Assembly (NCBI RefSeq): GCF_025685425.1
Contig: NZ_JAGTAS010000021.1
Location: 62,001-126,000 of the forward strand
From: Terriglobus albidus
GTDB taxonomy: Bacteria > Acidobacteriota > Terriglobia > Terriglobales > Acidobacteriaceae
Reading direction: 5' to 3'
Length of the DNA: 64,000 nt
The notes beneath the pieces were generated by a model that made no database searches, was not told where the DNA came from, and saw only the letters and a program-made list of their open reading frames with translations. Position numbers and translations under genes: made by a program. This document shows, one piece after another, positions 1-64,000 of the stretch. The stretch's first letter is position 1. Each line of letters starts with the position of its first letter.

Positions 1-1292
1 CGCTGGGCTGGTTCTTTGGCCTGATCGTAGCGTCTGGTGTGGCAACCTTCCTGGTGATTGCCGTTACCTGGCTCTTCCTGAAGGGCGTTGGTATCTGGGG
101 TGTAACGATCCCGGGCGCCTGGGGTTTCGCCATCATCAACTTCGTCTGGTGGATCGGTATCGGTCACGCCGGAACGTTGATCTCGGCGATCCTTCTGCTC
201 TTCAAGCAGACCTGGCGTAACTCGATCAATCGCTTCGCGGAAGCGATGACGATCTTCGCCGTATGCTGCGCCGGTCTGTTCCCGGTCCTGCACGTCGGCC
301 GTCCGTGGCTCGGTTACTGGCTGTTCCCGTACCCGAACACGATGAACATCTGGCCGCAGTTCCGGTCGCCGCTGTGCTGGGACGTGTTCGCCGTATCGAC
401 ATACGCGACCATCTCGGTGGTGTTCTGGTATATCGGCATGGTTCCCGACTTTGGAACCCTGCGCGATAAGGCGCAGTCTCCGCTGGCCAAGTTCGTTTAT
501 GGTCTGCTCTCGCTGGGCTGGCGCGGATCGACCCGCCACTGGATGCGGTATGAGACGGCTTCGCTGCTTCTGGCCGGTCTTTCAACGCCGCTGGTGCTCT
601 CGGTACACACGGTCATCAGCTTCGACTTCGCGGTCGCGGCTCTGCCTGGCTGGCATACGACGATCTTCCCGCCGTACTTCGTCGCCGGCGCCATCTACTC
701 CGGTTTCGCCATGGTGCTCACGCTGGCGATTCCGATCCGCAAGTTCTACCACATGGAAGATCTGGTCACGCTGCGCCACCTGGACAACATGGCCAAGGTC
801 ATGCTCGGTACCGGTCTGATTGTGGCCTACGGCTATGGCATGGAAGTCTTCATGGCCTGGTACTCGGCCAGCCACTGGGAGTTCTTCATGATGTGGAACC
901 GTATGTTCGGGCCGATGGGCTGGGGCTACTGGATCCTGATCGCGACGAACATCGCCATCCCGCTGACCACTCTGTGGTCCCGCAAGCTGCGGGTGAACGT
1001 AACGTATCTGTTCATCCTGTCGCTGATCGTGAACACGGGTATGTGGTTCGAGCGTTTCGTCATCGTCGTCACTTCGCTCTACCGTGACTTTCTGCCCTCG
1101 AGCTGGGGTACGTACAAGGCGACCAAGTGGGACTACATGCTCTACGTTGGAACGCTCGGCATGTTCTCGTTCCTGTTCCTGCTCTTCGTCCGTCTGGCTC
1201 CGATGATCCCGATGAACGAAATCAAGATGATGCTGCCTCAGACCAAGATCAAGGGTCTGGACGCTGAAACCACCATAGAGGAGACCGCCTGA
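1..1292 (+). CDS. actC: Alternative complex III membrane subunit ActC (5' partial)
   Basis: Polytopic NrfD/PsrC-type subunit of alternative complex III, the quinol:cytochrome c oxidoreductase that replaces bc1; this subunit is expected to host a quinol site in the cytoplasmic membrane. The frame is open from base 3, so the N-terminus lies outside the window. The GTG at 39 is inside a hydrophobic helix and is not a believable start. Many hydrophobic segments alternate with short loops, e.g. around the motif [17 protein letters not shown] near the visible N-terminus, as in NrfD-like proteins. The TGA overlaps the ATG of actD, indicating translational coupling. Family call is from overall sequence character and the following actD/E/F order. 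Confidence 0.9.
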
Positions 1293-1834
1293 TGCCGGTA
1301 AAAGAAGGAATCTACGGACTTCTTGCGGAGTTCGACACTCCGGGGGCCCTGGTGGATGCCACCGAGGCCGCACGGGATGCCGGTTACCGCCGCATGGAAT
1401 GCTACACACCGTATCCGGTGGAAGAGGCTGCGGAGGCTCTGGGCGCGGTGCGTAACCGCGTTCCGCTGCTGACCCTGATGGGCGGCATCATGGGTCTGAC
1501 GACGGCGTTTCTGATGCAGACCTGGATCTCGCGTTGGGGTTACCCGATGAACTTTGCCGGACGTCCGCTGTTCTCGTGGCCGGCGTTCATTATCCCGACC
1601 TATGAGTGGACGATTCTGTTCAGCGGTCTGTCGGCTGCCTTCGGCATGCTGGCGCTGAACGGTCTGCCGCAGCCGTATCACCCGCTGTTCAACGCTCCCA
1701 ACTTCCGTCAGGGAGCGACCGACCACAAGTTCTTCCTGTGCCTGGAAGCGATCGATCCTAAGTTCGATGTGAACGAGACGCGCGCCTTCCTCGAGCAGTT
1801 CCATGCGGTAAGCGTGGTGGAGGTGGATCTCTAA
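1292..1834 (+). CDS. actD: Alternative complex III subunit ActD (DUF3341)
   Basis: 180-residue membrane subunit of alternative complex III. The N-terminal soluble part (about 1-60; KEGIYGLLAEFDTPGALVDA) is the typical DUF3341 fold, followed by two transmembrane hairpin helices at about 64-90 and 105-130. Its catalytic role is not established; ActD is a structural subunit packed against ActC/ActF in known complexes. Start and stop overlap the neighbouring genes by one base on each side (TGATG and TAATG), so actC-actD-actE should be translated as one coupled unit. Confidence 0.92.
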   Translation: MPVKEGIYGLLAEFDTPGALVDATEAARDAGYRRMECYTPYPVEEAAEALGAVRNRVPLLTLMGGIMGLTTAFLMQTWISRWGYPMNFAGRPLFSWPAFIIPTYEWTILFSGLSAAFGMLALNGLPQPYHPLFNAPNFRQGATDHKFFLCLEAIDPKFDVNETRAFLEQFHAVSVVEVDL

Positions 1835-2910
1835 TGCAGGGCGCAAGCTTCAAGGTTCAAGGCGCACGCCTCATCCTGTCAGCCACCCTGGCCAGCGTTG
1901 CTGTGCTGACAGGTTGCCGTCAGGATATGCACGACCAGCCGAAGATGTTTCCGCAGCGTTCGACGACGATCTTCGCCGACGGCCGCTCCGCACGTCCGCA
2001 GGTGATCAATACCGTAGCTCGTGGCCAGTTGCACGAGGACAGCTACTTCTACACCGGTCTGGTGGACGGCAAGGAAGCTGACGGCATGCCTTTCCCGGCA
2101 ACGCTTGATGTACTGAAGCGCGGCCAGGAACGGTTCAACGTGTACTGCACGCCGTGTCACTCGCGTGTGGGCAATGGCGCCGGCGAGATCGTCGAGCGCG
2201 GCTACCGTCTGGCGGGCAACTTCCATACCGAGCGTCTGCGCAGCGCGCCGCTGGGACACTTCTTCAGCGTGATGACCAACGGTTATGGCGCGATGCCTGA
2301 TTACTCGGCGCAGATTACGCCGGCTGACCGCTGGGCGATTGCCGCGTATATCCGCGCACTTGAGCTGAGCCAGAACGCTAAGCCGAGCGATGTCCCGGCA
2401 GGTGTTGAGGTAAAGCCGCTGTCGAAGCTGGCGGAAGAGCAGGGCATGCCGCCGGGTTTCGCGGCTGACTGGTCGGTGCCGAATACCGCGGCTCCTTCAG
2501 CTCCTGAAGTGGCGAAGCCGGTTGAGTCTGCCACGCCGACGCCCACCACGACGCCAGGCGTAGCTCCGGCGACCACGGAGAATCAGAAGGCGACTACTCC
2601 CGCGGTGACCAAGGAGCCAGTCCCGGGGACCGCCAAGACCGCTGCCCTCGCTAAGCCCAAGCCCGAGGACATCGCTGCGGGGAAGGCTACGTATATGGCG
2701 AACTGCAGTGTCTGCCATCAGGCGGCGCGCACCGGACTTCCGCCGAACATTCCCTCGCTGGTGGGCATCGTGGGACGGGTTGGTCCGGATCGTATCCGGC
2801 AGGTCGTCACGCAGGGTATTCCGACGGGAAAGATTCAGATGCCGTCATTTTCCGCGAAGCTCTCTTCCACGGATATCGATCACCTGATCGCATATCTGGG
2901 TACCGAATGA
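1834..2910 (+). CDS. actE: Alternative complex III cytochrome c subunit ActE, two c-type heme sites
   Basis: Lipoprotein cytochrome c of alternative complex III. The signal sequence ends in a lipobox (SVAVLTGC, Cys28 lipidated). A first heme-binding motif CTPCH (C105/C108/H109) lies in the ActE domain. After an Ala/Pro/Thr-rich linker at roughly residues 210-265 there is a second, C-terminal cytochrome c domain with CSVCH (C291/C294/H295) and a late Met in KIQMPSF as probable axial ligand. The best-studied ActE proteins are mono-heme, so the second domain looks like a fused electron shuttle. It should pass electrons toward the cytochrome domain on CoxB encoded downstream. Confidence 0.9.
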   Translation: MQGASFKVQGARLILSATLASVAVLTGCRQDMHDQPKMFPQRSTTIFADGRSARPQVINTVARGQLHEDSYFYTGLVDGKEADGMPFPATLDVLKRGQERFNVYCTPCHSRVGNGAGEIVERGYRLAGNFHTERLRSAPLGHFFSVMTNGYGAMPDYSAQITPADRWAIAAYIRALELSQNAKPSDVPAGVEVKPLSKLAEEQGMPPGFAADWSVPNTAAPSAPEVAKPVESATPTPTTTPGVAPATTENQKATTPAVTKEPVPGTAKTAALAKPKPEDIAAGKATYMANCSVCHQAARTGLPPNIPSLVGIVGRVGPDRIRQVVTQGIPTGKIQMPSFSAKLSSTDIDHLIAYLGTE

Positions 2911-2946
2911 TTTTTCGAGATCTGAAGAAGGATTAGGCCGTAACGA

Positions 2947-4269
2947 ATGGCACACGGACACGAACAACACGGACACGGAGCTCTCACCGAGCCGAAGACG
3001 CTGCCGGCATCGCTGCAGGCGCCTGAGGTTGTTGCCGCATGGCGTACGCGGGCTCTGATTGTGGCGGCGGTCGCGGCGATCGCCTCGCTGCTCTTCCTTT
3101 TCGCCGGCGGCGCAGACCATGTCATGCGCGGTTACCTGCTGGGCTGGATGATGACCTTCTCTCTCTGCGGCGGCGGCCTCTGCCTGCTGATGCTGCAGTA
3201 TGTTTCGGGCGGCAAGTGGGGTCTTCTGCTGCGCCGTCCGCTGGAGGCGATGACCCGTACGCTTCCTCTGGTCATCATTCTGTTGATCCCGATCCTGGTC
3301 TTCGCCAAAAAGCTGTATCTCTGGGCTGCTTTTCCGACCTTTGAGTCGGTAGAAGAAGGTCTGAAGTCCAAGCTGCTCACCGAAGCCCAGGCACATGCCC
3401 TGAATTTCAAGCGGCCGATGCTCTCGCCGGTCAGTGTGATCGTGCAGATGGTTGTGGTTTTTGCCATCATGGGCGCCTTTACTTACTTCCTGAACAAGTG
3501 GTCGCTCGAGCGCGAGGCCGATCCTGAGAGAGGTTCGCAGGGCAGCTACGATCGCTGGCGTATCAAGTTCGAGAACCTGTCGGGTATCGGTGTTCTGATC
3601 TATTGCGGTCTGCTGACGATCGTAGCCATCGACTTCATCATGGCGCTCGACGTGACCTGGTACTCGTCGGTGTGGGGCCTGCTCTTCCTGGTGGGTCAGG
3701 GTTATGTTGTGCTGGCGGCTGCAGTCCATTCGTCGATCCGGCTCGCGAAGTATGAGCCGATGGCGACGATCCTGCGCAAGACTGAGCAGTACGACCTCGG
3801 TAAGTTCATGCTTGGCTTTGTCATGCTGAACATCTACCTGGCGTTTGCCCAGTTCCTGATCATCTGGTCGGGCAACGTGCCGGAAGAGCTTCCCTGGTAC
3901 CTGAACCGTATCCGCGGCGGATGGTGGGTGATCTGTACCTGCGACTTTATCTTCCACTGGGTGATTCCGTTCGTTCTGCTGCTGTCGCGTGATCTGAAGC
4001 GTTCGAGGTCGAAGATGCTGGCACTGACCGGCTGGATGATCTTCGCTCGCGGCTTCGACCTGTTCTGGCTGATCGAGCCGAACTTCCCGGATGCAGCCCG
4101 CAATCTGCATCTGAGCGGCAACCTCAGCATCCTGGCCTACATCACGGTACCGGTAGCGATCCTTGGCATCTGGATGGCGTTCTACCTGACGACACTGATG
4201 TCGCGTCCGCTGGTTGTTGTGAACGACCCGCACACCGAAGAGATTCTGGAGCCCGAGCATGCACATTAA
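2947..4269 (+). CDS. actF: Alternative complex III membrane subunit ActF
   Basis: 440-residue polytopic NrfD-like paralogue of ActC, second large membrane subunit of alternative complex III. A His-rich N-terminus (HGHEQHGHG) precedes about ten hydrophobic segments; the region around RIRGGWWVICTCDFIFHWVIPF is typical of ActF. The start ATG at 2947 follows an AAGAAGGA-like ribosome site after a 36-base gap from actE. The stop overlaps the next gene by 11 bases, keeping it in the respiratory operon. Confidence 0.88.
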   Translation: MAHGHEQHGHGALTEPKTLPASLQAPEVVAAWRTRALIVAAVAAIASLLFLFAGGADHVMRGYLLGWMMTFSLCGGGLCLLMLQYVSGGKWGLLLRRPLEAMTRTLPLVIILLIPILVFAKKLYLWAAFPTFESVEEGLKSKLLTEAQAHALNFKRPMLSPVSVIVQMVVVFAIMGAFTYFLNKWSLEREADPERGSQGSYDRWRIKFENLSGIGVLIYCGLLTIVAIDFIMALDVTWYSSVWGLLFLVGQGYVVLAAAVHSSIRLAKYEPMATILRKTEQYDLGKFMLGFVMLNIYLAFAQFLIIWSGNVPEELPWYLNRIRGGWWVICTCDFIFHWVIPFVLLLSRDLKRSRSKMLALTGWMIFARGFDLFWLIEPNFPDAARNLHLSGNLSILAYITVPVAILGIWMAFYLTTLMSRPLVVVNDPHTEEILEPEHAH

Positions 4270-4930
4270 GCCCAATCAGAACGATGGGGATACCCTGAAT
4301 CCGAATCCGCATCCTCAGGTGAACGATCCTGAGCATCCGGGTTATGAAGTTACCGACGTCAACGTTAGCGGCGTTCTGGTCTTCGTCGGCGGTCTGGCCG
4401 GCTTCGTAGCGGTGTTCTTCGTGGTCTGCTTCTTCATCGGCCGTCTGGTGAACAGCCAGATCGCGAAGGATGATGGTCCGCTGGATAAGTGGCATCAGCA
4501 GTACGCGCCTGCGAAGACGGGTGACGGTCTGACTTCGAACCCGGTCTTCGAGCAGCGTTCGGCGTCACAGATCGTGAAGACCTTCCCCGGACCGCGTCTC
4601 GATCCGGACGACGGCAACCAGAGCTCGAGCGATCTGCACGCCAGGGAAGACCTGCTGCTGGAGAACTACTCGCAGGTGCAGGGCATGCCGAACTCCGTTC
4701 GCATTCCGATCGATCGTGCGATTGAACTGATTGCCGAGCGCGGACTTCCGCTGGCTGCCGATGCCAAGGCTGCAACGGCCGCGACGAAGATGGTCGGCGC
4801 GGATACTCCGGTTGTGACGGCTCCGCTGACCAACGGATTTGCCCGCAGCGGCTTCGAGCAGGATCGCATTGCAGAGCGTGAGCAGAAGCTCGAGTTTGCC
4901 AAGGAAGCAAGTAAGGAAGAGAAGAAGTAA
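4259..4930 (+). CDS. Unknown single-span membrane protein in the ACIII/oxidase operon
   Basis: I do not recognise a named family. The 223-residue product has a polar Asn/Pro-rich N-terminus, one clear transmembrane helix at about 38-62 (VLVFVGGLAGFVAVFFVVCF), then a soluble domain containing NSVRIPIDRAIELIAERGLP, and a charged Lys/Glu C-terminal tail. It starts inside the end of actF (11-base overlap) and is followed two bases later by the SCO gene, so it is certainly co-expressed with the respiratory complex. Possible roles are an accessory ACIII subunit or an assembly factor; this is inferred from position only. Confidence 0.75.
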   Translation: MHIKPNQNDGDTLNPNPHPQVNDPEHPGYEVTDVNVSGVLVFVGGLAGFVAVFFVVCFFIGRLVNSQIAKDDGPLDKWHQQYAPAKTGDGLTSNPVFEQRSASQIVKTFPGPRLDPDDGNQSSSDLHAREDLLLENYSQVQGMPNSVRIPIDRAIELIAERGLPLAADAKAATAATKMVGADTPVVTAPLTNGFARSGFEQDRIAEREQKLEFAKEASKEEKK

Positions 4931-4932
4931 CC

Positions 4933-5835
4933 ATGACGACGATGCACCCAATCCGGAAGACCCGCCTCGCCGCCCTGTTGGGATGCGCGCTGGTGTGCGC
5001 CTCCGCAATGGGGCAGGTCAGCGGTTATGGTGACAAACAGACTGGCGAAGTCAGCGGCGGGCAACTGCCGACCGTGCTGCAGCGCGTAGGCGTGGAGCAG
5101 CACCTGAATACGCCGTTGCCGTTGCATGTTCCGTTCACGGACGAGACCGGAAAGGCCGTTACGCTGAACGACTACTTCGACGGCAAGAAGCCCGGGCTCT
5201 TTGCTCTGGTGTACTACCGTTGCCCGATGCTTTGCTCTGAGGAGATGGATGGTATGGCCTCCGCTCTTCAGATGGTGAAGCTGAAGCCGGGCAGCGACTT
5301 CAACATCGTGATGGTCTCGATCGATCCGCGGGAGACTCCGCAGGACGCGGCCGAGAAGAAGGCGATGTATGTGAAGCGGTATGGACATCCGGAGACAGCG
5401 AACGGCTGGCATTTCCTGGTTGGACCGAAGACCTCGATCGATGCGGTCTCTCAGGCCACCGGATATGGCTATGTCGAGGTGAAGAGCCCGGATGGGCAGA
5501 CCTCACAGTTCGCGCATGCCTCGGCGCTGGAAGTAGTGACACCTGAGGGACGGCTGGCGCAGTACTACATGGGCGTGGAGTACTCGCCCAAGGATCTGCT
5601 GCTCGGCCTGATCGAAGCTTCCGGCAATAAGATCGGTTCGCCGGTCGCCAACATTTTGACGTACTGCTACCACTACGACCCGCAGCAGAATAAGCACAGC
5701 CTGATCGTGTCGCGTGTGGTGCAACTGGGCGGCATGGTTACCGTGGCCGGCCTGGGTGGGTTCATGTTCTTGATGTTCCGGCGGGATATAAAGCTGGGAC
5801 GTGATCATTCTTTGACGAAGCGACAGAACGGATAA
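4933..5835 (+). CDS. SCO1/SenC family copper chaperone for cytochrome oxidase
   Basis: Exported thioredoxin-fold protein that delivers copper to, or reduces, the CuA site of CoxB. It has an N-terminal signal segment, then the copper-binding CPMLC motif (C97/C101), and a downstream His in the QFAHASALEV region that could be the third ligand. Unlike short SCO proteins it carries a C-terminal transmembrane helix (VTVAGLGGFMFLMF) followed by a basic tail, so it is probably anchored at the C-terminus. It sits directly before coxB, its expected client. Confidence 0.9.
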   Translation: MTTMHPIRKTRLAALLGCALVCASAMGQVSGYGDKQTGEVSGGQLPTVLQRVGVEQHLNTPLPLHVPFTDETGKAVTLNDYFDGKKPGLFALVYYRCPMLCSEEMDGMASALQMVKLKPGSDFNIVMVSIDPRETPQDAAEKKAMYVKRYGHPETANGWHFLVGPKTSIDAVSQATGYGYVEVKSPDGQTSQFAHASALEVVTPEGRLAQYYMGVEYSPKDLLLGLIEASGNKIGSPVANILTYCYHYDPQQNKHSLIVSRVVQLGGMVTVAGLGGFMFLMFRRDIKLGRDHSLTKRQNG

Positions 5836-5844
5836 AGGGAAACG

Positions 5845-6888
5845 ATGGGAATCAGTCCGGTACTTTGGCAATTTCTAAACAAGTGGCTCACCTCTTCGGC
5901 GTTGTTTCCGAAGGAGGCGTCGACCATTGCTCCCTATGCCGACGCTCTTTACTTCTTCCTGCTGATGATGACGCTTGTCGGCGTCGTTATCGTCGGCCTG
6001 CTGGTCTTCGGTTTCTCGATCCGCTACCGCAAGGAGCGCAACCCCGAGGCGACGCAGATCGAGGGCTCCACGCTGCTGGAAGCGACCTGGACCATCATTC
6101 CGCTGGTCATCTTCCTTGTGGCCTTCGTCTGGGGCGCTCTGCTGTACTTCCGCATCTACAACCCGCCTGCCAACTCGATGAACATCTATATCGTCGGCAA
6201 GCAGTGGATGTGGAAGGCCGAGCATCCAGGCGGCCAGCACGAGATCAACACGCTGCATGTGCCCACGGGACGTCCGGTGCAGTTGACCATGATCTCGCAG
6301 GATGTCTTCCACTCCTACTCGATCCCCGAGTTCCGCGTGAAGCGTGAGGTGATCCCCGGCCGTTACTCGACGGTGTGGTTCAATGCCACCGAGCCGGGTG
6401 TCTACCATCTGTTCTGCACCCAGTACTGCGGTACGCTGCACTCGGGAATGATCGGCACGGTGACGGCTCTGTCGCCGGACGATTACCAGAAGTGGACCGA
6501 AGCCTCGAATAGCGGCATGAGCCTGGCGCAGAACGGTGAGCGCCTGTTTGCCAGCCTGGGCTGCAATCAGTGCCATACCGGTCAGGCGGGCGCCCGCGGA
6601 CCTAATCTCGCCGGTCTGTACGGCACCAGAGTTCAGATGGAAGACGGATCGACGCAGCTTGCCAACGAAGCATTTCTGCGCGACACGATCCTGAATCCGT
6701 CATCGCATGTTCCGGCCGGCTATAAGCCGATTATGCCGACCTATCAGGGCCAGATCAGCGAAGAAGGCCTGATTGATCTGGTGGAATACCTCAAGTCTCT
6801 GAAGACCAACTATCGTGTGCAGCAAACGCTGACCACAGCAACGTCCACAGAAGCGGCGCCGACCACGCCGGGGATGGTGAAGCCATGA
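5845..6888 (+). CDS. coxB: Cytochrome c oxidase subunit II with fused cytochrome c (caa3 type)
   Basis: CuA-carrying subunit II of a heme-copper oxidase. Two transmembrane helices (about 35-60 and 80-103) precede the cupredoxin domain. CuA ligands are visible: H156, then C191, C195, H199 and M202 in the [12 protein letters not shown] motif. A C-terminal cytochrome c domain follows with CNQCH (C240/C243/H244) and a Met in PIMPTYQ. The fused heme domain defines a caa3-type enzyme that can take electrons directly from ActE. Its last four bases overlap the coxA start. Confidence 0.95.
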
Positions 6889-8538
6889 GCACTATCGTTA
6901 GCCTTCCGGATCAGAGCACTGCTGCTCTGCCGAAGCGGAATTACCTGAATGCCGAGCACGGCCTGCTGAGCTGGCTCCTGACCGGAGACCACAAGCGGAT
7001 CGCCATGCTGTACCTGATCTCGATCACCGGCTTCTTCTTCCTGGGTGGAGCATTTGCCGGCCTGGTGCGTCTGGAACTGCTGACGCCAGCAGGTGATCTG
7101 CTGGCCGCCGACACCTACAACAAGATGTTCACGATGCACGGCATCGTAATGGTCTTCCTGTTCCTGGTGCCCTCGGTTCCGGCAACACTCGGCAACTTCC
7201 TGATCCCGATCATGATCGGAGCAAAAGATCTTGCCTTCCCGAAGATCAACCTGCTGAGCTGGTACCTGTACCTGGTCGGCGGCACTTTCACGCTGACCGC
7301 GCTGGTTCTGGGTGGTGTGGATACGGGCTGGACCTTCACGACGCCGCTGTCGACGCACTATCTGAACACGCACGTGATTACGACCGGTCTGGCGATCTTC
7401 GTCGCCGGCTTCAGCTCGATCTTCACGGGTCTGAACTTCATCGTGACGATTCACCGTATGCGTGCACCGGGCATGACCTGGTTCCGTATGCCGCTGTTCG
7501 TGTGGTCGAACTACGCTGCCTCCATCCTGATGGTGTTGGGAACGCCGGTTCTGGCTATCGCGATCGTCCTGGTGGTTCTGGAGCGCACGATCGGCCTGGG
7601 AGTTTTCGACCCGGCCAAGGGTGGCGATCCGCTGCTCTTCCAGCACCTGTTCTGGTTCTACTCGCACCCCGCCGTGTACATCATGATTCTGCCGGGCATG
7701 GGTGTAATCTCCGAGGTCATTGCGAACTTCAGCCGTAAGCGGGTCTTCGGTTATACGGCCGTCGCCTTCTCTTCGGTGGCCATCGCGGTCTTCGGCTTCT
7801 TCGTATGGGCGCACCACATGTTCATCATGGGTGTTTCCAACTACTCGGCTCTGGTCTTCTCGCTGCTGACCATGCTGGTTGCCGTGCCTTCGGCCATCAA
7901 GATCTTCAACTGGTCGGCGACGCTGTATAAGGGTTCGATCACCTTCGAGACCCCGATGCTGTATGCCTTCGGCTTCATCGGCCTGTTCACCATCGGCGGT
8001 CTGACGGGCGTCTTCCTTGGTTCGCTGGGTATGGACATCCACCTGACCGAGACCTACTTCATCGTGGCGCACTTCCACTTCGTGATGGTGGGCGGCATGC
8101 TGATGGCCTTCCTCGCCGGTATCCACTTCTGGTGGCCGAAGATGACGGGCCGCATGTACCCCGAATCTCTCTCGAAGCTGGCTGCGGTGACGACCTTTAT
8201 CGGGTTCATCCTGACCTTCTTCCCGCAGTTCATCCTTGGTTATCTCGGCATGCCGCGCCGCTACCATGCATATCCGGCTGACTACCAGGTGCTGAATGTG
8301 CTGTCGACCGCGGGCGCAACGGTTCTGGGCGTCGGCTATCTGCTGCCGATCCTGTACCTGGCGTGGTCGCTGAAGTACGGTGAGATCGCCGGTCCCAATC
8401 CCTGGCAGGCCACCGGTCTGGAGTGGCAGTTGCAGTCGCCGCCGGTGACCGAGAACTTCACGGAGATCCCGTATGTCGATTACGAGGCGTACGATTTTGA
8501 GTGGCTGGCCCACAAGCAGAAACAAGAGGTGACGACCG

Positions 8539-8546
<8 letters not shown>
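6885..8546 (+). CDS. coxA: Cytochrome c oxidase subunit I
   Basis: Catalytic subunit of the terminal oxidase (O2 to water with proton pumping), 553 residues with about 12 transmembrane helices. The low-spin heme ligand is in [10 protein letters not shown], the CuB ligands in YSHPAVY and AHHMF, and the paired heme ligands in HFHFVMVGG. The motif is YSHPAVY rather than HPEVY, i.e. the helix VI glutamate is absent and a Tyr-Ser pair precedes the His; this is the signature of A2-type oxidases such as caa3. The ATGA overlap with coxB shows coupling. Confidence 0.96.
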
Positions 8547-9263
<717 letters not shown>

Positions 9264-9264
<1 letters not shown>

Positions 9265-9605
9265 TGTCGGATCATCTCCATCACGACCCTGCAAACGTCA
9301 CGAATCCCGAGCATCATGACCATCACATCGTCGGGCCCTCGACCTACCTGGTGATCTACGGCACCCTGCTGGCGCTTACCGGCATCACGGTGGCCGCCGC
9401 TTATGTGGAGATGGGTGCTCTAAACCCGATCGTGGCTGTCCTCATCGCTGTCATCAAAGCGACGGTGGTGGTCCTCTGGTTCATGCACATGAAGTACCAG
9501 TCCAAGCTGCTGAAGTTGACCATCGGCGCCGGCGTCTTCACCTTCCTCATCCTGATTGCGATGACGCTAAGTGACTATATGAGCCGTGCCTGGGGACTTT
9601 GGTAG
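9264..9605 (+). CDS. Cytochrome c oxidase subunit IV family protein
   Basis: 113-residue small oxidase subunit with a His-rich N-terminus and three hydrophobic helices; the last residues of helix two and the loop (VVVLWFMHMKYQSKLLKLT) are characteristic of the bacterial subunit IV (CtaF/CyoD-like) family. It is the last gene of the respiratory operon and is followed by a strong terminator. Confidence 0.88.
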
Positions 9606-9634
9606 GACAAAGCTAACTGAAATTGCAGCACACG

Positions 9635-9662
9635 AATGCGGCCTGCGGGCCGCATTCCTTTT
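9635..9662 (+). terminator. Rho-independent terminator of the respiratory operon
   Basis: Perfect 9-bp stem (AATGCGGCC / GGCCGCATT) with a TGCG loop followed by CCTTTT, 30 bases after the subunit IV stop. Confidence 0.85.
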
Positions 9663-9778
9663 GGTGTAACTGGTTTGCAGGGTCTCGATCCCCTCAGATG
9701 AGGTAGAAAATTCGGACCGGGGCTACTCATGACCGAGTCCAAACGGCAATAATTGCGTCTAAGGGTTTATCGGTCATT

Positions 9779-10753
9779 ATGGCGAAGTATCTGGTTACAG
9801 GAGCAGCCGGCTTTATCGGATCGCATCTGACGGAAGCGTTAGTTGCCCGCGGAGAGCAGGTCCGGGCGCTCGACAATTTTGCTACGGGACGTCGCGAGAA
9901 TCTCGCGGCGGTGATGGATGGGATCGACCTGGTCGAAGCCGATCTTTGTGATGTGGATGCCGTGATGAAGGCGTGCGAGGGCGTCGACTACATCTTTCAC
10001 GAGGGAGCTTTGCCTTCGGTGCCGCGTTCGGTCAAGAAGCCGCGGCCAAGCCACGAAACCAATATCAACGGCACCTTCAATGTGTTGGAAGCGGCACGTG
10101 CGAACGGAGTGAAGCGGGTGGTTTATGCCGCCTCGTCCTCCGCGTATGGCAATCAGCCCGGATTCCCGCGGGTTGAGACCATGAAGCCGCAGCCGATTGC
10201 ACCGTATCCGGTGCAAAAACTGGCAGGTGAGCTCTACATGCAGAGCTACTGGCAGGTCTATGGCCTCGAGACGGTGTGCCTGCGTTACTTCAACATCTTC
10301 GGTCCGCGTCAGGTGCCGGACTCGCCGTACTCCGGTGTGATGGCGAAGTTTACGCTGCAAATGATGCAGGGCGAGCGTCCGGTGATCTTTGGTGATGGCG
10401 AGCAGGGCCGTGACTTTACCTATATTGATAACGCCGTCCATGCCAATCTACTGGCAATGTCGGCGCCGGCGGAGCATGTAGCTGGCCGTGTTTTCAACGT
10501 GGCATGTGGAGAACGGCACACTCTCAATGAGACTTATGCCGTGATCGCGCATCTATTGAACTATGCTGAGCCCCCTCAGTACGGGCCGGAGCGCACCGGT
10601 GATGTCCGTGACTCATTGGCAGATATCACCGCTGCCCATGAAGCTTTTGGCTACACCCCGATCATCGGGTTTGAAGAGGGACTGCGACGCACCGTTGCCT
10701 GGTACTTGAGCAGTGCATACTCCTCAAATACAGAGGAACTGGTAAGAGGTTAG
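9779..10753 (+). CDS. NAD-dependent nucleotide-sugar epimerase (SDR, UDP-sugar 4-epimerase type)
   Basis: Extended short-chain dehydrogenase acting on a UDP-sugar. Visible motifs are the N-terminal GAAGFIGSH nucleotide-binding loop, a Ser-rich catalytic strand (AASSSAYG), the YPVQK catalytic Tyr/Lys pair and RYFNIFGPRQ. It resembles WbpP-like UDP-GlcNAc/UDP-GalNAc 4-epimerases more than GalE, but substrate specificity cannot be fixed from sequence alone. It is followed 14 bases later by a UDP-sugar dehydrogenase, suggesting synthesis of a uronic acid nucleotide sugar for a surface polysaccharide. Confidence 0.85.
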   Translation: MAKYLVTGAAGFIGSHLTEALVARGEQVRALDNFATGRRENLAAVMDGIDLVEADLCDVDAVMKACEGVDYIFHEGALPSVPRSVKKPRPSHETNINGTFNVLEAARANGVKRVVYAASSSAYGNQPGFPRVETMKPQPIAPYPVQKLAGELYMQSYWQVYGLETVCLRYFNIFGPRQVPDSPYSGVMAKFTLQMMQGERPVIFGDGEQGRDFTYIDNAVHANLLAMSAPAEHVAGRVFNVACGERHTLNETYAVIAHLLNYAEPPQYGPERTGDVRDSLADITAAHEAFGYTPIIGFEEGLRRTVAWYLSSAYSSNTEELVRG

Positions 10754-10767
10754 AGGAGATTCTGGTA

Positions 10768-12171
10768 GTGACTCCACTTCACATCATCCGCAAGGCGGTC
10801 GCACCCGAAGCTGCGACACTCGATGCATGGAAAGATCGTATTGCCAGCCGCGAAGCGAAGATAGGAATTGTAGGTCTTGGCTATGTTGGTCTGCCGCTGG
10901 CCCTGCTGTTCAGTGAGGAACGTTTTGCCGTTACGGGGTTCGATGTCGATCCGCTGAAGGTCGACTTTCTCAACAAGGGCAAATCGTACATTCACCGTAT
11001 TGAGGTGGAGAGCATTCAGGCCGCACAGAAGAGCGGCTTTGTCGCGACTGCCGATTTCTCTGAAGCGCGTTACCTCGACGCAATTCTGATCTGCGTTCCG
11101 ACACCGATTGACGATCACAGTGCTCCGGACATGAGCTACGTGGTCAATACCATTGAGGCATTGGCGCCGCATCTGCGCGCCGGTCAGCTGGTGGTGCTGG
11201 AAAGCACAACCTATCCGGGAACGACAGAGGAGATTATCGCGACCACCATCGACCGGATCGGTGAGGAGACCGGTGTTCAGGTTCTGCGCGACCGGCACTC
11301 GCAAGAGGCGGAGACTCCGCAGGAGTTGGATGGCGTAATGGTTGCTTTCTCGCCTGAGCGCGAGGATCCAGGCAATACCGATGTGGCGCGGCACGATATC
11401 CCCAAGGTGATCGGCGGTATCGATCGCCGTGCCTCTGAAGCAGCCGAGGTTCTCTATGCCAGCATCTTCCGCCGAACGGTGCGCGTTTCTACGCCGGCAA
11501 CGGCCGAGATGACCAAACTGCTCGAGAATATCTACCGTTGCGTGAACATCGCCATGGTGAACGAGCTTAAGCAGCTTTGCATGCGCATGGGCATCGACAT
11601 CTGGGAGGTGATCGATGCGGCGGCCACCAAGCCCTTCGGCTTCCAGGCCTTCTATCCCGGACCTGGTATCGGCGGTCATTGCATTCCTGTCGATCCGTTC
11701 TACCTTTCGTGGAAGGCGAAGGAGTATCACTTCGCCACGCGCTTTATCGAGCTTGCCGGTGAGGTAAACCGAAGCATGCCGGAGCATGTGATCCGCAGCG
11801 TGGTGAATGCGCTGAACGATCAGGGCAAGTCCATCAAGGGCGCAAAGGTGCTGATGCTCGGCCTGGCATATAAGAGAGACATCGACGACCTGCGGGAGTC
11901 GCCATCGCTGCCCATCTACGAGATGCTCGAGAAGAAGGGCGCCGAGGTACGGTATAACGACCCCTACTTCCCACGTGTTGGGTCAGGTCGTAAGTACTGG
12001 CTGCACACCGAGAGCGCTCCACTGGAGAATCTCGGCCAGTATGATTGCGTGGTGATCGTGACAGATCACTCCGCTTACGACTTCGAGAAGATCGTCGCTG
12101 AGTCCCGGTTGGTGGTGGATACACGCAATGCAACACGCGGCATCCGCTCCCCGAAGATCTATCACTGCTAG
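10768..12171 (+). CDS. Nucleotide sugar 6-dehydrogenase (UDP-N-acetylglucosamine/UDP-glucose dehydrogenase family)
   Basis: NAD-dependent four-electron dehydrogenase converting a UDP-sugar to its uronic acid. The Rossmann motif GLGYVGLPLALLFSEE is near residue 35, the catalytic cysteine is in GIGGHCIPVDP, and the C-terminal UDP-binding domain contains GLAYKRDIDDLRESPS. It starts at GTG 10768, with AGAGGAG about 8 bases upstream. Its length (467) and GGHCIPVDP context match the WbpA/TviB branch acting on UDP-HexNAc. It is in one operon with the preceding epimerase and ends in a terminator hairpin. Confidence 0.88.
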   Translation: MTPLHIIRKAVAPEAATLDAWKDRIASREAKIGIVGLGYVGLPLALLFSEERFAVTGFDVDPLKVDFLNKGKSYIHRIEVESIQAAQKSGFVATADFSEARYLDAILICVPTPIDDHSAPDMSYVVNTIEALAPHLRAGQLVVLESTTYPGTTEEIIATTIDRIGEETGVQVLRDRHSQEAETPQELDGVMVAFSPEREDPGNTDVARHDIPKVIGGIDRRASEAAEVLYASIFRRTVRVSTPATAEMTKLLENIYRCVNIAMVNELKQLCMRMGIDIWEVIDAAATKPFGFQAFYPGPGIGGHCIPVDPFYLSWKAKEYHFATRFIELAGEVNRSMPEHVIRSVVNALNDQGKSIKGAKVLMLGLAYKRDIDDLRESPSLPIYEMLEKKGAEVRYNDPYFPRVGSGRKYWLHTESAPLENLGQYDCVVIVTDHSAYDFEKIVAESRLVVDTRNATRGIRSPKIYHC

Positions 12172-12196
12172 TACGCAGCAAGTTGAAATACGAGAT

Positions 12197-12223
12197 GCGA
12201 CGGCGAAGGCCGTCGCGTTTTCT
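12197..12223 (+). terminator. Terminator after the nucleotide-sugar operon
   Basis: Perfect 8-bp stem GCGACGGC / GCCGTCGC with GAAG loop followed by GTTTTCTT, 25 bases after the dehydrogenase stop. Confidence 0.85.
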
Positions 12224-12329
12224 TGCATCGGCCTGCTCAGGGTGATGTGTATCTCCGGCGAGGCAAAGCCAAGCCTCGCGATCACATCCCCGGCATGTCG
12301 ATAGGAGTTTCGTATCTGTTACCACCGGG

Positions 12330-12740
12330 GGAAGCGCTGAAGGCGCGTTCTATATCAGCCTGGGGCCAACGCCCCAGGTTTTGTCGCCCAAAAGATGTTA
12401 AAGGGCTGAAGGCCCGTCCTATATAAGAGTCTTCAATCAGACCGTATCGTTTCGATAGAGCATTTTCCCTGTAGGTGTAGAGTAGGGTTTTCCGCATCTA
12501 TGGGTGTTTTCCGCAGATAAAAACGCCACTCCTCTTGCAGGATACCCAGCAACAGGAAAGATGCCGTAGGCATACAACGGTTTCAGGAACCGTTTCGTTT
12601 GTGACGATTGGGGATTATAGATCGGGCCTTCAGCCCTCATGCCTGTTAGCTATCCGTAACCTGGGGCGTTGCCCCAGGCTGGTATAGGTCGCGCCTTCAG
12701 CGCTCAAAACATCTTTCTTGCCCAATCAAGAATGGGCTGA
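12330..12740. repeat. Composite inverted repeat: outer hairpin modules around a ~110-bp palindromic element
   Basis: No gene is visible between 12224 and 12800. The left arm (about 12335-12425) carries three hairpins: GCGCTGAAGGCGCG, a CCTGGGGC/GCCCCAGG stem and GGGCTGAAGGCCCG. The right arm (about 12625-12715) carries the same three in reverse order and orientation. Between them lies copy D of the 110-bp element (12457-12565). The whole is therefore an approximate palindrome of nearly 400 bp, best seen as an interspersed repeat with a second repeat at its centre. Confidence 0.75.
12457..12565 (-). repeat. Copy D of the ~110-bp palindromic element
   Basis: Left end AGAGCATTTTCCCTGT, right end ACAGGAAAGATGCC; the interior read on the minus strand matches the other copies (a TGCTGGGTATCC start, an internal GCGTTTTT/CGGAAAAC stem region, CCCATAGATGCGGAAAA). 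Opposite orientation to copies A, B and C. Confidence 0.85.
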
Positions 12741-12809
12741 AGCCTTGCCCTTAAGCAAAACAGAGCAGACTTCGGCATAACACATTCAATCTGCTCCTTA
12801 TGGTCGTCA

Positions 12810-12842
12810 CATGTTGACAATCATGATGTACGGGCCTAGAGT
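12810..12842 (+). promoter_or_regulatory. padR promoter with CATG-N8-CATG bracketing the -35
   Basis: TTGACA (12814-12819), 17-base spacer, TAGAGT (12837-12842). The CATG half-sites at 12810-12813 and 12822-12825 flank the -35 exactly and could be the PadR operator. The -10 ends only eight bases before the ATG and no ribosome site is visible, so the mRNA is probably leaderless. Confidence 0.6.
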
Positions 12843-12850
12843 TCTGATCT

Positions 12851-13186
12851 ATGACCGATGTGAATACCGATGTGATTCAGGGCACGCTGGACATGCTGAT
12901 CCTGAAGACTCTGAGCCTTCAGCCTCTACATGGATTTGGGATTGCGCGCCGAGTCGAGCAGATCTCGGATGGAGTCTTCAAGGTAAATCCAGGGTCGTTG
13001 CTTACGGCATTGCAGCGGCTGGAGCGGGCTGGATGGCTGGATTCAGAGTGGCGTCAGACGGAAAACTCGCGGCGGGCTAAGTTTTATCGGCTGACAACGG
13101 CTGGTAAAAAGCAGCTCAAGGCCGAGACCGCGGACTGGCGACGTAGAGCCGGCGCGATTGCGCGGCTGCTGGAGATGGAGGCCTAA
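12851..13186 (+). CDS. PadR family transcriptional regulator
   Basis: 111-residue winged-helix repressor. The sequence follows the PadR pattern closely: VIQGTLDMLILKTLSLQPLHGFGIARRVEQIS for the N-terminal helices, LLTALQRLERAGWLDSEW for the recognition region and RRAKFYRLTTAGKKQL for the wing. It stops three bases before the large permease gene, the standard arrangement for acidobacterial PadR-permease pairs, and presumably controls that permease and itself. The effector is unknown. Confidence 0.93.
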   Translation: MTDVNTDVIQGTLDMLILKTLSLQPLHGFGIARRVEQISDGVFKVNPGSLLTALQRLERAGWLDSEWRQTENSRRAKFYRLTTAGKKQLKAETADWRRRAGAIARLLEMEA

Positions 13187-13189
13187 GCC

Positions 13190-15814
13190 ATGTCATTGCT
13201 GCGGCAGATCATGTATGGAGTGCGAGCGCTGTTGCAGCGGGGACGCCGCGAGCGAGACGTGGCCGATGAGGTCGCACAGTTTTTCGAAGATGCCGAGGCA
13301 GAGTGGCGAGAGCGCGGGCTATCACGCGAAGAGGCGCGACGCGCTGCGCGACAGCAGGCTGGAGATATGGCGGTCGCACGGGAACGAGTGAGCGAATACG
13401 GATGGGAGAACAGCGTGAAGATACTGATCGATGATCTCCGGTTCGCGTTGCGTCAGCTTTGGAAACATCCCGCGTTTACCGCAACGGCTGTGCTAACTCT
13501 CGCGCTTGGCATCGGAGCGAACACGGCAATCTTCACTGTGGTGGAGCGGGTACTGCTTACACCGCTTCCCTATAACAATGCAGATCGGCTGGCACTGTTG
13601 AAGACGTACCGCAGCCAGTCGGGGAGAGCCATTCCACGGGTCACGGGGCCGGACGGCGCAGACATTCGGGAACAGGCAAAGAGCCTGGAAGCCGTGAGCC
13701 TGTACAGTGGTGGCAATCTCGGAGTGCAGCTGGCGGACCATGCAGCGTTTGCGATGGTGACGATGGCCGATGCGGAGTTCAGCCGGGTCTTCGGCCTGAA
13801 GCCGGTGGCAGGGCGGGTGTATGGCGATAGTGAGGCAAAGCGTTCCGCAATGGTGAGCGAGCGTTTCGCCGCTGACAACTTCGGCACGGTGCAGAGGGCG
13901 GTGGGTAAGATTCTGCGCGTAGAGGGCGAGCCGGCAGAGATTGTGGGAGTTCTTCCTGCCGGATTTGATTACCCAAACGGAACACAGGTTTGGGTGGCAT
14001 CGTCACTGAATCCAGAGTCAAAGTCGCGGACCGCCTTCAATTACAGGGCTGTGGCGCTGCTGCACGAAGGAACCGGACTGCGCCAGGTGCAGGCAGAGCT
14101 GCAGGGGATCAGCAAACAGTTGGAAGCGGCCTACCCGAAAGAGAACAAGGGGAAGGTGCTGACGGTGCTTCCGCTGAAGGAGGCGTTGACCGGCGATGCG
14201 AAGACGACACTGATCTTTCTGTGGGGCGCTGCGGGATTGATCCTGCTGATCGCATGTGTCAACGTGATGCACCTGGAGCTTGTGCGAGGAATGGAACGGC
14301 AGAGAGAGTTGGCCATACGTCGCGCCCTTGGCTCTTCGCGGTGGCGTGTGATGCGACCCGTCTTCCTGGAAAGTCTTCTGGTGGCATTGATGGGTGGCGC
14401 GGCGGGTGTGGCATTGACGTTTCCGGCGTTGAGAGTGCTGATCGCTCTCGCTCCAAAGGATCTGCCGCGCGCAGCAGAGATTGCACCGGATGGATGGGTG
14501 CTGGGCTTCGCCCTGGTGCTGTCAGCAGGGACAGCGCTGGCTTCGGCCATGCTGCCTGCGCTGCGTGCAGCCAAAGTGGATCCCGCCGAGGCGCTGAAGT
14601 GTGACACATCACGAGGAATGACACGCAAGAGCGCAGGCCGGTTGCGGGATGGTCTGGTCGTGGCAGAAGTAGCAGCAACGTTCGTGCTGGCAGTAGGAGC
14701 AAGCCTGCTGCTGCGGACGGTGATGACTCTCAATGCACGTGACATGGGATATGAAACCCGCCAGATACTGGTTGTGGATGCGGACGCTCCGGCAAAAAGC
14801 GAACAGGATCACCTACGAGCCGCCGCCATGTTTGAACAGCTCTTCGGAGAGTTGCGTCAATTACCGGGAGTGCAGCGAGTGGCAGGAGTCATGGGCTTGC
14901 CTACGGGGGCTTATGGGTCGAATGGATACTACGAAACCACCGGGGGATTGCCGGTCGATAAGGAGCATCAGCCCTGGGCGAACTTTAGTGTGGTGAGTCC
15001 GGGATACTTCGACGCGATGGGAGTTTCTCTCAAACGAGGTCGGGAGTTCAGGCAGGAGGATACGCATGAGAGTGGCATGGTTGCAGTGATCAGCGAAGCC
15101 ATCGCAAAGCAGAGCTTTGGAGATGCCGATCCCATCGGTAAACAGATCCGCTGCGGACTGGACTCCGACAAGTGGATGACCGTGGTTGGAGTGGTGGGAG
15201 ACGTCAGGCAAGAGTCCCCGGCAGAGCGTCCAGGACCGGCACTCTATATGCCGCTGACACAGCATCCGTCGCGTGCGAACACGATTCATATCGTGCTGCG
15301 AACCGGTGTGAAGCCACTGTCGCTGATGAATGCCGTGGACGCAAAGATCGCACAGGCGAATCCATTGATTGCTCGTCGTTACACGACGATGGACTCCATG
15401 CTGGATCAGTCGATGGCGACGGAGACCTTTCGGGCAGTATTGCTTAGTACCTTTGCGGGCGTAGGACTGCTTCTGGCAATGCTGGGGATCTATGGCACCG
15501 TGGCCTACTCCGTAGCGCAGCGACGGTTTGAGTTCGGCGTCAGAATGGCATTCGGTGCTGAACGCGGAACGATCTTATGGTCGGTGTTGAAGCATGCATC
15601 CCGCATGGCGTCTATCGGCATTGTGCTGGGTGGTGTGCTGAGTGTGGTGTCGGCGCGGCTGGTAGAGAGCATGCTGGTGGGTGTGCGGCCAACAGACTCG
15701 GTGAGCCTGATAGCAGTCTCTGTGCTGCTCTTGATGACAGCATTGGCAGCAGCTCTGGCGCCGGGATGGAGTGCTACCCGCGTAAGTCCGGTTGAGGCGT
15801 TGCGAGCGGAATAG
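13190..15814 (+). CDS. Orphan ABC-type permease of MacB/FtsX type (ADOP family)
   Basis: 874-residue permease with no ATPase gene nearby. An N-terminal cytoplasmic segment (about 1-75) leads to the signature LRQLWKHPAFTATAVLTLALGIGANTAIF, a first periplasmic MacB core domain, three FtsX-type helices (about 345-475), then a second helix/MacB-core/FtsX unit ending in LSARLVESMLVGVRP-like sequence and PVEALRAE. This duplicated plan is the 'acidobacterial duplicated orphan permease' type. Transport substrate and energy source are unknown; mechanotransmission or lipid/lipoprotein handling are possible by analogy with MacB. Confidence 0.9.
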   Translation: MSLLRQIMYGVRALLQRGRRERDVADEVAQFFEDAEAEWRERGLSREEARRAARQQAGDMAVARERVSEYGWENSVKILIDDLRFALRQLWKHPAFTATAVLTLALGIGANTAIFTVVERVLLTPLPYNNADRLALLKTYRSQSGRAIPRVTGPDGADIREQAKSLEAVSLYSGGNLGVQLADHAAFAMVTMADAEFSRVFGLKPVAGRVYGDSEAKRSAMVSERFAADNFGTVQRAVGKILRVEGEPAEIVGVLPAGFDYPNGTQVWVASSLNPESKSRTAFNYRAVALLHEGTGLRQVQAELQGISKQLEAAYPKENKGKVLTVLPLKEALTGDAKTTLIFLWGAAGLILLIACVNVMHLELVRGMERQRELAIRRALGSSRWRVMRPVFLESLLVALMGGAAGVALTFPALRVLIALAPKDLPRAAEIAPDGWVLGFALVLSAGTALASAMLPALRAAKVDPAEALKCDTSRGMTRKSAGRLRDGLVVAEVAATFVLAVGASLLLRTVMTLNARDMGYETRQILVVDADAPAKSEQDHLRAAAMFEQLFGELRQLPGVQRVAGVMGLPTGAYGSNGYYETTGGLPVDKEHQPWANFSVVSPGYFDAMGVSLKRGREFRQEDTHESGMVAVISEAIAKQSFGDADPIGKQIRCGLDSDKWMTVVGVVGDVRQESPAERPGPALYMPLTQHPSRANTIHIVLRTGVKPLSLMNAVDAKIAQANPLIARRYTTMDSMLDQSMATETFRAVLLSTFAGVGLLLAMLGIYGTVAYSVAQRRFEFGVRMAFGAERGTILWSVLKHASRMASIGIVLGGVLSVVSARLVESMLVGVRPTDSVSLIAVSVLLLMTALAAALAPGWSATRVSPVEALRAE

Positions 15815-16125
15815 GGATATAAACTACGATACGGTAGGCACCCAGGCGTATCCACAAATTCGATTTGTGCCTAGTTTGGAATTTGAGGTATTCCTAACTC
15901 CGTTAGGGTGGGGCACCCGGCTCTATAGATTTCAGGGAAAATCGAATTTCTCGACACGCCCAGGTTGCTGTCTGAGGAGTTCTTGCCATAAATGTTGTCA
16001 TCCTGAGCGAACGGGGTCCCCAGCCAGCTTTGCTGGCTGGGGTGGTGAAGCGAAGGACCTGCTTTTTCAACGCCTCGGATGGCAAGGCTCTTCATGATTT
16101 ATGGCGCGAACTTAGATACGACACA
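15815..16125. repeat. Intergenic region with hairpin repeats, no gene seen
   Basis: Contains a GGGGCACCC motif (about 15911), a TCATCCTGAGCGAA stretch (about 15999) and an 11-bp perfect hairpin CCCCAGCCAGC-TTT-GCTGGCTGGGG at 16018-16042, followed by GAAGCGAAGGACCTGCTTTTT. The sequence character is that of a dispersed repeat; no believable coding frame is present. The region is convergent between the permease and the dipeptidase. Confidence 0.65.
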
Positions 16126-16845
16126 CTAGTTATCGAGGCTTTCGAATGGGCGATTCAGGATTGGATATTGCTTCCAGTCCTTGTAATCGAAGTGCCACCA
16201 TTCCGTCGGATTCACCTGGAATCCCTGCTTCTCCATGGCGTTCCGTAGGATGCTTCGCCGGTCGCGTTCCTCCTCGGTTCCTCCGGTGTAGTTGGCATAG
16301 GCGCGTTGGGTCATCTCGTCATAGCCGCTGGGCATGGCGACCTCGGTTCCGGTCTTGAGATCGTAGAGCGAGAGGTCGACGGCGCAGCCGCGATTATGCT
16401 TTGAGCCGGCTTTGGGATCGGCGACAAAGATCTTCAGGTTATCCGGCGTGGCGTCCCAGAAGATGCGGGTGATGTACCAGGGGCGGTAGGCATCGTGGAT
16501 GATGAGGCCATAACCAAGCGGTCGCAACTCCTGGTTTGCCCGCACTAAGGCCTCCGCAGCGGGTTTCTGAAGGAAGGCGCGCGCCTGCGTGTAAACGGGT
16601 GTGCCCAGAAAGTTATTCGCGGTGGCATAGCGAATGTCGAGCTTGATTGTCGGGTCGAGCCTAACTAATTCGGCAAGGTCCGGCTGCAGGAAGGCGCCTT
16701 CCTCGTGGGGAGGTTGGGCCGCCAATGCCTCCTTGCGTAATTCCTCGACTGGATGCAGAGGCGTGATCTTGAAGACAGGCGATTGTGCCAGCACCGAGGT
16801 GAACGTCAGTGCACAACAGGCAGCCCACCAAAGAGAGCGTTTCAT
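16126..16845 (-). CDS. D-alanyl-D-alanine dipeptidase (VanX/DdpX type, M15D)
   Basis: Zn-dependent dipeptidase cleaving free D-Ala-D-Ala, 239 residues with an N-terminal signal peptide (cleavage after SVLA), so it is periplasmic. The family zinc-binding motifs are present: KHNRGCAVDLSLYD (S/K-x-H-x-x-G-x-A-x-D), then EWWHFDY near the C-terminus with the catalytic Glu and last zinc His. The catalytic-site Arg region (IRYATANNFLGTPVY) is also typical. The role is probably peptidoglycan dipeptide recycling, since no vanA/vanH genes are nearby. Confidence 0.9.
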   Translation of the reverse strand: MKRSLWWAACCALTFTSVLAQSPVFKITPLHPVEELRKEALAAQPPHEEGAFLQPDLAELVRLDPTIKLDIRYATANNFLGTPVYTQARAFLQKPAAEALVRANQELRPLGYGLIIHDAYRPWYITRIFWDATPDNLKIFVADPKAGSKHNRGCAVDLSLYDLKTGTEVAMPSGYDEMTQRAYANYTGGTEEERDRRSILRNAMEKQGFQVNPTEWWHFDYKDWKQYPILNRPFESLDN

Positions 16846-16889
16846 GATTCATGATGGTGTCATGGCGTAAGCATGAGAGCAATACCGGT

Positions 16890-18035
16890 TCAAGCCTTTG
16901 CGAGGAAACGGCGGCTAAGCCAACGGCGGGCCGGTTCATCATAGAACTTTAAGCAGGCGTACGCGATGGAGACCGCAGCGATCAAGAGCACTACGCCCCA
17001 AATTGCACCACGGGCGGGCGGGATTCTCTCCTGCACCACCCATGCGGTGTAGATGTAGATCAACGGATAGTGCGTGATGTAGAGCGGGTAGGAGAGATCC
17101 CCGAAAAAGCGGGCGATGCGGATGGAGGTGCCATCGACGCGCTTTTCTCCGGCCCCAATCGCGACGATGATGGGGAACAGGACGATGACGCACAGGAGGT
17201 CATAGATCCCGTTGATCCAGAGATGTTGTGCTCCGCCGAATCGCGGTAAGGCAAGCGCCGCTACCAGAAGCAGCGTGCAGATACCGAAGGGAGCGCGAGT
17301 ATGAATGCGCTTGCCGATTCGCATCAGCAGCATGCCGGCCAGGAATGGAAATAGTAGACGCGCGAAGCCGATGTGAAGCTGTGCGGCATTGATGGACCAA
17401 CCTCCGATCAGATCGCCGCGCGGTCCGAAGATTGCGAGCTGCCCAAGAAAGATTCCAGCGAGCAATACCAACACCCACAGAACTCGATTCGAAAGCCTGC
17501 GAAGACCGACCGCATACAAGATGTTTGCGATGTACTCGAAGAAGAGTGACCATGCCGGACCATCGAGCGGGTGCATCTCACTCCAGCCGCGAATATCCAA
17601 AGACACCGGCAACGGTAGCAGCGTGCAGCCAAGCAGCATGACGAGCAGCATCTTGGAGACCGGCGTTGCGGCCACGAGTGGAAACATGCTGCCTTTCTGG
17701 AAGTAGAAGAGCGCAGCGCCGATCAGGCTACCCATCACAACCATCGGCTGCAACCGGATCAGGCGCCGCTTATAGAACTCGCACTTGGACATGCGGCTCC
17801 AGCGATCGTCGTAGGCATAGGCGATGACGAAGCCGGAGAGCAGGAAGAAGAAGTCGACCGCCAGATAGCCATGATTGATGATCTGCTTGATCGGATTCCC
17901 GTCGGCGTACGCCTCGAAGGTGTGGAAGATCACGACCATCAGGGACGCGACACCGCGTAGGCCGTCAAGGACGACGTAATGGCTCTTCGCAGGTGCGATG
18001 GTAGCTGTGGAAGTTGCGGTTAAAGTGGTGTTCAT
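16890..18035 (-). CDS. Acyltransferase 3 family membrane protein (OafA/YrhL-like)
   Basis: 381-residue integral membrane O-acyltransferase with about ten hydrophobic helices. The N-terminal motif VVLDGLRGVASLMVVIFHTF includes the conserved catalytic-region His, and FFFLSGFVIAYAYDDRW matches the family. Such enzymes acylate sugars of lipopolysaccharide or exopolysaccharide; the acceptor here is unknown. The gene lies 44 bases upstream of the dipeptidase on the same strand. Confidence 0.88.
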   Translation of the reverse strand: MNTTLTATSTATIAPAKSHYVVLDGLRGVASLMVVIFHTFEAYADGNPIKQIINHGYLAVDFFFLLSGFVIAYAYDDRWSRMSKCEFYKRRLIRLQPMVVMGSLIGAALFYFQKGSMFPLVAATPVSKMLLVMLLGCTLLPLPVSLDIRGWSEMHPLDGPAWSLFFEYIANILYAVGLRRLSNRVLWVLVLLAGIFLGQLAIFGPRGDLIGGWSINAAQLHIGFARLLFPFLAGMLLMRIGKRIHTRAPFGICTLLLVAALALPRFGGAQHLWINGIYDLLCVIVLFPIIVAIGAGEKRVDGTSIRIARFFGDLSYPLYITHYPLIYIYTAWVVQERIPPARGAIWGVVLLIAAVSIAYACLKFYDEPARRWLSRRFLAKA

Positions 18036-18293
18036 TCGGCGCGTCCATCGTTACACAAGCAGCCAGGCTTCGGCTAGAACAAGCACGAGGCTCCTCTTCA
18101 AGCGAGGCAATTATTTGCGATGAATCGAGAGATTTGTGGCGGGACTTCATCGTTGTTAACCGCAAAGCTGGAGATGATGGACGGCTCCCATGAAGACTAT
18201 GATTCGCTGAGAGTGGTTGACACCCTCGGCGATGCAGCGAAGCTTGACTTGTCATTTCGCAGCGAAGCAGAGAATCTGCTTTTGAGATCGAAT

Positions 18294-19457
18294 TTACAAA
18301 GCATGTCCTGCCGCTGCGCCTGAGGCCCAGGCCCATTGGAAGTTATAGCCGCCGAGCCAGCCTGTCACATCAACAACCTCACCCACGAAGAACAGGCCGC
18401 GCACGTTGCGTGCCTGCATGGTCTTTGCATCGAGATCGTCGGTGTCGATACCCCCTGCTGTGACTTCGGCCTTCTCGTAGCCTTCAGTGCCGGCGGGCAC
18501 AATCTCCCACTGATGCAGTGCCTGCTCACTTGCTTCCAGAGCGGCGTTGCTCCACTTCTGCTGCGGATGCGTTGTTATCCACCGATCTGCCAAGCGCTGT
18601 GGAAGAGCGGCATAGAGTGCCTGACGCAGTGCAGTAACATCGCGTCCGCTTGGCGAGGCCTGCAATGCATTGAATACTTTCTTGCCTGGGGCAATGTCGA
18701 AGCGCAACACACCGCCAGGTTGCCAGTATGAACTGATCTGTAACACTGCCGGCCCGCTGATGCCGCGATGCGTGATCAATAGCTTCTCGCGGAAGCTGCG
18801 TTTGCCGGCATAGGCGATTACTTCGGTGGAGAGGCCGGTAAGATCGCACCAACGCTTCGTATCGTCCGGGTTGAAGACCAGCGGTACAAGGCCGGGACGG
18901 AGATCGCGCACACGTAGGCCGAACTGACGAGCAATGTCGTAGCCGAAGCCGGTGGCGCCGATCTTCGGAATGGAAAGGCCACCGGTGGCGATGACCAAGG
19001 CGGATGCGTGGAACTCTCCCCGGTTGGTACGCAGCGTAAAGGAATCGCTGTGCTGTACCTCCCGCACCGCCGTATCGGCCTGTATGGTGACTCCGGCATC
19101 TGCGGCTTCGCGTTCCAGCAAGGTAACGATCTGCTGTGCGGAGCCATCGCAGAAGAGCTGACCCAGCGTCTTCTCGTGATAAGCGATGCGATGCTTCTCT
19201 ACCAGCGCGATGAAGTCACGCGGTGTATAACGCGCAAGGACAGATTTGGCGAAGTGTGGGTTCGCCGAGAGATAGTTCTCCGCACGTGCGCCGATGTTGG
19301 TGAAGTTGCAGCGCCCGCCGCCGGAGATCAGAATCTTGCGGCCGATGCGTTGCGAGTGGTCGAGTACAAGTACACGTCGCCCCCGTTTTCCGGCTTCGAT
19401 GGCCGCCATCATACCGGCGGCTCCGGCGCCGACGACGATGGCATCCCAGGCGGCTAT
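18294..19457 (-). CDS. HI0933/BaiN-like NAD(P)/FAD-dependent oxidoreductase, apparent AUA start
   Basis: Flavoprotein of the HI0933/YhiN/BaiN family. The first ATG (19412) would remove the FAD-binding GAGAAG of the Rossmann motif. In frame upstream the DNA encodes IAAWDAIVVGAGAAG, preceded by a perfect GGAGG (19463-19467) five bases before ATA (19455-19457). I therefore call ATA as start, giving 387 residues. Other motifs are SGGGRCNFTN, ATGGLSIPKIGATGFGYDIA and the C-terminal GGYNFQWAWASGAAAG. The ATA overlaps the TAG of the upstream malic enzyme gene, so translation is probably coupled. The physiological substrate is unknown. Confidence 0.88.
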   Translation of the reverse strand: MAAWDAIVVGAGAAGMMAAIEAGKRGRRVLVLDHSQRIGRKILISGGGRCNFTNIGARAENYLSANPHFAKSVLARYTPRDFIALVEKHRIAYHEKTLGQLFCDGSAQQIVTLLEREAADAGVTIQADTAVREVQHSDSFTLRTNRGEFHASALVIATGGLSIPKIGATGFGYDIARQFGLRVRDLRPGLVPLVFNPDDTKRWCDLTGLSTEVIAYAGKRSFREKLLITHRGISGPAVLQISSYWQPGGVLRFDIAPGKKVFNALQASPSGRDVTALRQALYAALPQRLADRWITTHPQQKWSNAALEASEQALHQWEIVPAGTEGYEKAEVTAGGIDTDDLDAKTMQARNVRGLFFVGEVVDVTGWLGGYNFQWAWASGAAAGHAL

Positions 19458-21136
19458 TTGCGCCTCCGGTAAGGCACATAGAGGGGTTCCCAGACCTGTT
19501 CGCGCAGCGCTTTCTCGAAGGCATCGCCTTTGACGGCTGCCAGACCTTCCTGGCTGGCCTGCATACCGACAGCATGGGCGATGGTGGTAGAGACCTCACG
19601 GATGCGGCTCATCTCGGGCAGCAGGCAAGCACTCTGATCGCTGCAGGAGGGAGTTACGGAGGCCAATGCTTTCGCAGAGGCCATGATCATGCCGTCGCTC
19701 ACTTGTTTGGCGCGCGACATGATGATGCCAAGCGCGAGGCCGGGGAAGATGTACGAGTTGTTGGTCTGCGCAACGCGATACGGGCCTCCGTTGTACTCCA
19801 CCGTGCCCCATGGGCTGCCGGTGCCGATGATGGCGCGTCCCTCCGTCCAATGCAGCAGGTCGAGAGGCGTGGCTTCCGCGCGTGAGGTCGGGTTCGAGAG
19901 CGGAAAGATCGCGGGCCGCGCGACATGCCTCGCCATCTCACGCACGATGGTCTCGTTGAACGCGCCGAACTGGCCCGAGACGCCGATCAAAACCGTGGGC
20001 TTCGCATTGCGGACGACATCTTCCAGGCTGATAAAGCCGGAATCGTTGAGCTGCCAGCCGGCGAGAGCGGAGCGCGATTGTGCGAAGACCTTCTGGTCAT
20101 CACGCAGGCTGGGTGTGTCTTCCAGGACGAGGCCGCCGATATCGACCGGGAAGAAGCGGCTGCGTGCCTCGGCTTGCGAGAGACCCTGATCCTGCATGGC
20201 CTTCGCCAGCAGTTGTGCAATACCGGTGCCTGCGGAGCCGAAGCCGAAGATGGCGACTCGCTGATCGCGCAATGGAATGCCGGTGAGCGAGGAGCTGGCA
20301 AGGATGGTGGCCGTGGAAACAGCCGCGGTGCCCTGGATATCGTCGTTGAAGCTGCAGACCGTGGTGCGATAGCGCTCGAGCAGACGACTGGCGTTGGCTC
20401 CGGCAAAGTCTTCCCACTGCAGCAGAACATGCGGCCAGCGGCGCCGCACGGCACGTACAAACTCTTCGACGAATTCGTCGTACTCCTTCCCGCGAATGCG
20501 ACGGTTCTTCCATCCGATGTAAAGCGGGTTATCGAGGCGGTCCTGGTTATCGGTACCCACGTCGAGAAAGACAGGCAGACACCACATGGGATGGATGCCG
20601 GCGAGTGCGGTGTAAAGCGCCAGCTTACCGATAGGGATGCCCATGCCGCCCGCTCCCTGGTCTCCCAGGCCGAGGATGCGCTCACCATCGGAGACGACGA
20701 TGCAACGGATGTGATCGTAGCGCGGGTGAGAGAGGATCTGGGCGATGCGATGCTTGTTGGGATAGCTGAGATAGACCCCGCGCGGCGTGTGATAGTGCTC
20801 CGAAAAGCGCTGGCAACCCTCGCCTACGGTCGGGGTATAGACGATGGGAAGCATCTCCTCGATATGGCGAGAGACCAGAGCGTAGAAGATGGTTTCGCTA
20901 TGGTCCTGCAGGTCGCGCATGAAGACGTACTTCTCGAGGTTGCTGCCCAAGGCACGAAAGGCTTTGATGCGGCGCTCGACCTGCTGGTCCAGGGTCCCGA
21001 TTTGAGGCGGCAAAAGGCCATGAAGAAAGAACTCGTCACGCTCGGCCTCAGTAAAAGCGGTGCCTTTGTTCAACAGCGGGCTGTTCAGCAAACCGAAGCC
21101 GGTGAGGGAGGTGTAGATCGTTTTGTCCTGCGCCAT
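19454..21136 (-). CDS. maeA: NAD-dependent malic enzyme (SfcA/MaeA type)
   Basis: Oxidative decarboxylation of malate to pyruvate, cytoplasmic. Length is 560 residues, matching the E. coli SfcA class. Motifs: PIVYTPTVG with the catalytic Tyr, GIPIGKLALY with the catalytic Lys, the metal-binding WEDFAG and FNDDIQGTAAV, and the second dinucleotide motif FGFGSAGTG. The frame extends to an ATG at 21187, but that lies inside a dispersed repeat (21156-21262). The start MAQDKTIYTSL at 21136 fits the family and is preferred. Confidence 0.93.
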   Translation of the reverse strand: MAQDKTIYTSLTGFGLLNSPLLNKGTAFTEAERDEFFLHGLLPPQIGTLDQQVERRIKAFRALGSNLEKYVFMRDLQDHSETIFYALVSRHIEEMLPIVYTPTVGEGCQRFSEHYHTPRGVYLSYPNKHRIAQILSHPRYDHIRCIVVSDGERILGLGDQGAGGMGIPIGKLALYTALAGIHPMWCLPVFLDVGTDNQDRLDNPLYIGWKNRRIRGKEYDEFVEEFVRAVRRRWPHVLLQWEDFAGANASRLLERYRTTVCSFNDDIQGTAAVSTATILASSSLTGIPLRDQRVAIFGFGSAGTGIAQLLAKAMQDQGLSQAEARSRFFPVDIGGLVLEDTPSLRDDQKVFAQSRSALAGWQLNDSGFISLEDVVRNAKPTVLIGVSGQFGAFNETIVREMARHVARPAIFPLSNPTSRAEATPLDLLHWTEGRAIIGTGSPWGTVEYNGGPYRVAQTNNSYIFPGLALGIIMSRAKQVSDGMIMASAKALASVTPSCSDQSACLLPEMSRIREVSTTIAHAVGMQASQEGLAAVKGDAFEKALREQVWEPLYVPYRRRK

Positions 21137-21155
21137 AGGTGCTGGGCTTGATTTT

Positions 21156-21262
21156 AGAGTGTTTCCCTGTTGCCGGGTATCCCGCAACGGGCGTGAAGCG
21201 GCGTATTCATTGCGGAAATGCCTACAGACGCGGAAGCCCTACATTGCACCCGCAGGGAGCTC
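21156..21262 (+). repeat. Copy C of the ~110-bp palindromic element
   Basis: Left end AGAGTGTTTCCCTGT, interior TGCCGGGTATCCCGCAA, GGCGTATTCATTGCGGAAATGCC and CGCGGAAGCCCTAC, right end degenerate (GCAGGGAGCTCC). It fills the divergent gap between malic enzyme and the methyltransferase, so it lies in or next to both promoters. Confidence 0.8.
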
Positions 21263-21287
21263 CATGCCTGTGTGCGACGATTAAGGA

Positions 21288-22481
21288 GTGAAGCAGCAGT
21301 CGTTTATCGCTATCTCCCGCCGCGCCGCCGATCGCATTCGCGAAGGCCACGTGTGGGTCTACAGCTCTGATCTACAGTCTGTGCCTGAGGGCATCGCGCC
21401 CGGTGCTGTGGTCGCCGTGGCCGATAATCGCGGTATCCCGCTCGGATCGGCCATCTACAGTGCTGCCTCGCAGATTGCGTTGCGCATGGTCTCTACCGAT
21501 CCGGCACTGGACCGCGCCGGATACCTAGTGCTGGTGCGTGAACGTGTGCGTGCCTCGATTGAGCGCCGCGGGAACCAGGCTGCTTGCCGGTTGATCTTCA
21601 GTGAGGCAGATGAGCTGCCCGGCATTGTGCTCGACCGCTACAACGATCTTGCGGTGTTGCAATTGCTGACGCAGGGAACGGCACAGGCGGATGTGCGTGA
21701 TGCTGTGGTGGAAGTGTTGCGTGAGGTCGAGGGTATTGAGACGCTCGTTGAGCGCCCTGATCCGCGCGTGCGTGAGCTGGAGAAACTCGCGCCGGCTCCG
21801 GCAGAGGCGATCTTCAGCCGCGGCGAAGCGAAGCTGGCGACAGTGTTTGATCTGAATGGACTGAAGTTTCACTACGATGCAAATGCCGGGCAGAAGACCG
21901 GGGCCTTTCTCGATCAGCGTTTGAACTATGCGGCAGCGGCAAGCTATGCGCGCGGCCGCGCGCTGGACGTCTGTACCTATCAGGGCGGGTTTGCCTTGCA
22001 TCTGGCGCGGGTGTGCGATGAGGTGACGGCTGTGGATCAAAGCCGCGCAGCTCTGGAGGTTGCCGACCGCAATCTGGAGTTGAATGCATCGCAGATAAAG
22101 AAGCCTGTCGAATGGATCGAAGGGGACGCCTTTGCGCTGTTGCGCGAGTACGATGCCGGGAACGAGCGTTTTGACACTATCGTGCTCGATCCGCCGGCGT
22201 TTGCGAAGACGCGGCGTGCGGCCGAGGGAGCGATGCGCGGTTACAAGGAGCTGAATCTGCGGGCACTGCGGATGTTGAAACCTGGTGGAGTGCTGGTGAC
22301 ATGTTCGTGCTCGCACCATGTCCATCTGGAGGACTTTGTAGCTACGGTCGCGGCAGCTTCTGCTGACGCAAAACGGAGGGTACGGCTGCTGGAGACGCGG
22401 GCCGCGGCTCCGGATCATCCGGAGGTGTTGACGCTGCCGGAGACGCGGTATTTGAAGTGTTTGATTACGCGGGTCGACTAG
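21288..22481 (+). CDS. Class I rRNA methyltransferase of the RlmI/RlmK type (PUA plus MTase)
   Basis: 397-residue SAM-dependent methyltransferase, likely forming m5C in 23S rRNA. The N-terminal PUA domain (AADRIREGHVWVYSSDL) precedes a linker beta-barrel and a Rossmann domain with motif I ALDVCTYQGGFALHLA, an acidic loop TAVDQSRAAL and catalytic motif VLDPPAFAKT, plus VTCSCSHHV for the second cysteine region. It starts at GTG 21288 directly after an in-frame TAA, so no longer product is possible; an AAGGA sits immediately against the start, an unusually short spacing. Confidence 0.9.
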   Translation: MKQQSFIAISRRAADRIREGHVWVYSSDLQSVPEGIAPGAVVAVADNRGIPLGSAIYSAASQIALRMVSTDPALDRAGYLVLVRERVRASIERRGNQAACRLIFSEADELPGIVLDRYNDLAVLQLLTQGTAQADVRDAVVEVLREVEGIETLVERPDPRVRELEKLAPAPAEAIFSRGEAKLATVFDLNGLKFHYDANAGQKTGAFLDQRLNYAAAASYARGRALDVCTYQGGFALHLARVCDEVTAVDQSRAALEVADRNLELNASQIKKPVEWIEGDAFALLREYDAGNERFDTIVLDPPAFAKTRRAAEGAMRGYKELNLRALRMLKPGGVLVTCSCSHHVHLEDFVATVAAASADAKRRVRLLETRAAAPDHPEVLTLPETRYLKCLITRVD

Positions 22482-22491
22482 GAAACAGCCT

Positions 22492-22534
22492 CGTTAAAAG
22501 TTAAAAGGTGAAAGTTAAAGCGTTAAGGCATGGG
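22492..22534 (+). repeat. AGTTAAA-type heptamer run
   Basis: Degenerate tandem heptamers (GTTAAAA, GTTAAAA, GGTGAAA, GTTAAAG, CGTTAAG) ending in GCATGGG, 11 bases after the methyltransferase stop. A closely similar run lies at 28076-28106. Confidence 0.7.
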
Positions 22535-22555
22535 TGAAATAACCGTGTTCTCCCA

Positions 22556-22625
22556 CGCCCGAAAGACGCTTCGAGCTTCGCTCGAATACCCAGGTCCCCG
22601 AGGGACCTGGGGCACCCGGTGCATG
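22556..22625. repeat. Hairpin pair TTCGAGC/GCTCGAA and CCCAGGTCCC/GGGACCTGGG
   Basis: TTCGAGC-TTC-GCTCGAA at 22570-22586 and a perfect 10-bp stem at 22589-22598/22602-22611, followed by GGCACCC. This is part of the GGGTGCCCC/TTCGAGC repeat group seen elsewhere in the window. Confidence 0.7.
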
Positions 22626-22679
22626 GATATCCTTGGACTGCACCATTTCTCGTGCAGAAATTTCGTACGAAGTTTTTCG

Positions 22680-22707
22680 TTGACATATACGAACGAGTTC
22701 GTATAAC
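22680..22707 (+). promoter_or_regulatory. blaI-like promoter with an 18-bp palindromic operator between -35 and -10
   Basis: TTGACA (22680-22685), 16-base spacer, TATAAC (22702-22707). A perfect palindrome ATACGAAC-GA-GTTCGTAT occupies 22687-22704, and TTCGTACGAA lies just upstream at 22662-22671. The geometry fits autorepression by the BlaI-like protein encoded immediately downstream. The ATG is only nine bases past the -10, implying a leaderless transcript. Confidence 0.7.
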
Positions 22708-22716
22708 GTTCCTCCC

Positions 22717-23100
22717 ATGATGAAGAACAGGGAGACACCCAAACCGACCGAAGGCGAGCTTGAATTGCTGACGATTCTCTGGGATCGTGGTCAGGCTACG
22801 GTCCGCGACATCTTTGAGGCCGTGAACGCACAGCGTCCTGTGGTCTACACTGGCGTGCTGAAGCTGATGCAGATCATGACCGAGAAGGGTCTGGTCACAC
22901 GGGACGAGAGCGAGCGCGCTCACGTCTATCGCGCAGCGATTAAGCGGGAGGATGCGCAGCGCCGTTTTATGCGGGAGCTGAGCGAGCGCTTCTTCGCCGG
23001 AAGCGCAGCTCAGCTCGCACTGCACGCACTGGAGATGGAACAGGCCAGTGAAGAAGAGCTGGATGAGATTCGCAAACTTCTGAAGCGCCGTAAAAAGTAG
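22717..23100 (+). CDS. BlaI/MecI/CopY family transcriptional repressor
   Basis: 127-residue winged-helix repressor; PTEGELELLTILWDRGQATVRDIFEAV and YTGVLKLMQIMTEKGLVTRDESERAHVYRA match the BlaI DNA-binding domain, and the C-terminal helices provide dimerisation. In characterised systems the repressor is inactivated by proteolysis triggered by a BlaR1-type M56 protein, and such a gene follows 27 bases later. No beta-lactamase gene is nearby, so the regulon here is probably the sensor operon itself plus unknown targets. Confidence 0.92.
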   Translation: MMKNRETPKPTEGELELLTILWDRGQATVRDIFEAVNAQRPVVYTGVLKLMQIMTEKGLVTRDESERAHVYRAAIKREDAQRRFMRELSERFFAGSAAQLALHALEMEQASEEELDEIRKLLKRRKK

Positions 23101-23127
23101 CGCAGAGCAACGGCAGGAGGGCGACCG

Positions 23128-25383
23128 ATGAGATTGATCGACAACGGAACCATGGTGGCGTTGGGCTGGACTCTGCTGCACTTCTGCTGGCAGGGAACAG
23201 CAATTGCAATGTTCTACAGCATTGCCGACCGCCTGACGCATAAGGCTGGAGCAAATACGCGTTATCTGATTGCACTTGTTGCGACGCTGCTGATGCCGCT
23301 GGCCGCCATCGCAACCTATGTCGACCAGTCACGGCTGGTGGTGCACATCTCGCACGACGGACAGACTGTGGCCGCGTCGCAGCTTGGAGCGTTTCACGAA
23401 GCGATTGTGAAAGAGATTCCAGTCGCTGCACCGGTCGTACAGGAGAGCGAGCTGTGGATCGCCTGGAATGCCGATCGCATCCTGCCTTGGGTCGATGGCA
23501 TCTGGATCGGTGGTGTGCTGCTGCTCGCATTGCGTGCCGCGGGTGGATGGTGGCAGTTGGAGCGGGTTCGGCGGCGTGCCATCGGGGTGGTCCCGGCGGA
23601 GCTGGAGCGTATGTTCCAGCGTATCAACCGGCAGCTTCGCACCGGGCGGAACGTCGCCCTGCGTTTCTCCGATGAGGTGCTGTCGCCGCTGGCAATGGGC
23701 GTGTGGCGTACGGCAGTGATTCTGCCGGCGAGCATTCTGACTCAGCTTGAGCCGGAGGAGCTTGAGTCGGTACTGGCGCATGAATTGGCGCATATCCGCC
23801 GGTGGGACTACGCTGCAAACCTGCTGCAGACGGCGATCGAGAGCCTGCTCTTCTTCCATCCGGCGGTGTGGTGGATCAACCGCCGCGCGCGCGATCTGCG
23901 CGAGGTATGCTGCGATGCCGTAGCGGCGCAGACCTGTGCCGATCCGGTGGTTTACGCGCAGGCGTTGCTGCGCCTGGAAGAACAGCGTACGGAGCGGCTG
24001 CGGCTGGCCGTGGCGCTCAATAACGGACACACGCCGCTGCTCGGCAGGGTGAAACAGATTTTAGGAGAGGGTCGACAGATGGAGACAGGAATGAAGAGTG
24101 GCGTACAGGCTGCAGTAGCCGGGGCGGTAGTTGTAGGACTCATGCTGGCGCCGAAGATGGCGCAGGGATTGAAGCAGCATGCGAAGATCGTGCCAATTCC
24201 AGCTCCGCTGATGGCCGAAAACATCGCGGCTCCGCAGGCTGCGCCCGCACCAGCCCTGGCTCCCGTGGCTGTTGAGCAGCAGCGCCCCGCACCACTGGCG
24301 CAGCCACAACCTGAGCCGGCAGCAACGCCGTTGGCGAACCCGGAACCCGAAGCAATGACCAACATCGCTCCGCAAGTTAACTCTTCGATTCAGGTTGCAG
24401 TGGCTCCGGCCGTCAATGTCGCGGTTGCAGCGAATGTGGCTCCGGTCATCTCCGCGTCTCGTAGGGCCATGTTTCAGGATGCCGCCAAAGGCAGTGGCGC
24501 TGCATACCTGCAGCAGATGAAGGATGCGGGCTATCCCCTGGATCTGGATAAGGACCTCGATCAGATCATTGCGATGCGCTCGGTTGGAGTCACGCCGGAT
24601 TACGCCAAGAAGATGGCGGAAGCCGGCTACGGCACTCCTTCGCTGCATGATCTGGTAAGCATGAAGTCGGTTGGCGTGACGCCGGAGTACGCAAAGTTAG
24701 TGGCTGAGGCCGGTTATGGCAAACCCACGCTGCACGATCTGGTCGGCATGAAATCCGTGGGTGTGACACCGGAGTACGCAAAGTCCATCTCTCAACTTGG
24801 AATCGGCACACCGAATCTGCATGACCTGGTTGCCCTGAAGTCGATGGGCGTCACACCGGAGTATGTGGCTGAGCTGAAGAACTCCGGTATTGCCCCTGCA
24901 TCGCTGCACGACGTGATATCGGAGAAGAGTCTGGGCATTACCGGCGATTATGCCAAGCAGATCGCCGGCATGGGTTATGGCTCGCCTTCAGTGCATGACC
25001 TCGTCAGTTTGAAGTCCATGGGGATTACTCCTGAGTACGCAGCAGGCCTGAAGAGCTCGGGGATTCCGGTGCAGAACCTGCATGACCTGGTCAGTATCAA
25101 GTCCGTCGGAGTAACGCCGGAGTATGCGAAGAGCATGGCTGCGGCAGGTTTCACCGATCTGGATGCGCACCAACTGGTCTCACTCAAAGCCCAGGGCGTG
25201 ACGCCGGAGTACACGCGCTGGGTGAAACAAACCTTCCCCAACGCGGATATGAAGACGATTCGCGAGGCCGCAACCTTCCATATCGATGACGCCTTTATTG
25301 CCAAGGCCAAGTCGCACGGCTTCAATAACACCTCGCTGGACAAGCTGGTGAAGCTGAAGATCAGCGGCCTGTTGGAAGACTAA
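23128..25383 (+). CDS. BlaR1-like M56 metallopeptidase with a C-terminal 29-residue repeat array
   Basis: 751-residue membrane protease. N-terminal helices (about 10-70 and 125-140) precede the M56 zinc site: VLAHELAHIRRWD (H218, E219, H222) with the downstream Glu in REVCCDAV. A last helix at about 322-340 leads to an Ala/Pro-rich linker (about 345-440). From about 460 to 700 there are eight or nine tandem 29-residue units of the pattern GVTPEYAxxMxxAGYGxPxLHDLVxMKSV, then a cap starting FHIDDAFIAKAK. By BlaR1 topology the repeats lie outside the cytoplasm in the sensor position. AGGAGG precedes the ATG. Confidence 0.88.
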   Translation: MRLIDNGTMVALGWTLLHFCWQGTAIAMFYSIADRLTHKAGANTRYLIALVATLLMPLAAIATYVDQSRLVVHISHDGQTVAASQLGAFHEAIVKEIPVAAPVVQESELWIAWNADRILPWVDGIWIGGVLLLALRAAGGWWQLERVRRRAIGVVPAELERMFQRINRQLRTGRNVALRFSDEVLSPLAMGVWRTAVILPASILTQLEPEELESVLAHELAHIRRWDYAANLLQTAIESLLFFHPAVWWINRRARDLREVCCDAVAAQTCADPVVYAQALLRLEEQRTERLRLAVALNNGHTPLLGRVKQILGEGRQMETGMKSGVQAAVAGAVVVGLMLAPKMAQGLKQHAKIVPIPAPLMAENIAAPQAAPAPALAPVAVEQQRPAPLAQPQPEPAATPLANPEPEAMTNIAPQVNSSIQVAVAPAVNVAVAANVAPVISASRRAMFQDAAKGSGAAYLQQMKDAGYPLDLDKDLDQIIAMRSVGVTPDYAKKMAEAGYGTPSLHDLVSMKSVGVTPEYAKLVAEAGYGKPTLHDLVGMKSVGVTPEYAKSISQLGIGTPNLHDLVALKSMGVTPEYVAELKNSGIAPASLHDVISEKSLGITGDYAKQIAGMGYGSPSVHDLVSLKSMGITPEYAAGLKSSGIPVQNLHDLVSIKSVGVTPEYAKSMAAAGFTDLDAHQLVSLKAQGVTPEYTRWVKQTFPNADMKTIREAATFHIDDAFIAKAKSHGFNNTSLDKLVKLKISGLLED

Positions 25384-25494
25384 GGGAGTTTTCCCTGACG
25401 GAGTAGTCCAGAGCTTCTACATCTATGGGCGTTCCTCAATGAAAATGCCCCAGTACGCCCTTTTTCTGGGATACCCACGAATAGGGAAAACTCT
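25383..25494 (-). repeat. Copy E of the ~110-bp palindromic element, inside an operon
   Basis: Ends AGGGAGTTTTCCCTG and ATAGGGAAAACTCT; the interior on the minus strand matches the others (GGGTATCCCAGAAAAAGGGCG, CATTTTCATTGAGG, CGCCCATAGATG). It begins at the last base of the M56 stop codon and ends one base before the AAGGAG of the next gene, so it is transcribed as a hairpin between two coupled genes. Confidence 0.8.
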
Positions 25495-25505
25495 AAGGAG
25501 AAACC

Positions 25506-26273
25506 ATGAAGACGCTTACATTCACGCTCCTCGTTCTGGGGCTGACGGCGGCGCACGCCCAAACACGGACTGGTGTGTGCATGCTTTCACCTTCAGAGAA
25601 GCATCCCGAGCAGGTTTCCCTGCTAATCAACCGGACCGATTGCGATGGCGACGGCGGCTGCGGTACTTCGAACTCGAACATGGGCTGGGAACGTTGGGGG
25701 ATCACACGTGATCTGCTGACGAAGGAAGGTACGCAGGTGGATGCGCGATTGCATGCGGATGCCGGAGAGATGCGGTGCAACGGTGTCGTGCATGATGGCA
25801 TGTTGACGGGCCGCTACTCCTTCACTCCCAACATGGATTATGCGCGCCAGGTGCGCTCCCTTGGTCTGGAAGGGGAGATCCCCGACAAGCGCCTGGAAGG
25901 CTTTGCCATGCTGGATGTATCGATCGCGTGGATCAAGCAGATGCAGGCTACCGGCGTTAAGGATCTTACTGCCAACCACCTGATGGGCCTGCGCGCCTTG
26001 CACGTCGATCCTGAGTACATCCGCGCCATTGCGGCCGAGGGCTATCCCGAGCTTCGTGCTAACAAGCTGACGGAGATGAAGGCTGTGGGTGTCACACCCG
26101 AGCGTATCCGCGAGATCAAGTCGATGGGGTTGAATCCCAATGACAGGGAATTGATCGAGATGTGTGTCTTCCATATCGATAAGGCATTTATCGAAAAGAT
26201 GAAGGCGAGAGGATTGAAAGATCTGACGGTTGCCAAGCTGGTGAAGATCAAGACGTTCAAGCTGGATGAGTAA
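25506..26273 (+). CDS. Secreted protein sharing the 29-residue repeat and cap of the M56 protein
   Basis: 255 residues with a clear signal peptide (LLVLGLTAAHA). The N-terminal half (about 20-110) contains four cysteines, three in CDGDGGC context and one in MRCNG, and no recognised fold. The C-terminal half has two or three 29-residue units (e.g. DPEYIRAIAAEGYPELRANK, then GVTPERIREIKSMG) and ends with FHIDKAFIEKMKARG-LKDLTVAKLVKIK, the same cap as the upstream M56 protein. It is probably a periplasmic partner or decoy of the sensor; the function is otherwise unknown. AAGGAG precedes the ATG by five bases. Confidence 0.8.
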   Translation: MKTLTFTLLVLGLTAAHAQTRTGVCMLSPSEKHPEQVSLLINRTDCDGDGGCGTSNSNMGWERWGITRDLLTKEGTQVDARLHADAGEMRCNGVVHDGMLTGRYSFTPNMDYARQVRSLGLEGEIPDKRLEGFAMLDVSIAWIKQMQATGVKDLTANHLMGLRALHVDPEYIRAIAAEGYPELRANKLTEMKAVGVTPERIREIKSMGLNPNDRELIEMCVFHIDKAFIEKMKARGLKDLTVAKLVKIKTFKLDE

Positions 26274-26520
26274 GGTGGGAGCCGTGGCCTTCAGGCCACG
26301 GTTAAACAGCTGCAGAGAGCTGGGCTTTTAGCCCTGGGTCTCTACTGTCTGATAGGAGAAGGCCCAGGGCTAAAGCCCAGCTCTTTTTGGGGTCATCAGT
26401 CATCGGGCTGAAGCCCGCTGCTCCCACCTGATTCGCGCTGCGCTCGAATACAAAAATAGGGCTCCAGCTTTGCGCTGAAGCCCCTCAGGAAGGTTCGAGT
26501 AGAGGAGCAGTCATTCCCCT
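26274..26520. repeat. GGTGGGAG...CTCCCACC hairpin module, copy 1
   Basis: Begins directly after the preceding stop codon. It contains a CCGTGGCC/GGCCACGG hairpin (26283-26300), a long inverted repeat (26316-26338 with 26363-26384), a GGGCTGAAGCCC hairpin, closing CTCCCACC (26421-26428) and TTCGCGCTGCGCTCGAA (26432-26448). A second module of the same design is at 42949-43125. No gene is seen between 26274 and 26590. Confidence 0.7.
26316..26388 (+). terminator. Possible terminator of the BlaI-M56 operon
   Basis: 22-23-bp near-perfect inverted repeat AGAGCTGGGC... / ...GCCCAGCTCT followed by TTTTT. The loop is about 24 bases. It is part of the repeat module but well placed to end the operon transcript. 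Confidence 0.5.
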
Positions 26521-26590
26521 CTACTCTCAACCCCGGCGAACAAGTTCACCGGGATGCCGGTCACCTTGTGTCATTCCTGCCAAATTCTGA

Positions 26591-27106
26591 TTAGAAGACG
26601 AGCTCCATGTGCACGTCCGCGCGCGCATAGGGTGATGTCTTCACGCGTTCCGGGGGAAGATGGCGGAAGCCAACCGCTTCATACAGATGCACAGCGTTCT
26701 CCAGCTTCGCGTTGCTCTCGAGAAAGAGCTTCTTTGCTTTCAGCACATCGCGCGCATATCCCACGGTTGCGGTGAGCAGTCTGCGCCCCATGCCGCGTCC
26801 CTGCCAGCAGTCATCGATCGCCATCTTTGCCAGCTCGTAGGTGCGCGCCTCCTGCATAGGTATAAGAGCTACGCAGCCGAAGACCGCCCCATCCTCTTCC
26901 ACGCATAGAATCTGTCCGCCTGGTTTCAGGATGTGCGTGTGTGGATCGTCCAGCGTCTCGTAGTCGTGTTCTTCCATCGTGAAGTGTTTGCTGATCCAGT
27001 TCTCGTTCAGAGAGCGGAAGGCAGCTTCGTCTCCAGGTTGGAAGGTACGGATGGTTACTCGCCCGCTTTCGACGGGGAGATCGGCCAGCAGCAAAGCGCC
27101 CTGCAT
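26591..27106 (-). CDS. GNAT family N-acetyltransferase
   Basis: 171-residue acetyl-CoA-dependent acetyltransferase. The beta-strand/pyrophosphate-loop region AKMAIDDCWQGRGMGRRLL carries the Q/R-x-x-G-x-G motif, preceded by GCVALIPM and followed by LFLESNAKLENAVHLYEAVGF, typical motif A/B order. The C-terminal YARADVHMEL is common to a subgroup of bacterial GNATs. Substrate is unknown. GGAGGTGA lies just upstream of the ATG. It is divergent from the LysR gene, which may regulate it. Confidence 0.9.
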   Translation of the reverse strand: MQGALLLADLPVESGRVTIRTFQPGDEAAFRSLNENWISKHFTMEEHDYETLDDPHTHILKPGGQILCVEEDGAVFGCVALIPMQEARTYELAKMAIDDCWQGRGMGRRLLTATVGYARDVLKAKKLFLESNAKLENAVHLYEAVGFRHLPPERVKTSPYARADVHMELVF

Positions 27107-27158
27107 GGGTCACCTCCAGTACGTCTGAGTCTTTCGTCCTCCGGGCGATATGTCCAAT

Positions 27159-27181
27159 ATCCTGTTTATCCACATTAGGAT
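27159..27181. promoter_or_regulatory. Candidate LysR-type binding site
   Basis: Inverted repeat ATCCT-N13-AGGAT at 27159-27181 in the 84-base divergent gap between the GNAT and LysR genes, ten bases before the LysR ATG. The position suits LysR autoregulation and control of the divergent gene; inference from symmetry only. Confidence 0.4.
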
Positions 27182-27190
27182 GTTAAAGAT

Positions 27191-28090
27191 ATGGATATCG
27201 AGCTGCGTCATCTGCGCTACTTCGTTGCCGTCGCGGACGAGCTCCACTTCGGACGCGCTGCGCGACGCCTTCATCTCGCCCAGCCACCGCTCTCACAACA
27301 GATTCGCAAGCTGGAAGAGATCCTCGGTTGCCAGCTCTTTCTACGAACATCCCGAGCCGTGCGTCTGACCGCTGCCGGCGAGGCTTTTCTGGAACGAGCT
27401 CGCCGCACGCTAAGCAACGTGCAGGATGACATGCAGGAGGCCCGCAGTATCGGCCGTGGCGAACAGGGCCTGCTGCGTGTGGGTTTTATCAGCTCCGCCA
27501 TGCTGACGGTTGTGCCTCGGACTTTTGGTACCTATCGCCGCCGGTTTCCTAAAGTGCAGCTTCAGCTCTTCGAGAGCTATACGTCATCGGTGATGCGCTC
27601 TCTCATGAACGGAGAGGTTGACGTAGGCATTCTGCGCGATGGTGGTCCCGCCAATGGTCTGCATGTAGAGCCATTGCTCAGCGAGCCTTATGTTGCCGTG
27701 CTTCCGAAGCGGCATCCGCTTGCCGCCAGCAGCAGTATCTCAGCTGCGGCGCTGCGTGATGAGCCATTTGTCTTTCATGCTGTTTCAGCCGGAACACGGG
27801 CGTACGAAAAGCCGATGTCCATCTTTGAGGAGCATGGCTTTCGGCCGCAGATTGTGCAGGAGGCTCCGCAATGGCTGACGCTGCTGAGGCTGGTTGGGGC
27901 AGGGCTTGGGGTTACGGTGGCGCCCGCGTGTGTCGAGAAGATCGTGCTGAACGATGTGGTGTGCGTACGTCTGCGGGGAGTTAAAGTACGCAGCGACCTG
28001 GAGTTGGCGTATCGCGAGGGAGAACATCGAGCCATTGTTAAAGGGTTTGCGGAGATTCTGAGAAGTGGAGTCGGAAGAGTTAAAAGTTAA
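27191..28090 (+). CDS. LysR family transcriptional regulator
   Basis: 299 residues. The N-terminal winged helix MDIELRHLRYFVAVADELHF...HLAQPPLSQQIRKLEEILG is canonical and is followed by a periplasmic-binding-protein-like effector domain (about 90-295). The closest recognisable flavour is the CatR/BenM-like branch for aromatic catabolism, but the effector cannot be assigned. The stop codon is supplied by an AGTTAAA-type repeat (last codons GTT AAA AGT TAA), so the C-terminal residues VKS may be repeat-derived. Confidence 0.92.
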   Translation: MDIELRHLRYFVAVADELHFGRAARRLHLAQPPLSQQIRKLEEILGCQLFLRTSRAVRLTAAGEAFLERARRTLSNVQDDMQEARSIGRGEQGLLRVGFISSAMLTVVPRTFGTYRRRFPKVQLQLFESYTSSVMRSLMNGEVDVGILRDGGPANGLHVEPLLSEPYVAVLPKRHPLAASSSISAAALRDEPFVFHAVSAGTRAYEKPMSIFEEHGFRPQIVQEAPQWLTLLRLVGAGLGVTVAPACVEKIVLNDVVCVRLRGVKVRSDLELAYREGEHRAIVKGFAEILRSGVGRVKS

Positions 28091-28228
28091 AGCGTTAAGG
28101 CATGGGCAGCCTCGGGTCTGGGTGCCCCATCCATTGCAAAGCAATGGGTGGGATGTTCGAGCGGAGCTCGAATCCGGTTGATTCAAGAGCTCGCGAGAGT
28201 ATGGGCGTGCCCGAAGAGGTCGACATGC
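28076..28228 (+). repeat. Heptamer run plus GGGTGCCCC and TTCGAGC hairpins
   Basis: GTTAAAAGTTAAAGCGTTAAGGCATGGG at 28078-28106 in shortened form repeats 22499-22534. It is followed by GGGTGCCCCAT (about 28120), CATTGC-AAA-GCAATG (28132-28146) and TTCGAGC-GGA-GCTCGAA (28156-28172). Together the same order of modules as at 22492-22625. No gene is seen. Confidence 0.7.
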
Positions 28229-28846
28229 CTAGCTCTGTTTCGTCTCGAGCTCGGCGAGGCGGGCTTCGAGAGCGGCGATGCGGGCTTCCAGCTCTTCTAT
28301 GCGGCTGGGTGAAGATGTTTTGGCAGGAGCAGCCGCTTCACTGATCTCTGGCATCCCACACAGCAGATGTGCGTAACGGGCCTCCCTTGCTCCCGGCTGG
28401 CGGGGCAGCAGGGCAACGAGAGGCGTCTCTCGTTCCATCATGCGTGTCAGCGTGCTTTGTACAGCCGCCGGGTCATCGAAGGTGTACATGCGGTCAGCGC
28501 GTGTACGCAGCTCTCCCGGAGTCTGGGGCCCGCGCAGCAGCAGTAGACACAAAACAGCGGTCTCGTCGCGACGCAGGTTCAGCACCGTGCGGACGCGGTG
28601 TTCAAACTTCAGCACGCGGCTGTCGTGCACCGTGGAGGTGTAATTGATGTCTTCCAGATGGCGAAGTGCGGCACGCACCTCTTCTTCACTGAGCTCCATG
28701 ACAGGTTCGCGCGATGATTTCTGGTTACACGCGGCAATCAATGCATTCAGAGACAGGGGATAGTACTCCGGGGTGTTGATCTCTTTCTCGATCAACGCCC
28801 CGAGTACGCGCGCTTCCATGGCAGAGAGTTCCATATGCATCAGCAT
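28229..28846 (-). CDS. yceH: YceH family protein (DUF480)
   Basis: About 205 residues made of two winged-helix units; MELSAMEARVLGALIEKEINTPEYYPLSLNAL and LRGPQTPGELRTRADRM are characteristic of the YceH/DUF480 family. Molecular function is not established in the family. A predicted C-terminal coiled coil (IEELEARIAALEARLAELE) follows an Ala/Ser/Pro linker. The frame opens at a TTG (28861), but ATGs at 28846, 28840 and 28834 are more plausible starts; no clear ribosome site discriminates among them. Confidence 0.88.
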   Translation of the reverse strand: MLMHMELSAMEARVLGALIEKEINTPEYYPLSLNALIAACNQKSSREPVMELSEEEVRAALRHLEDINYTSTVHDSRVLKFEHRVRTVLNLRRDETAVLCLLLLRGPQTPGELRTRADRMYTFDDPAAVQSTLTRMMERETPLVALLPRQPGAREARYAHLLCGMPEISEAAAPAKTSSPSRIEELEARIAALEARLAELETKQS

Positions 28847-28916
28847 AGTCCGCTGTGACAAAAAGCCTGGGGAAGATACCTCGGGGCATGATATTTTTCC
28901 CTTTGGACGAGGAGTC

Positions 28917-31900
28917 GTGACGCGGCGGTCTTGGGTGAAAGCGGAGCAGTGGATTCTCCGTCCGGCGCTATGGTTCCTGGCGCTGGCCGGGCTTTTTTAT
29001 TGTGGAGGGAACGCCGGCGCACAGGGTGGTCCGGCCTCCGGGTTGGATGGGGATAAGCTCCAGGCTATCTCCGAGATGAACTTTGATGTGATGACCATGA
29101 AACAGGGTCTGCCCCATGACTCCGTTTATGGTTTCGCGCAGGACACCACCGGCTATGTCTGGATCGCGAGCTTCGGCGGGCTCTCCCGGTTCGACGGCTA
29201 CCAGATGTACAACTACACGCACGACGCTCATGATCCGGGCTCTCTGCCGGATAACAATGTGCGGGTGTTGTTGTCGCGGGCCGATGGCGGGCTTTATGTC
29301 GGCACAGGAAGCGCCGGTCTTGTCATCTATCAGCCGGCGACGGACAGCTTTGTCACTCCGGTAAAAACCCCCGCAGTGTTGCGAAAGGCGCGTGTCTTCT
29401 GTATGGCCGACGATGGAGAGGGCGGTGTCTGGATTGGGACACAGAACGGATTCGCCCACTATCACGACAAGACCGGTGAGTTCGATCTCTACGGTGGACT
29501 TACGGGCAAGCCGGTTACCGGGAGAACGCCATCCGGCGGCATCTTCGCGTTGCTGCAGGATAAGGATCACGATCTTTGGGTTGGATCCGGTACCGGACTC
29601 TACATGTTGGCGAAGGGCGCCAAAGAGTTTGAGTTCTTCGCCGGCGACGACAAGCTGGGACTGAGGCCAGCAGTCTGGTCGATCTTCCAAGACCATGTCG
29701 GAGAAATCTGGGTAGGAACAGACACTACCGGGATAGGGACGGTTGACCAAAGGTCCGGGACGATACACGGATATCCCGGGCTTGCCGGAGAGGGATCGTT
29801 GATCGGGCCTCATACAGTACGTGTCTTTCTGGAGATGCAGCCCGGCCAGCTGTGGTTTGCGACCTATGGAGCCGGTTTGTTCTCGGTCGATACGACGACA
29901 GGGCAAACGCTGCACTGGGCTAAAGATCCAACCGCATCGGCGCCGCTGAGCAATGACTTCATTCGCGGTATGCTGCGTGACCGCTCCGGGGTGGTGTGGC
30001 TTGGGACCGACAGTGGCCTTTCTTCCATCACGGTGAATGGGCGCGGCATTTTCAACATTCGCAGCTCGCCACTGAGGCCGGACCGTCTCTTTGGCTCGGA
30101 GGTGCGAAGCGTCTGTGCCGGGTATGGCCGGGTATGGGTTGGCTTCGACCAAGGCGGGTTTGCAGAGATTGACCGGGATGGAAGCATCCATCGCATTAAG
30201 CCCGCACCGGGAGTGAACGGAGACCAGATCTCCCATCGCGAGGTGCTGGCGATGAAGCCGGTGGACGAGAAGACTGTGGTTGCCGGAGGCATCGGCCTGT
30301 ACCTGATCGATGTCGCAACGCGGACCTATCGTCCTATTGAAGATGCCTTCCTTCGCAAGCAGATTGTGAACACGGTGCTGGTCGACGGCGACGATCTGTG
30401 GGCGGGAAGCTACAACGGTCTGGCGCGCTATAACCGCCGGACCCGGCAACTCAAGGTCTTCGCTCACGATCAGAATAATGCCGCCAGCATCTCAGACGAC
30501 TATGTCCGCGACATGGTGAAGGATTCTCACGGACGGTTGTGGGTGACAACTCGGCTGGGGCTGGATCTCTTCGATCCCGCGACCGAAGGCTTCCGTCATG
30601 TACGTCATGACAAGAACAACCCGGCTTCGATTGCGACCGACAATATCCAGCCGATTGCGGAAGATGCCCAGGGCCGGATCTGGATCGGTTCCATCGGCTC
30701 AGGCATTCAGGTGATGGAAGAGTTGAAGCCGGATGGAACGGCACGATTCCGTACGATCGATCACGACCATAATGGCCTGCCCGATGACATCATCCTCGTC
30801 ATCCGTCGCGGACTTGATGGAACGATGTGGATCAATACACCCCGGGGACTCGCAGCCGTGGACCCGAAGAGCTTTGCCGTCCGGCGGTACGGAGTTCCGG
30901 ATGGATTGCAGGCGACGGCGCAGAACCTGTTCAGCTCCGCCATGCTGGATGATGGAACCGTTCTCTTTCCGGGGAACTCCTCGGTGGTCATCGTCCGGCC
31001 GCAGAAGCTGCACCCGTGGACCTTTGCTGCGCCGCTGGTAGCGACCGAGGTGACGGTGCAGGGAATGGCACAGTCGCCGGTGCTGCTGGCCCGCCAGGCA
31101 GGAGCAGGGCAACTGAGCTTTCCGTCCCATCGCGGTTTTGAGGTGAACTTCGCCCTGCTGGATTACACCTCCCCCGACGACACGCTCTACTCCTATCAAC
31201 TGGAAGGCTTCGACGATGGCTGGAGCGTGCCAAGCGCCAGCCGCCGTTCCGCGACCTACACCAACCTCCCTGGAGGTCAGTATGTCTTCCATATCCGTGC
31301 CGTCAGCCGCAACGGCGCGGGACCATCGCAGGAGATCAGCTTTCCTATTCACATTCGCAATGGTGTGACAGAGACCCTGTGGTTCCAGATTCTGCTGATC
31401 CTGCTGACGATTGGTGTCGTACTGTTGCTGGTCCGCATTCGGCTTGCCTATATGGCGCGCCGCCAGCGGGAGCTGGAGGCCGTGATCGCCACGCGAACCA
31501 GTGAGCTGGAGTCGAGCCGTCAGGAGTTGATACGCGTCAATGAGCGGCTGGCGCGGATCGCCCTCCATGATGAGCTGACCGGAACACTGAACCGCCGCGG
31601 TTTCTTTGATCGTGCTTCTTTGGAGGTCTCGCGCTCCCTCAGGTCAGGCCGCGGCTATAGCCTGTTGCTGGCCGATCTCGATAACTTCAAGCAGACCAAC
31701 GACACCATGGGCCATAGTGCCGGCGATGCTACGCTGCGCGCCATCGCCACGATGTTTGCCTCCTCTATCCGTACCTCGGACATCCTGAGCCGTTACGGAG
31801 GCGAGGAGTTCATCCTTCTGCTGCCGGAGACCGACGAGGCCCAGGCCTTCCAAATGGCAGAGCGGCTTCGCCAGATGGTGGAGTCAGCTCCCATCGAATA

Positions 31901-32063
31901 CGCTGGAATCGTCTTTTACACGACGACCAGCATCGGTCTGGCGACCTCGATGGGAGAAGAGGAGTCGCTCGAGGCTCTCATCTCGCGCGCGGATCAGGCG
32001 CTTTACCAGGCCAAACGCTCCGGAAAGAACTGTGTCCAGATTGCTTCCGGACAGACGGCGTAG
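28917..32063 (+). CDS. Periplasmic beta-propeller sensor diguanylate cyclase
   Basis: About 1048 residues. A signal or anchor segment (LWFLALAGLFYCGGNAGAQ) is followed by roughly 14 propeller-type repeats (GLPHDSVYGFAQDTTGYVWIAS and similar; two-component 'Reg_prop' blades), a Y_Y_Y domain (LYSYQLEGFDDGWS), one transmembrane helix (FQILLILLTIGVVLLLV), a short coiled coil and a GGDEF domain. The active site reads GGEEF and an inhibitory I-site RTSD lies five residues before it, so it should make and be feedback-inhibited by c-di-GMP. I place the start at GTG 28917; a longer frame into yceH lacks support. Confidence 0.88.
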   Translation: MTRRSWVKAEQWILRPALWFLALAGLFYCGGNAGAQGGPASGLDGDKLQAISEMNFDVMTMKQGLPHDSVYGFAQDTTGYVWIASFGGLSRFDGYQMYNYTHDAHDPGSLPDNNVRVLLSRADGGLYVGTGSAGLVIYQPATDSFVTPVKTPAVLRKARVFCMADDGEGGVWIGTQNGFAHYHDKTGEFDLYGGLTGKPVTGRTPSGGIFALLQDKDHDLWVGSGTGLYMLAKGAKEFEFFAGDDKLGLRPAVWSIFQDHVGEIWVGTDTTGIGTVDQRSGTIHGYPGLAGEGSLIGPHTVRVFLEMQPGQLWFATYGAGLFSVDTTTGQTLHWAKDPTASAPLSNDFIRGMLRDRSGVVWLGTDSGLSSITVNGRGIFNIRSSPLRPDRLFGSEVRSVCAGYGRVWVGFDQGGFAEIDRDGSIHRIKPAPGVNGDQISHREVLAMKPVDEKTVVAGGIGLYLIDVATRTYRPIEDAFLRKQIVNTVLVDGDDLWAGSYNGLARYNRRTRQLKVFAHDQNNAASISDDYVRDMVKDSHGRLWVTTRLGLDLFDPATEGFRHVRHDKNNPASIATDNIQPIAEDAQGRIWIGSIGSGIQVMEELKPDGTARFRTIDHDHNGLPDDIILVIRRGLDGTMWINTPRGLAAVDPKSFAVRRYGVPDGLQATAQNLFSSAMLDDGTVLFPGNSSVVIVRPQKLHPWTFAAPLVATEVTVQGMAQSPVLLARQAGAGQLSFPSHRGFEVNFALLDYTSPDDTLYSYQLEGFDDGWSVPSASRRSATYTNLPGGQYVFHIRAVSRNGAGPSQEISFPIHIRNGVTETLWFQILLILLTIGVVLLLVRIRLAYMARRQRELEAVIATRTSELESSRQELIRVNERLARIALHDELTGTLNRRGFFDRASLEVSRSLRSGRGYSLLLADLDNFKQTNDTMGHSAGDATLRAIATMFASSIRTSDILSRYGGEEFILLLPETDEAQAFQMAERLRQMVESAPIEYAGIVFYTTTSIGLATSMGEEESLEALISRADQALYQAKRSGKNCVQIASGQTA

Positions 32064-32200
32064 GCCGGTTGCAAGATTGGGGTATTCCCCGCCCACCCTA
32101 ACGTTGTGAGGGTGGGGCACCCAAGTGGGAGAAATTTCCCCTGTCGGGTGCCCCACTCTCGCGGAGCTAGGGTGGGCAAGGATGCCACAGATCTCTTACG
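32064..32200. repeat. GGGTGCCCC repeat cluster
   Basis: CCACCCTAAC / GTGAGGGTGG hairpin, GGGGCACCCA (about 32115) and GGGTGCCCCAC (about 32147) in inverted orientation. Same motif family as at 22556, 28120 and 36040. No gene is visible. Confidence 0.6.
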
Positions 32201-32238
32201 AGAGTTGGAAATCCATAACAGAACTCTCGTTGAATCTA

Positions 32239-32252
32239 TTTCGATATCGAAA
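32239..32252. promoter_or_regulatory. MarR-type operator
   Basis: Perfect 14-bp palindrome TTTCGATATCGAAA, 32 bases before the marR ATG, next to a TTGAAT (32230-32235) that could be a -35. Typical in form for autorepression by a MarR protein. Confidence 0.6.
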
Positions 32253-32284
32253 CATCTGATGTAGTAGAAAGGAGCAGGACAGGC

Positions 32285-32764
32285 ATGAGCGAGCAGAAAG
32301 CACTCTCGGCAACCCGCCTCTGGTTGGTAATGATGAAGGCCTACGACGCTGTCCGGACCTTTGCCGAAGATTCGATCGTCGGTACGGGCCTGGGGCTGAG
32401 TGACTTCATTGTGCTGGAGATGCTGCTGCACAAAGGCCCTCTCTCGATGACGCAGATTGCTGAAAAGGCAAGGCTTGCGAACGCCTCCACGACGGCCGCA
32501 ATTGACCGGCTGGAGCGCCGCAACTTGGTTCGCCGCGGGTTTCACGCGACCGACCGGCGGGTGCGGGTCGTCGAGTTGACGGACGAGGGAGAGAAGCTCA
32601 TCCGCTGCACCTTCTCGGCGCACAGCCGCGATCTGGAGGAGATGATGCGACCGCTTTCGGCCGCTGACCGCCAGGCGCTGCATGACGGCCTGAAGAAGCT
32701 GGGCCAGACCGCCGCCGCCAGTAACAAGGCAAAGTCCCAGCGGCAGGAAGGGGAAAAAGCATGA
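32285..32764 (+). CDS. MarR family transcriptional regulator
   Basis: 159-residue winged-helix repressor; LEMLLHKGPLSMTQIAEKARLANASTTAAIDRLERRNLVRR is the recognition helix/wing and HATDRRVRVVELTDEGEKL the wing tip. AAAGGAG precedes the ATG. The stop overlaps the start of the pirin gene (ATGA), and a palindromic operator lies upstream, so the pair is probably an autoregulated stress-response unit. No redox cysteine stands out that would mark it as OhrR-like. Confidence 0.93.
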   Translation: MSEQKALSATRLWLVMMKAYDAVRTFAEDSIVGTGLGLSDFIVLEMLLHKGPLSMTQIAEKARLANASTTAAIDRLERRNLVRRGFHATDRRVRVVELTDEGEKLIRCTFSAHSRDLEEMMRPLSAADRQALHDGLKKLGQTAAASNKAKSQRQEGEKA

Positions 32765-33468
32765 TTACCGTACGCAAGAGCAAAGAGCGTGGACACGCCA
32801 ACCATGGCTGGCTGGATACGTACCATACGTTTTCGTTCGCCAACTACTATGACGCCCGCCATATGGGCTTCGGTCCGCTGCGGGTGATCAATGAGGATGT
32901 GGTCGCTGCCGGCCGTGGCTTCGGCTCGCACCCGCACCGCGATATGGAGATTCTGACCTACGTCATCTCCGGCAAGCTGGCGCATAAGGACAGCATGGGT
33001 CATACGGAAGAGCTTGGGCCCAATGAGATCCAGCGTATGTCCGCGGGGTCGGGTGTCGTACACAGCGAATTCAACGGATCGAATACAGAGCCGGTACACC
33101 TCTTCCAGATCTGGATCGAGCCGCGTACGCGCGGCGAGAAGCCCAGCTATGAACAACTGGCCTTCGATCCGGCGGAGAAGAAGAACCGTTTCCGCGTGCT
33201 CGCCTCCTCGACGCGGGTCGCCGGCGCGGCGACTATCAACCAGGACGCGGCGGTTGCCGTGGCGGAACTGGAGCCGGGTAAGGAACTGGACTATGAACTC
33301 ACCGAGGGGCGGTCGGCATGGGTGCACGTGGTAAAGGGTGACGTTCAGGTGAATGGAACGTCCCTTCAAGCAGGTGATGCCGCTGCTCTGCGGCAGGAAT
33401 CAAAGATTCATTTGCAGTCGGGAAGCACAGGCAACAGCGAGGTGCTGGTTTTTGAGCTCGTAGCCTGA
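32761..33468 (+). CDS. Pirin family protein
   Basis: 235-residue bicupin. The metal site is intact: FGSHPHRDMEI (two His), LAHKDSMGH (third His) and the Glu in GVVHSEFN. Bacterial pirins include quercetin dioxygenases (YhhW type) and regulatory proteins; which applies here is unknown. Co-translated with the MarR regulator through a 4-base overlap. Confidence 0.93.
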   Translation: MITVRKSKERGHANHGWLDTYHTFSFANYYDARHMGFGPLRVINEDVVAAGRGFGSHPHRDMEILTYVISGKLAHKDSMGHTEELGPNEIQRMSAGSGVVHSEFNGSNTEPVHLFQIWIEPRTRGEKPSYEQLAFDPAEKKNRFRVLASSTRVAGAATINQDAAVAVAELEPGKELDYELTEGRSAWVHVVKGDVQVNGTSLQAGDAAALRQESKIHLQSGSTGNSEVLVFELVA

Positions 33469-33575
33469 GCCGATATGGTCGCGCGGACCAGTCGCAGTCC
33501 GTGCGCTTCCTGCCACCATCAACATTAACCCGAGCGCCTGGGGCGCTCCCCAACCAGGATCTTTTGGAGACACAA

Positions 33576-34163
33576 ATGAAAGTCACTCGTACGTTCGTTG
33601 CATCACTTCTTGGAGGCCTGCTTCTGGTTGGATCGCAGGCATTTGCTCAGACCTCGACATGGAAGATCGACCCGAACCACTCGGAGGCCGGCTTCCAGGT
33701 GAAGCACCTCTCGGTGTCCAATGTCCGCGGCTCGCTTGGCGCCGTGAACGGCACCGTGACCTGGGATGAGAAGGATCCCACCAAGTCGACCGTGACCGCT
33801 GTGGTTGAGACCAAGGGTCTCGACACCCGCGTACAGAAGCGTAACGACCACCTGAAGTCAGCTGACTTCTTCGACGTGGAGAAGTATCCGACGCTGACCT
33901 TCAAGTCGACGGAGGTGAAGCGCTCTGGTGAAGGCTTCCTGGTGACCGGTGATCTGACACTGAACGGTGTAACTAAGCCTGTGACCCTGACGGTGGATGG
34001 ACCGACGCCCCCGCAGAAGAATCAGCAAGGCAAGCTGGTGACCGGCTTCTCGGCAACCGGCAGCATCAAGCGTTCTGACTTCAATTTCGGCGGCAAGTTC
34101 CCGGATGCCGTTGTCAGCGACCTGGTGAAGATCACCATCGACGTTGAGGCGGACAAGGACTAA
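33576..34163 (+). CDS. YceI family periplasmic lipocalin-like protein
   Basis: 195 residues with a signal peptide (SLLGGLLLVGSQAFAQ). The mature part TSTWKIDPNHSEAGFQVKHLSVSNVRG and LTFKSTEVKR match YceI, a beta-barrel that binds polyisoprenoid or amphiphilic ligands. The frame is open from 33501, but the ATG at 33576 follows TTGGAGA and begins the signal peptide, so it is chosen. It is monocistronic and ends in a long perfect terminator. Confidence 0.92.
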   Translation: MKVTRTFVASLLGGLLLVGSQAFAQTSTWKIDPNHSEAGFQVKHLSVSNVRGSLGAVNGTVTWDEKDPTKSTVTAVVETKGLDTRVQKRNDHLKSADFFDVEKYPTLTFKSTEVKRSGEGFLVTGDLTLNGVTKPVTLTVDGPTPPQKNQQGKLVTGFSATGSIKRSDFNFGGKFPDAVVSDLVKITIDVEADKD

Positions 34164-34181
34164 TCCAAAGCGGTAAAGAAA

Positions 34182-34218
34182 CAGGAAAGGGCCTCCCAAA
34201 CGGAGGCCCTTTCCTGTT
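34182..34218. terminator. Bidirectional terminator between yceI and a small membrane gene
   Basis: 15-bp perfect stem (CAGGAAAGGGCCTCC / GGAGGCCCTTTCCTG, 34182-34196 and 34202-34216) with a five-base loop. It lies between convergent genes and has A/T-rich segments within the stem on both sides. Confidence 0.8.
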
Positions 34219-34233
34219 GAAGCGAACTTGAAT

Positions 34234-34503
34234 CTATTCCTCTGGCGCGCTTTCCTCTTTGCCCTGCATGCGCCACACGCGTGCGGCCAGAAAAAGCAGG
34301 GTAACCACGACAGAGACGACAAGAGCGGAGACTAAGTTGATCTCTACGACTTCGCCAAGGGGATTGCCTCCCTTATGGAAGCCGCCAAACTTCAGAGCAA
34401 GAAAACACAGGGCAGCGACAATGCCGCATTCAAGTGCAAGCCGCTGAGGTGTAGGTCCAGTGCTGATCTCTTCTTCGGTTGCATATTGCAGGTTTGGAGC
34501 CAT
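34234..34503 (-). CDS. Small two-helix membrane protein, unknown function
   Basis: 89 residues with two transmembrane segments (ALECGIVAALCFLALKF and NLVSALVVSVVVTLLFLAA) joined by a loop HKGGNPLGEVVE. The start ATG at 34503 is preceded by GGAGAA eight bases upstream; the GTG at 34518 would overlap that site. I do not recognise a family. It is monocistronic, convergent with yceI. Confidence 0.6.
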   Translation of the reverse strand: MAPNLQYATEEEISTGPTPQRLALECGIVAALCFLALKFGGFHKGGNPLGEVVEINLVSALVVSVVVTLLFLAARVWRMQGKEESAPEE

Positions 34504-34759
34504 CGTACTTTTCTCCACAATAAAGATGCCTGGTACCGCAAATAACGCGGCAAATAGAAAGTATGCACGTTTTCAAACATGCACGCACGGGTGTCTCTTC
34601 CGAAGGCACCACAGTATGAACGAACATTTGTAATGTTGAACAAAGTTTATGGGGACGGATTAGGACCGGCAATAACACAATGGTTTGCCGGCCAGGTTAC
34701 TGGGACCTGTCATCAAACTCCTGCTTGGCGGCGCCGGGAGCTCGACGAGACGCCCAGCG

Positions 34760-35995
34760 TTACTGGACGCGCTGGTGACGGAAACCCCGCTCGGTCAGCG
34801 CTGCCAGCAGCTCCGCCACATGCTCCGGCCCGCGGGCTTCCATGGTGATGTCGATGGCAGTGTCGCCAAGGTTCACATCGTAGTAAGCCCGGTTGTAGAG
34901 GGTGTCCACGATGTTGATGCGGTGGGCCGCGATCAGCTCGGTGAGCTCGGCGAGTGCGCCGGGTTTGTCCAGCAGATGAATGCGCAAGCGGATCAGACGG
35001 CCATCCTTGACCAGACCGCGTTCGATGATGCGCGAGAGCAGGGTGACGTCGATATTGCCGCCACTGACCAGAACTGCAGTCCTGGTGCCGGGCGGAAGAC
35101 CGGTCTTATGCTGCATCACGGCGGCGAGGGCAGTCGCGCCTGCGCCTTCAGCCAGGGTCTTCTCTCGTTCAAGTAGAACCAGGATGGCGGATGCGATCTC
35201 GTCTTCTTCTACGGTGACGATGCGATCGACATACTGTTCCGCGATCGGCAGGGTGACGTCGCCGGCGCGGCGTACGGCGATGCCGTCAGCGATCGTCGTG
35301 GCGGCATCGAGCGTTACATGATGGCCCGCTTCCACGGCTGCCTTCATGCTGGCCAGCCGGGCTGTTTGCACACCGACGACCTGGATCTTCGGGTTGGTCT
35401 CTTTCAACGCAACGGCAATGCCGCTGGTCAGTCCTCCGCCGCCGATCGGGATGACGACTGCTTCCAGACCAGGGACCTGGTCCAGCATCTCCAGGCCGAT
35501 GACACCCTGTCCGGCGATAACAGCGGGATCGTCAAACGGATGCACAAAGGTCATGCCCTTCAGCTCACACAGCCGCTTGGCCTCCGCATAGGCTTCGTCG
35601 TAGTTGGCACCATGCAGTACAACTTCGGCGCCGAAGTTGCGAGTCGCGGTGACTTTCACCAGAGGGGTCTGCACCGGCATGACGATGGTGGCGGGAATGC
35701 CGCGCTTGGTGGCGTGATAGGCGACTCCTTGCGCGTGATTGCCTGCGCTGGCGGCAATGACGCCGCGGCTGGCCTGCTCCGGTGTGAGTGTGGCGATCTT
35801 GTTCAGAGCGCCGCGCTCTTTGAAGCTGCCGGTCATCTGCAGGTTTTCGAGCTTGAGATAGATCTCGAGTCCGGTGGTTTTGGACAGCCTCTCCGAACGG
35901 GAACACGGAGATTCGTAGACACTGCCGCGCATCCGCTCGCGGGCGGCTCGCACATCCGCAAGGGAAACGCTCGGGGTCGCTGTCTCGGTCGCCAT
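34760..35995 (-). CDS. ilvA: Threonine ammonia-lyase (PLP-dependent) with C-terminal ACT domain
   Basis: Converts threonine to 2-oxobutanoate, first step of isoleucine synthesis or threonine catabolism. PLP lysine is K59 in MTGSFKERGALNK; SAGNHAQGVAYH and the phosphate-binding PIGGGGLTSG are present. A single C-terminal ACT domain (about 333-405, RIHLLDKPGALAELTELI) indicates allosteric control. 411 residues, matching the short one-ACT form rather than the two-ACT enteric IlvA. No ilv neighbours, so expression is independent. Confidence 0.93.
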   Translation of the reverse strand: MATETATPSVSLADVRAARERMRGSVYESPCSRSERLSKTTGLEIYLKLENLQMTGSFKERGALNKIATLTPEQASRGVIAASAGNHAQGVAYHATKRGIPATIVMPVQTPLVKVTATRNFGAEVVLHGANYDEAYAEAKRLCELKGMTFVHPFDDPAVIAGQGVIGLEMLDQVPGLEAVVIPIGGGGLTSGIAVALKETNPKIQVVGVQTARLASMKAAVEAGHHVTLDAATTIADGIAVRRAGDVTLPIAEQYVDRIVTVEEDEIASAILVLLEREKTLAEGAGATALAAVMQHKTGLPPGTRTAVLVSGGNIDVTLLSRIIERGLVKDGRLIRLRIHLLDKPGALAELTELIAAHRINIVDTLYNRAYYDVNLGDTAIDITMEARGPEHVAELLAALTERGFRHQRVQ

Positions 35996-36035
35996 ATGAC
36001 ACTAGGGTAAATGAGGTGGACCCCGGAGACTCTAA

Positions 36036-36262
36036 CCGAGCTAAGGACGGGTGCCCCATATATGCGAAGCATATGTGGGACATTCGAGCGAAGCTCGAAC
36101 CGCTCTTCAGTCTTTCCTGCTCCTGCTTCCTGATTCTCGATTCTATGGAGTTGAAGGCAGATCGAGCTCGCGCTCGATACACCCACATATGCTTGCACCC
36201 CAACGAACGAAGTTCGTCGGGGACCCCGCGGCGCATATATGGGCACCCAGGTTATCGGGAGT
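36036..36262. repeat. GGGTGCCCC/TTCGAGC/ATATGC hairpin cluster
   Basis: GGGTGCCCCATATATGC and, in inverse, GCATATATGGGCACCC near 36230-36250 bracket the region, making the whole an imperfect palindrome of about 200 bp. Inside are ATATGC-GAA-GCATAT, TTCGAGC-GAA-GCTCGAA (36083-36099), a second CGAGCTCGCGCTCG palindrome and GAACGAAGTTCG. No gene is seen between 35996 and 36270. Confidence 0.7.
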
Positions 36263-36270
36263 ATTGAGTG

Positions 36271-36729
36271 CTACAGCCGCTCGGCGGCCATCTCCAGCAG
36301 GTCGTTCATGGCTTTCAGGTCTGAGCGTTTTACGCCTTCCCACAGGTCCATCTCGATCTTCTGTACAACCACATCGGTCTCCTGGAGCAACTTTTCACCG
36401 GCTGCCGTGAGGCTGGCAATGCGCCTGCGTTCGTTGGTGGCATCCTGCTGACGGACGATCCAGCCATTCTTCTCTGCACGCAAAATCAGGCCATGTGCGG
36501 TCTGCGGAGTAATGCTGCACTCCCGCGCCACCTGAGCGCCGCTGGCTGTGGCCTCGGACTTGATGGCGTGCAGCACCCGGATCTGTGCCAGCGTGATCCC
36601 CAGCGGCCGCAGATCTTCGTCCAGCCGCGCGCGGAAACCCAATGTCAGCCGCTTCAGCAGCTTGAGGGTCCTACGAGCCTCCGATTGTTTCCGGGAGGTT
36701 TTTTCTGCGTTCCTGTCGCTTTCGATCAT
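36271..36729 (-). CDS. MarR family transcriptional regulator
   Basis: 152 residues; RVLHAIKSEATASGAQVARECSITPQTAHGLILRAEKNGWIVR is the winged-helix core and DATNERRRIASLTAAGEKLL the wing. It is divergent from a DHA2 efflux pump, with duplicated palindromes in the 41-base gap. By analogy with EmrR/FarR-like systems it should repress the pump and itself, relieved by a pump substrate. Confidence 0.92.
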   Translation of the reverse strand: MIESDRNAEKTSRKQSEARRTLKLLKRLTLGFRARLDEDLRPLGITLAQIRVLHAIKSEATASGAQVARECSITPQTAHGLILRAEKNGWIVRQQDATNERRRIASLTAAGEKLLQETDVVVQKIEMDLWEGVKRSDLKAMNDLLEMAAERL

Positions 36730-36766
36730 CAGCTAGCTGATATTCTATCGCAGCTAGCTGATATTC
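36730..36766. promoter_or_regulatory. Twin MarR operators between marR and the efflux pump
   Basis: CAGCTAGCTGATATTC occurs twice (36730-36745 and 36751-36766), each containing the palindrome CAGCTAGCTG, spaced 21 bp (two helical turns). Fills the whole divergent gap, so binding would block both genes. Confidence 0.75.
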
Positions 36767-36770
36767 CATC

Positions 36771-38357
36771 ATGTCGTACGACCACAACTGGAAGCCCCGG
36801 CACAATCCCTGGGCCATTGCTCTTACGGTCACGCTGGCCACCTTTATGGAGGTGCTCGATACCTCCATCGCAAATGTCGCTCTTCCGCATATCGCCGGTT
36901 CGCTTGGCGCCAGCCAGGAAGAGGCGACATGGGTGCTGACCAGCTATCTGGTCGCCTCGGCCATCATTCTGCCTATCTCGGGCTGGCTTTCCAACCGCTT
37001 CGGCCGCAAGCGCTTCTACATGGCCTGCGTCATTCTGTTCACGGCGTGCTCCTTCCTCTGCGGCATCGCGCCGTCGATGCCGATCCTGATCCTTGCGCGC
37101 GTTCTGCAGGGACTTGGAGGAGGTGGCCTGGCGCCGTCGGAACAGGCGATTCTGGCCGATACCTTTCCGGTCGAGAAGCGCGGGCAGGCCTTCGCGGTGT
37201 ATGGCATGGCCGTGGTAGTCGCGCCAGCCATCGGACCTACGCTTGGCGGTTGGATTACGGATAACTACAACTGGCACTGGATCTTCTTCATCAACATCCC
37301 CGTCGGCCTGCTCTCGCTCTGGCTATCAAACCAGATGGTGGAAGACCCGCCTTATCTGAAGGCGCGCGCGGAAGAGGCGCACCGTCAGCCGGTGGACTTC
37401 ATGGGACTCGGCCTGGTGGCAGTGGGCGTTGGCCTGCTGGAGTTCACACTCGATAAGGGCCAGGAGAAGGACTGGTTCTCCGATCCGATGATCCGTGCGG
37501 CCGGAATCACCGCAGCCGCATTGCTGCTGTTCTTCGCCTGGTGGGAGTGGCGGCACCCTGACCCGATCGTCGATCTGAAGCTTTTGAAGAACCGCAACTT
37601 CGGTACCGCTGTGTTTCTGCAGCTTGTACTGGGCATGGTGCTCTTCGGATCTACCGTGCTGATTCCGCAATACCTGCAGGTGCTGCTGGGATATACGGCA
37701 GAGCGTGCGGGGTTGGTGCTATCGCCGGCGGGCTTCGTCATGATGGTGGGTATGGCAGTTGCGGGCCGGTCGCTGGGCAAGATCGATCCGCGCGCCCTTG
37801 TCGTTATGGGGTATGTGGCGACAGCGGCAGGGATCTACAATCTCACCCGTTTGGACCTGAATGCGGCTTACGGGACAGTGACGTTATGGCGCATGGCGCA
37901 GGTCATCGGTCTGCCGTTCATCTTCATTCCCATCTCCACGCTGAACTATGTGGGTGTACCGCAGGCAAAGATGAACCAGATCTCGTCACTCTCAAATTTT
38001 GCCCGCAATCTGGGCGGAAGTGCGGGCACTGCACTGCTGACCACGTTTCTTGCACGTACCGCCCAGACACACCAGGCGCAGCTTGCCATGAATACCGTGC
38101 CCGGTTCACCCGGATATGAGAACTACATCACCAGGGTCGCTACCATCCTGCGCGATCATGGCACGAGTGCGGCTCAGGCGGCGCAGATGTCAATGGGTCG
38201 CGCCTATCAGGAGATGTTGCGGCAGGCACAGATGCTTAGCTACAAGAACGCCTTCTTTGTACTGGCTGTTGTGATTCTGATGCTGTCGCCGTTGCCGCTG
38301 ATGATGCGCTTGCCGCCGAAGAAACAGAAGCCGGCGCCAGAGGCGATGGGACATTAG
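36771..38357 (+). CDS. DHA2-family drug efflux MFS transporter (EmrB/QacA type)
   Basis: 528 residues with about 14 transmembrane helices. Signature sequences are LATFMEVLDTSIANVALPHIAGSLG (motif D1), ISGWLSNRFGRKRFY (motif A), RVLQGLGGGGLAPSEQAIL (motif B) and AVYGMAVVVAPAIGPTLGGWI (motif C, antiporter). Proton-driven multidrug export is expected; there is no membrane-fusion partner next to it. The two C-terminal residues before the stop are GH. Controlled by the divergent MarR gene. Confidence 0.92.
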   Translation: MSYDHNWKPRHNPWAIALTVTLATFMEVLDTSIANVALPHIAGSLGASQEEATWVLTSYLVASAIILPISGWLSNRFGRKRFYMACVILFTACSFLCGIAPSMPILILARVLQGLGGGGLAPSEQAILADTFPVEKRGQAFAVYGMAVVVAPAIGPTLGGWITDNYNWHWIFFINIPVGLLSLWLSNQMVEDPPYLKARAEEAHRQPVDFMGLGLVAVGVGLLEFTLDKGQEKDWFSDPMIRAAGITAAALLLFFAWWEWRHPDPIVDLKLLKNRNFGTAVFLQLVLGMVLFGSTVLIPQYLQVLLGYTAERAGLVLSPAGFVMMVGMAVAGRSLGKIDPRALVVMGYVATAAGIYNLTRLDLNAAYGTVTLWRMAQVIGLPFIFIPISTLNYVGVPQAKMNQISSLSNFARNLGGSAGTALLTTFLARTAQTHQAQLAMNTVPGSPGYENYITRVATILRDHGTSAAQAAQMSMGRAYQEMLRQAQMLSYKNAFFVLAVVILMLSPLPLMMRLPPKKQKPAPEAMGH

Positions 38358-38374
38358 GGAGCGCCTTTGGCGCT

Positions 38375-38403
38375 CGTTAAAAGTTGAAAGTTAAAAGTTG
38401 AAG
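38375..38403 (+). repeat. AGTTAAA/AGTTGAA heptamer run
   Basis: CGTTAAA-AGTTGAA-AGTTAAA-AGTTGAA, four perfect seven-base units, 18 bases after the efflux pump stop. Confidence 0.7.
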
Positions 38404-38460
38404 AGGTACGACTTCGGCGACCGGAACGAGTTGCCACCTTCCATAGCCCTGCAACGAGAA

Positions 38461-38490
38461 AGGACGCCGCGAGGGGCGTCCTTTCGTGTC
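38461..38490. terminator. Probable bidirectional terminator
   Basis: Perfect 8-bp stem AGGACGCC / GGCGTCCT with a 6-base loop, between the efflux pump (+) and the small secreted peptide gene (-). The tails are only moderately U-rich in either direction. Confidence 0.5.
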
Positions 38491-38507
38491 GTCTAAGAAG
38501 AGAACTT

Positions 38508-38663
38508 CTACGCGCGGCGGCCGGCTTGAGTGCCGCGGACGTGCGGCGTCCGATCTTTTACACGCGGAGTATGATCACGAACCTTCGATGCCGAAGTGCG
38601 GGCATGGGCCACGCCCAGAGCAAGGAAGGCAACTACAGCAGCGAGAACTGTCTTTCGCAGCAT
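38508..38663 (-). CDS. Small secreted basic peptide, unknown function
   Basis: A 51-residue product too short for usual ORF cut-offs. It begins MLRKTVLAAVVAFLALGVAHA, a textbook signal peptide with cleavage after AHA. The mature part of about 30 residues is very basic and shows an internal near-repeat, VRDHTPR-VKDRTPH-VRG. A terminator-like hairpin lies 18 bases beyond the stop. Codon choice and the signal peptide make it credible; the ribosome site (GGTGAT) is weak. Confidence 0.6.
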   Translation of the reverse strand: MLRKTVLAAVVAFLALGVAHARTSASKVRDHTPRVKDRTPHVRGTQAGRRA

Positions 38664-38805
38664 AATCACCAGCTTTCTGCATATCTAGATGCAGTAAGCG
38701 CGGCGACGGGTTCAAAAACCCGCCGCCCTCAAGCCAGCTAGTACGCCACAAAAGACGGTACGTTTCAAGGGAATTTTAGTGCCGTTACCGGCGGCATTAA
38801 TGCTG

Positions 38806-39174
38806 TTACCTTGGGTTGCTCTGGTTGTACTCCTTCTCGCGTTTCTCCGTGCCTTTCTTCTTGCGGATCTTGTCGGCAATATAGCCGCCACCGGCGCCTA
38901 CGCCGGCTCCCAGCACGGCTCCTTTACCGCCTCCCATCGCTCCGCCCAACACCGCACCGCCGGCTGTGGAACCGCCTACGACTTTGGCCGTGGTGTGGTG
39001 ACGTTTATCTTTGGCATCCTGCGCGGCTTTGGCGCGATCATGGTTCTGTTGCTCCTCATAGGTGCGGTCTCGCGTGGAGTCCTGGGAGACTGCCGTAAAT
39101 GGAGTCGACAGTAACCCCGCCAAGATGAAAGCGGAACTGAATCTGCTGAAATTTCTGACGTTCTTCTGAATCAT
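38806..39174 (-). CDS. Exported glycine-zipper protein
   Basis: 122 residues. The start at 39174 (MIQKNVRNFSRF) follows GGAGGA and opens a signal peptide ending about FTAVSQ; a longer frame to 39279 lacks a start signal. After a charged segment (TYEEQQNHDRAKAAQDAKDKRHH) comes a Gly-rich zipper GGSTAGGAVLGGAMGGGKGA that resembles the OmpA-like/YMGG membrane-associating glycine zipper, then a basic tail (DKIRKKKGTEKREKEYNQ). Possibly an envelope-associated protein; function is unknown. Confidence 0.75.
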   Translation of the reverse strand: MIQKNVRNFSRFSSAFILAGLLSTPFTAVSQDSTRDRTYEEQQNHDRAKAAQDAKDKRHHTTAKVVGGSTAGGAVLGGAMGGGKGAVLGAGVGAGGGYIADKIRKKKGTEKREKEYNQSNPR

Positions 39175-39283
39175 GACGTCCTCCTCTGCGCCACCGGGCG
39201 CATGCATGGAGGTCTTAGAGAGGCAGGAAAGGAAAGTGTTTGCCAGGGGAGAAAAAGAAAAATCCGGCATTTCGGCCAATTGG

Positions 39284-39313
39284 TTGCCTGAACCGGCGAA
39301 ATCCGTGTATGGT
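39284..39313 (+). promoter_or_regulatory. Possible promoter of the aromatic leader
   Basis: TTGCCT (39284-39289), 18-base spacer, TATGGT (39308-39313). Weak match; if used, the leader peptide ATG at 39324 would be close to the mRNA 5' end. Confidence 0.35.
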
Positions 39314-39323
39314 CAAAAGTGCA

Positions 39324-39395
39324 ATGACGCATTCCCGCCAGTTTTTCAGCTTTACCTTCCGCTACTGGTACACAGTAGCGGCTCCGGCGGTTTAG
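39324..39395 (+). CDS. Aromatic leader peptide (candidate attenuator peptide)
   Basis: 23-codon frame from ATG 39324 to TAG 39393-39395. The central section [13 protein letters not shown] packs four Phe, two Tyr and one Trp into 13 codons, as in pheA/pheST-type leader peptides. The codons overlap the 5' arm of a perfect hairpin (39359-39381), and a terminator stands between it and trpB. The ribosome site is weak (AAAAG at 39315-39319). The reading is mine; no leader of this sequence is known to me. Confidence 0.6.
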
Positions 39396-39479
39396 CGTCG
39401 AACGACCAGTAGTATCAGCAGCACACGACGAGATTCCAACCGAAGCCGCGAACCCTAAGGGTCGCGGCTTTTGTTTTTT
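39359..39479 (+). promoter_or_regulatory. Transcription attenuator upstream of trpB
   Basis: Hairpin 1:2 is CCGCTACTG (39359-39367) with CAGTAGCGG (39373-39381), nine perfect pairs. The terminator 3:4 is AAGCCGCG-A-ACCC (39443-39455) with GGGT-CGCGGCTT (39459-39470), then TTGTTTTTT. A competing antiterminator can form between GCGGCT (39379-39384, in segment 2) and AGCCGC (39444-39449, in segment 3). Stalling at the aromatic codons would cover segment 1 and favour 2:3, allowing transcription of trpBA-aroQ-DAHP synthase. Confidence 0.6.
39443..39479 (+). terminator. Intrinsic terminator in the trpB leader
   Basis: 12 pairs with one bulged A and a TAA loop, followed by TTGTTTTTTG. It is 22 bases before the trpB ATG, and the gene upstream is on the opposite strand, so it can only act on a leader transcript starting in 39175-39440. 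Confidence 0.8.
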
Positions 39480-39501
39480 GCACCAGAAAAGGACTCTACC
39501 G

Positions 39502-40722
39502 ATGGAACACAGCATCATCGACCCTGTCCGTACCCTCGGCAATGGCCGCTTCGGCGCTTACGGCGGCCGTTACGTGCCGGAGACGCTGATGGCCGCCCTG
39601 CAGGAGCTGGAGCGCGCCTATGCCGCAGTCCGCGAAGACCAGGCCTTTCAGGGCGAGCTTGCGGCGCTGCTGAAGGACTATGTCGGCCGCCCGACACCGC
39701 TCTACTTCGCCAAACGCCTCTCGGAAAGCCTGGGGGGAGCAAAGATCTACCTCAAGCGCGAAGACCTGCTGCACACCGGAGCGCACAAGATCAACAACGC
39801 TCTCGGTCAGGCGCTGTTGGCGAAGCGCATGGGCAAGCAGCGCATCATCGCTGAGACCGGCGCCGGGCAGCATGGTGTCGCGACGGCGACGGTCTGCGCC
39901 CTCTTCGGCATGGAGTGCGTGATCTACATGGGCGAAGAAGATATGCGCCGCCAGGAGCTGAACGTTTACCGCATGCGCCTTTTGGGCGCGGAGGTACGCG
40001 GCGTCGGCTCAGGCTCGGCCACACTGAAGGACGCCATCAATGAGGCGATGCGTGACTGGGTCACGAACGTGCGCACGACCTTCTACATCCTCGGCTCGGC
40101 GCTCGGAGCCCACCCGTATCCCACGATGGTGCGTGACTTCCACCGCGTGATCTCGCGTGAGGCGAAGCAGCAGATTCTGGAGCACGAGGGCAAGCTGCCC
40201 AATGCGGTGATCGCCTGTGTCGGCGGAGGCTCGAACGCCATCGGCGCGTTCTATGAGTTCATCCCTGAGGCGAATGTACGGCTGATCGGCGTCGAGGCCG
40301 GCGGCCGTGGCACGGCACTGGGTGAGCATGCCGCGCGCTTCTCCGGCGGTCTGCCGGGTGTGCTGCAGGGAACGTACAGCTATGTCCTGCAGAATGACGC
40401 AGGACAGGTCGCGACGACGCATTCCGTTTCGGCGGGTCTGGATTATGCGTCGGTAGGTCCGGAGCACGCCATGCTGCACGATCAGGGCCGCGCCACCTAT
40501 ACGTCGGCAACGGATGCTGAGGCTCTGGACGCGGTAAAGGTGCTGTCACGGACCGAAGGCATTCTGCCGGCGCTGGAGTCGGCGCATGCCGTGGCCGAGG
40601 CAACCAAACAGGCGCCGAAGCTGGCGAAGAGCGACGTGATCCTCGTCAATGTGAGCGGACGTGGCGACAAGGATATGGGCATCCTGGCCCGTGAGATGGA
40701 GCTGAAGGGAGCCGGAGCATAA
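39502..40722 (+). CDS. trpB: Tryptophan synthase beta subunit
   Basis: Condenses indole and serine to tryptophan; 406 residues. PLP lysine K96 in [23 protein letters not shown] binds the PLP phosphate; the N-terminal [16 protein letters not shown] is the typical TrpB1 start. The ATG at 39502 follows AAAAGGA; an in-frame TTG at 39478 lies in the terminator tail and is rejected. Stop and trpA start overlap by one base (TAATG), as expected for the TrpA-TrpB tunnel complex. Confidence 0.97.
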
Positions 40723-41483
40723 TGCCGATTCAATTTCCCAAGAAACCCGGTCTGGTGATCTACCTCACCGCAGGCGATCCCGATCTGGCGACGACCAAGC
40801 AGATTGCCATCGCAGCCATTGATGCCGGCGCAGATGTTCTCGAGCTCGGTGTTCCCTTCAGCGATCCTTTGGCCGATGGGCCAGTGATCCAGCGTGCGAT
40901 GGAGCGTGCCGTAGGACGCGGTGTTCGCCTGACGGATGTGCTCACTGTTTGCAGGGAGATTCGCAACGAGCGTCCACAGGCGGGGCTGATCCTGTTCAGC
41001 TATCTGAATCCTGTTCTCCGCATGGGGTTGGAGCCCTTCTGTGCGGCGGCAAAGTCCGCGGGTGCGGACGGCGTGTTGTTGACCGACATGATCGTGGAAG
41101 AGGCTGCCGACTATATGGCTGCCATGAAGAACCACGGTCTCGCGCCGGTCTTCCTGGCCGCGCCGACCTCACCGGATGAGCGTTTGAAGGCCATCGCGGA
41201 GCACACCGGGGGCTTCCTCTATGCCATCTCGCGTACCGGCATTACCGGTGTCTCGTCGACGCTCTCAGATGACGCCTCAAAGCTGGTGCAACGGATCCGT
41301 CAATTCACCGACAAACCGATTGCGCTGGGCTTTGGCGTCTCGAACGCAGAGCATGTGCGGACCGTCGGCGAGTACGCCGATGCGGCAGTGATCGGGTCGG
41401 CGATTGTAGCCATCATCGAGAAGTCCGCGCCGCAGGAAGCTCCGGCGGCGGTGGCAGAGTTTGTTCGAGGACTGCGCAAGTAA
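40722..41483 (+). CDS. trpA: Tryptophan synthase alpha subunit
   Basis: Releases indole from indole-3-glycerol phosphate; 253-residue TIM barrel. Catalytic E41 in DVLELGVPFSDPLADGP and D52 in the same loop are present, as are GVLLTDMIVEE and ISRTGITG for loops 2 and 6. It is translationally coupled to trpB. The rest of the trp pathway genes are not in the window. Confidence 0.96.
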   Translation: MPIQFPKKPGLVIYLTAGDPDLATTKQIAIAAIDAGADVLELGVPFSDPLADGPVIQRAMERAVGRGVRLTDVLTVCREIRNERPQAGLILFSYLNPVLRMGLEPFCAAAKSAGADGVLLTDMIVEEAADYMAAMKNHGLAPVFLAAPTSPDERLKAIAEHTGGFLYAISRTGITGVSSTLSDDASKLVQRIRQFTDKPIALGFGVSNAEHVRTVGEYADAAVIGSAIVAIIEKSAPQEAPAAVAEFVRGLRK

Positions 41484-41528
41484 AGCGCCAAATACCATGA
41501 AAGGAAACGACAAGGAGAGGCAGCAACG

Positions 41529-41792
41529 ATGGAAATAGCAGACTGGCGCAAGCGCATTGACGAGCTCGACGAGCAGATTGTCCGCCTTATCAGCCAGAGG
41601 GCGGAAGCAGCAGAAGCCATCGGGCGGTTGAAGGCGCAGCAGGCCATGCCGGTGTACGAACCAGGCCGTGAACAACAGGTATTTGACCACGTGAAGCGTT
41701 GTAATCCCGGTCCGTTGCCGGACACGGAGATTCAGAAGATTTACGAGCGCATTGTGGACGTGATGCGAGCGCTCCAGAAGAAAGACAACTAG
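41529..41792 (+). CDS. aroQ: Chorismate mutase, AroQ class
   Basis: 87-residue all-helical enzyme converting chorismate to prephenate, the branch point to Phe and Tyr. WRKRIDELDEQIVRLISQRAEAAEAIGRLKAQ carries the conserved Arg/Lys active-site residues, and PVYEPGREQQVFDHVKR the second helix. It is not fused to a prephenate enzyme. It lies between trpA and DAHP synthase, with which such small AroQ proteins often form a regulated complex. AAGGAGAGG precedes the ATG. Confidence 0.92.
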   Translation: MEIADWRKRIDELDEQIVRLISQRAEAAEAIGRLKAQQAMPVYEPGREQQVFDHVKRCNPGPLPDTEIQKIYERIVDVMRALQKKDN

Positions 41793-41824
41793 CCCATAAG
41801 GCAGGACCGAAAAGGAAAACAGCA

Positions 41825-42841
41825 ATGATCGTCGCAATGCAGGATGCAGCAACCGAAGAACATATCCAGTCAGTCATCGAACGCATGGTGGAGCTCGGTT
41901 TCGCCGTCCACCGTACCACCGGGGCGGCGCAGACCATTCTTGCCGGTGTAGGCACTCCCCAGGCCTTTGATGTGGCTGAGTTCACCGTGTTGCCGGGCGT
42001 TCAGGACGCCTACCGCATCTCCTCACCGTACAAACTTGCCGGCCGCAACTTCCGCCCTGAGGGAACGAAGATCAAGTTCGCCAATGGCGTGGTTGTCGGC
42101 GGCGAGCAGGTTGTGCTGATGGCTGGCCCGTGCTCGGTGGAATCGAAGGAGCAGATCAATCTGTCAGCAAAGCAGGTGGCGGAGTCCGGTTGCAAGTTCC
42201 TGCGTGGCGGCGCCTTCAAGCCCCGCAGCTCGCCGTACAGCTTCCAGGGCATGGGTATCGAGGGGCTGAAGATCATGCGCGAGGCCGCGGACAAGAATGG
42301 CCTCCTGGTAATTACCGAGGTGATGGAGATCTCGCAGATCGAGCCCATGCTGCCGTACATCGACGTCTTCCAGATCGGCGCGCGCAACATGCAGAACTTC
42401 AACCTGCTGCGCGAACTTGGCCACGTGCGTAAGCCATGCCTGCTGAAGCGCGGCATCGCGGCCACGATTGAAGAGGTGTTGCTCTCTGCCGAGTACATCC
42501 TGTCAGGCGGCAACTATGACCTGATGTTATGCGAACGCGGTATCCGCACCTTCGAGACCTATACCCGCAATACCATGGACGTTTCGGCAATTCCGGTGCT
42601 GAAGAAGCTGACCCACCTGCCGGTCTTTGGTGATCCCTCTCATGGCGTGGGCAAGCGTGATTTGGTACCGGCCCTGGCGTTGGCGTCGGTCGCCGCCGGA
42701 GCCGACGGTCTGCTGATGGAGATGCATCCGAATCCGGACAAGGCGATGAGTGACGGTGCGCAGTCGTTGTTTCCGGAGCAGCTGAATAAGCTGAATGCCC
42801 AGCTCAAGCAGTTGGCGCCAATCGTTGGCCGCACGCTGTAG
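41825..42841 (+). CDS. aroF: 3-deoxy-7-phosphoheptulonate (DAHP) synthase, type I-beta with N-terminal regulatory domain
   Basis: First enzyme of the shikimate pathway; 338 residues. The N-terminal ferredoxin-like/ACT-type domain (about 1-70, MQDAATEEHIQSVIERMVELGF) is the Phe/Tyr feedback unit in Thermotoga-type enzymes. The barrel contains VLMAGPCSVES (metal Cys), AFKPRSSPYSFQGMG (substrate binding) and FGDPSHGVGKRDLV (metal His). Together with aroQ and trpBA it forms an operon spanning entry to and exits from the aromatic pathway. Confidence 0.95.
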   Translation: MIVAMQDAATEEHIQSVIERMVELGFAVHRTTGAAQTILAGVGTPQAFDVAEFTVLPGVQDAYRISSPYKLAGRNFRPEGTKIKFANGVVVGGEQVVLMAGPCSVESKEQINLSAKQVAESGCKFLRGGAFKPRSSPYSFQGMGIEGLKIMREAADKNGLLVITEVMEISQIEPMLPYIDVFQIGARNMQNFNLLRELGHVRKPCLLKRGIAATIEEVLLSAEYILSGGNYDLMLCERGIRTFETYTRNTMDVSAIPVLKKLTHLPVFGDPSHGVGKRDLVPALALASVAAGADGLLMEMHPNPDKAMSDGAQSLFPEQLNKLNAQLKQLAPIVGRTL

Positions 42842-43294
42842 CTGTCATCCCAATAAGTCAACTGATAACCGGAGATTGCATCGCCTATCGGCTTCCAGTC
42901 CAACCGCGTTTGGAGAGTTATTGCTTGTAGTCTTTCCCATGTGTAAAGGGTGGGAGAAGCGGGCTTCACCGCCCGCTGATAAGTCAGGAAAGTTAATGGG
43001 ATTTACCCTGGCTGTTTCCGAGAATCGGAACAAAAATACCCAAGGCTATAAAGCCCAACTTTTTTGGATTCGGTAAACCGTGGGCTAAAACCCACGGCTC
43101 CCACCCGGTTCGAGCTGCGCTCGAACACCATGCCCCTGAGGGATATGGGATACCCAGAATCAGAAATTGCGCTAAGCTCACAACGTCATCGAGTAGTTGG
43201 GCAGGTAACTCCAGATTCAGGTCGTTCCAATTCAATTGCCAACGGATAGCAATTGAGTGACACCCTCAGGACAAAATCCGGTACAAAGGTAACT
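42842..43294. repeat. GGTGGGAG...CTCCCACC hairpin module, copy 2, and flanks
   Basis: GGTGGGAG (42949-42956), GCGGGC/GCCCGC hairpin, GGGCTTTATAGCC-like arms, CCGTGGG-CTAAAA-CCCACGG hairpin, closing GCTCCCACC (43097-43105) and TTCGAGCTGCGCTCGAA (43109-43125). Same order of parts as at 26274-26448. The remaining flanks show no coding potential I can support. Confidence 0.65.
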
Positions 43295-43407
43295 AAAGCA
43301 CTTTCCCTGTTGCTGGGTATCCCGGAAGAGCAATGGAGCGGCGTTTTCATTGCGGAAAACGCCCATAGATCCGGAATCCCTACTCTGCACCTACAGGGAA
43401 ATGCTCT
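43295..43407 (+). repeat. Copy A of the ~110-bp palindromic element (best preserved)
   Basis: Ends AAAGCACTTTCCCTGT and ACAGGGAAATGCTCT; internal perfect hairpin GGCGTTTTC-ATTGCG-GAAAACGCC; other shared blocks TGCTGGGTATCCCGGAAGAG and CCCATAGATCCGGAATCCC. It lies 83 bases upstream of the ECF sigma start, probably in its promoter region. Confidence 0.85.
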
Positions 43408-43489
43408 CGGGCCGCATTTGCGGCCCTTTAGTCTTCGCTTTGATGGTGGTCGATGTACTCTCCTCCGGCAGAATCCCGTCCAAACGGGT

Positions 43490-44095
43490 ATGTCAGCTAC
43501 AGCCAGCACCGCGATACTCTCATTTGCCGCCCGGCAGGAGGCCCGCACGCACGAGCTTGAGGACATTGACGGTCTCGTACGGCTCTATCGCGCCAAGGTC
43601 TACCGCTACGTTGCTTACTCCATCAACGACGCCGACCTCGCTGAGTCCATCACCCAGGACTGCTTCGTTAAGGCCTATGCCAACCGGGCCAGCTTCCGGG
43701 GCGACTGCTCTGTCTCGACGTGGCTGATGTCGATTGCCACCAATCTGGTGCGCGACCATGTCCGCACGCAGAAGTTCAAGTTCTGGCGCAACTTCCGTGC
43801 GACCGCCGCTGATGTCACCGACATGTCGCACCAGATCAGTTCGCGCGCCAGCTCGCCGGAGATCGCGTTGATCGCCCGGGAACGCGTCCAGGGAGTGCAT
43901 GCCGCCCTGGCAACTCTCTCTGAACGTCAGCGTTCAGTCTTCGTCATGCGGTTTCTGGAAGAGATGGACCTGGCGGAGATTGCCCAGGCAACCGGTATGC
44001 CGGTCAACACCGTCAAGACTCACCTGCACCGGGCCGTCACTGCCATTCGCGCACAGCTGGGTCCAAACGCGTCTACACTGGGAGGTACACGATGA
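43490..44095 (+). CDS. ECF-type RNA polymerase sigma factor
   Basis: 201 residues. Region 2 is in LVRLYRAKVYRYVAYSINDADLAESITQDCFVKAY, region 4 in LATLSERQRSVFVMRFLEEMDLAEIAQATGMPVNTVKTHLHRA. The frame is open from 43253, but everything before MSATASTAIL is repeat DNA (copy A), so the ATG at 43490 is chosen. Its last four bases overlap the start of a zinc-finger anti-sigma gene, so it should be held inactive by that protein. Confidence 0.92.
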   Translation: MSATASTAILSFAARQEARTHELEDIDGLVRLYRAKVYRYVAYSINDADLAESITQDCFVKAYANRASFRGDCSVSTWLMSIATNLVRDHVRTQKFKFWRNFRATAADVTDMSHQISSRASSPEIALIARERVQGVHAALATLSERQRSVFVMRFLEEMDLAEIAQATGMPVNTVKTHLHRAVTAIRAQLGPNASTLGGTR

Positions 44096-44568
44096 ACCGG
44101 CACCTCACCGACGAACAGTTCACCGATCTTCTGCTGGGACTGGATGACGGCACTGCCACAGCCCATCTGAACGCATGTGAACACTGTCGCCAGGAGATGG
44201 CTCGGGTAGAAGAGACGATGGGCATGCTGCGCGAGGCATCCATGGACTGGAGCCGCCAGCGTGTGGCCGAAATGCCGACGCCTCAGCCCGGCTTCTTCGA
44301 GCGTCTGGGACTTTCTTTCCGTCCGGCCGCGGGGATGGCTATGGCCGCGGTGCTTGCGCTTGCAGTCGCCGTGCCGTTTCTGATTCGCGATACCGATGCG
44401 CCGGAGCGGGCGTCGGTACAGCACATGTCACCGGTGCCTACGGCGGAACAGATTGCCGCAGACAATGAACTGATGTCCGCTATCAACCAGGAAATTGCGC
44501 AGCCCGCTGCCCAGCACGAGGCGGCCTTTGCCGGCGAGTCCGGTAAAGCCAGGACAACGAAGCGCTAA
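44092..44568 (+). CDS. Anti-sigma factor, zf-HC2 type, single membrane span
   Basis: 158 residues. The N-terminal zinc-binding anti-sigma motif HLNACEHC (H-x3-C-x2-C) sits at about 25-32; a transmembrane helix AAGMAMAAVLALAVAVPFLI follows at about 83-102, leaving a short periplasmic tail. It should sequester the ECF factor encoded immediately upstream and release it on an envelope signal. Confidence 0.88.
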   Translation: MNRHLTDEQFTDLLLGLDDGTATAHLNACEHCRQEMARVEETMGMLREASMDWSRQRVAEMPTPQPGFFERLGLSFRPAAGMAMAAVLALAVAVPFLIRDTDAPERASVQHMSPVPTAEQIAADNELMSAINQEIAQPAAQHEAAFAGESGKARTTKR

Positions 44569-44598
44569 TCTCCTTTATTATTCTTTTTTCTTTGCCAA

Positions 44599-45174
44599 AT
44601 GACGTACCGATTCAAACTCGCCTTGGCCTTGCTTGCCCTCCTCCTTGGTGGCTCGGCCGCTCTTGCGCAAGGCCCCGGAGGTCACGGTGGCGGTAGCATG
44701 GGCGGCGGCCGGCCCCCGATGGGCAATGGCGGCGGCTTTGGCGGTGGTTTTCCCGACCGGCGTAATTCGCCTCCTCCGTATAGCGGTGGCATGCCCGGCA
44801 CGGTAAGTACGATGCACGGCGGTTTGCAGGTAGGTCCTCCAGGACGCTGGTGGGATGATAAGAAGTTCGCCGAGTCCATCGGAATCCAGAAGGAACAGCG
44901 GGCACGTATGGACGCGATTATGGACGCCAATCGCGGCACACTGGCTACCCTCTACCGGTCGCTGCGGAAGGAAGAAGACGCCTTGGGACCTTTGGTCTCG
45001 GCGGAGCAGCCCGATGAGAGCCGGATCCTGGCGCAAATCGATCGTGTCGCTCAGGCCCGCGCCGAGCTGGAAAAAGCAAATGCCAGGATGTTGTTAGGAA
45101 TCCGGCGCGAACTCACGCTGGATCAGTGGCATAAGCTGGAGACCCACCGCGATCAGCAACCGCCCATCGAATAA
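44599..45174 (+). CDS. Exported Gly-rich Spy/CpxP-like protein
   Basis: 191 residues with signal peptide (LALLALLLGGSAALAQ), a Gly/Pro/Met-rich low-complexity stretch (about 22-65), then helical sequence WWDDKKFAESIGIQKEQRARMDAIMDANRGTLATLYRSLRKEEDALGPL that resembles the periplasmic heavy-metal-sensor/Spy helical fold. As third gene after sigma and anti-sigma it may be the periplasmic stress sensor or chaperone of the system. No ribosome site is visible; a T-rich tract precedes the ATG. Confidence 0.7.
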   Translation: MTYRFKLALALLALLLGGSAALAQGPGGHGGGSMGGGRPPMGNGGGFGGGFPDRRNSPPPYSGGMPGTVSTMHGGLQVGPPGRWWDDKKFAESIGIQKEQRARMDAIMDANRGTLATLYRSLRKEEDALGPLVSAEQPDESRILAQIDRVAQARAELEKANARMLLGIRRELTLDQWHKLETHRDQQPPIE

Positions 45175-45194
45175 CTTCATTTCAGATTTACCGC

Positions 45195-45231
45195 AGGCTC
45201 GCCGAACAAAGGCGGGCCTTGCTGTTTCTCT
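45195..45231 (+). terminator. Possible terminator of the sigma operon
   Basis: 9-bp stem AGGCTCGCC / GGCGGGCCT with one G-U pair and a 7-base loop, followed by TTGCTGTTTCTC. Confidence 0.45.
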
Positions 45232-45323
45232 GGAAAACACAGGCCGGGTTGCGACTTTTGGAGCTCCGTTTCCGTCTCACTTGCGCTGCATTGTTTGGCG
45301 GGTTGCAGGTAAGGAAACATGCG

Positions 45324-45386
45324 TTTGAGACGTTGACAACGGTGTTTTCGATGTGGTCTAACGTCATCGGCTTAAGACGTCTCAAA
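45324..45386 (+). promoter_or_regulatory. Promoter of the PQQ-propeller pair, bracketed by a 10-bp inverted repeat
   Basis: TTGACA (45333-45338), 18-base spacer, TCTAAC (45357-45362). TTTGAGACGT (45324-45333) and ACGTCTCAAA (45377-45386) form a perfect inverted repeat flanking it, suggesting a looping or paired regulator site, or a hairpin in the leader. The leader to the ATG is about 130 bases. Confidence 0.45.
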
Positions 45387-45494
45387 TTCGTGTCATTGAA
45401 TCCGTCTGACGCCACAATTTCACGGTTCATTCGTATTGTTATCGCTGCAGCAAATGTCCAGCACGCTCTGGATTCTGGAGGGGAGGTCTTCCAC

Positions 45495-47105
45495 ATGCGT
45501 AGGAAATTTCTTTGGTCGGCATGCATCGCTGTCACGGCGTGCGCCAGTCTTTGGGCCGCGGACTGGCCAAGCGTCGGCGGTAATCCGCAGCGCGACGGCT
45601 GGGCCCGTAACGACAAGTACCTGAGCAAGGAGAACATCACCAGGGACCAGGTGAAGCTCCTGTACAAGTTCAAGTTCCCGAATACGGCTGTAGGCTTGGA
45701 TGCGCTTTCGACACCCATCGATCTGACAAACCTTATCGGCTGGGCCGGATTCAAGGAGCTGCTCTTTGTCGGCGGAAGCAGCAATGCTCTCTACGCGATC
45801 GACTCGGACCTGGGTGAAAAGTACTTCGAGACGAAGTTCGATGTGAAGCCTAGCGGAACACCGACAGCGTTGTGCTCGGGTGGTCAGACGGCCTCGGTCG
45901 TAATGCCGGGCAACAGCAGTGGACGGCGCGGCTTTGGCGGTGGCGGCTTCCAGCGCCCGCAGCCCTATGTGTGGGCGGTCTCGAGCGACGGGATGCTTCG
46001 CGCTGCGCGTCAGCAGGATGGTGATGCGAAGTACATCGCTCCGGTGCAGTTTGTTCCTGCCGGATCGAAGGTCAGCGGCCTGAATACCAACAGCAATGTC
46101 ATCTACGCCTCAACGGTCGATGGTTGTGCCGGGCCGAATGGCCTGTATGCTGCGACGCTGACGCCGCCGGTGCTTCCGGATATGCCGGACAAGCCACTGG
46201 TGAAGCCGGCCGAATATGCGGTGACCTCGTTCATGACCAATGGCAGTGGATTCTCCGGCCCGGGTGGGGTCACCATTGGCTCCAAGGGAATGGTCTACGG
46301 CATGATCGCCGCAGGCAAAGGTGATGTTGCGGGTGAGTACAACGACACGGTCGTAGCGCTCGACCCGAAGACACTTGAAGTGAAGGACTACTTCACGCCG
46401 TCCTCGAAGGCGCCTGCGCTGAAGAAGGGCATTGCTGCTCCCGGCGTGACCCCCGCGCTCTTCCAGTGGAAGGGGAAGGACGTCCTGTTGGCCGGCGGCC
46501 GCGACGGCAAGCTTTATCTGCTGGATGGTGACTCACTCGGCGGATCGGATCACAAGACGCCGCTGGCGGTTTCAGACGTTATCGTCGCGCCGGACACGGA
46601 CTTTGGCGGGAACGGCATCTACGGTACCTTCTCGACCTGGGAAGATGAAGCGAACGGCAATGCTCGCTGGGTCTATGCCTCCATCCGTGGAGCGGCTGCT
46701 GCAAAGACCGGAGCCAACGGTCCGGCTCCGACCGGCTCAATCGTCGCCTTCAAGATCGAAGAGAAAAACGGTAAACCCACGTTTGTGCAGCAGTGGGTCT
46801 CGCGTGACATGGTTTCGCCTGCCGGGCCGGTGACCTCGAATGGTCTGGTGCTCGCGCTCTCGACCGGTGAGACTCCGCGGCTGGCGAAGAAGGATGGCTC
46901 GCCTTATTCGGTGGCGGAAGTGGAGAAAGCGTCCAAGCCCGCGACGCTGTACATTCTCGACGCCGCCACCGGCAAGGAGCTTTGGTCCAGCGGAACGCAG
47001 ATCACCAGCTTCTCGCATGTCGAGCTTGGCTACGCCAATGGCCGAGCCTATGTTTCGACCCATGACAACAGCGTGTACGCCTTTGGCGTGCCGACCGAGC
47101 GGTAA
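45495..47105 (+). CDS. Exported PQQ-type beta-propeller protein 1
   Basis: 536 residues with a signal peptide (FLWSACIAVTACASLWA). WPSVGGNPQRDGWARNDKYLSKENI and the C-terminal LDAATGKELWSSGTQITSF...YAFGV are typical PQQ-like/BamB-like propeller blades; no cofactor-binding disulfide of true PQQ dehydrogenases is evident. A Gly-rich insertion (GRRGFGGGGFQRP) occurs near residue 140. The frame is open from 45219, but GGAGG and a signal peptide favour the ATG at 45495. It is a tandem paralogue of the next gene. Confidence 0.78.
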   Translation: MRRKFLWSACIAVTACASLWAADWPSVGGNPQRDGWARNDKYLSKENITRDQVKLLYKFKFPNTAVGLDALSTPIDLTNLIGWAGFKELLFVGGSSNALYAIDSDLGEKYFETKFDVKPSGTPTALCSGGQTASVVMPGNSSGRRGFGGGGFQRPQPYVWAVSSDGMLRAARQQDGDAKYIAPVQFVPAGSKVSGLNTNSNVIYASTVDGCAGPNGLYAATLTPPVLPDMPDKPLVKPAEYAVTSFMTNGSGFSGPGGVTIGSKGMVYGMIAAGKGDVAGEYNDTVVALDPKTLEVKDYFTPSSKAPALKKGIAAPGVTPALFQWKGKDVLLAGGRDGKLYLLDGDSLGGSDHKTPLAVSDVIVAPDTDFGGNGIYGTFSTWEDEANGNARWVYASIRGAAAAKTGANGPAPTGSIVAFKIEEKNGKPTFVQQWVSRDMVSPAGPVTSNGLVLALSTGETPRLAKKDGSPYSVAEVEKASKPATLYILDAATGKELWSSGTQITSFSHVELGYANGRAYVSTHDNSVYAFGVPTER

Positions 47106-47129
47106 TGCGCTCTTTGAGGAGATAAGAGT

Positions 47130-48731
47130 ATGAAGAAGCTCATCACACTCGCTGCCGTCGCACTCGCTGCCGTCGCCTTGAGTTGCGGCGCCGCTCTTGC
47201 GCAGAACTGGACGATGGACGGTGGTGACAACGCCCGCTCCGGTTGGGCCAAGGACGAAACCGTCCTGAACAAGGACAATGTGAAAGACCTTACGCTGCTG
47301 TGGTCGATCCAGACCGATGTGAAGCCGCATGCGCTGCACGCTCTGATGACACCACTCGCGATTCACGGATTGAAGACGGCCTCGGGTGACAAGAACATGA
47401 TCTATGTTCTGGGCGTCTCCGATGTGATCTACGCCTTCGACGCGGATACCGGCGCGGAGGTGTGGCGCAAGACCTTCGAACCTGCTCCACCGCAGCAGCA
47501 GGGACCTCCGGGAATGCAGCGGAGCGGACCGTCGGATCCGCGGCACCTGAACTTCCTCGGGCCCGGCGGTACGACTGGCGTTCCCGCGATCTCTGATGCT
47601 GACGCTTCCGGCAAGCGCACACTGTACATGGTCGATGGGAAAGGCAACGTCGTCGGTCTGGATGCAGCGACGGGTGAGGTGGTTTTTGGTCCGGTGGCAA
47701 CCGGTGTCATCAATAAGTTTGGTGTGCAGCTCTACAAGGACCAGGTGATCTTCGCCGACTATCGCGGACGCGGCGGCATTATCTCCGTCGATCTGAAGAC
47801 CAAGGCTGTGCACAAGACAGTCGGTTTCGCAGGTGGCGGCGGTCTGTGGGGACGTCGTGGCCCGGTGATTACCGATGACGGCACAGTGTGGACCACGACC
47901 GGTGACGGCATTTACGACGTGACCACCGATCCGAAGAATCCTCTGATAGGCAATTCGGTAGTTGGTTTCGAGCTGCAGGCTGACGGCAACTGGCACGTGA
48001 AAGACTGGTTCACGCCGCCGAACTGGGACTGGTTGCGCAAGCGTGACCTCGATCCAAATAACACGCCGACGGTCTTCCACTACAAGGGCCGGGAGCTGAT
48101 GGCGGCTTCGGGCAAGGAGTGCAAGGTCTATCTACTCGACCCGAAGAATCTGGGTGGAACGCCGGATCACCACACACCGCTCTATCGCACGGAGCTGTTC
48201 TGCAACTTTGCCGCCGACTTCCAGAATGCCGGAAGCTGGGGTGCGGTCTCCTCATGGGAAGACAAGGCAGGTACGCGCTGGGTCGTGGTTCCGTTCTGGG
48301 GCCCTGCGGCGCCGGAACAGACCAAGTTCCCCATCACACAGACGCCCGCAGCCAAAGAGGGGGGCGTGGCTTCCTTCAAGCTGGTGGACAAGGCCGGCAA
48401 GCTCTCACTGGAGCCCGCATGGATCTCGCGTGACATGTTCCGCGGCGATCCTCCGGTGATTGCCAACGGCCTGGTCATCACGCATGGCAGCGGCGACAAC
48501 ACGCAGCAGGCGTGGCCTGACATCGGTTTGAACTTCGACTCTACGATTCGTGCGGCGAAGTCCAACCATGCGACCGTCTATGTACTGGATGGCGAGACCG
48601 GCAAGGAGTTGTGGTCGAGCGGCGACACGATCACCGGCTTCAATCACTTCACCGATGTGACCATCTCGAACGGAAAGCTCTACATCGGAACCTACGACGG
48701 CAAGCTCTACTGCTTCGGCCTGAAGAAGTAG
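47130..48731 (+). CDS. Exported PQQ-type beta-propeller protein 2
   Basis: 533 residues with signal peptide (LAAVALAAVALSCGAALAQ). NWTMDGGDNARSGWAKDETVLNKDNVKDL and LDGETGKELWSSGDTITGF...YCFGLKK parallel the upstream gene, so the two arose by duplication. A Gln/Pro-rich loop lies near residue 115. It starts 24 bases after its neighbour behind GAGGAGA. Role is unknown: structural propeller, enzyme subunit or BamB-like scaffold are all possible. Confidence 0.78.
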   Translation: MKKLITLAAVALAAVALSCGAALAQNWTMDGGDNARSGWAKDETVLNKDNVKDLTLLWSIQTDVKPHALHALMTPLAIHGLKTASGDKNMIYVLGVSDVIYAFDADTGAEVWRKTFEPAPPQQQGPPGMQRSGPSDPRHLNFLGPGGTTGVPAISDADASGKRTLYMVDGKGNVVGLDAATGEVVFGPVATGVINKFGVQLYKDQVIFADYRGRGGIISVDLKTKAVHKTVGFAGGGGLWGRRGPVITDDGTVWTTTGDGIYDVTTDPKNPLIGNSVVGFELQADGNWHVKDWFTPPNWDWLRKRDLDPNNTPTVFHYKGRELMAASGKECKVYLLDPKNLGGTPDHHTPLYRTELFCNFAADFQNAGSWGAVSSWEDKAGTRWVVVPFWGPAAPEQTKFPITQTPAAKEGGVASFKLVDKAGKLSLEPAWISRDMFRGDPPVIANGLVITHGSGDNTQQAWPDIGLNFDSTIRAAKSNHATVYVLDGETGKELWSSGDTITGFNHFTDVTISNGKLYIGTYDGKLYCFGLKK

Positions 48732-48747
48732 TTGCGGATCAGGCAAG

Positions 48748-48771
48748 GGCCACCCGGGAGGGTGGCCTTTA
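48748..48771 (+). terminator. Terminator after the propeller pair
   Basis: Perfect 8-bp stem GGCCACCC / GGGTGGCC with GGGA loop followed by TTTATCC, 16 bases after the stop. Confidence 0.75.
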
Positions 48772-48988
48772 TCCTTTAACTCTCAATGTTTCGTACGACC
48801 GCTCACGAAGTTCTTTTGAGAGCTCCACTGCAATTTAGAGCAATTCTCCTAACACTGTAGTGTCGGACAAATCTGTGAGTGCCGTTTTCTTGGAGGAAAA
48901 CGGCGCAAACTGCCAAAACTTCACCCCCAGCGAACTCGTTTGCTGGGAACCCCGATGCTCGCACTACTCCCCTTACGAGAACTGTTCT
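48772..48988. repeat. Intergenic hairpins, no gene seen
   Basis: Contains GCCGTTTTC-TTGGAG-GAAAACGGC (48881-48889 with 48896-48904), very similar to the internal hairpin of the 110-bp element, and a CCCAGC...GCTGGG hairpin (about 48928-48950). Lies between convergent genes. Confidence 0.55.
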
Positions 48989-49102
48989 AGAGCATTTTCC
49001 CTGTTGCTGGGTATTCCGGAAGGGCGTGCACCGGCGTTTTCATTGCGGAAAACGTCCATTGATGCGGATGCTCTGGACTACACCTACAGGAAAAATGGCT
49101 CT
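48989..49102 (+). repeat. Copy B of the ~110-bp palindromic element, abutting murJ
   Basis: Ends AGAGCATTTTCCCTGT and ACAGGAAAAATGGCTCT; internal GGCGTTTTC-ATTGCG-GAAAACG; shared block TGCTGGGTATTCCGGAAGGG. Its right end overlaps the murJ stop codon (49101-49103, minus strand) by two bases. Confidence 0.85.
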
Positions 49103-50717
49103 ATCGCGCAAACTTTCCGAGAATCTGTCCTGGCAGGCGAGAGCCAGTTGCCTTCAGGACAACGAGTACGATACCAAGCCATACGGCGCTGGCTCCAGCG
49201 ATTGCAGAGAGATTTTGAGTGTGGCCGTGCAGCGTGGGCAGCGAGCGTAAACCGGCAGTAATAGCGCCCCAGCCGATGATAGAAGCCAAGAGGGCTCGTC
49301 CCAGTTCGCCAAACTCGAGGCCTGAGATGGGGGTGAGTCGATTGCGTTGCAGCAGCACGACCAGCGCAGTGGTATGCAGCAGAATGCCGGCATTTGACGC
49401 CCACGCCAGGCCTTCGACACCCAGACGGTGAAAGAGCAGCCAGTACACTGGTATGGAGACCGCCGTGACGATCGTGCCGGCAAGCATAGGCGTGAACGTA
49501 TTACCGGCAGCAAAAAATGCGCGGGCATACAGGTTCTGCGAGGTCCACAGAAAGAGCGAGAGGCAGAAGATGGTGAAGAACCACGCCGTCATCTGTGCAC
49601 TGGCCTCATCCATGTGTCCGCCGCGCAGGGTGACGTCTACCAGAGGGCCGGCCAGGGCGATCATCCATCCGGCGGCCAGCAGAGAGGCGGCCATCAGGCG
49701 AGTCACGGCGCGATTGACTGCCTGACCGAACTCATCGAGTTTTCCCTTGCTGTAGAGCGATGCAAAGAAGGGAAGGGAAGCCGCACCGGCCGCTGGTCCA
49801 AGGATGTTCATCGGCGAGTTGAAGAGCTGTTTCGCAAACGCCAGACGCGTAATGTCGCCGACTCCCTGAGAGGCGAAGTAGGTGCGGATCCACTGGTCCC
49901 AGGTTGTAAGGGACTGGCCGATCATGAGCGGCGCGGCAAGCTTGAGCCACTGCAGCAGAGCCGGGTGGCGGAAATCGAGTACCGGCTGCCAGCGCATGCC
50001 CTCCCGCCACGCTCCGAAGATATTGAGTAGAAACATGCCACAAAAGGCGCCCGTGAGCGCGCCAACCGCCAGCGAGTACACCCCGATGCGGCTGTGCAGC
50101 ACGAGAACTCCACCGATAATGCCCAGGTTGTAGATGCTGGGTGTCAGCGCCTGGAAGAGAAAGACCTTCCGCACCATCAGCCTCGAACCAAAGACACCGC
50201 CCGCAAAGAAGAAGAGCTGTGCCGGTAGAAGGATGCGGGTCAGGCTGACGCATAAGGCAGCCGTGGGAGCATCGAAGTGCGGAAACTTGACCGAGACATA
50301 CCAGGGTGCAAAGAACTCGGCGGCAAGAATGGCAGCGCCCAGCGCCAGGATCATGGTGTTCAGAATCACAGACAAGGCGCGATCGCCTTCGGCCTCTTCG
50401 CCGCGTTCTCTGTATCCGCTGAGCAGGCTGACGAAGGTAGAAGAGGCAACGCCCCCGATCAGGAAGTAGTACACCATGTCAGGGAGCTCGAAGGCGCCGA
50501 TGTACGCATCGGTGGCATTGGTGGCGCCGAAGAGATGAGCGATGAGCTTCTGCCGAATCAGAGCAAGAACGCCGCTGCTCATTATGCTGCCGGCCATGAG
50601 CAGCAGTGACGCGGAGAAAGCTGAGTGCGTGGCGCCCGGTCTCAGCCACTGCAGCCACCGGAGCAGCTTGGGCTGGTTGTGGCGGCTCTGCTCCGGCTGT
50701 TCCTGACTGTTTTGCAT
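49101..50717 (-). CDS. murJ: MurJ family lipid II flippase
   Basis: 538-residue MATE/MVF-fold membrane protein with about 14 helices that flips lipid II for peptidoglycan synthesis. SASLLLMAGSIMSSGVLALIRQKLIAHLFGATNATDAYIGAFELPD is the conserved N-terminal helix pair. An N-terminal cytoplasmic tail of about 30 residues is Gln/Asn-rich. The stop codon is built partly from the end of repeat copy B, so the last residues may differ from relatives. Confidence 0.92.
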   Translation of the reverse strand: MQNSQEQPEQSRHNQPKLLRWLQWLRPGATHSAFSASLLLMAGSIMSSGVLALIRQKLIAHLFGATNATDAYIGAFELPDMVYYFLIGGVASSTFVSLLSGYRERGEEAEGDRALSVILNTMILALGAAILAAEFFAPWYVSVKFPHFDAPTAALCVSLTRILLPAQLFFFAGGVFGSRLMVRKVFLFQALTPSIYNLGIIGGVLVLHSRIGVYSLAVGALTGAFCGMFLLNIFGAWREGMRWQPVLDFRHPALLQWLKLAAPLMIGQSLTTWDQWIRTYFASQGVGDITRLAFAKQLFNSPMNILGPAAGAASLPFFASLYSKGKLDEFGQAVNRAVTRLMAASLLAAGWMIALAGPLVDVTLRGGHMDEASAQMTAWFFTIFCLSLFLWTSQNLYARAFFAAGNTFTPMLAGTIVTAVSIPVYWLLFHRLGVEGLAWASNAGILLHTTALVVLLQRNRLTPISGLEFGELGRALLASIIGWGAITAGLRSLPTLHGHTQNLSAIAGASAVWLGIVLVVLKATGSRLPGQILGKFAR

Positions 50718-50835
50718 GCGTACGCTTGTGATGATTTTATGGGCGCGCCGTGTCGAGCCCGTCCTCGTAAGACGGATTCTATTTATCCACAGAGAGCAAT
50801 AACGGAGTGGAAACGGTGGAAAACAAAGCCGCGAT

Positions 50836-51306
50836 CTACCAGATAGCGTCGTCTTCTTCGGGGCGTTTCTGTGTTTTAACGGCAGCTGCGTTCTTGGGGG
50901 CTTTCCCCTGAGCGACCTTCACTGTCGTGTAGGGGGCGTACGACGGCGTCTTCGCCTTCTGTTCCGCAGGATCGTCCGCCGATCCGTTGGTCCAGCTCTT
51001 CCAGGTCTCTTTTGGCCCGGGCGTGCGGGAGTGACGGACACTAGCGGGGACAGAGAGGCCGGCAACGGGAATACTGGCGAACTGTCGTTGGCTGCAGGTC
51101 AGGCAGCGCACGGGATAGCGCAGGAAAAGAATATGCAGCAGATCGTTGGTGCGCAGTTTGGAACGGCGAAACGATGTTCCAGGACAGAAGAGGCAGCGAA
51201 CGCCGTGTTCATCTTCGCGGACACGTCGAATGCTGGTCGCAGCCGCGGCCTGACGGCGAATTTCGCGACGCTCGTCTTGCGATAGCTTGTGATGGGATTC
51301 GTGCAT
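50836..51306 (-). CDS. Zinc-ribbon protein, unknown function
   Basis: 156 residues. Two CxxC knuckles (VRCLFCPGTSFRRSKLR and YPVRCLTCSQRQF), 30 or so residues apart with a hydrophobic DLLHILFLR segment between, form a probable zinc ribbon. A charged N-terminus (SQDERREIRRQAAAA) precedes it and a disordered Lys/Pro tail follows. It starts six bases after the MerR stop on the same strand, so the two are co-transcribed. No known family is recognised. Confidence 0.7.
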   Translation of the reverse strand: MHESHHKLSQDERREIRRQAAAATSIRRVREDEHGVRCLFCPGTSFRRSKLRTNDLLHILFLRYPVRCLTCSQRQFASIPVAGLSVPASVRHSRTPGPKETWKSWTNGSADDPAEQKAKTPSYAPYTTVKVAQGKAPKNAAAVKTQKRPEEDDAIW

Positions 51307-51312
51307 CTTCTC

Positions 51313-51816
51313 TCAGAATAAACGTTCCGTTGTGTCGGGTTTCTCAGAATCCTCAGGATTCTTCGAGGCTTTACGTCCGGGAGCACGGCGTTTGGTGGTC
51401 GTTGGAGGGGCTCCCGGGGGCTGTGAGAGCATCTCCACCAGGGAGCGGACCTCGCGCCGGATACCGTCCATCTTGTTTCGGTCGGTGTTCTCTTCCATGC
51501 GGAACAGCGTTGCCGGAGCATCCTTCTGGCGCTGCTCAGTCTTGAAGGCCTGCCGGGCGCCGGCGATGGTGTAGCCCTCATCGTAGAGGAGCTGCTTAAT
51601 GCGCAGCGCCATCTCAACATCGCGGCGGCGGTAGAGGCGCTGGCCGGTGCCGCCCTTATTGGGCTTCAGGTTAGGGAACTCGCTCTCCCAGAAACGCAGG
51701 ACATAGGCCGGCACGCCACACAGGCGCGCAACCTCGCCGATGCGGAAGTACAGCTTGTCCGGAATCTTGTCCGGCTTTCCCGGCATCGTCTTCTTTCGCG
51801 CTTCACCCAGGGCCAT
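51313..51816 (-). CDS. MerR family transcriptional regulator
   Basis: 167 residues. [68 protein letters not shown] is the MerR winged helix, with the residues around FWESEFP typical of the MlrA-like/HSPR-like subgroup lacking metal-binding cysteines. The C-terminal third is Lys/Pro/Arg-rich and low complexity. Its target and ligand are unknown. Confidence 0.9.
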
Positions 51817-51855
51817 GGCTGCGTCTTCCCCGTATCGGACTGATTATAGGCCCGG

Positions 51856-51884
51856 AAAAGTTGCAAGTTAAAAGTTGAAAACTT
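51856..51884 (+). repeat. AGTTAAA-type heptamer run
   Basis: AAGTTGCAAGTTAAAAGTTGAAAACTT, about three degenerate units, in the divergent gap between the MerR and iscX genes. Confidence 0.55.
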
Positions 51885-52003
51885 TATGTAGAGACGCCGA
51901 GGGGCAGAAGGGGTTGCCCGGTCCACCGGACGGAGCCGGATACACTAGGGGCATGTCAATGATGCTTATTCATTGCCATGCCCTAGCTACTGGAGAGTGA
52001 TGC

Positions 52004-52219
52004 ATGCCTCGCGAAATTGAATGGTCTGACGCAGAAGAGATCGGTATCCAGCTTCAGGAGAAGTTTCCCGACCTGGACCCCCTCACCGTCCGCTTCACGG
52101 ACCTGCACAAGTTTGTCACGGAGCTGCCGGACTTTGTGGGCGATCCGATGAAGTCGACCGAGGGCCTGCTGGAGGCGATCCAGATGGCCTGGTACGAGGA
52201 GTACAAGGACGCCCAGTAA
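52004..52219 (+). CDS. iscX: IscX (YfhJ) iron-sulfur cluster assembly accessory protein
   Basis: 71-residue acidic protein; IEWSDAEEIGIQLQEKFPDLDPLTVRFTDLHKFVTELPDF matches IscX across its length, including the acidic surface that binds IscS and iron. In proteobacteria iscX closes the isc operon as a regulator of cysteine desulfurase; here no isc gene is near and the next gene, tyrA, begins immediately at the base after its stop. Confidence 0.92.
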   Translation: MPREIEWSDAEEIGIQLQEKFPDLDPLTVRFTDLHKFVTELPDFVGDPMKSTEGLLEAIQMAWYEEYKDAQ

Positions 52220-53074
52220 GTGAACTCCCTGCTCATTGTCGGTACCGGCTTGATCGGCGCATCCACGGGGTTGGCGCTGAAGGCTGCGGGATTTTCCGGA
52301 CGTATCACCGGCTTCGATCTCAGTCCTGCGGAGCTTCTCATCGCTCACGAGACCGGTGCGATCGACGAGGTCGTCTCCACCAGAGAGGCCGCGCTGGAGG
52401 CTGCACGGAAGAGCGATGTGGTGCTGCTGGCCGTGCCGGTGCTCGCCATTCTGGACTGGATGACGACTTTGGCTCCCGTGCTGAGGCCGGGCCAGCTTTT
52501 AACTGACACAGGAAGCACGAAGGTACAGATCGCTGATGTCGCTCAGAGGCTGTATCCCAGCTCTGCTGGGCCGCGCTTCCTGCCCGGGCATCCGATGGCA
52601 GGCAAGGAGTCCGGCGGAGCTGCGATTGCGGAGGCAGGACTCTTTCAGGGGGCGGTGTGGATCTTTACGCCGGCCGATGCGGAGTCGACGGCGGAGGAGA
52701 CGGAGTGGCGCGAGTGGATGTCGGCGATCGGAAGCAAGGTGATGGACCTGGAACCGGCGCGGCACGATCAGTTGCTGGCATGGGTCTCGCATCTGCCCCA
52801 GATGGTGTCGACCGCGCTGTCGGCGCTGCTGGAGGATACCTTCGGTGACGATCCGGATCTGCGGGCTATCGGCGGCCGTGCGCTTCGCGAGATGACGCGG
52901 CTGGGAAGTTCGCCGTACAGCATGTGGCGCGATGTGGCCATGACCAATACGGCCCCGCTGGCGAACTCGCTATTGGCGCTGGAGCAGCGGCTGCAGCATC
53001 TGAGGGAGCATCTGCGGACCCCGGAGCTGCGGGAAGAGTTCCAGCGAGCGAACAAGTTTCGCGAGCCGCGATAA
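52220..53074 (+). CDS. tyrA: Prephenate/arogenate dehydrogenase
   Basis: 284 residues; oxidative decarboxylation of prephenate to 4-hydroxyphenylpyruvate for tyrosine. LLIVGTGLIGASTGLALKAAG is the NAD site, TDTGSTK and FLPGHPMAGKESGG carry the catalytic His and substrate-binding residues. There is no fused chorismate mutase or ACT domain. GTG start follows the iscX stop with zero spacing, so translation is coupled; the aroQ that feeds it is at 41529. Confidence 0.92.
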   Translation: MNSLLIVGTGLIGASTGLALKAAGFSGRITGFDLSPAELLIAHETGAIDEVVSTREAALEAARKSDVVLLAVPVLAILDWMTTLAPVLRPGQLLTDTGSTKVQIADVAQRLYPSSAGPRFLPGHPMAGKESGGAAIAEAGLFQGAVWIFTPADAESTAEETEWREWMSAIGSKVMDLEPARHDQLLAWVSHLPQMVSTALSALLEDTFGDDPDLRAIGGRALREMTRLGSSPYSMWRDVAMTNTAPLANSLLALEQRLQHLREHLRTPELREEFQRANKFREPR

Positions 53075-53082
53075 AGGGTCGA

Positions 53083-55371
53083 TCAGTACCTGCTCCAGGT
53101 TGTGTAGCGTTTCGCCCAGGCGGAATTCGGGTAGCGGCTGTGCAGTAGTTGGAAGACCTGATACTCCAGATAGTCTTCGTCTTTTGGCGTCGGCTTGCTG
53201 GGGTCCCGCCAGGGCGGGAGGGTGGTGCAACCGTTTCGTAGCATGCGGAAGGTGAAGCCAAGCAAGTTCTCTCCACGAGGATCGGAAGGATGAGCCTTCA
53301 CCCATGCAATTGCTTCGGTCGCAAGGCGATCGCTTCCTGAATTGGGCGTGTCTATAGCATGCAGTTGTGCGTTTGCGTGTTCGATTTCCGCAGTAGTCAG
53401 GAACGCAGGAAACGGAACCAGCCTGTTTTTATTGTCGTAATTGGATCCTGAGAAATTGCGGCCGATGGTCTTTCCGTGGAAGGCCCAGTATCCCTCTTCG
53501 ACATTTCCTGGCTCGCACCACCAGTTGTCGCGATAGTAGCTATAGCCTGCGAAACCATCGTCTCGTCCGCCACCTGTGTTTACATAAGGTCGCGTGGAGG
53601 GGTAACGCATGATCGCCATCAGACCGGCTAGAGTACGGTCATCTTCTGTCTTCGCATTGTTGTAGGCCTCGAGCCACGGTTTCCAGTGCGGTTCGCCAAT
53701 AACGAGAATGGGTGTCAATTTCGCAGCAATGGAAGGTTGATGCAGTAGTACGGCTCGAGTCCACGTTGCCTGCGCCAGTTCGAAGCGTAATTGATGTGGA
53801 AGGCCTCCCCGCAGTACTGCTTCTACCAGCTCTGTAAGAGGCAATCCCTGATTGAGAACAAGTGCACTCTGCAGATCGAACCTTGGTGCGTTCTTTCCAT
53901 TTACCCGTTCGCCCGCCATGAGCGACTTTCCGAATACGTCAGGTGACGGCGGAGTCCATTCTTCAAAGTCAGTAGCGTCGTAGATATAGAGCGCAGGTAC
54001 CGTGAAGGATATTTGCAGGAACTCATGCAGCGTGGAGGCGTTGGTACGCTGTATCTGTTGCAGATGGTTGATAGCTGACTGTGACGTGCGATTTTTGAAT
54101 TGGAGGATGATACGGTCTGCCTCTCCATAAGCCTCTTTGGGGCTCCGGGTGAGTCGCAGACGATGCAGCGCGAGCGTGAGATAGGCTGGGGAGCTTTCCG
54201 GTACAGCCTGTGCTGCGGCGTACAGGTCTTTGTCCGCTGAGGTATCCGCGAGGCTCATGGCGGCAACCAGCCATGGAGTGCTGTGGCTGCCGCGCCAGCG
54301 TTCCAGTGCATGCTGGTACGCGTCGGCGTGATGCGCGGTCTCCTCCATGGTGAAGAGCCAGTCGACCATGTCACTGCGGCGAACATCTGCTTCTACTTCC
54401 GGCTCCAGATCGATCTGCATGATGTAGTTCAGATCGATCCAGTCCTGCCCCGCGCGGCTGTCGATACGGGAAAGGCGATCTCCCAGCATGGCGCCGGCCT
54501 TACCTGGATCGAGTTGGATTAAGACCATCGTCAGCAGGGCCTCGGCATCTCCTGCATAAGGTCCGCCTCCATGTGCGATCGGTTCCAGTAGATCCCTCGC
54601 CTGTGAAAGAGTTTCGTCCTTGTGCTGACTTGACGAGGTCTCCCGAATGAGGGTACGTGCTACCAGGTAGGGTGCAATTGCCTTCCATGGCGAATCGGAG
54701 TCAGCAGCGATCGCGCGGAAACCGTCGCCGGCAGCGTCCAATTCCATCCGGTAAAAGTGTGCCGCCGCGACCTGATAGGCGCGATCCTGCTTCAACCACA
54801 GAGGAGCAGTGTCGGGCAGGACGGAAGGCATGGCTCCCGTCTTGTCGCAGTTGGAAAAAACCGCATCCTGACCCTTCACCCACTCGGCGAGTTCAGGATG
54901 CGCTGTGGGATAGCTTTGCTGGCGTGCGCGCAGGGTCCGGACAGCATTGTAAAAGGCACCGTCATAACAGTTTCGATAGACCTGCCATCCTCGCTCATCC
55001 GCGATGCGGGAGTAGTTCATATCCTCGAACTTCGTAGTAATCCCGGCAGCGGCACGAGCCTTTGCCCACTCAAGTTTTGGTTCCTGTGATGGAGCCTCTT
55101 CGTATTTGCGGGTGTTCGCAGCAATTAAGGCCTTCTGCTCTTCTGCCGTTAACGGCTGCCCGGAGAGCTGCCGATACGCAGGCACCAGGTAGCGCTTCCA
55201 GTAGGTGTTCTCGACGATGCCCGTCTGCCCGGAGACATACTTCTCGAAGTTCTCCGGCATATGCGGCATGACGAAGATGGCCTCAGGAAAGAACGGCCCG
55301 CACGGCATGCCTGGAATGGCCGCAAAGGCGAGGAGGGCGAGGCCGGCAACGAGACTGCGGCGGGAGCGCAT
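53083..55371 (-). CDS. Large exported protein of unknown function, paired with a DUF3142 gene
   Basis: 762 residues with a signal peptide (VAGLALLAFAAIPGMPCG). The body is alpha-helical in character, with segments resembling TPR/sel1-like solenoid sequence (e.g. DPRGENLLGFTFRMLRNGC near the C-terminus and DAGDGFRAIAADSDSP near 210), but no motif that I can assign. WKRYLVPAYRQLSGQPLT near residue 60 is distinctive. It starts two bases after the DUF3142 gene stop, so both are co-translated. Convergent with tyrA, eight bases apart. Confidence 0.75.
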   Translation of the reverse strand: MRSRRSLVAGLALLAFAAIPGMPCGPFFPEAIFVMPHMPENFEKYVSGQTGIVENTYWKRYLVPAYRQLSGQPLTAEEQKALIAANTRKYEEAPSQEPKLEWAKARAAAGITTKFEDMNYSRIADERGWQVYRNCYDGAFYNAVRTLRARQQSYPTAHPELAEWVKGQDAVFSNCDKTGAMPSVLPDTAPLWLKQDRAYQVAAAHFYRMELDAAGDGFRAIAADSDSPWKAIAPYLVARTLIRETSSSQHKDETLSQARDLLEPIAHGGGPYAGDAEALLTMVLIQLDPGKAGAMLGDRLSRIDSRAGQDWIDLNYIMQIDLEPEVEADVRRSDMVDWLFTMEETAHHADAYQHALERWRGSHSTPWLVAAMSLADTSADKDLYAAAQAVPESSPAYLTLALHRLRLTRSPKEAYGEADRIILQFKNRTSQSAINHLQQIQRTNASTLHEFLQISFTVPALYIYDATDFEEWTPPSPDVFGKSLMAGERVNGKNAPRFDLQSALVLNQGLPLTELVEAVLRGGLPHQLRFELAQATWTRAVLLHQPSIAAKLTPILVIGEPHWKPWLEAYNNAKTEDDRTLAGLMAIMRYPSTRPYVNTGGGRDDGFAGYSYYRDNWWCEPGNVEEGYWAFHGKTIGRNFSGSNYDNKNRLVPFPAFLTTAEIEHANAQLHAIDTPNSGSDRLATEAIAWVKAHPSDPRGENLLGFTFRMLRNGCTTLPPWRDPSKPTPKDEDYLEYQVFQLLHSRYPNSAWAKRYTTWSRY

Positions 55372-55373
55372 AG

Positions 55374-56120
55374 TTACTCTGCTTTCGGTAGAAGGTTCTG
55401 GTTGATCTGGCCGAGCTCAGTCCCGGTCCAGGGCTTGGGAGAGAAGAGATAGATCTGCCGCGGGCGTGTCGAGGGATACGCCTGCGGCTCATCGGTAGAG
55501 AGGCCCACGGAGGCAGAGCATAGCGGCTCGCGGGTAGCGAAGTAGCCGACGTGAGCTCCCAGCCTGAAGTGCATAGGGATGGCCTGATCGATCGGCAGCG
55601 TATGCAACCAGCCGTCACTCTCAGCGCACCAGCTTACGAGCGCGGTTATGGTCAGGGACAAGTTCGGAGACATCGCAGCGCGGACACGTTGCAGGACGTC
55701 GGTGTAAAAGGCGCGCTGTGCCGGTGTGGCGTCGAAGTCGATCTGCAGGCCGTTAATATGCGCCAGTGTGGCGGTCTGAACGATGGCCGCGGCGGTCTCC
55801 GCACGCATGGCTTCGGTATCACGGAAGCCCGGACGTATCTCGATCCGTGTAACGGCGATGGCATAGATAGTTTCCGGAACACGGATGGGCTGATGGCGGA
55901 GGATGGCGTGGACGCCATCGTTAAGAAAGACGCGCTGCGCGAGGAAGGCTACACCTGCTCGCTCTGTGGAGAGGGTGCGCAGGTCCTCCGGTTTCTCCCA
56001 CGCCCATAGCATGATGGCCGGGGCATGAGAGGGCGTAGTAGGCGCATGGCGCGCCGGAAGGCTGTCGCCTTTGAGTACAAGTGCGAGAAGAGTAGGGAAG
56101 AGCAGCGCAGCGCGTCGCAT
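55374..56120 (-). CDS. DUF3142 family exported protein
   Basis: About 248 residues starting MRRAALLFPTLLALVLKGDS, a signal-like segment; the frame extends to 56216 but those residues show no protein character. The body (IMLWAWEKPEDLRTL, INGLQIDFDATPAQRAFYTDVLQRVRA, YLFSPKPWTGTEL) matches DUF3142, which has the look of a glycoside-hydrolase-like TIM barrel: the acidic IDFDAT strand is placed like a catalytic Asp of GH18-type folds. Substrate is unknown. Confidence 0.75.
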   Translation of the reverse strand: MRRAALLFPTLLALVLKGDSLPARHAPTTPSHAPAIMLWAWEKPEDLRTLSTERAGVAFLAQRVFLNDGVHAILRHQPIRVPETIYAIAVTRIEIRPGFRDTEAMRAETAAAIVQTATLAHINGLQIDFDATPAQRAFYTDVLQRVRAAMSPNLSLTITALVSWCAESDGWLHTLPIDQAIPMHFRLGAHVGYFATREPLCSASVGLSTDEPQAYPSTRPRQIYLFSPKPWTGTELGQINQNLLPKAE

Positions 56121-56259
56121 GAGGAGCACCGATCGAAGGGTGCCGGTGGATGGACTATAGCGCAGATTTCTGTGTATGCAAGACCGGAGTATCCGGACTA
56201 TAAAAAAGTTCTTCAAACTTTCCTAACCGCACCCCTATCCCCCTGTCTAAGGAGGCGAA

Positions 56260-56838
56260 ATGGAGAAGGCAGAAAAAGAGACGATCCGGCGAGTAGTTGC
56301 CGGCGACCGGGACGCGTACCGCGTTCTGATGGACCGTCACTACGCTGCCGTCTTCCGGATCTCGTTCCGCATTACCGGCAATGAAGCCGATGCGGAAGAG
56401 GCCGCGCAGGAGAGTTTTCTGCGCGCCTACAACAAACTTCCGGAGTTCCGGCAGGATGCCGCCTTTGGAACCTGGGTGACGAGGATAGCGATGAATACGG
56501 CCATGAATCTGGTAGAGCGCAGAAATCGGGACCTTTCGGTCTATGCGCCACGTGTCTCCGATGACGTGGGTGAGGGCACCGTGCAGGTCGCCAGTCACCG
56601 CGCCGGTCCGGAACGCGTCCTGCTGGATATGGAGACGGCGACGCTGCGGCAGACCGCCATGGCTTCTCTTACCCCGATGGAGCGCACTGCCTTCACTCTG
56701 CGCCACATGGAAGAGGTTGGCATGGCGGAGATCGCCGAGGCGCTTGGTGTCCCCGTCAATTCGGCCAAACAGGCTGTCTTTCGCGCCGTCGCCAAGCTTC
56801 GGCGTGCCCTGGAACCCGTCGCAGGAGGTATGCGATGA
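56260..56838 (+). CDS. ECF-type RNA polymerase sigma factor
   Basis: 192 residues; region 2 RVLMDRHYAAVFRISFRITGNEADAEEAAQESFLRAYNKLPEF and region 4 LTPMERTAFTLRHMEEVGMAEIAEALGVPVNSAKQAVFRAVAKLR. AAGGAGG lies just before the ATG. It overlaps the following anti-sigma gene by four bases. It heads an apparent four-gene unit ending with two HEAT-repeat exported proteins. Confidence 0.93.
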   Translation: MEKAEKETIRRVVAGDRDAYRVLMDRHYAAVFRISFRITGNEADAEEAAQESFLRAYNKLPEFRQDAAFGTWVTRIAMNTAMNLVERRNRDLSVYAPRVSDDVGEGTVQVASHRAGPERVLLDMETATLRQTAMASLTPMERTAFTLRHMEEVGMAEIAEALGVPVNSAKQAVFRAVAKLRRALEPVAGGMR

Positions 56839-57629
56839 AGCACTATAGCGAAGAAGATCTGATTGCGTACCAGATGAGCGAGAGCCCCGAGGCCCGTTCG
56901 ATTGGCGAGCATCTCGAGCAGTGCGCGGAGTGTGCCACGCTGGCAGAGTCCATTGCAGAGACGCTGCGCGTCTTCTCGGCCGAGCCGGTGCCAATGCGGA
57001 CTCCGGTCGATATGGACCTGAGCTGGCAGCGGTTGCGCGGCAATCTGGCCGTGCTGGAGGCTGCGCCGAAAAAGCGGTGGTTCTCCCTCTGGATGTGGCC
57101 TGCTGCGGGAGCCCTTACCGCCGCGATTGTGGTGATGGTCGTGCTAGGTCTGCGCATTCGTCATGCGGAGCAGCCAGCCGGAGGGCAGGAGACCGCGAAT
57201 CAACGCGCCTCTGTCACCGATGCGTTGAAGAGTCTCGTAGGCCGGCATCAGCAGGCACATCCCGTCAATGGACATGGTCCGTTGACCGATGCTCCGTCTG
57301 ACGATCCGCAGATCTCCGCGCATCTTGATTCCGCCGAACGTTTGCTCACCACGGTGAACCATGAAGAGGGCCCGCTGGATGAGGCGACACGCGTCCAGGC
57401 ACACGATCTGTTGCTGAAGAACGCTGTCTATACACAGACGGCGCGCGACCGCGGCGATCTCGCAGAGGCGGCGGTGCTCGACAACCTGGGACGAGTCCTC
57501 ATCGGTCTGGACCATGCGGCGGAGACGCCGAGGAGCACGTGGCAGTTGCGGCTGGAGATGAATACCGACGGACTTTTGCTGGACCTGCGTGTGCTGCGCC
57601 AGAACGATGAGCGCCGCTCTTCGAGGTAG
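56835..57629 (+). CDS. Anti-sigma factor, zf-HC2 type, single membrane span
   Basis: 264 residues. The zinc motif HLEQCAECA (H-x3-C-x2-C) is at about 27-34; a transmembrane helix WMWPAAGALTAAIVVMVVLGLRI follows near 86-108, then a long extracytoplasmic part (about 110-264) of mostly helical, charged sequence. It should bind the ECF factor from the gene upstream and sense an envelope state. Confidence 0.87.
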   Translation: MKHYSEEDLIAYQMSESPEARSIGEHLEQCAECATLAESIAETLRVFSAEPVPMRTPVDMDLSWQRLRGNLAVLEAAPKKRWFSLWMWPAAGALTAAIVVMVVLGLRIRHAEQPAGGQETANQRASVTDALKSLVGRHQQAHPVNGHGPLTDAPSDDPQISAHLDSAERLLTTVNHEEGPLDEATRVQAHDLLLKNAVYTQTARDRGDLAEAAVLDNLGRVLIGLDHAAETPRSTWQLRLEMNTDGLLLDLRVLRQNDERRSSR

Positions 57630-57679
57630 CCGCAAGCAGTAGCAAGAAACAAGTTTTTGGTCATAAAGGAGATGTACTT

Positions 57680-58708
57680 ATGAAGCACTGGATTTTACTT
57701 GCAGGTCTGGCATCCGCTGGTTGCGCGCACGTTGCGCTTGCGGCTGGCCCCTTACAGCCCGCAATCCTTATCACTGAGCCCGGCGCCGCTGCCGCGGAAG
57801 ATGACTATACCGCCGGCGCCAAGGCGATGAATGAGCAACGCTGGCAGGACTCCATCACTTCGTTCGATAAGGTGATTGCCGCCAAGGGAGCGAAGGCTGA
57901 CGCGGCGCTTTATTGGAAAGCGTATGCGCTCACTAAGCTTGGCCGGCGTGAGGATTCGGCATCGACCTGCGCTGCACTCCGGAGCGAATATCCAAAGTCC
58001 ACCTGGAATAAGGATTGCGCTGCTCTTGGTATTCGCACCGGAACCGTGCGTGTCGTTGTGGGCAAGAATGGCAGGACGAGCACGTCTACCTCCAGTTCTT
58101 CATCCTCATCGTCATCGTCCAGCGACAACGACGAGGACACCTACGCGATCGGTCCCGTCCCGCCGGTTCCCCCGGTACCGCCGATTCCAGCAGGGGAGGG
58201 CTCGTTTACTTATAAGCGCGATCGCAGAGGCACGGGAGATCCCGATGCCGACCTCAAGATCCTCGCTCTGAACGCACTGGCGAACCAGGATGCCAGCCGG
58301 GCCGTCCCGGTGATTCGCGACCTGCTGAAGGGGAATCAGCTGGAAGCGGTGAAGCGGCAAGCACTCTTTGTCCTTGGTCAGAACAAGTCGCCTGAGTGCC
58401 AGAACCTGCTGCGGGAGATCGCACTTGGAAAGCAAAACCCTGAGCTGCAGCGTCAGGCGATGCAGATGCTGGCCATCACCCAGGGGAAGAAGGCGAACGA
58501 TACGCTGGCGGAGGCCTATCGCCAGTCCACCGATCCGAAGACAAAGCGGGCTGCTGTCTCCGCGATGTTCATCTCGGGCGATGCCCAGAAGCTGGTTGAA
58601 CTTGCACGCGGAGAAAAAGACCTGGAGATGAAACGTCAGATTGTCTCGCAGCTTGCGTTGATGAACGACAAGGTTGCGCAGGATTACATGCTCGAGCTGT
58701 TGCGCTAA
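57680..58708 (+). CDS. Exported TPR/HEAT-repeat protein with polyserine and polyproline linker
   Basis: 342 residues with signal peptide (LLAGLASAGCAHVALAAG). A TPR-like region (about 37-110, DDYTAGAKAMNEQRWQDSITSFDKVIAAKGAKA), then a Thr/Ser run of more than ten Ser and an acidic/Pro stretch (PVPPVPPVPPIP), then HEAT-type helical repeats (about 180-342; DLKILALNALANQDASRAVPVIRDLL). Solenoids of this kind bind other proteins. AAAGGAGATG precedes the start. Third gene after the sigma/anti-sigma pair. Confidence 0.82.
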   Translation: MKHWILLAGLASAGCAHVALAAGPLQPAILITEPGAAAAEDDYTAGAKAMNEQRWQDSITSFDKVIAAKGAKADAALYWKAYALTKLGRREDSASTCAALRSEYPKSTWNKDCAALGIRTGTVRVVVGKNGRTSTSTSSSSSSSSSSSDNDEDTYAIGPVPPVPPVPPIPAGEGSFTYKRDRRGTGDPDADLKILALNALANQDASRAVPVIRDLLKGNQLEAVKRQALFVLGQNKSPECQNLLREIALGKQNPELQRQAMQMLAITQGKKANDTLAEAYRQSTDPKTKRAAVSAMFISGDAQKLVELARGEKDLEMKRQIVSQLALMNDKVAQDYMLELLR

Positions 58709-58717
58709 CTAATAACT

Positions 58718-58760
58718 CGCCTGCATCGGCTGTCCGGAAATGGACGATGCAGGCGATTCT
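58718..58760 (+). terminator. Hairpin between the two HEAT-repeat genes
   Basis: 11-bp perfect stem CGCCTGCATCG / CGATGCAGGCG (58718-58728, 58745-58755), loop 16 bases. The tail ATTCTCC is poor in U, so termination would be partial at best. Confidence 0.45.
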
Positions 58761-58815
58761 CCTCCCGTCAATCCAGACGCCTGGATCGATTTTCCGGATT
58801 TTTCCCGAACTCTAA

Positions 58816-58841
58816 GAACTTTTTACGAAAACTCTCGTATC
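58816..58841 (+). promoter_or_regulatory. Candidate ECF promoter before the second HEAT gene
   Basis: GAAC (58816-58819), 16-base spacer, CGTATC (58836-58841), resembling ECF -35/-10 elements, 15 bases before the ATG. It would let the sigma factor encoded at 56260 drive this gene separately; sequence similarity is the only support. Confidence 0.35.
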
Positions 58842-58855
58842 AGGAGACAAAGGCC

Positions 58856-59863
58856 ATGAGAATCGCCTTCCGCATCCTCGTCGTTTCACTTGGGCTGGTT
58901 GCACCGCTAGCGGCCCAACAACCGGCTGTCACCGGCGTGCAGGTCGACGCGCACGCTGCTCATGGTCTGCCCGCGGAGCTCAACGCCGCGTCAAAAGACG
59001 GTATTGCGTGGGTGGGTTACTCCATCCCCGTAATCGGACACTTCTCGGACAACGATGGCCAGACACTCTACCTGGAAGGCTCCCATGACGGAGGCTCCTG
59101 GGATAGCGACAAAGAACAGTTCGATCATGTGAATGTCCTGTTGCGTATGGAGAAGGGCGCGGTCACGAAGGTCCGCGTGGCAACTCCGAACCGCAAGCTG
59201 GATACCGGCGGCGTGAAGTTTGTATGGCTTGAGGGTGTCTCTCAGGATGAGAGCATTCGTGAGTTTGCATCACTGGCCAACAATGCTTCGCAGGAGCGCA
59301 AAGTGCGCGATGCCTCGGTGATGGTGATCGCTCAGCATGAGTCGTCTGCCGCGACCAGCACTCTAATCTCTATGGCGAGCACTGGCGATTCGTTTGTGCG
59401 AGAGAAGGCTGCCTTCTGGCTGGGCGCCCATCGCGGGCAGGATGGCGTCAAAGCGCTGTTGCAACTTACACGTACGGAACAGGATGAGCATCTCCGTGGC
59501 AAGCTCGCCTTCGATCTGACACTCGGTAAAGAAAATCCCGCAGCCATCGATGAGTTGATCTGGATGGCAAAGAACGATGCTTCGCCCCACGTCCGCAAGG
59601 AGGCTCAGTTCTGGATGGCCCAGAAGGCCGGCAAACGAGCCGCTGGGGAGCTTCGTCAAATTGTTCAGAGTGACCCGGACCGAAGCATTCGCCGGTCCGC
59701 GGTTTTCGCGATCTCGCGGCTGCCGGAAGGAGAGGCGGCTGCTCAACTGATCCAGGTAGCAGAAACCAACAAGGATCCTGATGTACGCAAGCAGGCGATC
59801 TTCTGGCTCGGCCAGTCGAAGGATCCGAAGGCGTTGGACTACCTGACCAAGCTCCTCAGGTAA
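58856..59863 (+). CDS. Exported HEAT-repeat protein
   Basis: 335 residues with a signal peptide (VVSLGLVAPLAAQQ). The N-terminal part (about 20-115) is beta-rich with GISWVGYSIPVIGHFSDNDGQTLYLEG-like sequence (sequence reads DGIAWVGYSIPV), and the C-terminal part (about 140-335) has at least five HEAT-like units, e.g. REKAAFWLGAHRGQDGVKALLQL and DVRKQAIFWLGQSKDPKALDYL. Related to the C-terminal half of the preceding gene product. GGAGACAAAGG precedes the ATG. Confidence 0.82.
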   Translation: MRIAFRILVVSLGLVAPLAAQQPAVTGVQVDAHAAHGLPAELNAASKDGIAWVGYSIPVIGHFSDNDGQTLYLEGSHDGGSWDSDKEQFDHVNVLLRMEKGAVTKVRVATPNRKLDTGGVKFVWLEGVSQDESIREFASLANNASQERKVRDASVMVIAQHESSAATSTLISMASTGDSFVREKAAFWLGAHRGQDGVKALLQLTRTEQDEHLRGKLAFDLTLGKENPAAIDELIWMAKNDASPHVRKEAQFWMAQKAGKRAAGELRQIVQSDPDRSIRRSAVFAISRLPEGEAAAQLIQVAETNKDPDVRKQAIFWLGQSKDPKALDYLTKLLR

Positions 59864-59887
59864 CTGAGGACCCTCGAAACACTCGCA

Positions 59888-59925
59888 GCCTGCAGCGGTT
59901 TCGCATCCCGCTGCAGGCTTTTTTC
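59888..59925 (+). terminator. Strong terminator after the HEAT gene
   Basis: Perfect 11-bp stem GCCTGCAGCGG / CCGCTGCAGGC followed by TTTTTTC, 24 bases past the stop. Confidence 0.88.
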
Positions 59926-59938
59926 TTTCCGAGCAGCG

Positions 59939-61714
59939 CTATACCGAAGTCGGGCTTACCAGCGTGTCTTCCGTGATCGGCACAACATGATTGGCCGGTT
60001 GCATGGTGGCGCGTTCCAGACGGTACGACCGGCAGATGTACTGGTCGACCATGCGTTGCGTATTGAAGAATGCGCCATTGAGGCCGATGGCGTGCTGCAT
60101 GATCTTTGCCCACTTTTGTTTATCGGCAAAGGCAGGGCCTACAGCCTTCTCCAGCTTTTCGTAGAGCGAGGCAGCCTCTTCTTCATCGTTTGCGCCGTCT
60201 TCGATTGCCCATCCGGTCGAGCCTTCGGCGCAACCCTCGATCCACCATCCGTCCAGGATGCTGAGGTTGGGTACGCCGTTGAGCGTGGCCTTCATGCCGC
60301 TGGTGCCGCTGGCTTCATAGGGACGCCGCGGTGTATTCAGCCAGATGTCCACGCCGGAGGTGAGCACTGCGCCCAGGTTCATGTCGTAATTTTCGAGATA
60401 GACGACGTGAATGAGGCTCTGCTTCAGCCCGTGAGCCGCGCTGATCACCTCATGAATCAATGCCTTGCCGGGAGCATCAGCAGGATGCGCTTTGCCGGCG
60501 TAGACGATCTGCAGGCCGCCCATCGCTTCCGCGATATGCAGCAGGCGCTGCGTATCTTCAAAGAGAAGGGTTGCGCGCTTGTAGGTAGCGGCACGGCGGG
60601 CAAAGCCCAGGGTCAGCACATTTTCATGCAGGATCACGCCGGTGCGTTCTTTCACTGTCTCGATCAGCCGCTGCTTGTTTAAAGCATGTGCGGCTGCAAT
60701 CTCCTGCGGCTCGACTCCATAGATGCCGCGCAGCGCATAGTTATCGGCGCGCCATCCATCCAGCTTCCTGTCGAAGAGATCTGCCATGGCCGGCGAGACC
60801 CAGGTTCCCGCATGTACGCCATTGGTGATGTAGTGGATCGGCGTATCCGGAAACATCTGCTGCGAAACCTTGCCGTGCTGCATTGCGACACCGTTTACGT
60901 AACGGGAGAAGCGAAGGGCCACGTAAGTCATGTTCAGCAACCCGTCGTGGATACCACCGAAACGGCTATAGAGGCCGGAACGCTCCTGTCCAAGAATGGC
61001 GAGCATCTGGTCGTAGCCAAAGCGGTCGTGACCCGCAGGCACGGGCGTGTGCGTTGTAAAGACGCATTGTTGCTTGACTGCCTCAACATCCTCATCAGTA
61101 GCCGTATGCAACGGACGTCCGTTCAGCCGGGCTTCGAGCAGAGCAGTGGTCAACAGGGCCGCATGGCCCTCATTCATATGGAAGACCTCTGGCTGAACGC
61201 CGAGAGCATGCAGCATGGCGATGCCGCCCAGGCCAAGCACGGCTTCCTGGCAGAGACGATAGTAGTTGTCTCCGCCGTAAAGGGTGTCGGTAAAGGTGCG
61301 ATCCCACGAATCGTTCGGTTCGACATCGGTATCGAGCATCAGCACCGGAATCACATGTCCGGTTACGCCAACGATGTCGTAGCGCCACGCACGAACCAGG
61401 AGCTCGCGGTTCTGGACGGTAATGGCCGTAACCGCGCCCGCCGGGGGCAGACGATCTTCAGGGGACCACGGCATCGGAGCCTCAGTCTGCCGGCCGCCGC
61501 TGTCGAGCATCTGACGGAAGTAACCCTTGCGATGGGCCAAGGTCACGGCAACCATTGGAACGCCCATGTCCGCAGCAGAGCGTAACGTATCTCCCGCCAG
61601 AACACCCAAACCGCCCGAGTAGGTGGGCAACCCTACCTCCAATGCGATCTCCATGGAAAAGTAGGCAACACGACTATTTCTCAACGCTTCAGCGGCAACA
61701 TCCTGCAGAGTCAT
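59939..61714 (-). CDS. glgP: Alpha-glucan (glycogen/maltodextrin) phosphorylase, short form
   Basis: 591-residue GT35 family enzyme releasing glucose 1-phosphate from alpha-1,4-glucan, cytoplasmic. It starts MTLQDVAAEALRNSRVAYFSMEIALEVGLPTYSGGLGVLAGD, typical of the archaeal/thermophile-type short phosphorylases that lack the DUF3417 front domain. The PLP lysine is in PYEASGTSGMKATLNGVPNLSILDGWW. No other glg genes are nearby. The hairpin on its 3' side has a U-tail only on the plus strand. Confidence 0.92.
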   Translation of the reverse strand: MTLQDVAAEALRNSRVAYFSMEIALEVGLPTYSGGLGVLAGDTLRSAADMGVPMVAVTLAHRKGYFRQMLDSGGRQTEAPMPWSPEDRLPPAGAVTAITVQNRELLVRAWRYDIVGVTGHVIPVLMLDTDVEPNDSWDRTFTDTLYGGDNYYRLCQEAVLGLGGIAMLHALGVQPEVFHMNEGHAALLTTALLEARLNGRPLHTATDEDVEAVKQQCVFTTHTPVPAGHDRFGYDQMLAILGQERSGLYSRFGGIHDGLLNMTYVALRFSRYVNGVAMQHGKVSQQMFPDTPIHYITNGVHAGTWVSPAMADLFDRKLDGWRADNYALRGIYGVEPQEIAAAHALNKQRLIETVKERTGVILHENVLTLGFARRAATYKRATLLFEDTQRLLHIAEAMGGLQIVYAGKAHPADAPGKALIHEVISAAHGLKQSLIHVVYLENYDMNLGAVLTSGVDIWLNTPRRPYEASGTSGMKATLNGVPNLSILDGWWIEGCAEGSTGWAIEDGANDEEEAASLYEKLEKAVGPAFADKQKWAKIMQHAIGLNGAFFNTQRMVDQYICRSYRLERATMQPANHVVPITEDTLVSPTSV

Positions 61715-61892
61715 GCCAGATAAAACCTCGCACTTCGGAGTCCGGGGAATCTGCAGGCATCGTGCCGTCCTGCTTTATATCCCGTTATTGTTCGGGCCCC
61801 TTACATAACAACTTCACAGCACCAACCAGAGGAAATCAATGCAAATCTGCTTCCATTCCTGCGGAAAAAAGGCATATTACTTTCGTGTATAC

Positions 61893-61923
61893 GAAAAAAA
61901 TCCGGCTGGGTTAACAGCCGGAT
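61893..61923 (-). terminator. Terminator after the deaminase operon (minus strand)
   Basis: 9-bp perfect stem ATCCGGCTG / CAGCCGGAT, six-base loop; read on the minus strand it ends in TTTTTTT. 39 bases past the stop of the small membrane gene. Confidence 0.85.
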
Positions 61924-61961
61924 CGTTGAGGTTTGCTGCTATGTCTTTTACAGCAGGGAAT

Positions 61962-62273
61962 TTAGAAGTGGTAGAGACCTACTTCCGTGGATTTAAGTCC
62001 GAGGTGTGACAAAAGGTCAAGTACGACAACGATTACGAAGCAGAGGGTCGGCCGGAGCCAGGCATTGCGGTTGCGGCGTATGCCGAATTCGATCGCCAGA
62101 AGGACGAGCCATGTCACGGCGGCGGTGATGAGCCAGTCAAAGACCATCACACGCACTACGCCGTTTTCGGTGCGGAGAACCTTCTCCGCGTTGAAGGGAT
62201 GCATGACGAAACCGGCGAGTGCCGCAGCGAAGAACAGCAGAAGCTCCCCGATGGCGATGAGCGCGGACTTCAT
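61962..62273 (-). CDS. Small membrane protein, three helices, unknown function
   Basis: 103 residues. Hydrophobic segments SALIAIGELLLFFAAALAG, WLITAAVTWLVLLAIEF and TLCFVIVVVLDLLSH. A longer frame to 62318 is not used: the ATG at 62273 overlaps the deaminase stop in ATGA fashion, indicating translational coupling. No family recognised. Confidence 0.7.
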   Translation of the reverse strand: MKSALIAIGELLLFFAAALAGFVMHPFNAEKVLRTENGVVRVMVFDWLITAAVTWLVLLAIEFGIRRNRNAWLRPTLCFVIVVVLDLLSHLGLKSTEVGLYHF

Positions 62274-63802
62274 TGCACACCTGCCTCGAAGGCCCGGAAG
62301 CGGCGTTCCAGCTCCCACTGCTGTGTGGCCTTCTCACTGGATTTCAGGAACTCTGCGCACTTTGCCGTGGGTTTGTCAGCGCCCAGCGGTTGGGCGGCGC
62401 AGGCGGCCACCGGCTTGCCCCAGGCATCAGGGGCAGACCATAAGTCGTCGCCGGGCAGGAAGCTATGTTCAATGCCGGTCCGGGCCATGTTCTTGAGATC
62501 GATGTAGGTAAGGCTGTGCTCCATGGCGGCTCGTTCATATTCATGGGTAAGATCGCTGCGCGAGACACCTTCGTCATCCGTCGAGAGCGAGACCGGGACT
62601 TTGGCCTCACGGTAGTTGGCAAGCGGATGGTGGTTGCCGGTGATGCCGAGAATGCCGTCGTTGCTGGTGAGATTGATCTCCACCATCACGTGTTTTGTGG
62701 CCATCTCTTTTAGAAGGGAGTGCGGATCGGTCTCGTACATCACGTCGACACCATGGCCGATGCGTTCGGCTCCGGCGACCTCAACAGCTTCGCGGATGTG
62801 GAACTTCAGGCCGTCGGGCGGGACGATGCCCGGAGCGAGCTCTCCGGCGTGCAGTGAGAGGTGGACCTTCGGGTATTTGGTCTTGAGGAACTGCAGGAAC
62901 TTCATCTGCCGGTCGTACTCGCTCATCGACATATAGGAGTCTTCAGGCTGGACGAAGTTGATGCCGACGACGCGCGGATCCGCGGAGGCGAGCTCAAAGC
63001 CAAGCAGGGTCTGTGCGTAGACCTGTTGCGGCGGGAAGGCGCGCAGCACCTGGAAGATGAAGCGCACGGTCATGCCACAGGCGGGTGTAGCGGAAGGTGT
63101 ACCGCAGTGTTCGATCTCGTTGCGGCGTGCCTCGATGCTATCTATCTCCGCAATGTCGCGTTTGACGTTGTCGCGGACGGCGCCGTCGAGCAGCTTCTGG
63201 CGGAGGTCCTCGAGGTCGTCGCTCCAACCAAGCTTGTAGCCCAGCGCAGCGCTGGCGCTGAAGTCGGGCGTATGCATGATCTCGAGGTACTGCTCGTTCT
63301 GCGAGGCGGCGCGAAAGGCGACCTCGTCCAGCCATTCGCCAACGTGTTTGCGGTCGAGACCGCCAAAGCGGCTAAAGGTGGCGAAGAACTGATCGTGCCC
63401 GCTGTAGCCGGCGTAGGGCACGAACGAGCGCATGGAGAAGGCATTGACCAGGTTGTCATAGAGCGTCTGGTCTTTGAGTACGTTCTCTGCGGGTATCAGG
63501 CCATCGGCGCAGGTGCCGGTGGGGTTTTTGGCGAAGGCTTTGGCCTTCGGGTCGATGCAAATATGGTCTTCGACGGCGTCCTTAATGAAGGTCTCGGCAT
63601 AAACCGCGCCGGAGAGGTGGACGTGCAGGTCGCTTCCTTTGGGCATTTTGGCCAGGAAGGCATGGGCAGAGAGAGGGCCTTGTTTCACGGCAGAGGCCAG
63701 GACGCGGCCCGCCTTTAATTCACCAGGGGTCTGGGTTGCGGTCTGGGCCGCCGCAGTGATCGCAAGACATGACAAGGCCAACAGTACTCGTGTGGATCTC
63801 AT
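62270..63802 (-). CDS. Exported adenosine deaminase family protein
   Basis: 510 residues with a signal peptide (VLLALSCLAITAAAQ) starting at 63802, so it acts outside the cytoplasm; an in-frame ATG at 63841 precedes no signal-like sequence. Zinc/catalytic motifs: SDLHVHLSGAV (HxH), LSLHAGELAPG (His, catalytic Glu), ERIGHGVDVMYE and VSLSTDDEGV (Asp). Long form with an extended N-terminus, like secreted ADGF-type deaminases; it may scavenge purine nucleosides. Substrate could be adenosine or a related amino-purine nucleoside. Followed by a coupled small membrane protein gene. Confidence 0.88.
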   Translation of the reverse strand: MRSTRVLLALSCLAITAAAQTATQTPGELKAGRVLASAVKQGPLSAHAFLAKMPKGSDLHVHLSGAVYAETFIKDAVEDHICIDPKAKAFAKNPTGTCADGLIPAENVLKDQTLYDNLVNAFSMRSFVPYAGYSGHDQFFATFSRFGGLDRKHVGEWLDEVAFRAASQNEQYLEIMHTPDFSASAALGYKLGWSDDLEDLRQKLLDGAVRDNVKRDIAEIDSIEARRNEIEHCGTPSATPACGMTVRFIFQVLRAFPPQQVYAQTLLGFELASADPRVVGINFVQPEDSYMSMSEYDRQMKFLQFLKTKYPKVHLSLHAGELAPGIVPPDGLKFHIREAVEVAGAERIGHGVDVMYETDPHSLLKEMATKHVMVEINLTSNDGILGITGNHHPLANYREAKVPVSLSTDDEGVSRSDLTHEYERAAMEHSLTYIDLKNMARTGIEHSFLPGDDLWSAPDAWGKPVAACAAQPLGADKPTAKCAEFLKSSEKATQQWELERRFRAFEAGVQ

Positions 63803-63865
63803 CGGAGGGAAAAATTCCTTTCGTGGAAACAGGCCCAGCATACCCTAGGTCCATAACCCGCAGGT

Positions 63866-63895
63866 TTGTCCCATCCGGCTCCGGATTGCTATACT
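63866..63895 (+). promoter_or_regulatory. tRNA gene promoter
   Basis: TTGTCC (63866-63871), 18-base spacer, TATACT (63890-63895), 17 bases before the tRNA. Confidence 0.6.
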
Positions 63896-63912
63896 AAGGA
63901 CACTCCACGAAG

Positions 63913-63987
63913 GGCCAGGTAGCTCAGTGGTAGAGCGCGGCCCTGAAAAGGCCGGCGTCGGCGGTTCGATCCCGTCCCTGGCCACCA
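63913..63987 (+). tRNA. tRNA-Phe (anticodon GAA)
   Basis: 75 bases with encoded CCA. Acceptor GGCCAGG / CCTGGCC, D-arm GCTC/GAGC, anticodon stem CGGCC / GGCCG with loop CTGAAAA (anticodon GAA at 63945-63947), T-arm GGCGG-TTCGATC-CCGTC, discriminator A. All stems pair, with one G-U in the T stem. Confidence 0.95.
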
Positions 63988-64000
63988 TCCCGATGAAAAT

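Follow-up and report, generated by a model that had tools for sequence, protein, structure and literature searches.

The five repeats of about 110 bp recognised in the window (the whole 64,000-nucleotide stretch of Terriglobus albidus DNA analysed here) are very probably copies of a MITE, a 116-bp non-autonomous transposon that would be moved in trans by an IS630-family DDE transposase into Y-TA-R targets, with duplication of the TA. The TA duplication, empty sites in related genomes, abundance, IS630-like ends and a near-constant length are observed, as is a central stem well above that found in shuffled sequences. Movement would be by cut-and-paste of the whole 116 bp, delimited by 17-bp ends (TAGAGCATTTTCCCTGT). 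The same plan recurs in families that differ in sequence, and the role of its central hairpin is the point on which readings diverge.

All five copies are present in the window (C25:62001-126000 of the host genome G000, which comprises 6.1 Mb in 58 contigs) at the positions and in both orientations originally claimed, and they score 74-114 bits in a profile search of it. The parts they were said to have in common, namely an end motif, a GGCGTTTTC/GAAAACGCC hairpin and a CCCATAGATGCGGAA block, occur exactly or with mismatches, but none of them is identical in all five. Copy 1 lies on the minus strand at about 12456-12568, including the TA at each end, and its 3' end and hairpin are partly decayed; copy 2 (21155-21263, plus strand) is also decayed. 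Copy 3 (25381-25495, minus strand) sits in the TA of the TAA stop codon of an M56-peptidase-like gene at 23128-25383, and copy 4, given earlier as 43295-43407, extends over 43294-43408 on the plus strand. Here the central hairpin can be read in the sequence at 43340-43363 (plus strand) as GGCGTTTTC-ATTGCG-GAAAACGCC; the automatic stem finder gave an overlapping alternative stem equal in length to the consensus hairpin, and copy 5 is the only one of the five in which it chose the consensus hairpin. That copy (48988-49103, plus strand) occupies the TA of the TAG stop codon of a MurJ-like gene at 49101-50717 on the minus strand. It has a TA in common with an element of a second family at 48836-48989 (plus strand), for which this is the right TA; the family-2 element has TAGAGCAATTCTCCTAA ends and a GCCGTTTTC hairpin, and is 154 bp long with an internal insert. 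Window copies are partly decayed, and only 8-11 of the 17 end bases pair when read position by position, because indels shift the arms out of register. No transposase was found among ten ORFs scanned near the copies.

Several other repeats were seen in the same stretch. Copy 1 is placed between two inverted matches to Acido-Lenti-1 RNA, at 12333-12378 (minus) and 12660-12704 (plus), whose inverted arms are 34 nt long and 91% complementary; these matches point to an acidobacterial host. The M56-peptidase-like gene contains a coding repeat present seven times at 24552-25213 with 87-bp spacing (about 29 residues). The insert in the family-2 element is about 38 bp long and has a small hairpin of its own, CCCAGCGAACTCGTTTGCTGGG. 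Short AT-rich repeats of the type AAAAGTTGAAAGTTAAAAGTTGAA occur at 22496, 28075, 38379, 51856 and 51870.

The prediction that the element is very abundant genome-wide, and so not peculiar to this stretch, is borne out by the first 600 kb of contig C28, where a profile search (C28:1-600000) finds 51 family-1 matches (7 under 95 bp in length) and 7 family-2 matches, with a single element accounting for two of the latter. Were the same density to hold throughout the genome, family 1 would probably number roughly 500 copies. The end 15-mer GAGCATTTTCCCTGT, with at most one mismatch, is found 246 times forward and 246 times reverse in the 6.1 Mb, and the same pattern read backwards, as a control, not once. 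Distances between copies give an idea of how recent the spread is: for 60 unselected copies (50 from G000, 6 from G002, 3 from G015 and 1 from G012) the nearest neighbour is at a median distance of 8.5%, with 2 at 3% or less. Among 137 copies chosen for high similarity, 47 lie within 3%, and the four within 1% are neighbours in arrays. No match to the element was found in plasmids. A link to phages was also considered, as the 15-mer occurs in 35 viral contigs, and was rejected, since no element match there falls below E 0.06.

Some copies are arranged in tandem. Among the host loci fetched, 29 junctions are found in 17 array loci with two to four or more units and a period of 114-116, joined by the linker TA-ATC-GCATTTT or a one-base variant (GTC, ACC). 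Since it is found at loci of G000, G012 and G015, the linker is present in three species: there is a dimer with the ACC linker in G012 (L110) and one with the ATC linker in G015 (L106), and a locus shared by these two genomes (L107 and L109) has a single element followed by the stub of a second end, with linker GTC, where the host has a single element without the stub. The junction sequence has no match in G002. Contigs C55 and C42 terminate inside arrays. The arrays may go back to an ancient dimer whose linker was fixed. Translation of the repeat into a peptide was considered, as one frame looks open by eye, and set aside because 115-bp units would shift the frame.

Evidence for transposition comes from related genomes. 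The window can be compared with G002, G012 and G015 in syntenic blocks that are 84-92% identical. The site of copy 4 (43294) is empty in G012 and G015. G002 carries an insertion of its own about 24 bp beyond that site, in the TA that follows a terminator-like hairpin, and this second site too is empty in G012 and G015. Conversely, an element common to G012 and G015 is missing from G002, where the site reads ...atcTAtagg.... Copy 2 (21155) is likewise absent from G002, with the TA kept on the left and 4 extra bases there, and for copy 3 (25381) the same site is occupied in G002. On a larger scale, 34 full-length copies from C28 were compared with 400 kb of G002, 5 partial ones being excluded. 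Twelve sites are empty, 2 copies are array units, another 2 are also present in G002, and for 18 one flank could not be aligned; a script had counted 14 empty sites, and the number was lowered because two of them are units of the array at C28 301894, for which G002 has a single element. The 12 empty sites read exactly TA in 9 cases, TA plus five extra bases in one, and have no TA in two. In the reverse direction, 13 matches in G002 gave 3 empty sites (one with TA), 2 shared, 3 other, 3 unalignable, 1 far and 1 partial. When both directions are pooled, the site lacks a TA in 3 of 15 empty rows. Insertion takes place at TA, which is duplicated in the process. The target-site duplications and empty sites that the original prediction proposed to look for thus both exist, and full conservation of position in distant relatives, which it had set against a mobile element, is not what is found even in G002, with 12 of 34 sites empty and 2 shared.

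The choice of target goes beyond the TA itself. The base outside it is C or T in 74% of 73 copies with intact ends, compared with 45% for intergenic TA. A stop-codon TA is occupied by 14 of the 48 full-length copies in C28; 12 of these 14 lie in gap-free TA stop codons, family 1 and family 2 alike, and 13 of the 14 sites rejoin to TAA or TAG. Weighting for Y-TA-R makes the excess smaller: 13 such insertions are seen against 4.9 expected of 37 (p 0.0006), where 37 is 48 minus 11 family-1 matches inside genes predicted with a simple gene finder; with all 48, the expectation is 6.3 (p 0.008). Because the element begins with TAG, an insertion in a stop codon leaves a stop.

In its architecture the element has what is expected of a MITE, being short, mostly 114-117 bp with 17-bp inverted ends and no room for a transposase gene. 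The modal length of family 1 is 116 bp including the TA at both ends (18 of 35 paired copies, the others 112-118), made up of TAGAGCATTTTCCCTGT (17), 29 nt, GGCGTTTTC-6-GAAAACGCC, 29 nt and ACAGGGAAAATGCTCTA (17). Family 2, also in the host genome, differs in its ends and in its hairpin (GCCGTTTTC/GAAAACGGC) and is 116 bp long in 6 of 7 paired copies and 153 bp in one. The third family consists of two elements of G010, both 116 bp. Each family would thus keep one plan of about 116 bp: a hairpin at the centre, a stretch of about 29 nt on either side of it, and the inverted ends outside these. In alignment A3 (19 copies, three families), the paired fraction of cells is 95.5% and both sides have changed in 36 cells; neither value is reached by any of 500 shuffles; changes on both sides affect 9 pairs (reached by 2 of 500 shuffles), and the number of further pair types is ordinary (123 of 500). 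Within a family, covariation is modest: among 137 copies the ends have 39 both-side changes against 19 expected, 23 of the 39 pairing, and the hairpin has 2 against 0.3 expected.

The superfamily is found mainly in one acidobacterial family. Model R1 has matches in at least 38 of 399 genomes of the class and 13 of 135 genera, the number of genomes being a lower bound because the best 9 candidates per genome were scored. The 116-bp plan is seen in sequences of at least 9 genera, 8 of them in the host's family and the ninth that of G228. In a sample of the phylum, 16 of 396 genomes have matches, every one in the host's own family. The R1 matches in G064, G093 and G100, at 126-172 bp, are palindromes whose centres are different. 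Those of G100 (L248, L253, L263) and G093 (L250, L255) measure 126-127 and 169-172 bp; with ends of TAGAGC, TAGAAC or TAGGGC type, they are perhaps further IS630-type MITEs outside the 116-bp plan. As a model-free approach, G000, G322, G390 and G374 were scanned for inverted TA-ended repeats of 60-400 bp with at most 3 mismatches in 17. TAGAGC-type repeats shorter than 200 bp are 114-118 bp long except for one family-2 copy of 153, and about two thirds have a perfect central stem of at least 6 at offset 45-49, the others being broken. The scan also shows unrelated TA inverted repeats of other lengths, and the class above 200 bp was only counted.

The central stem is also found outside the host. 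Of the 36 elements in alignment A5, 32 come from other genomes, and in 29 of these 32 a stem of at least 7 starts at positions 40-50, the exceptions being L199, L202 and L247; the best inner stem has on average 10.7 pairs compared with 6.3 in shuffles, 31 of 640 of which reach 9. In the same 32 elements, the pairing of end bases 8-17 is 0.90 inside an element against 0.70 between genomes. Hairpin arms differ between families (GGCG, GCCG, GCAG and GTGG types) with pairing kept, and when the two arms are taken from different genomes the pairing is only 0.50; the corresponding value of 1.00 within elements is by construction, as only the 26 of 32 elements with stems of at least 9 were used, and all were found with a model that holds the hairpin. 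Loops vary from 2 to 7 nt, and therefore it is the pairing that appears to be kept, rather than a protein site of fixed spacing.

It is likely, judging from the ends, that an IS630 transposase moves these elements. Candidate relatives are IS630 elements of about 1030 bp with TAGAGC ends (L218, L219, L220). L219, from G064, encodes a protein with DDE_3 (PF13358) and has the ends TAGAGCATTTCTCCTGTTACTGTAGA and TAGAGCATTTCTCCTGATGGTGTATA, which agree with family-1 ends at 20-21 of 26 positions and with family-2 ends at 20-22, each L219 end fitting both family-1 ends equally well. Over the same 26 bases L218 agrees at 17-21 positions, L220 at 13-21 and L100, an IS630 of G015, at 13-15, and an unrelated IS630 of the host (L101) at 7-8. 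L100 has TAGAGCA in common with the element and GTGTA at the same offset as one repeat end. A class-wide search with its protein gave matches in 35 of 399 genomes (best 7 candidates or fewer per genome); 30 loci from this search had 17 readable inverted-end pairs, 14 with TAGAGC on at least one side. Likewise, 30 loci from named genomes (80 were fetched out of more than 537) had 20 end pairs; in 15 of these, from Acidobacteria and other phyla, one or both sides read TAGAGC, and several of the closest named relatives of these proteins are acidobacterial. Ends of this type are widespread in the IS630 group concerned, and the match therefore cannot be pinned to a particular IS. No element was found at E<=0.01 in the 23 of the 80 named-genome loci that were searched. 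Genomes with R1 matches (38 of 399) and with L100-like IS630 (35 of 399) overlap in 7 cases, where about 3 are expected by chance.

The transposase carrying the same ends, for which the original prediction had suggested a search, was only partly found: similar ends exist on IS630 elements of other Acidobacteriota, and none of that kind was found in G000 or G002. PF13358 has matches in three of the four genomes G000, G002, G012 and G015, and those in G000 and the single-contig G002 belong to IS with other ends. The G015 protein has no match in G000 or G002 at E<=1e-15 among the best 7 or fewer candidates scored per genome. An autonomous copy in the host was looked for by reading the orphan ends in C28:1-600000, and was rejected, as the best of them (C28 113803) leads into an ordinary gene. 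The ends are thus shared with an autonomous IS in another genome, G064; a transposase in the same genome is not required of a MITE where the partner has been lost. PF13358 has no match at E<=0.001 in 9 of 15 chosen genomes (14 of the 15 with R1 elements), so that in these the mover has been lost, was missed or is of another kind. That MITEs of this IS do arise follows from L249, a 159-bp sequence in G064 that by reading looks like an internal deletion of that genome's own IS630 (L219), a MITE near its birth. Given this agreement of the ends (20-22 of 26 positions), the element was probably moved in trans by a transposase of IS630 type, as has been proposed for RUP, the repeat unit of pneumococcus.

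What the hairpin does is less certain. When it was masked from detection, 60 full-length copies diverged from the consensus by 13.9% in the flanks, 2.7% in the hairpin arms and 6.6% in the inverted ends, the last value being favoured by detection. The hairpin is thus about five times less diverged than the parts beside it, and the order (arms, ends, flanks) holds in all three thirds of the copies by flank divergence. Gaps run the opposite way, with 39 in 18 arm columns versus 27 in 58 flanking columns. Private substitutions are as frequent in the arms (1.25%) as outside (1.16%; Fisher p 0.87), with the caveat that variable sites leave less room for private changes. This fits a hairpin that is constrained while lineages spread and unconstrained after landing. 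One reading, which we put forward tentatively, is that the hairpin and the fixed 116 bp (about 11 helical turns) are a cis-acting part, the extruded or bent hairpin folding stiff DNA so that the IS630 transposase can pair the ends. Selection would then act on hairpin and length because they help to bring together two ends of a DNA shorter than the persistence length. If so, the superfamily would be an independently evolving parasite lineage of IS630 elements, in which ends and hairpin arms change in pairs, and not a set of repeated deletion products.

The element may, alternatively, be an ordinary MITE in which the shared length and the hairpin simply reflect descent from one ancestral deletion derivative, the hairpin having no function. 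This is a serious possibility, if somewhat short of an even one. The families can be aligned end to end (alignment A5, 36 elements), which makes a single ancestor likely, and in A3 the hairpin changes on both sides in only 2 of 9 pairs, 5 being invariant. Mere descent is harder to reconcile with stem bases that differ between families while their pairing is held, and with a hairpin five-fold less diverged than its neighbours.

It is improbable that the host maintains the repeats as a structured RNA or a regulatory element, with the hairpin acting in mRNA (on its stability or translation, or on termination at the ends of genes). The family-1 consensus, folded as single-stranded RNA, is indeed strongly structured (-52.1 kcal/mol, z -5.85), stems change together and many copies lie at stop codons; the fold of a G010 copy is ordinary (z -1.38, with 19 of 200 shuffles as good). 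Positions differ between species, however, and no Rfam match was found at E<=0.5 at 11 loci, nor at the window copies at gathering level. For each of the three copies that also occur in G002, the host has an altered hairpin and G002 an intact one, which speaks against a host role, although the data are few; individual copies may nonetheless be of use to the host. A host function acquired after insertion was likewise considered and dropped, since private mutations are not depleted in the hairpin.

The original prediction had left the choice between MITE and REPIN, and the TA duplication, the empty sites and the IS630-like terminal inverted repeats favour the former. REP and REPIN sequences are of the IS200/IS605 kind, which is not known to duplicate its target. 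A REPIN or REP-type element moved by a RAYT (Y1) transposase via a single-stranded intermediate would also be small, abundant, palindromic and often at gene ends, and such tyrosine transposases occur in Acidobacteria and GTAG REPs often give flanking ORFs a TAG stop codon (PMC3733652); this origin is nonetheless very improbable and is set aside because the TA is duplicated, with the 17-bp terminal inverted repeats and the IS630-like ends also against it.

MITEs are commonly regarded as the outcome of many separate deletions. In this superfamily a single layout, nearly fixed in length and with a hairpin at its centre, is repeated in families of distinct sequence in at least nine genera. That allows a test of the idea that small transposon parasites acquire internal structures favouring their own movement, and it accounts for repeats numbering in the hundreds in these soil bacteria, many of which lie in stop codons. 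No account of such elements in Acidobacteria was found in the literature, mostly outside subscription papers, and a word search of the text of a review of prokaryotic MITEs (PMC10969869) gave neither Acidobacteria nor IS630. In the results given for a 2025 survey tool for short palindromes there are 5,307 REP-like predictions in Granulicella aggregans (PMC12306157), which may or may not include the present element.

Compared with known systems, REP and REPIN sequences with their RAYT are, in the descriptions consulted, abundant palindromes that often touch stop codons, as here, but they have units of 20-40 bp and a Y1 transposase. ERIC and Correia/NEMIS are likewise abundant small repeats, with inverted ends and TA termini, and differ in their hosts and in having inverted repeats of 7 and 24 bp, as summarised in PMC2229807. 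The TAGAGC-ended IS630 elements (L218, L219, L220 and relatives) are alike in the terminal 26 bp on both sides and in their TA ends; they are about 1030 bp long with two transposase reading frames, whereas the element has 116 bp, and the central hairpin is absent from the terminal 110 bp read at either of their ends. A further similar system is RUP with IS630-Spn1. The accounts of RUP in PMC2229807 and PMC3049150 describe 107 bp with inverted ends, insertion at TA, IS630-like ends and 108-110 copies, and so resemble the element in size, ends and target. As presented there, RUP is known from one species and with no fixed plan common to many families, whereas many families exist here; the matching IS was, in our case, not found in the host genome. 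By analogy the element works like RUP, and membership in RUP is not claimed. It is a MITE of the same manner of working, with a new and closely kept architecture.
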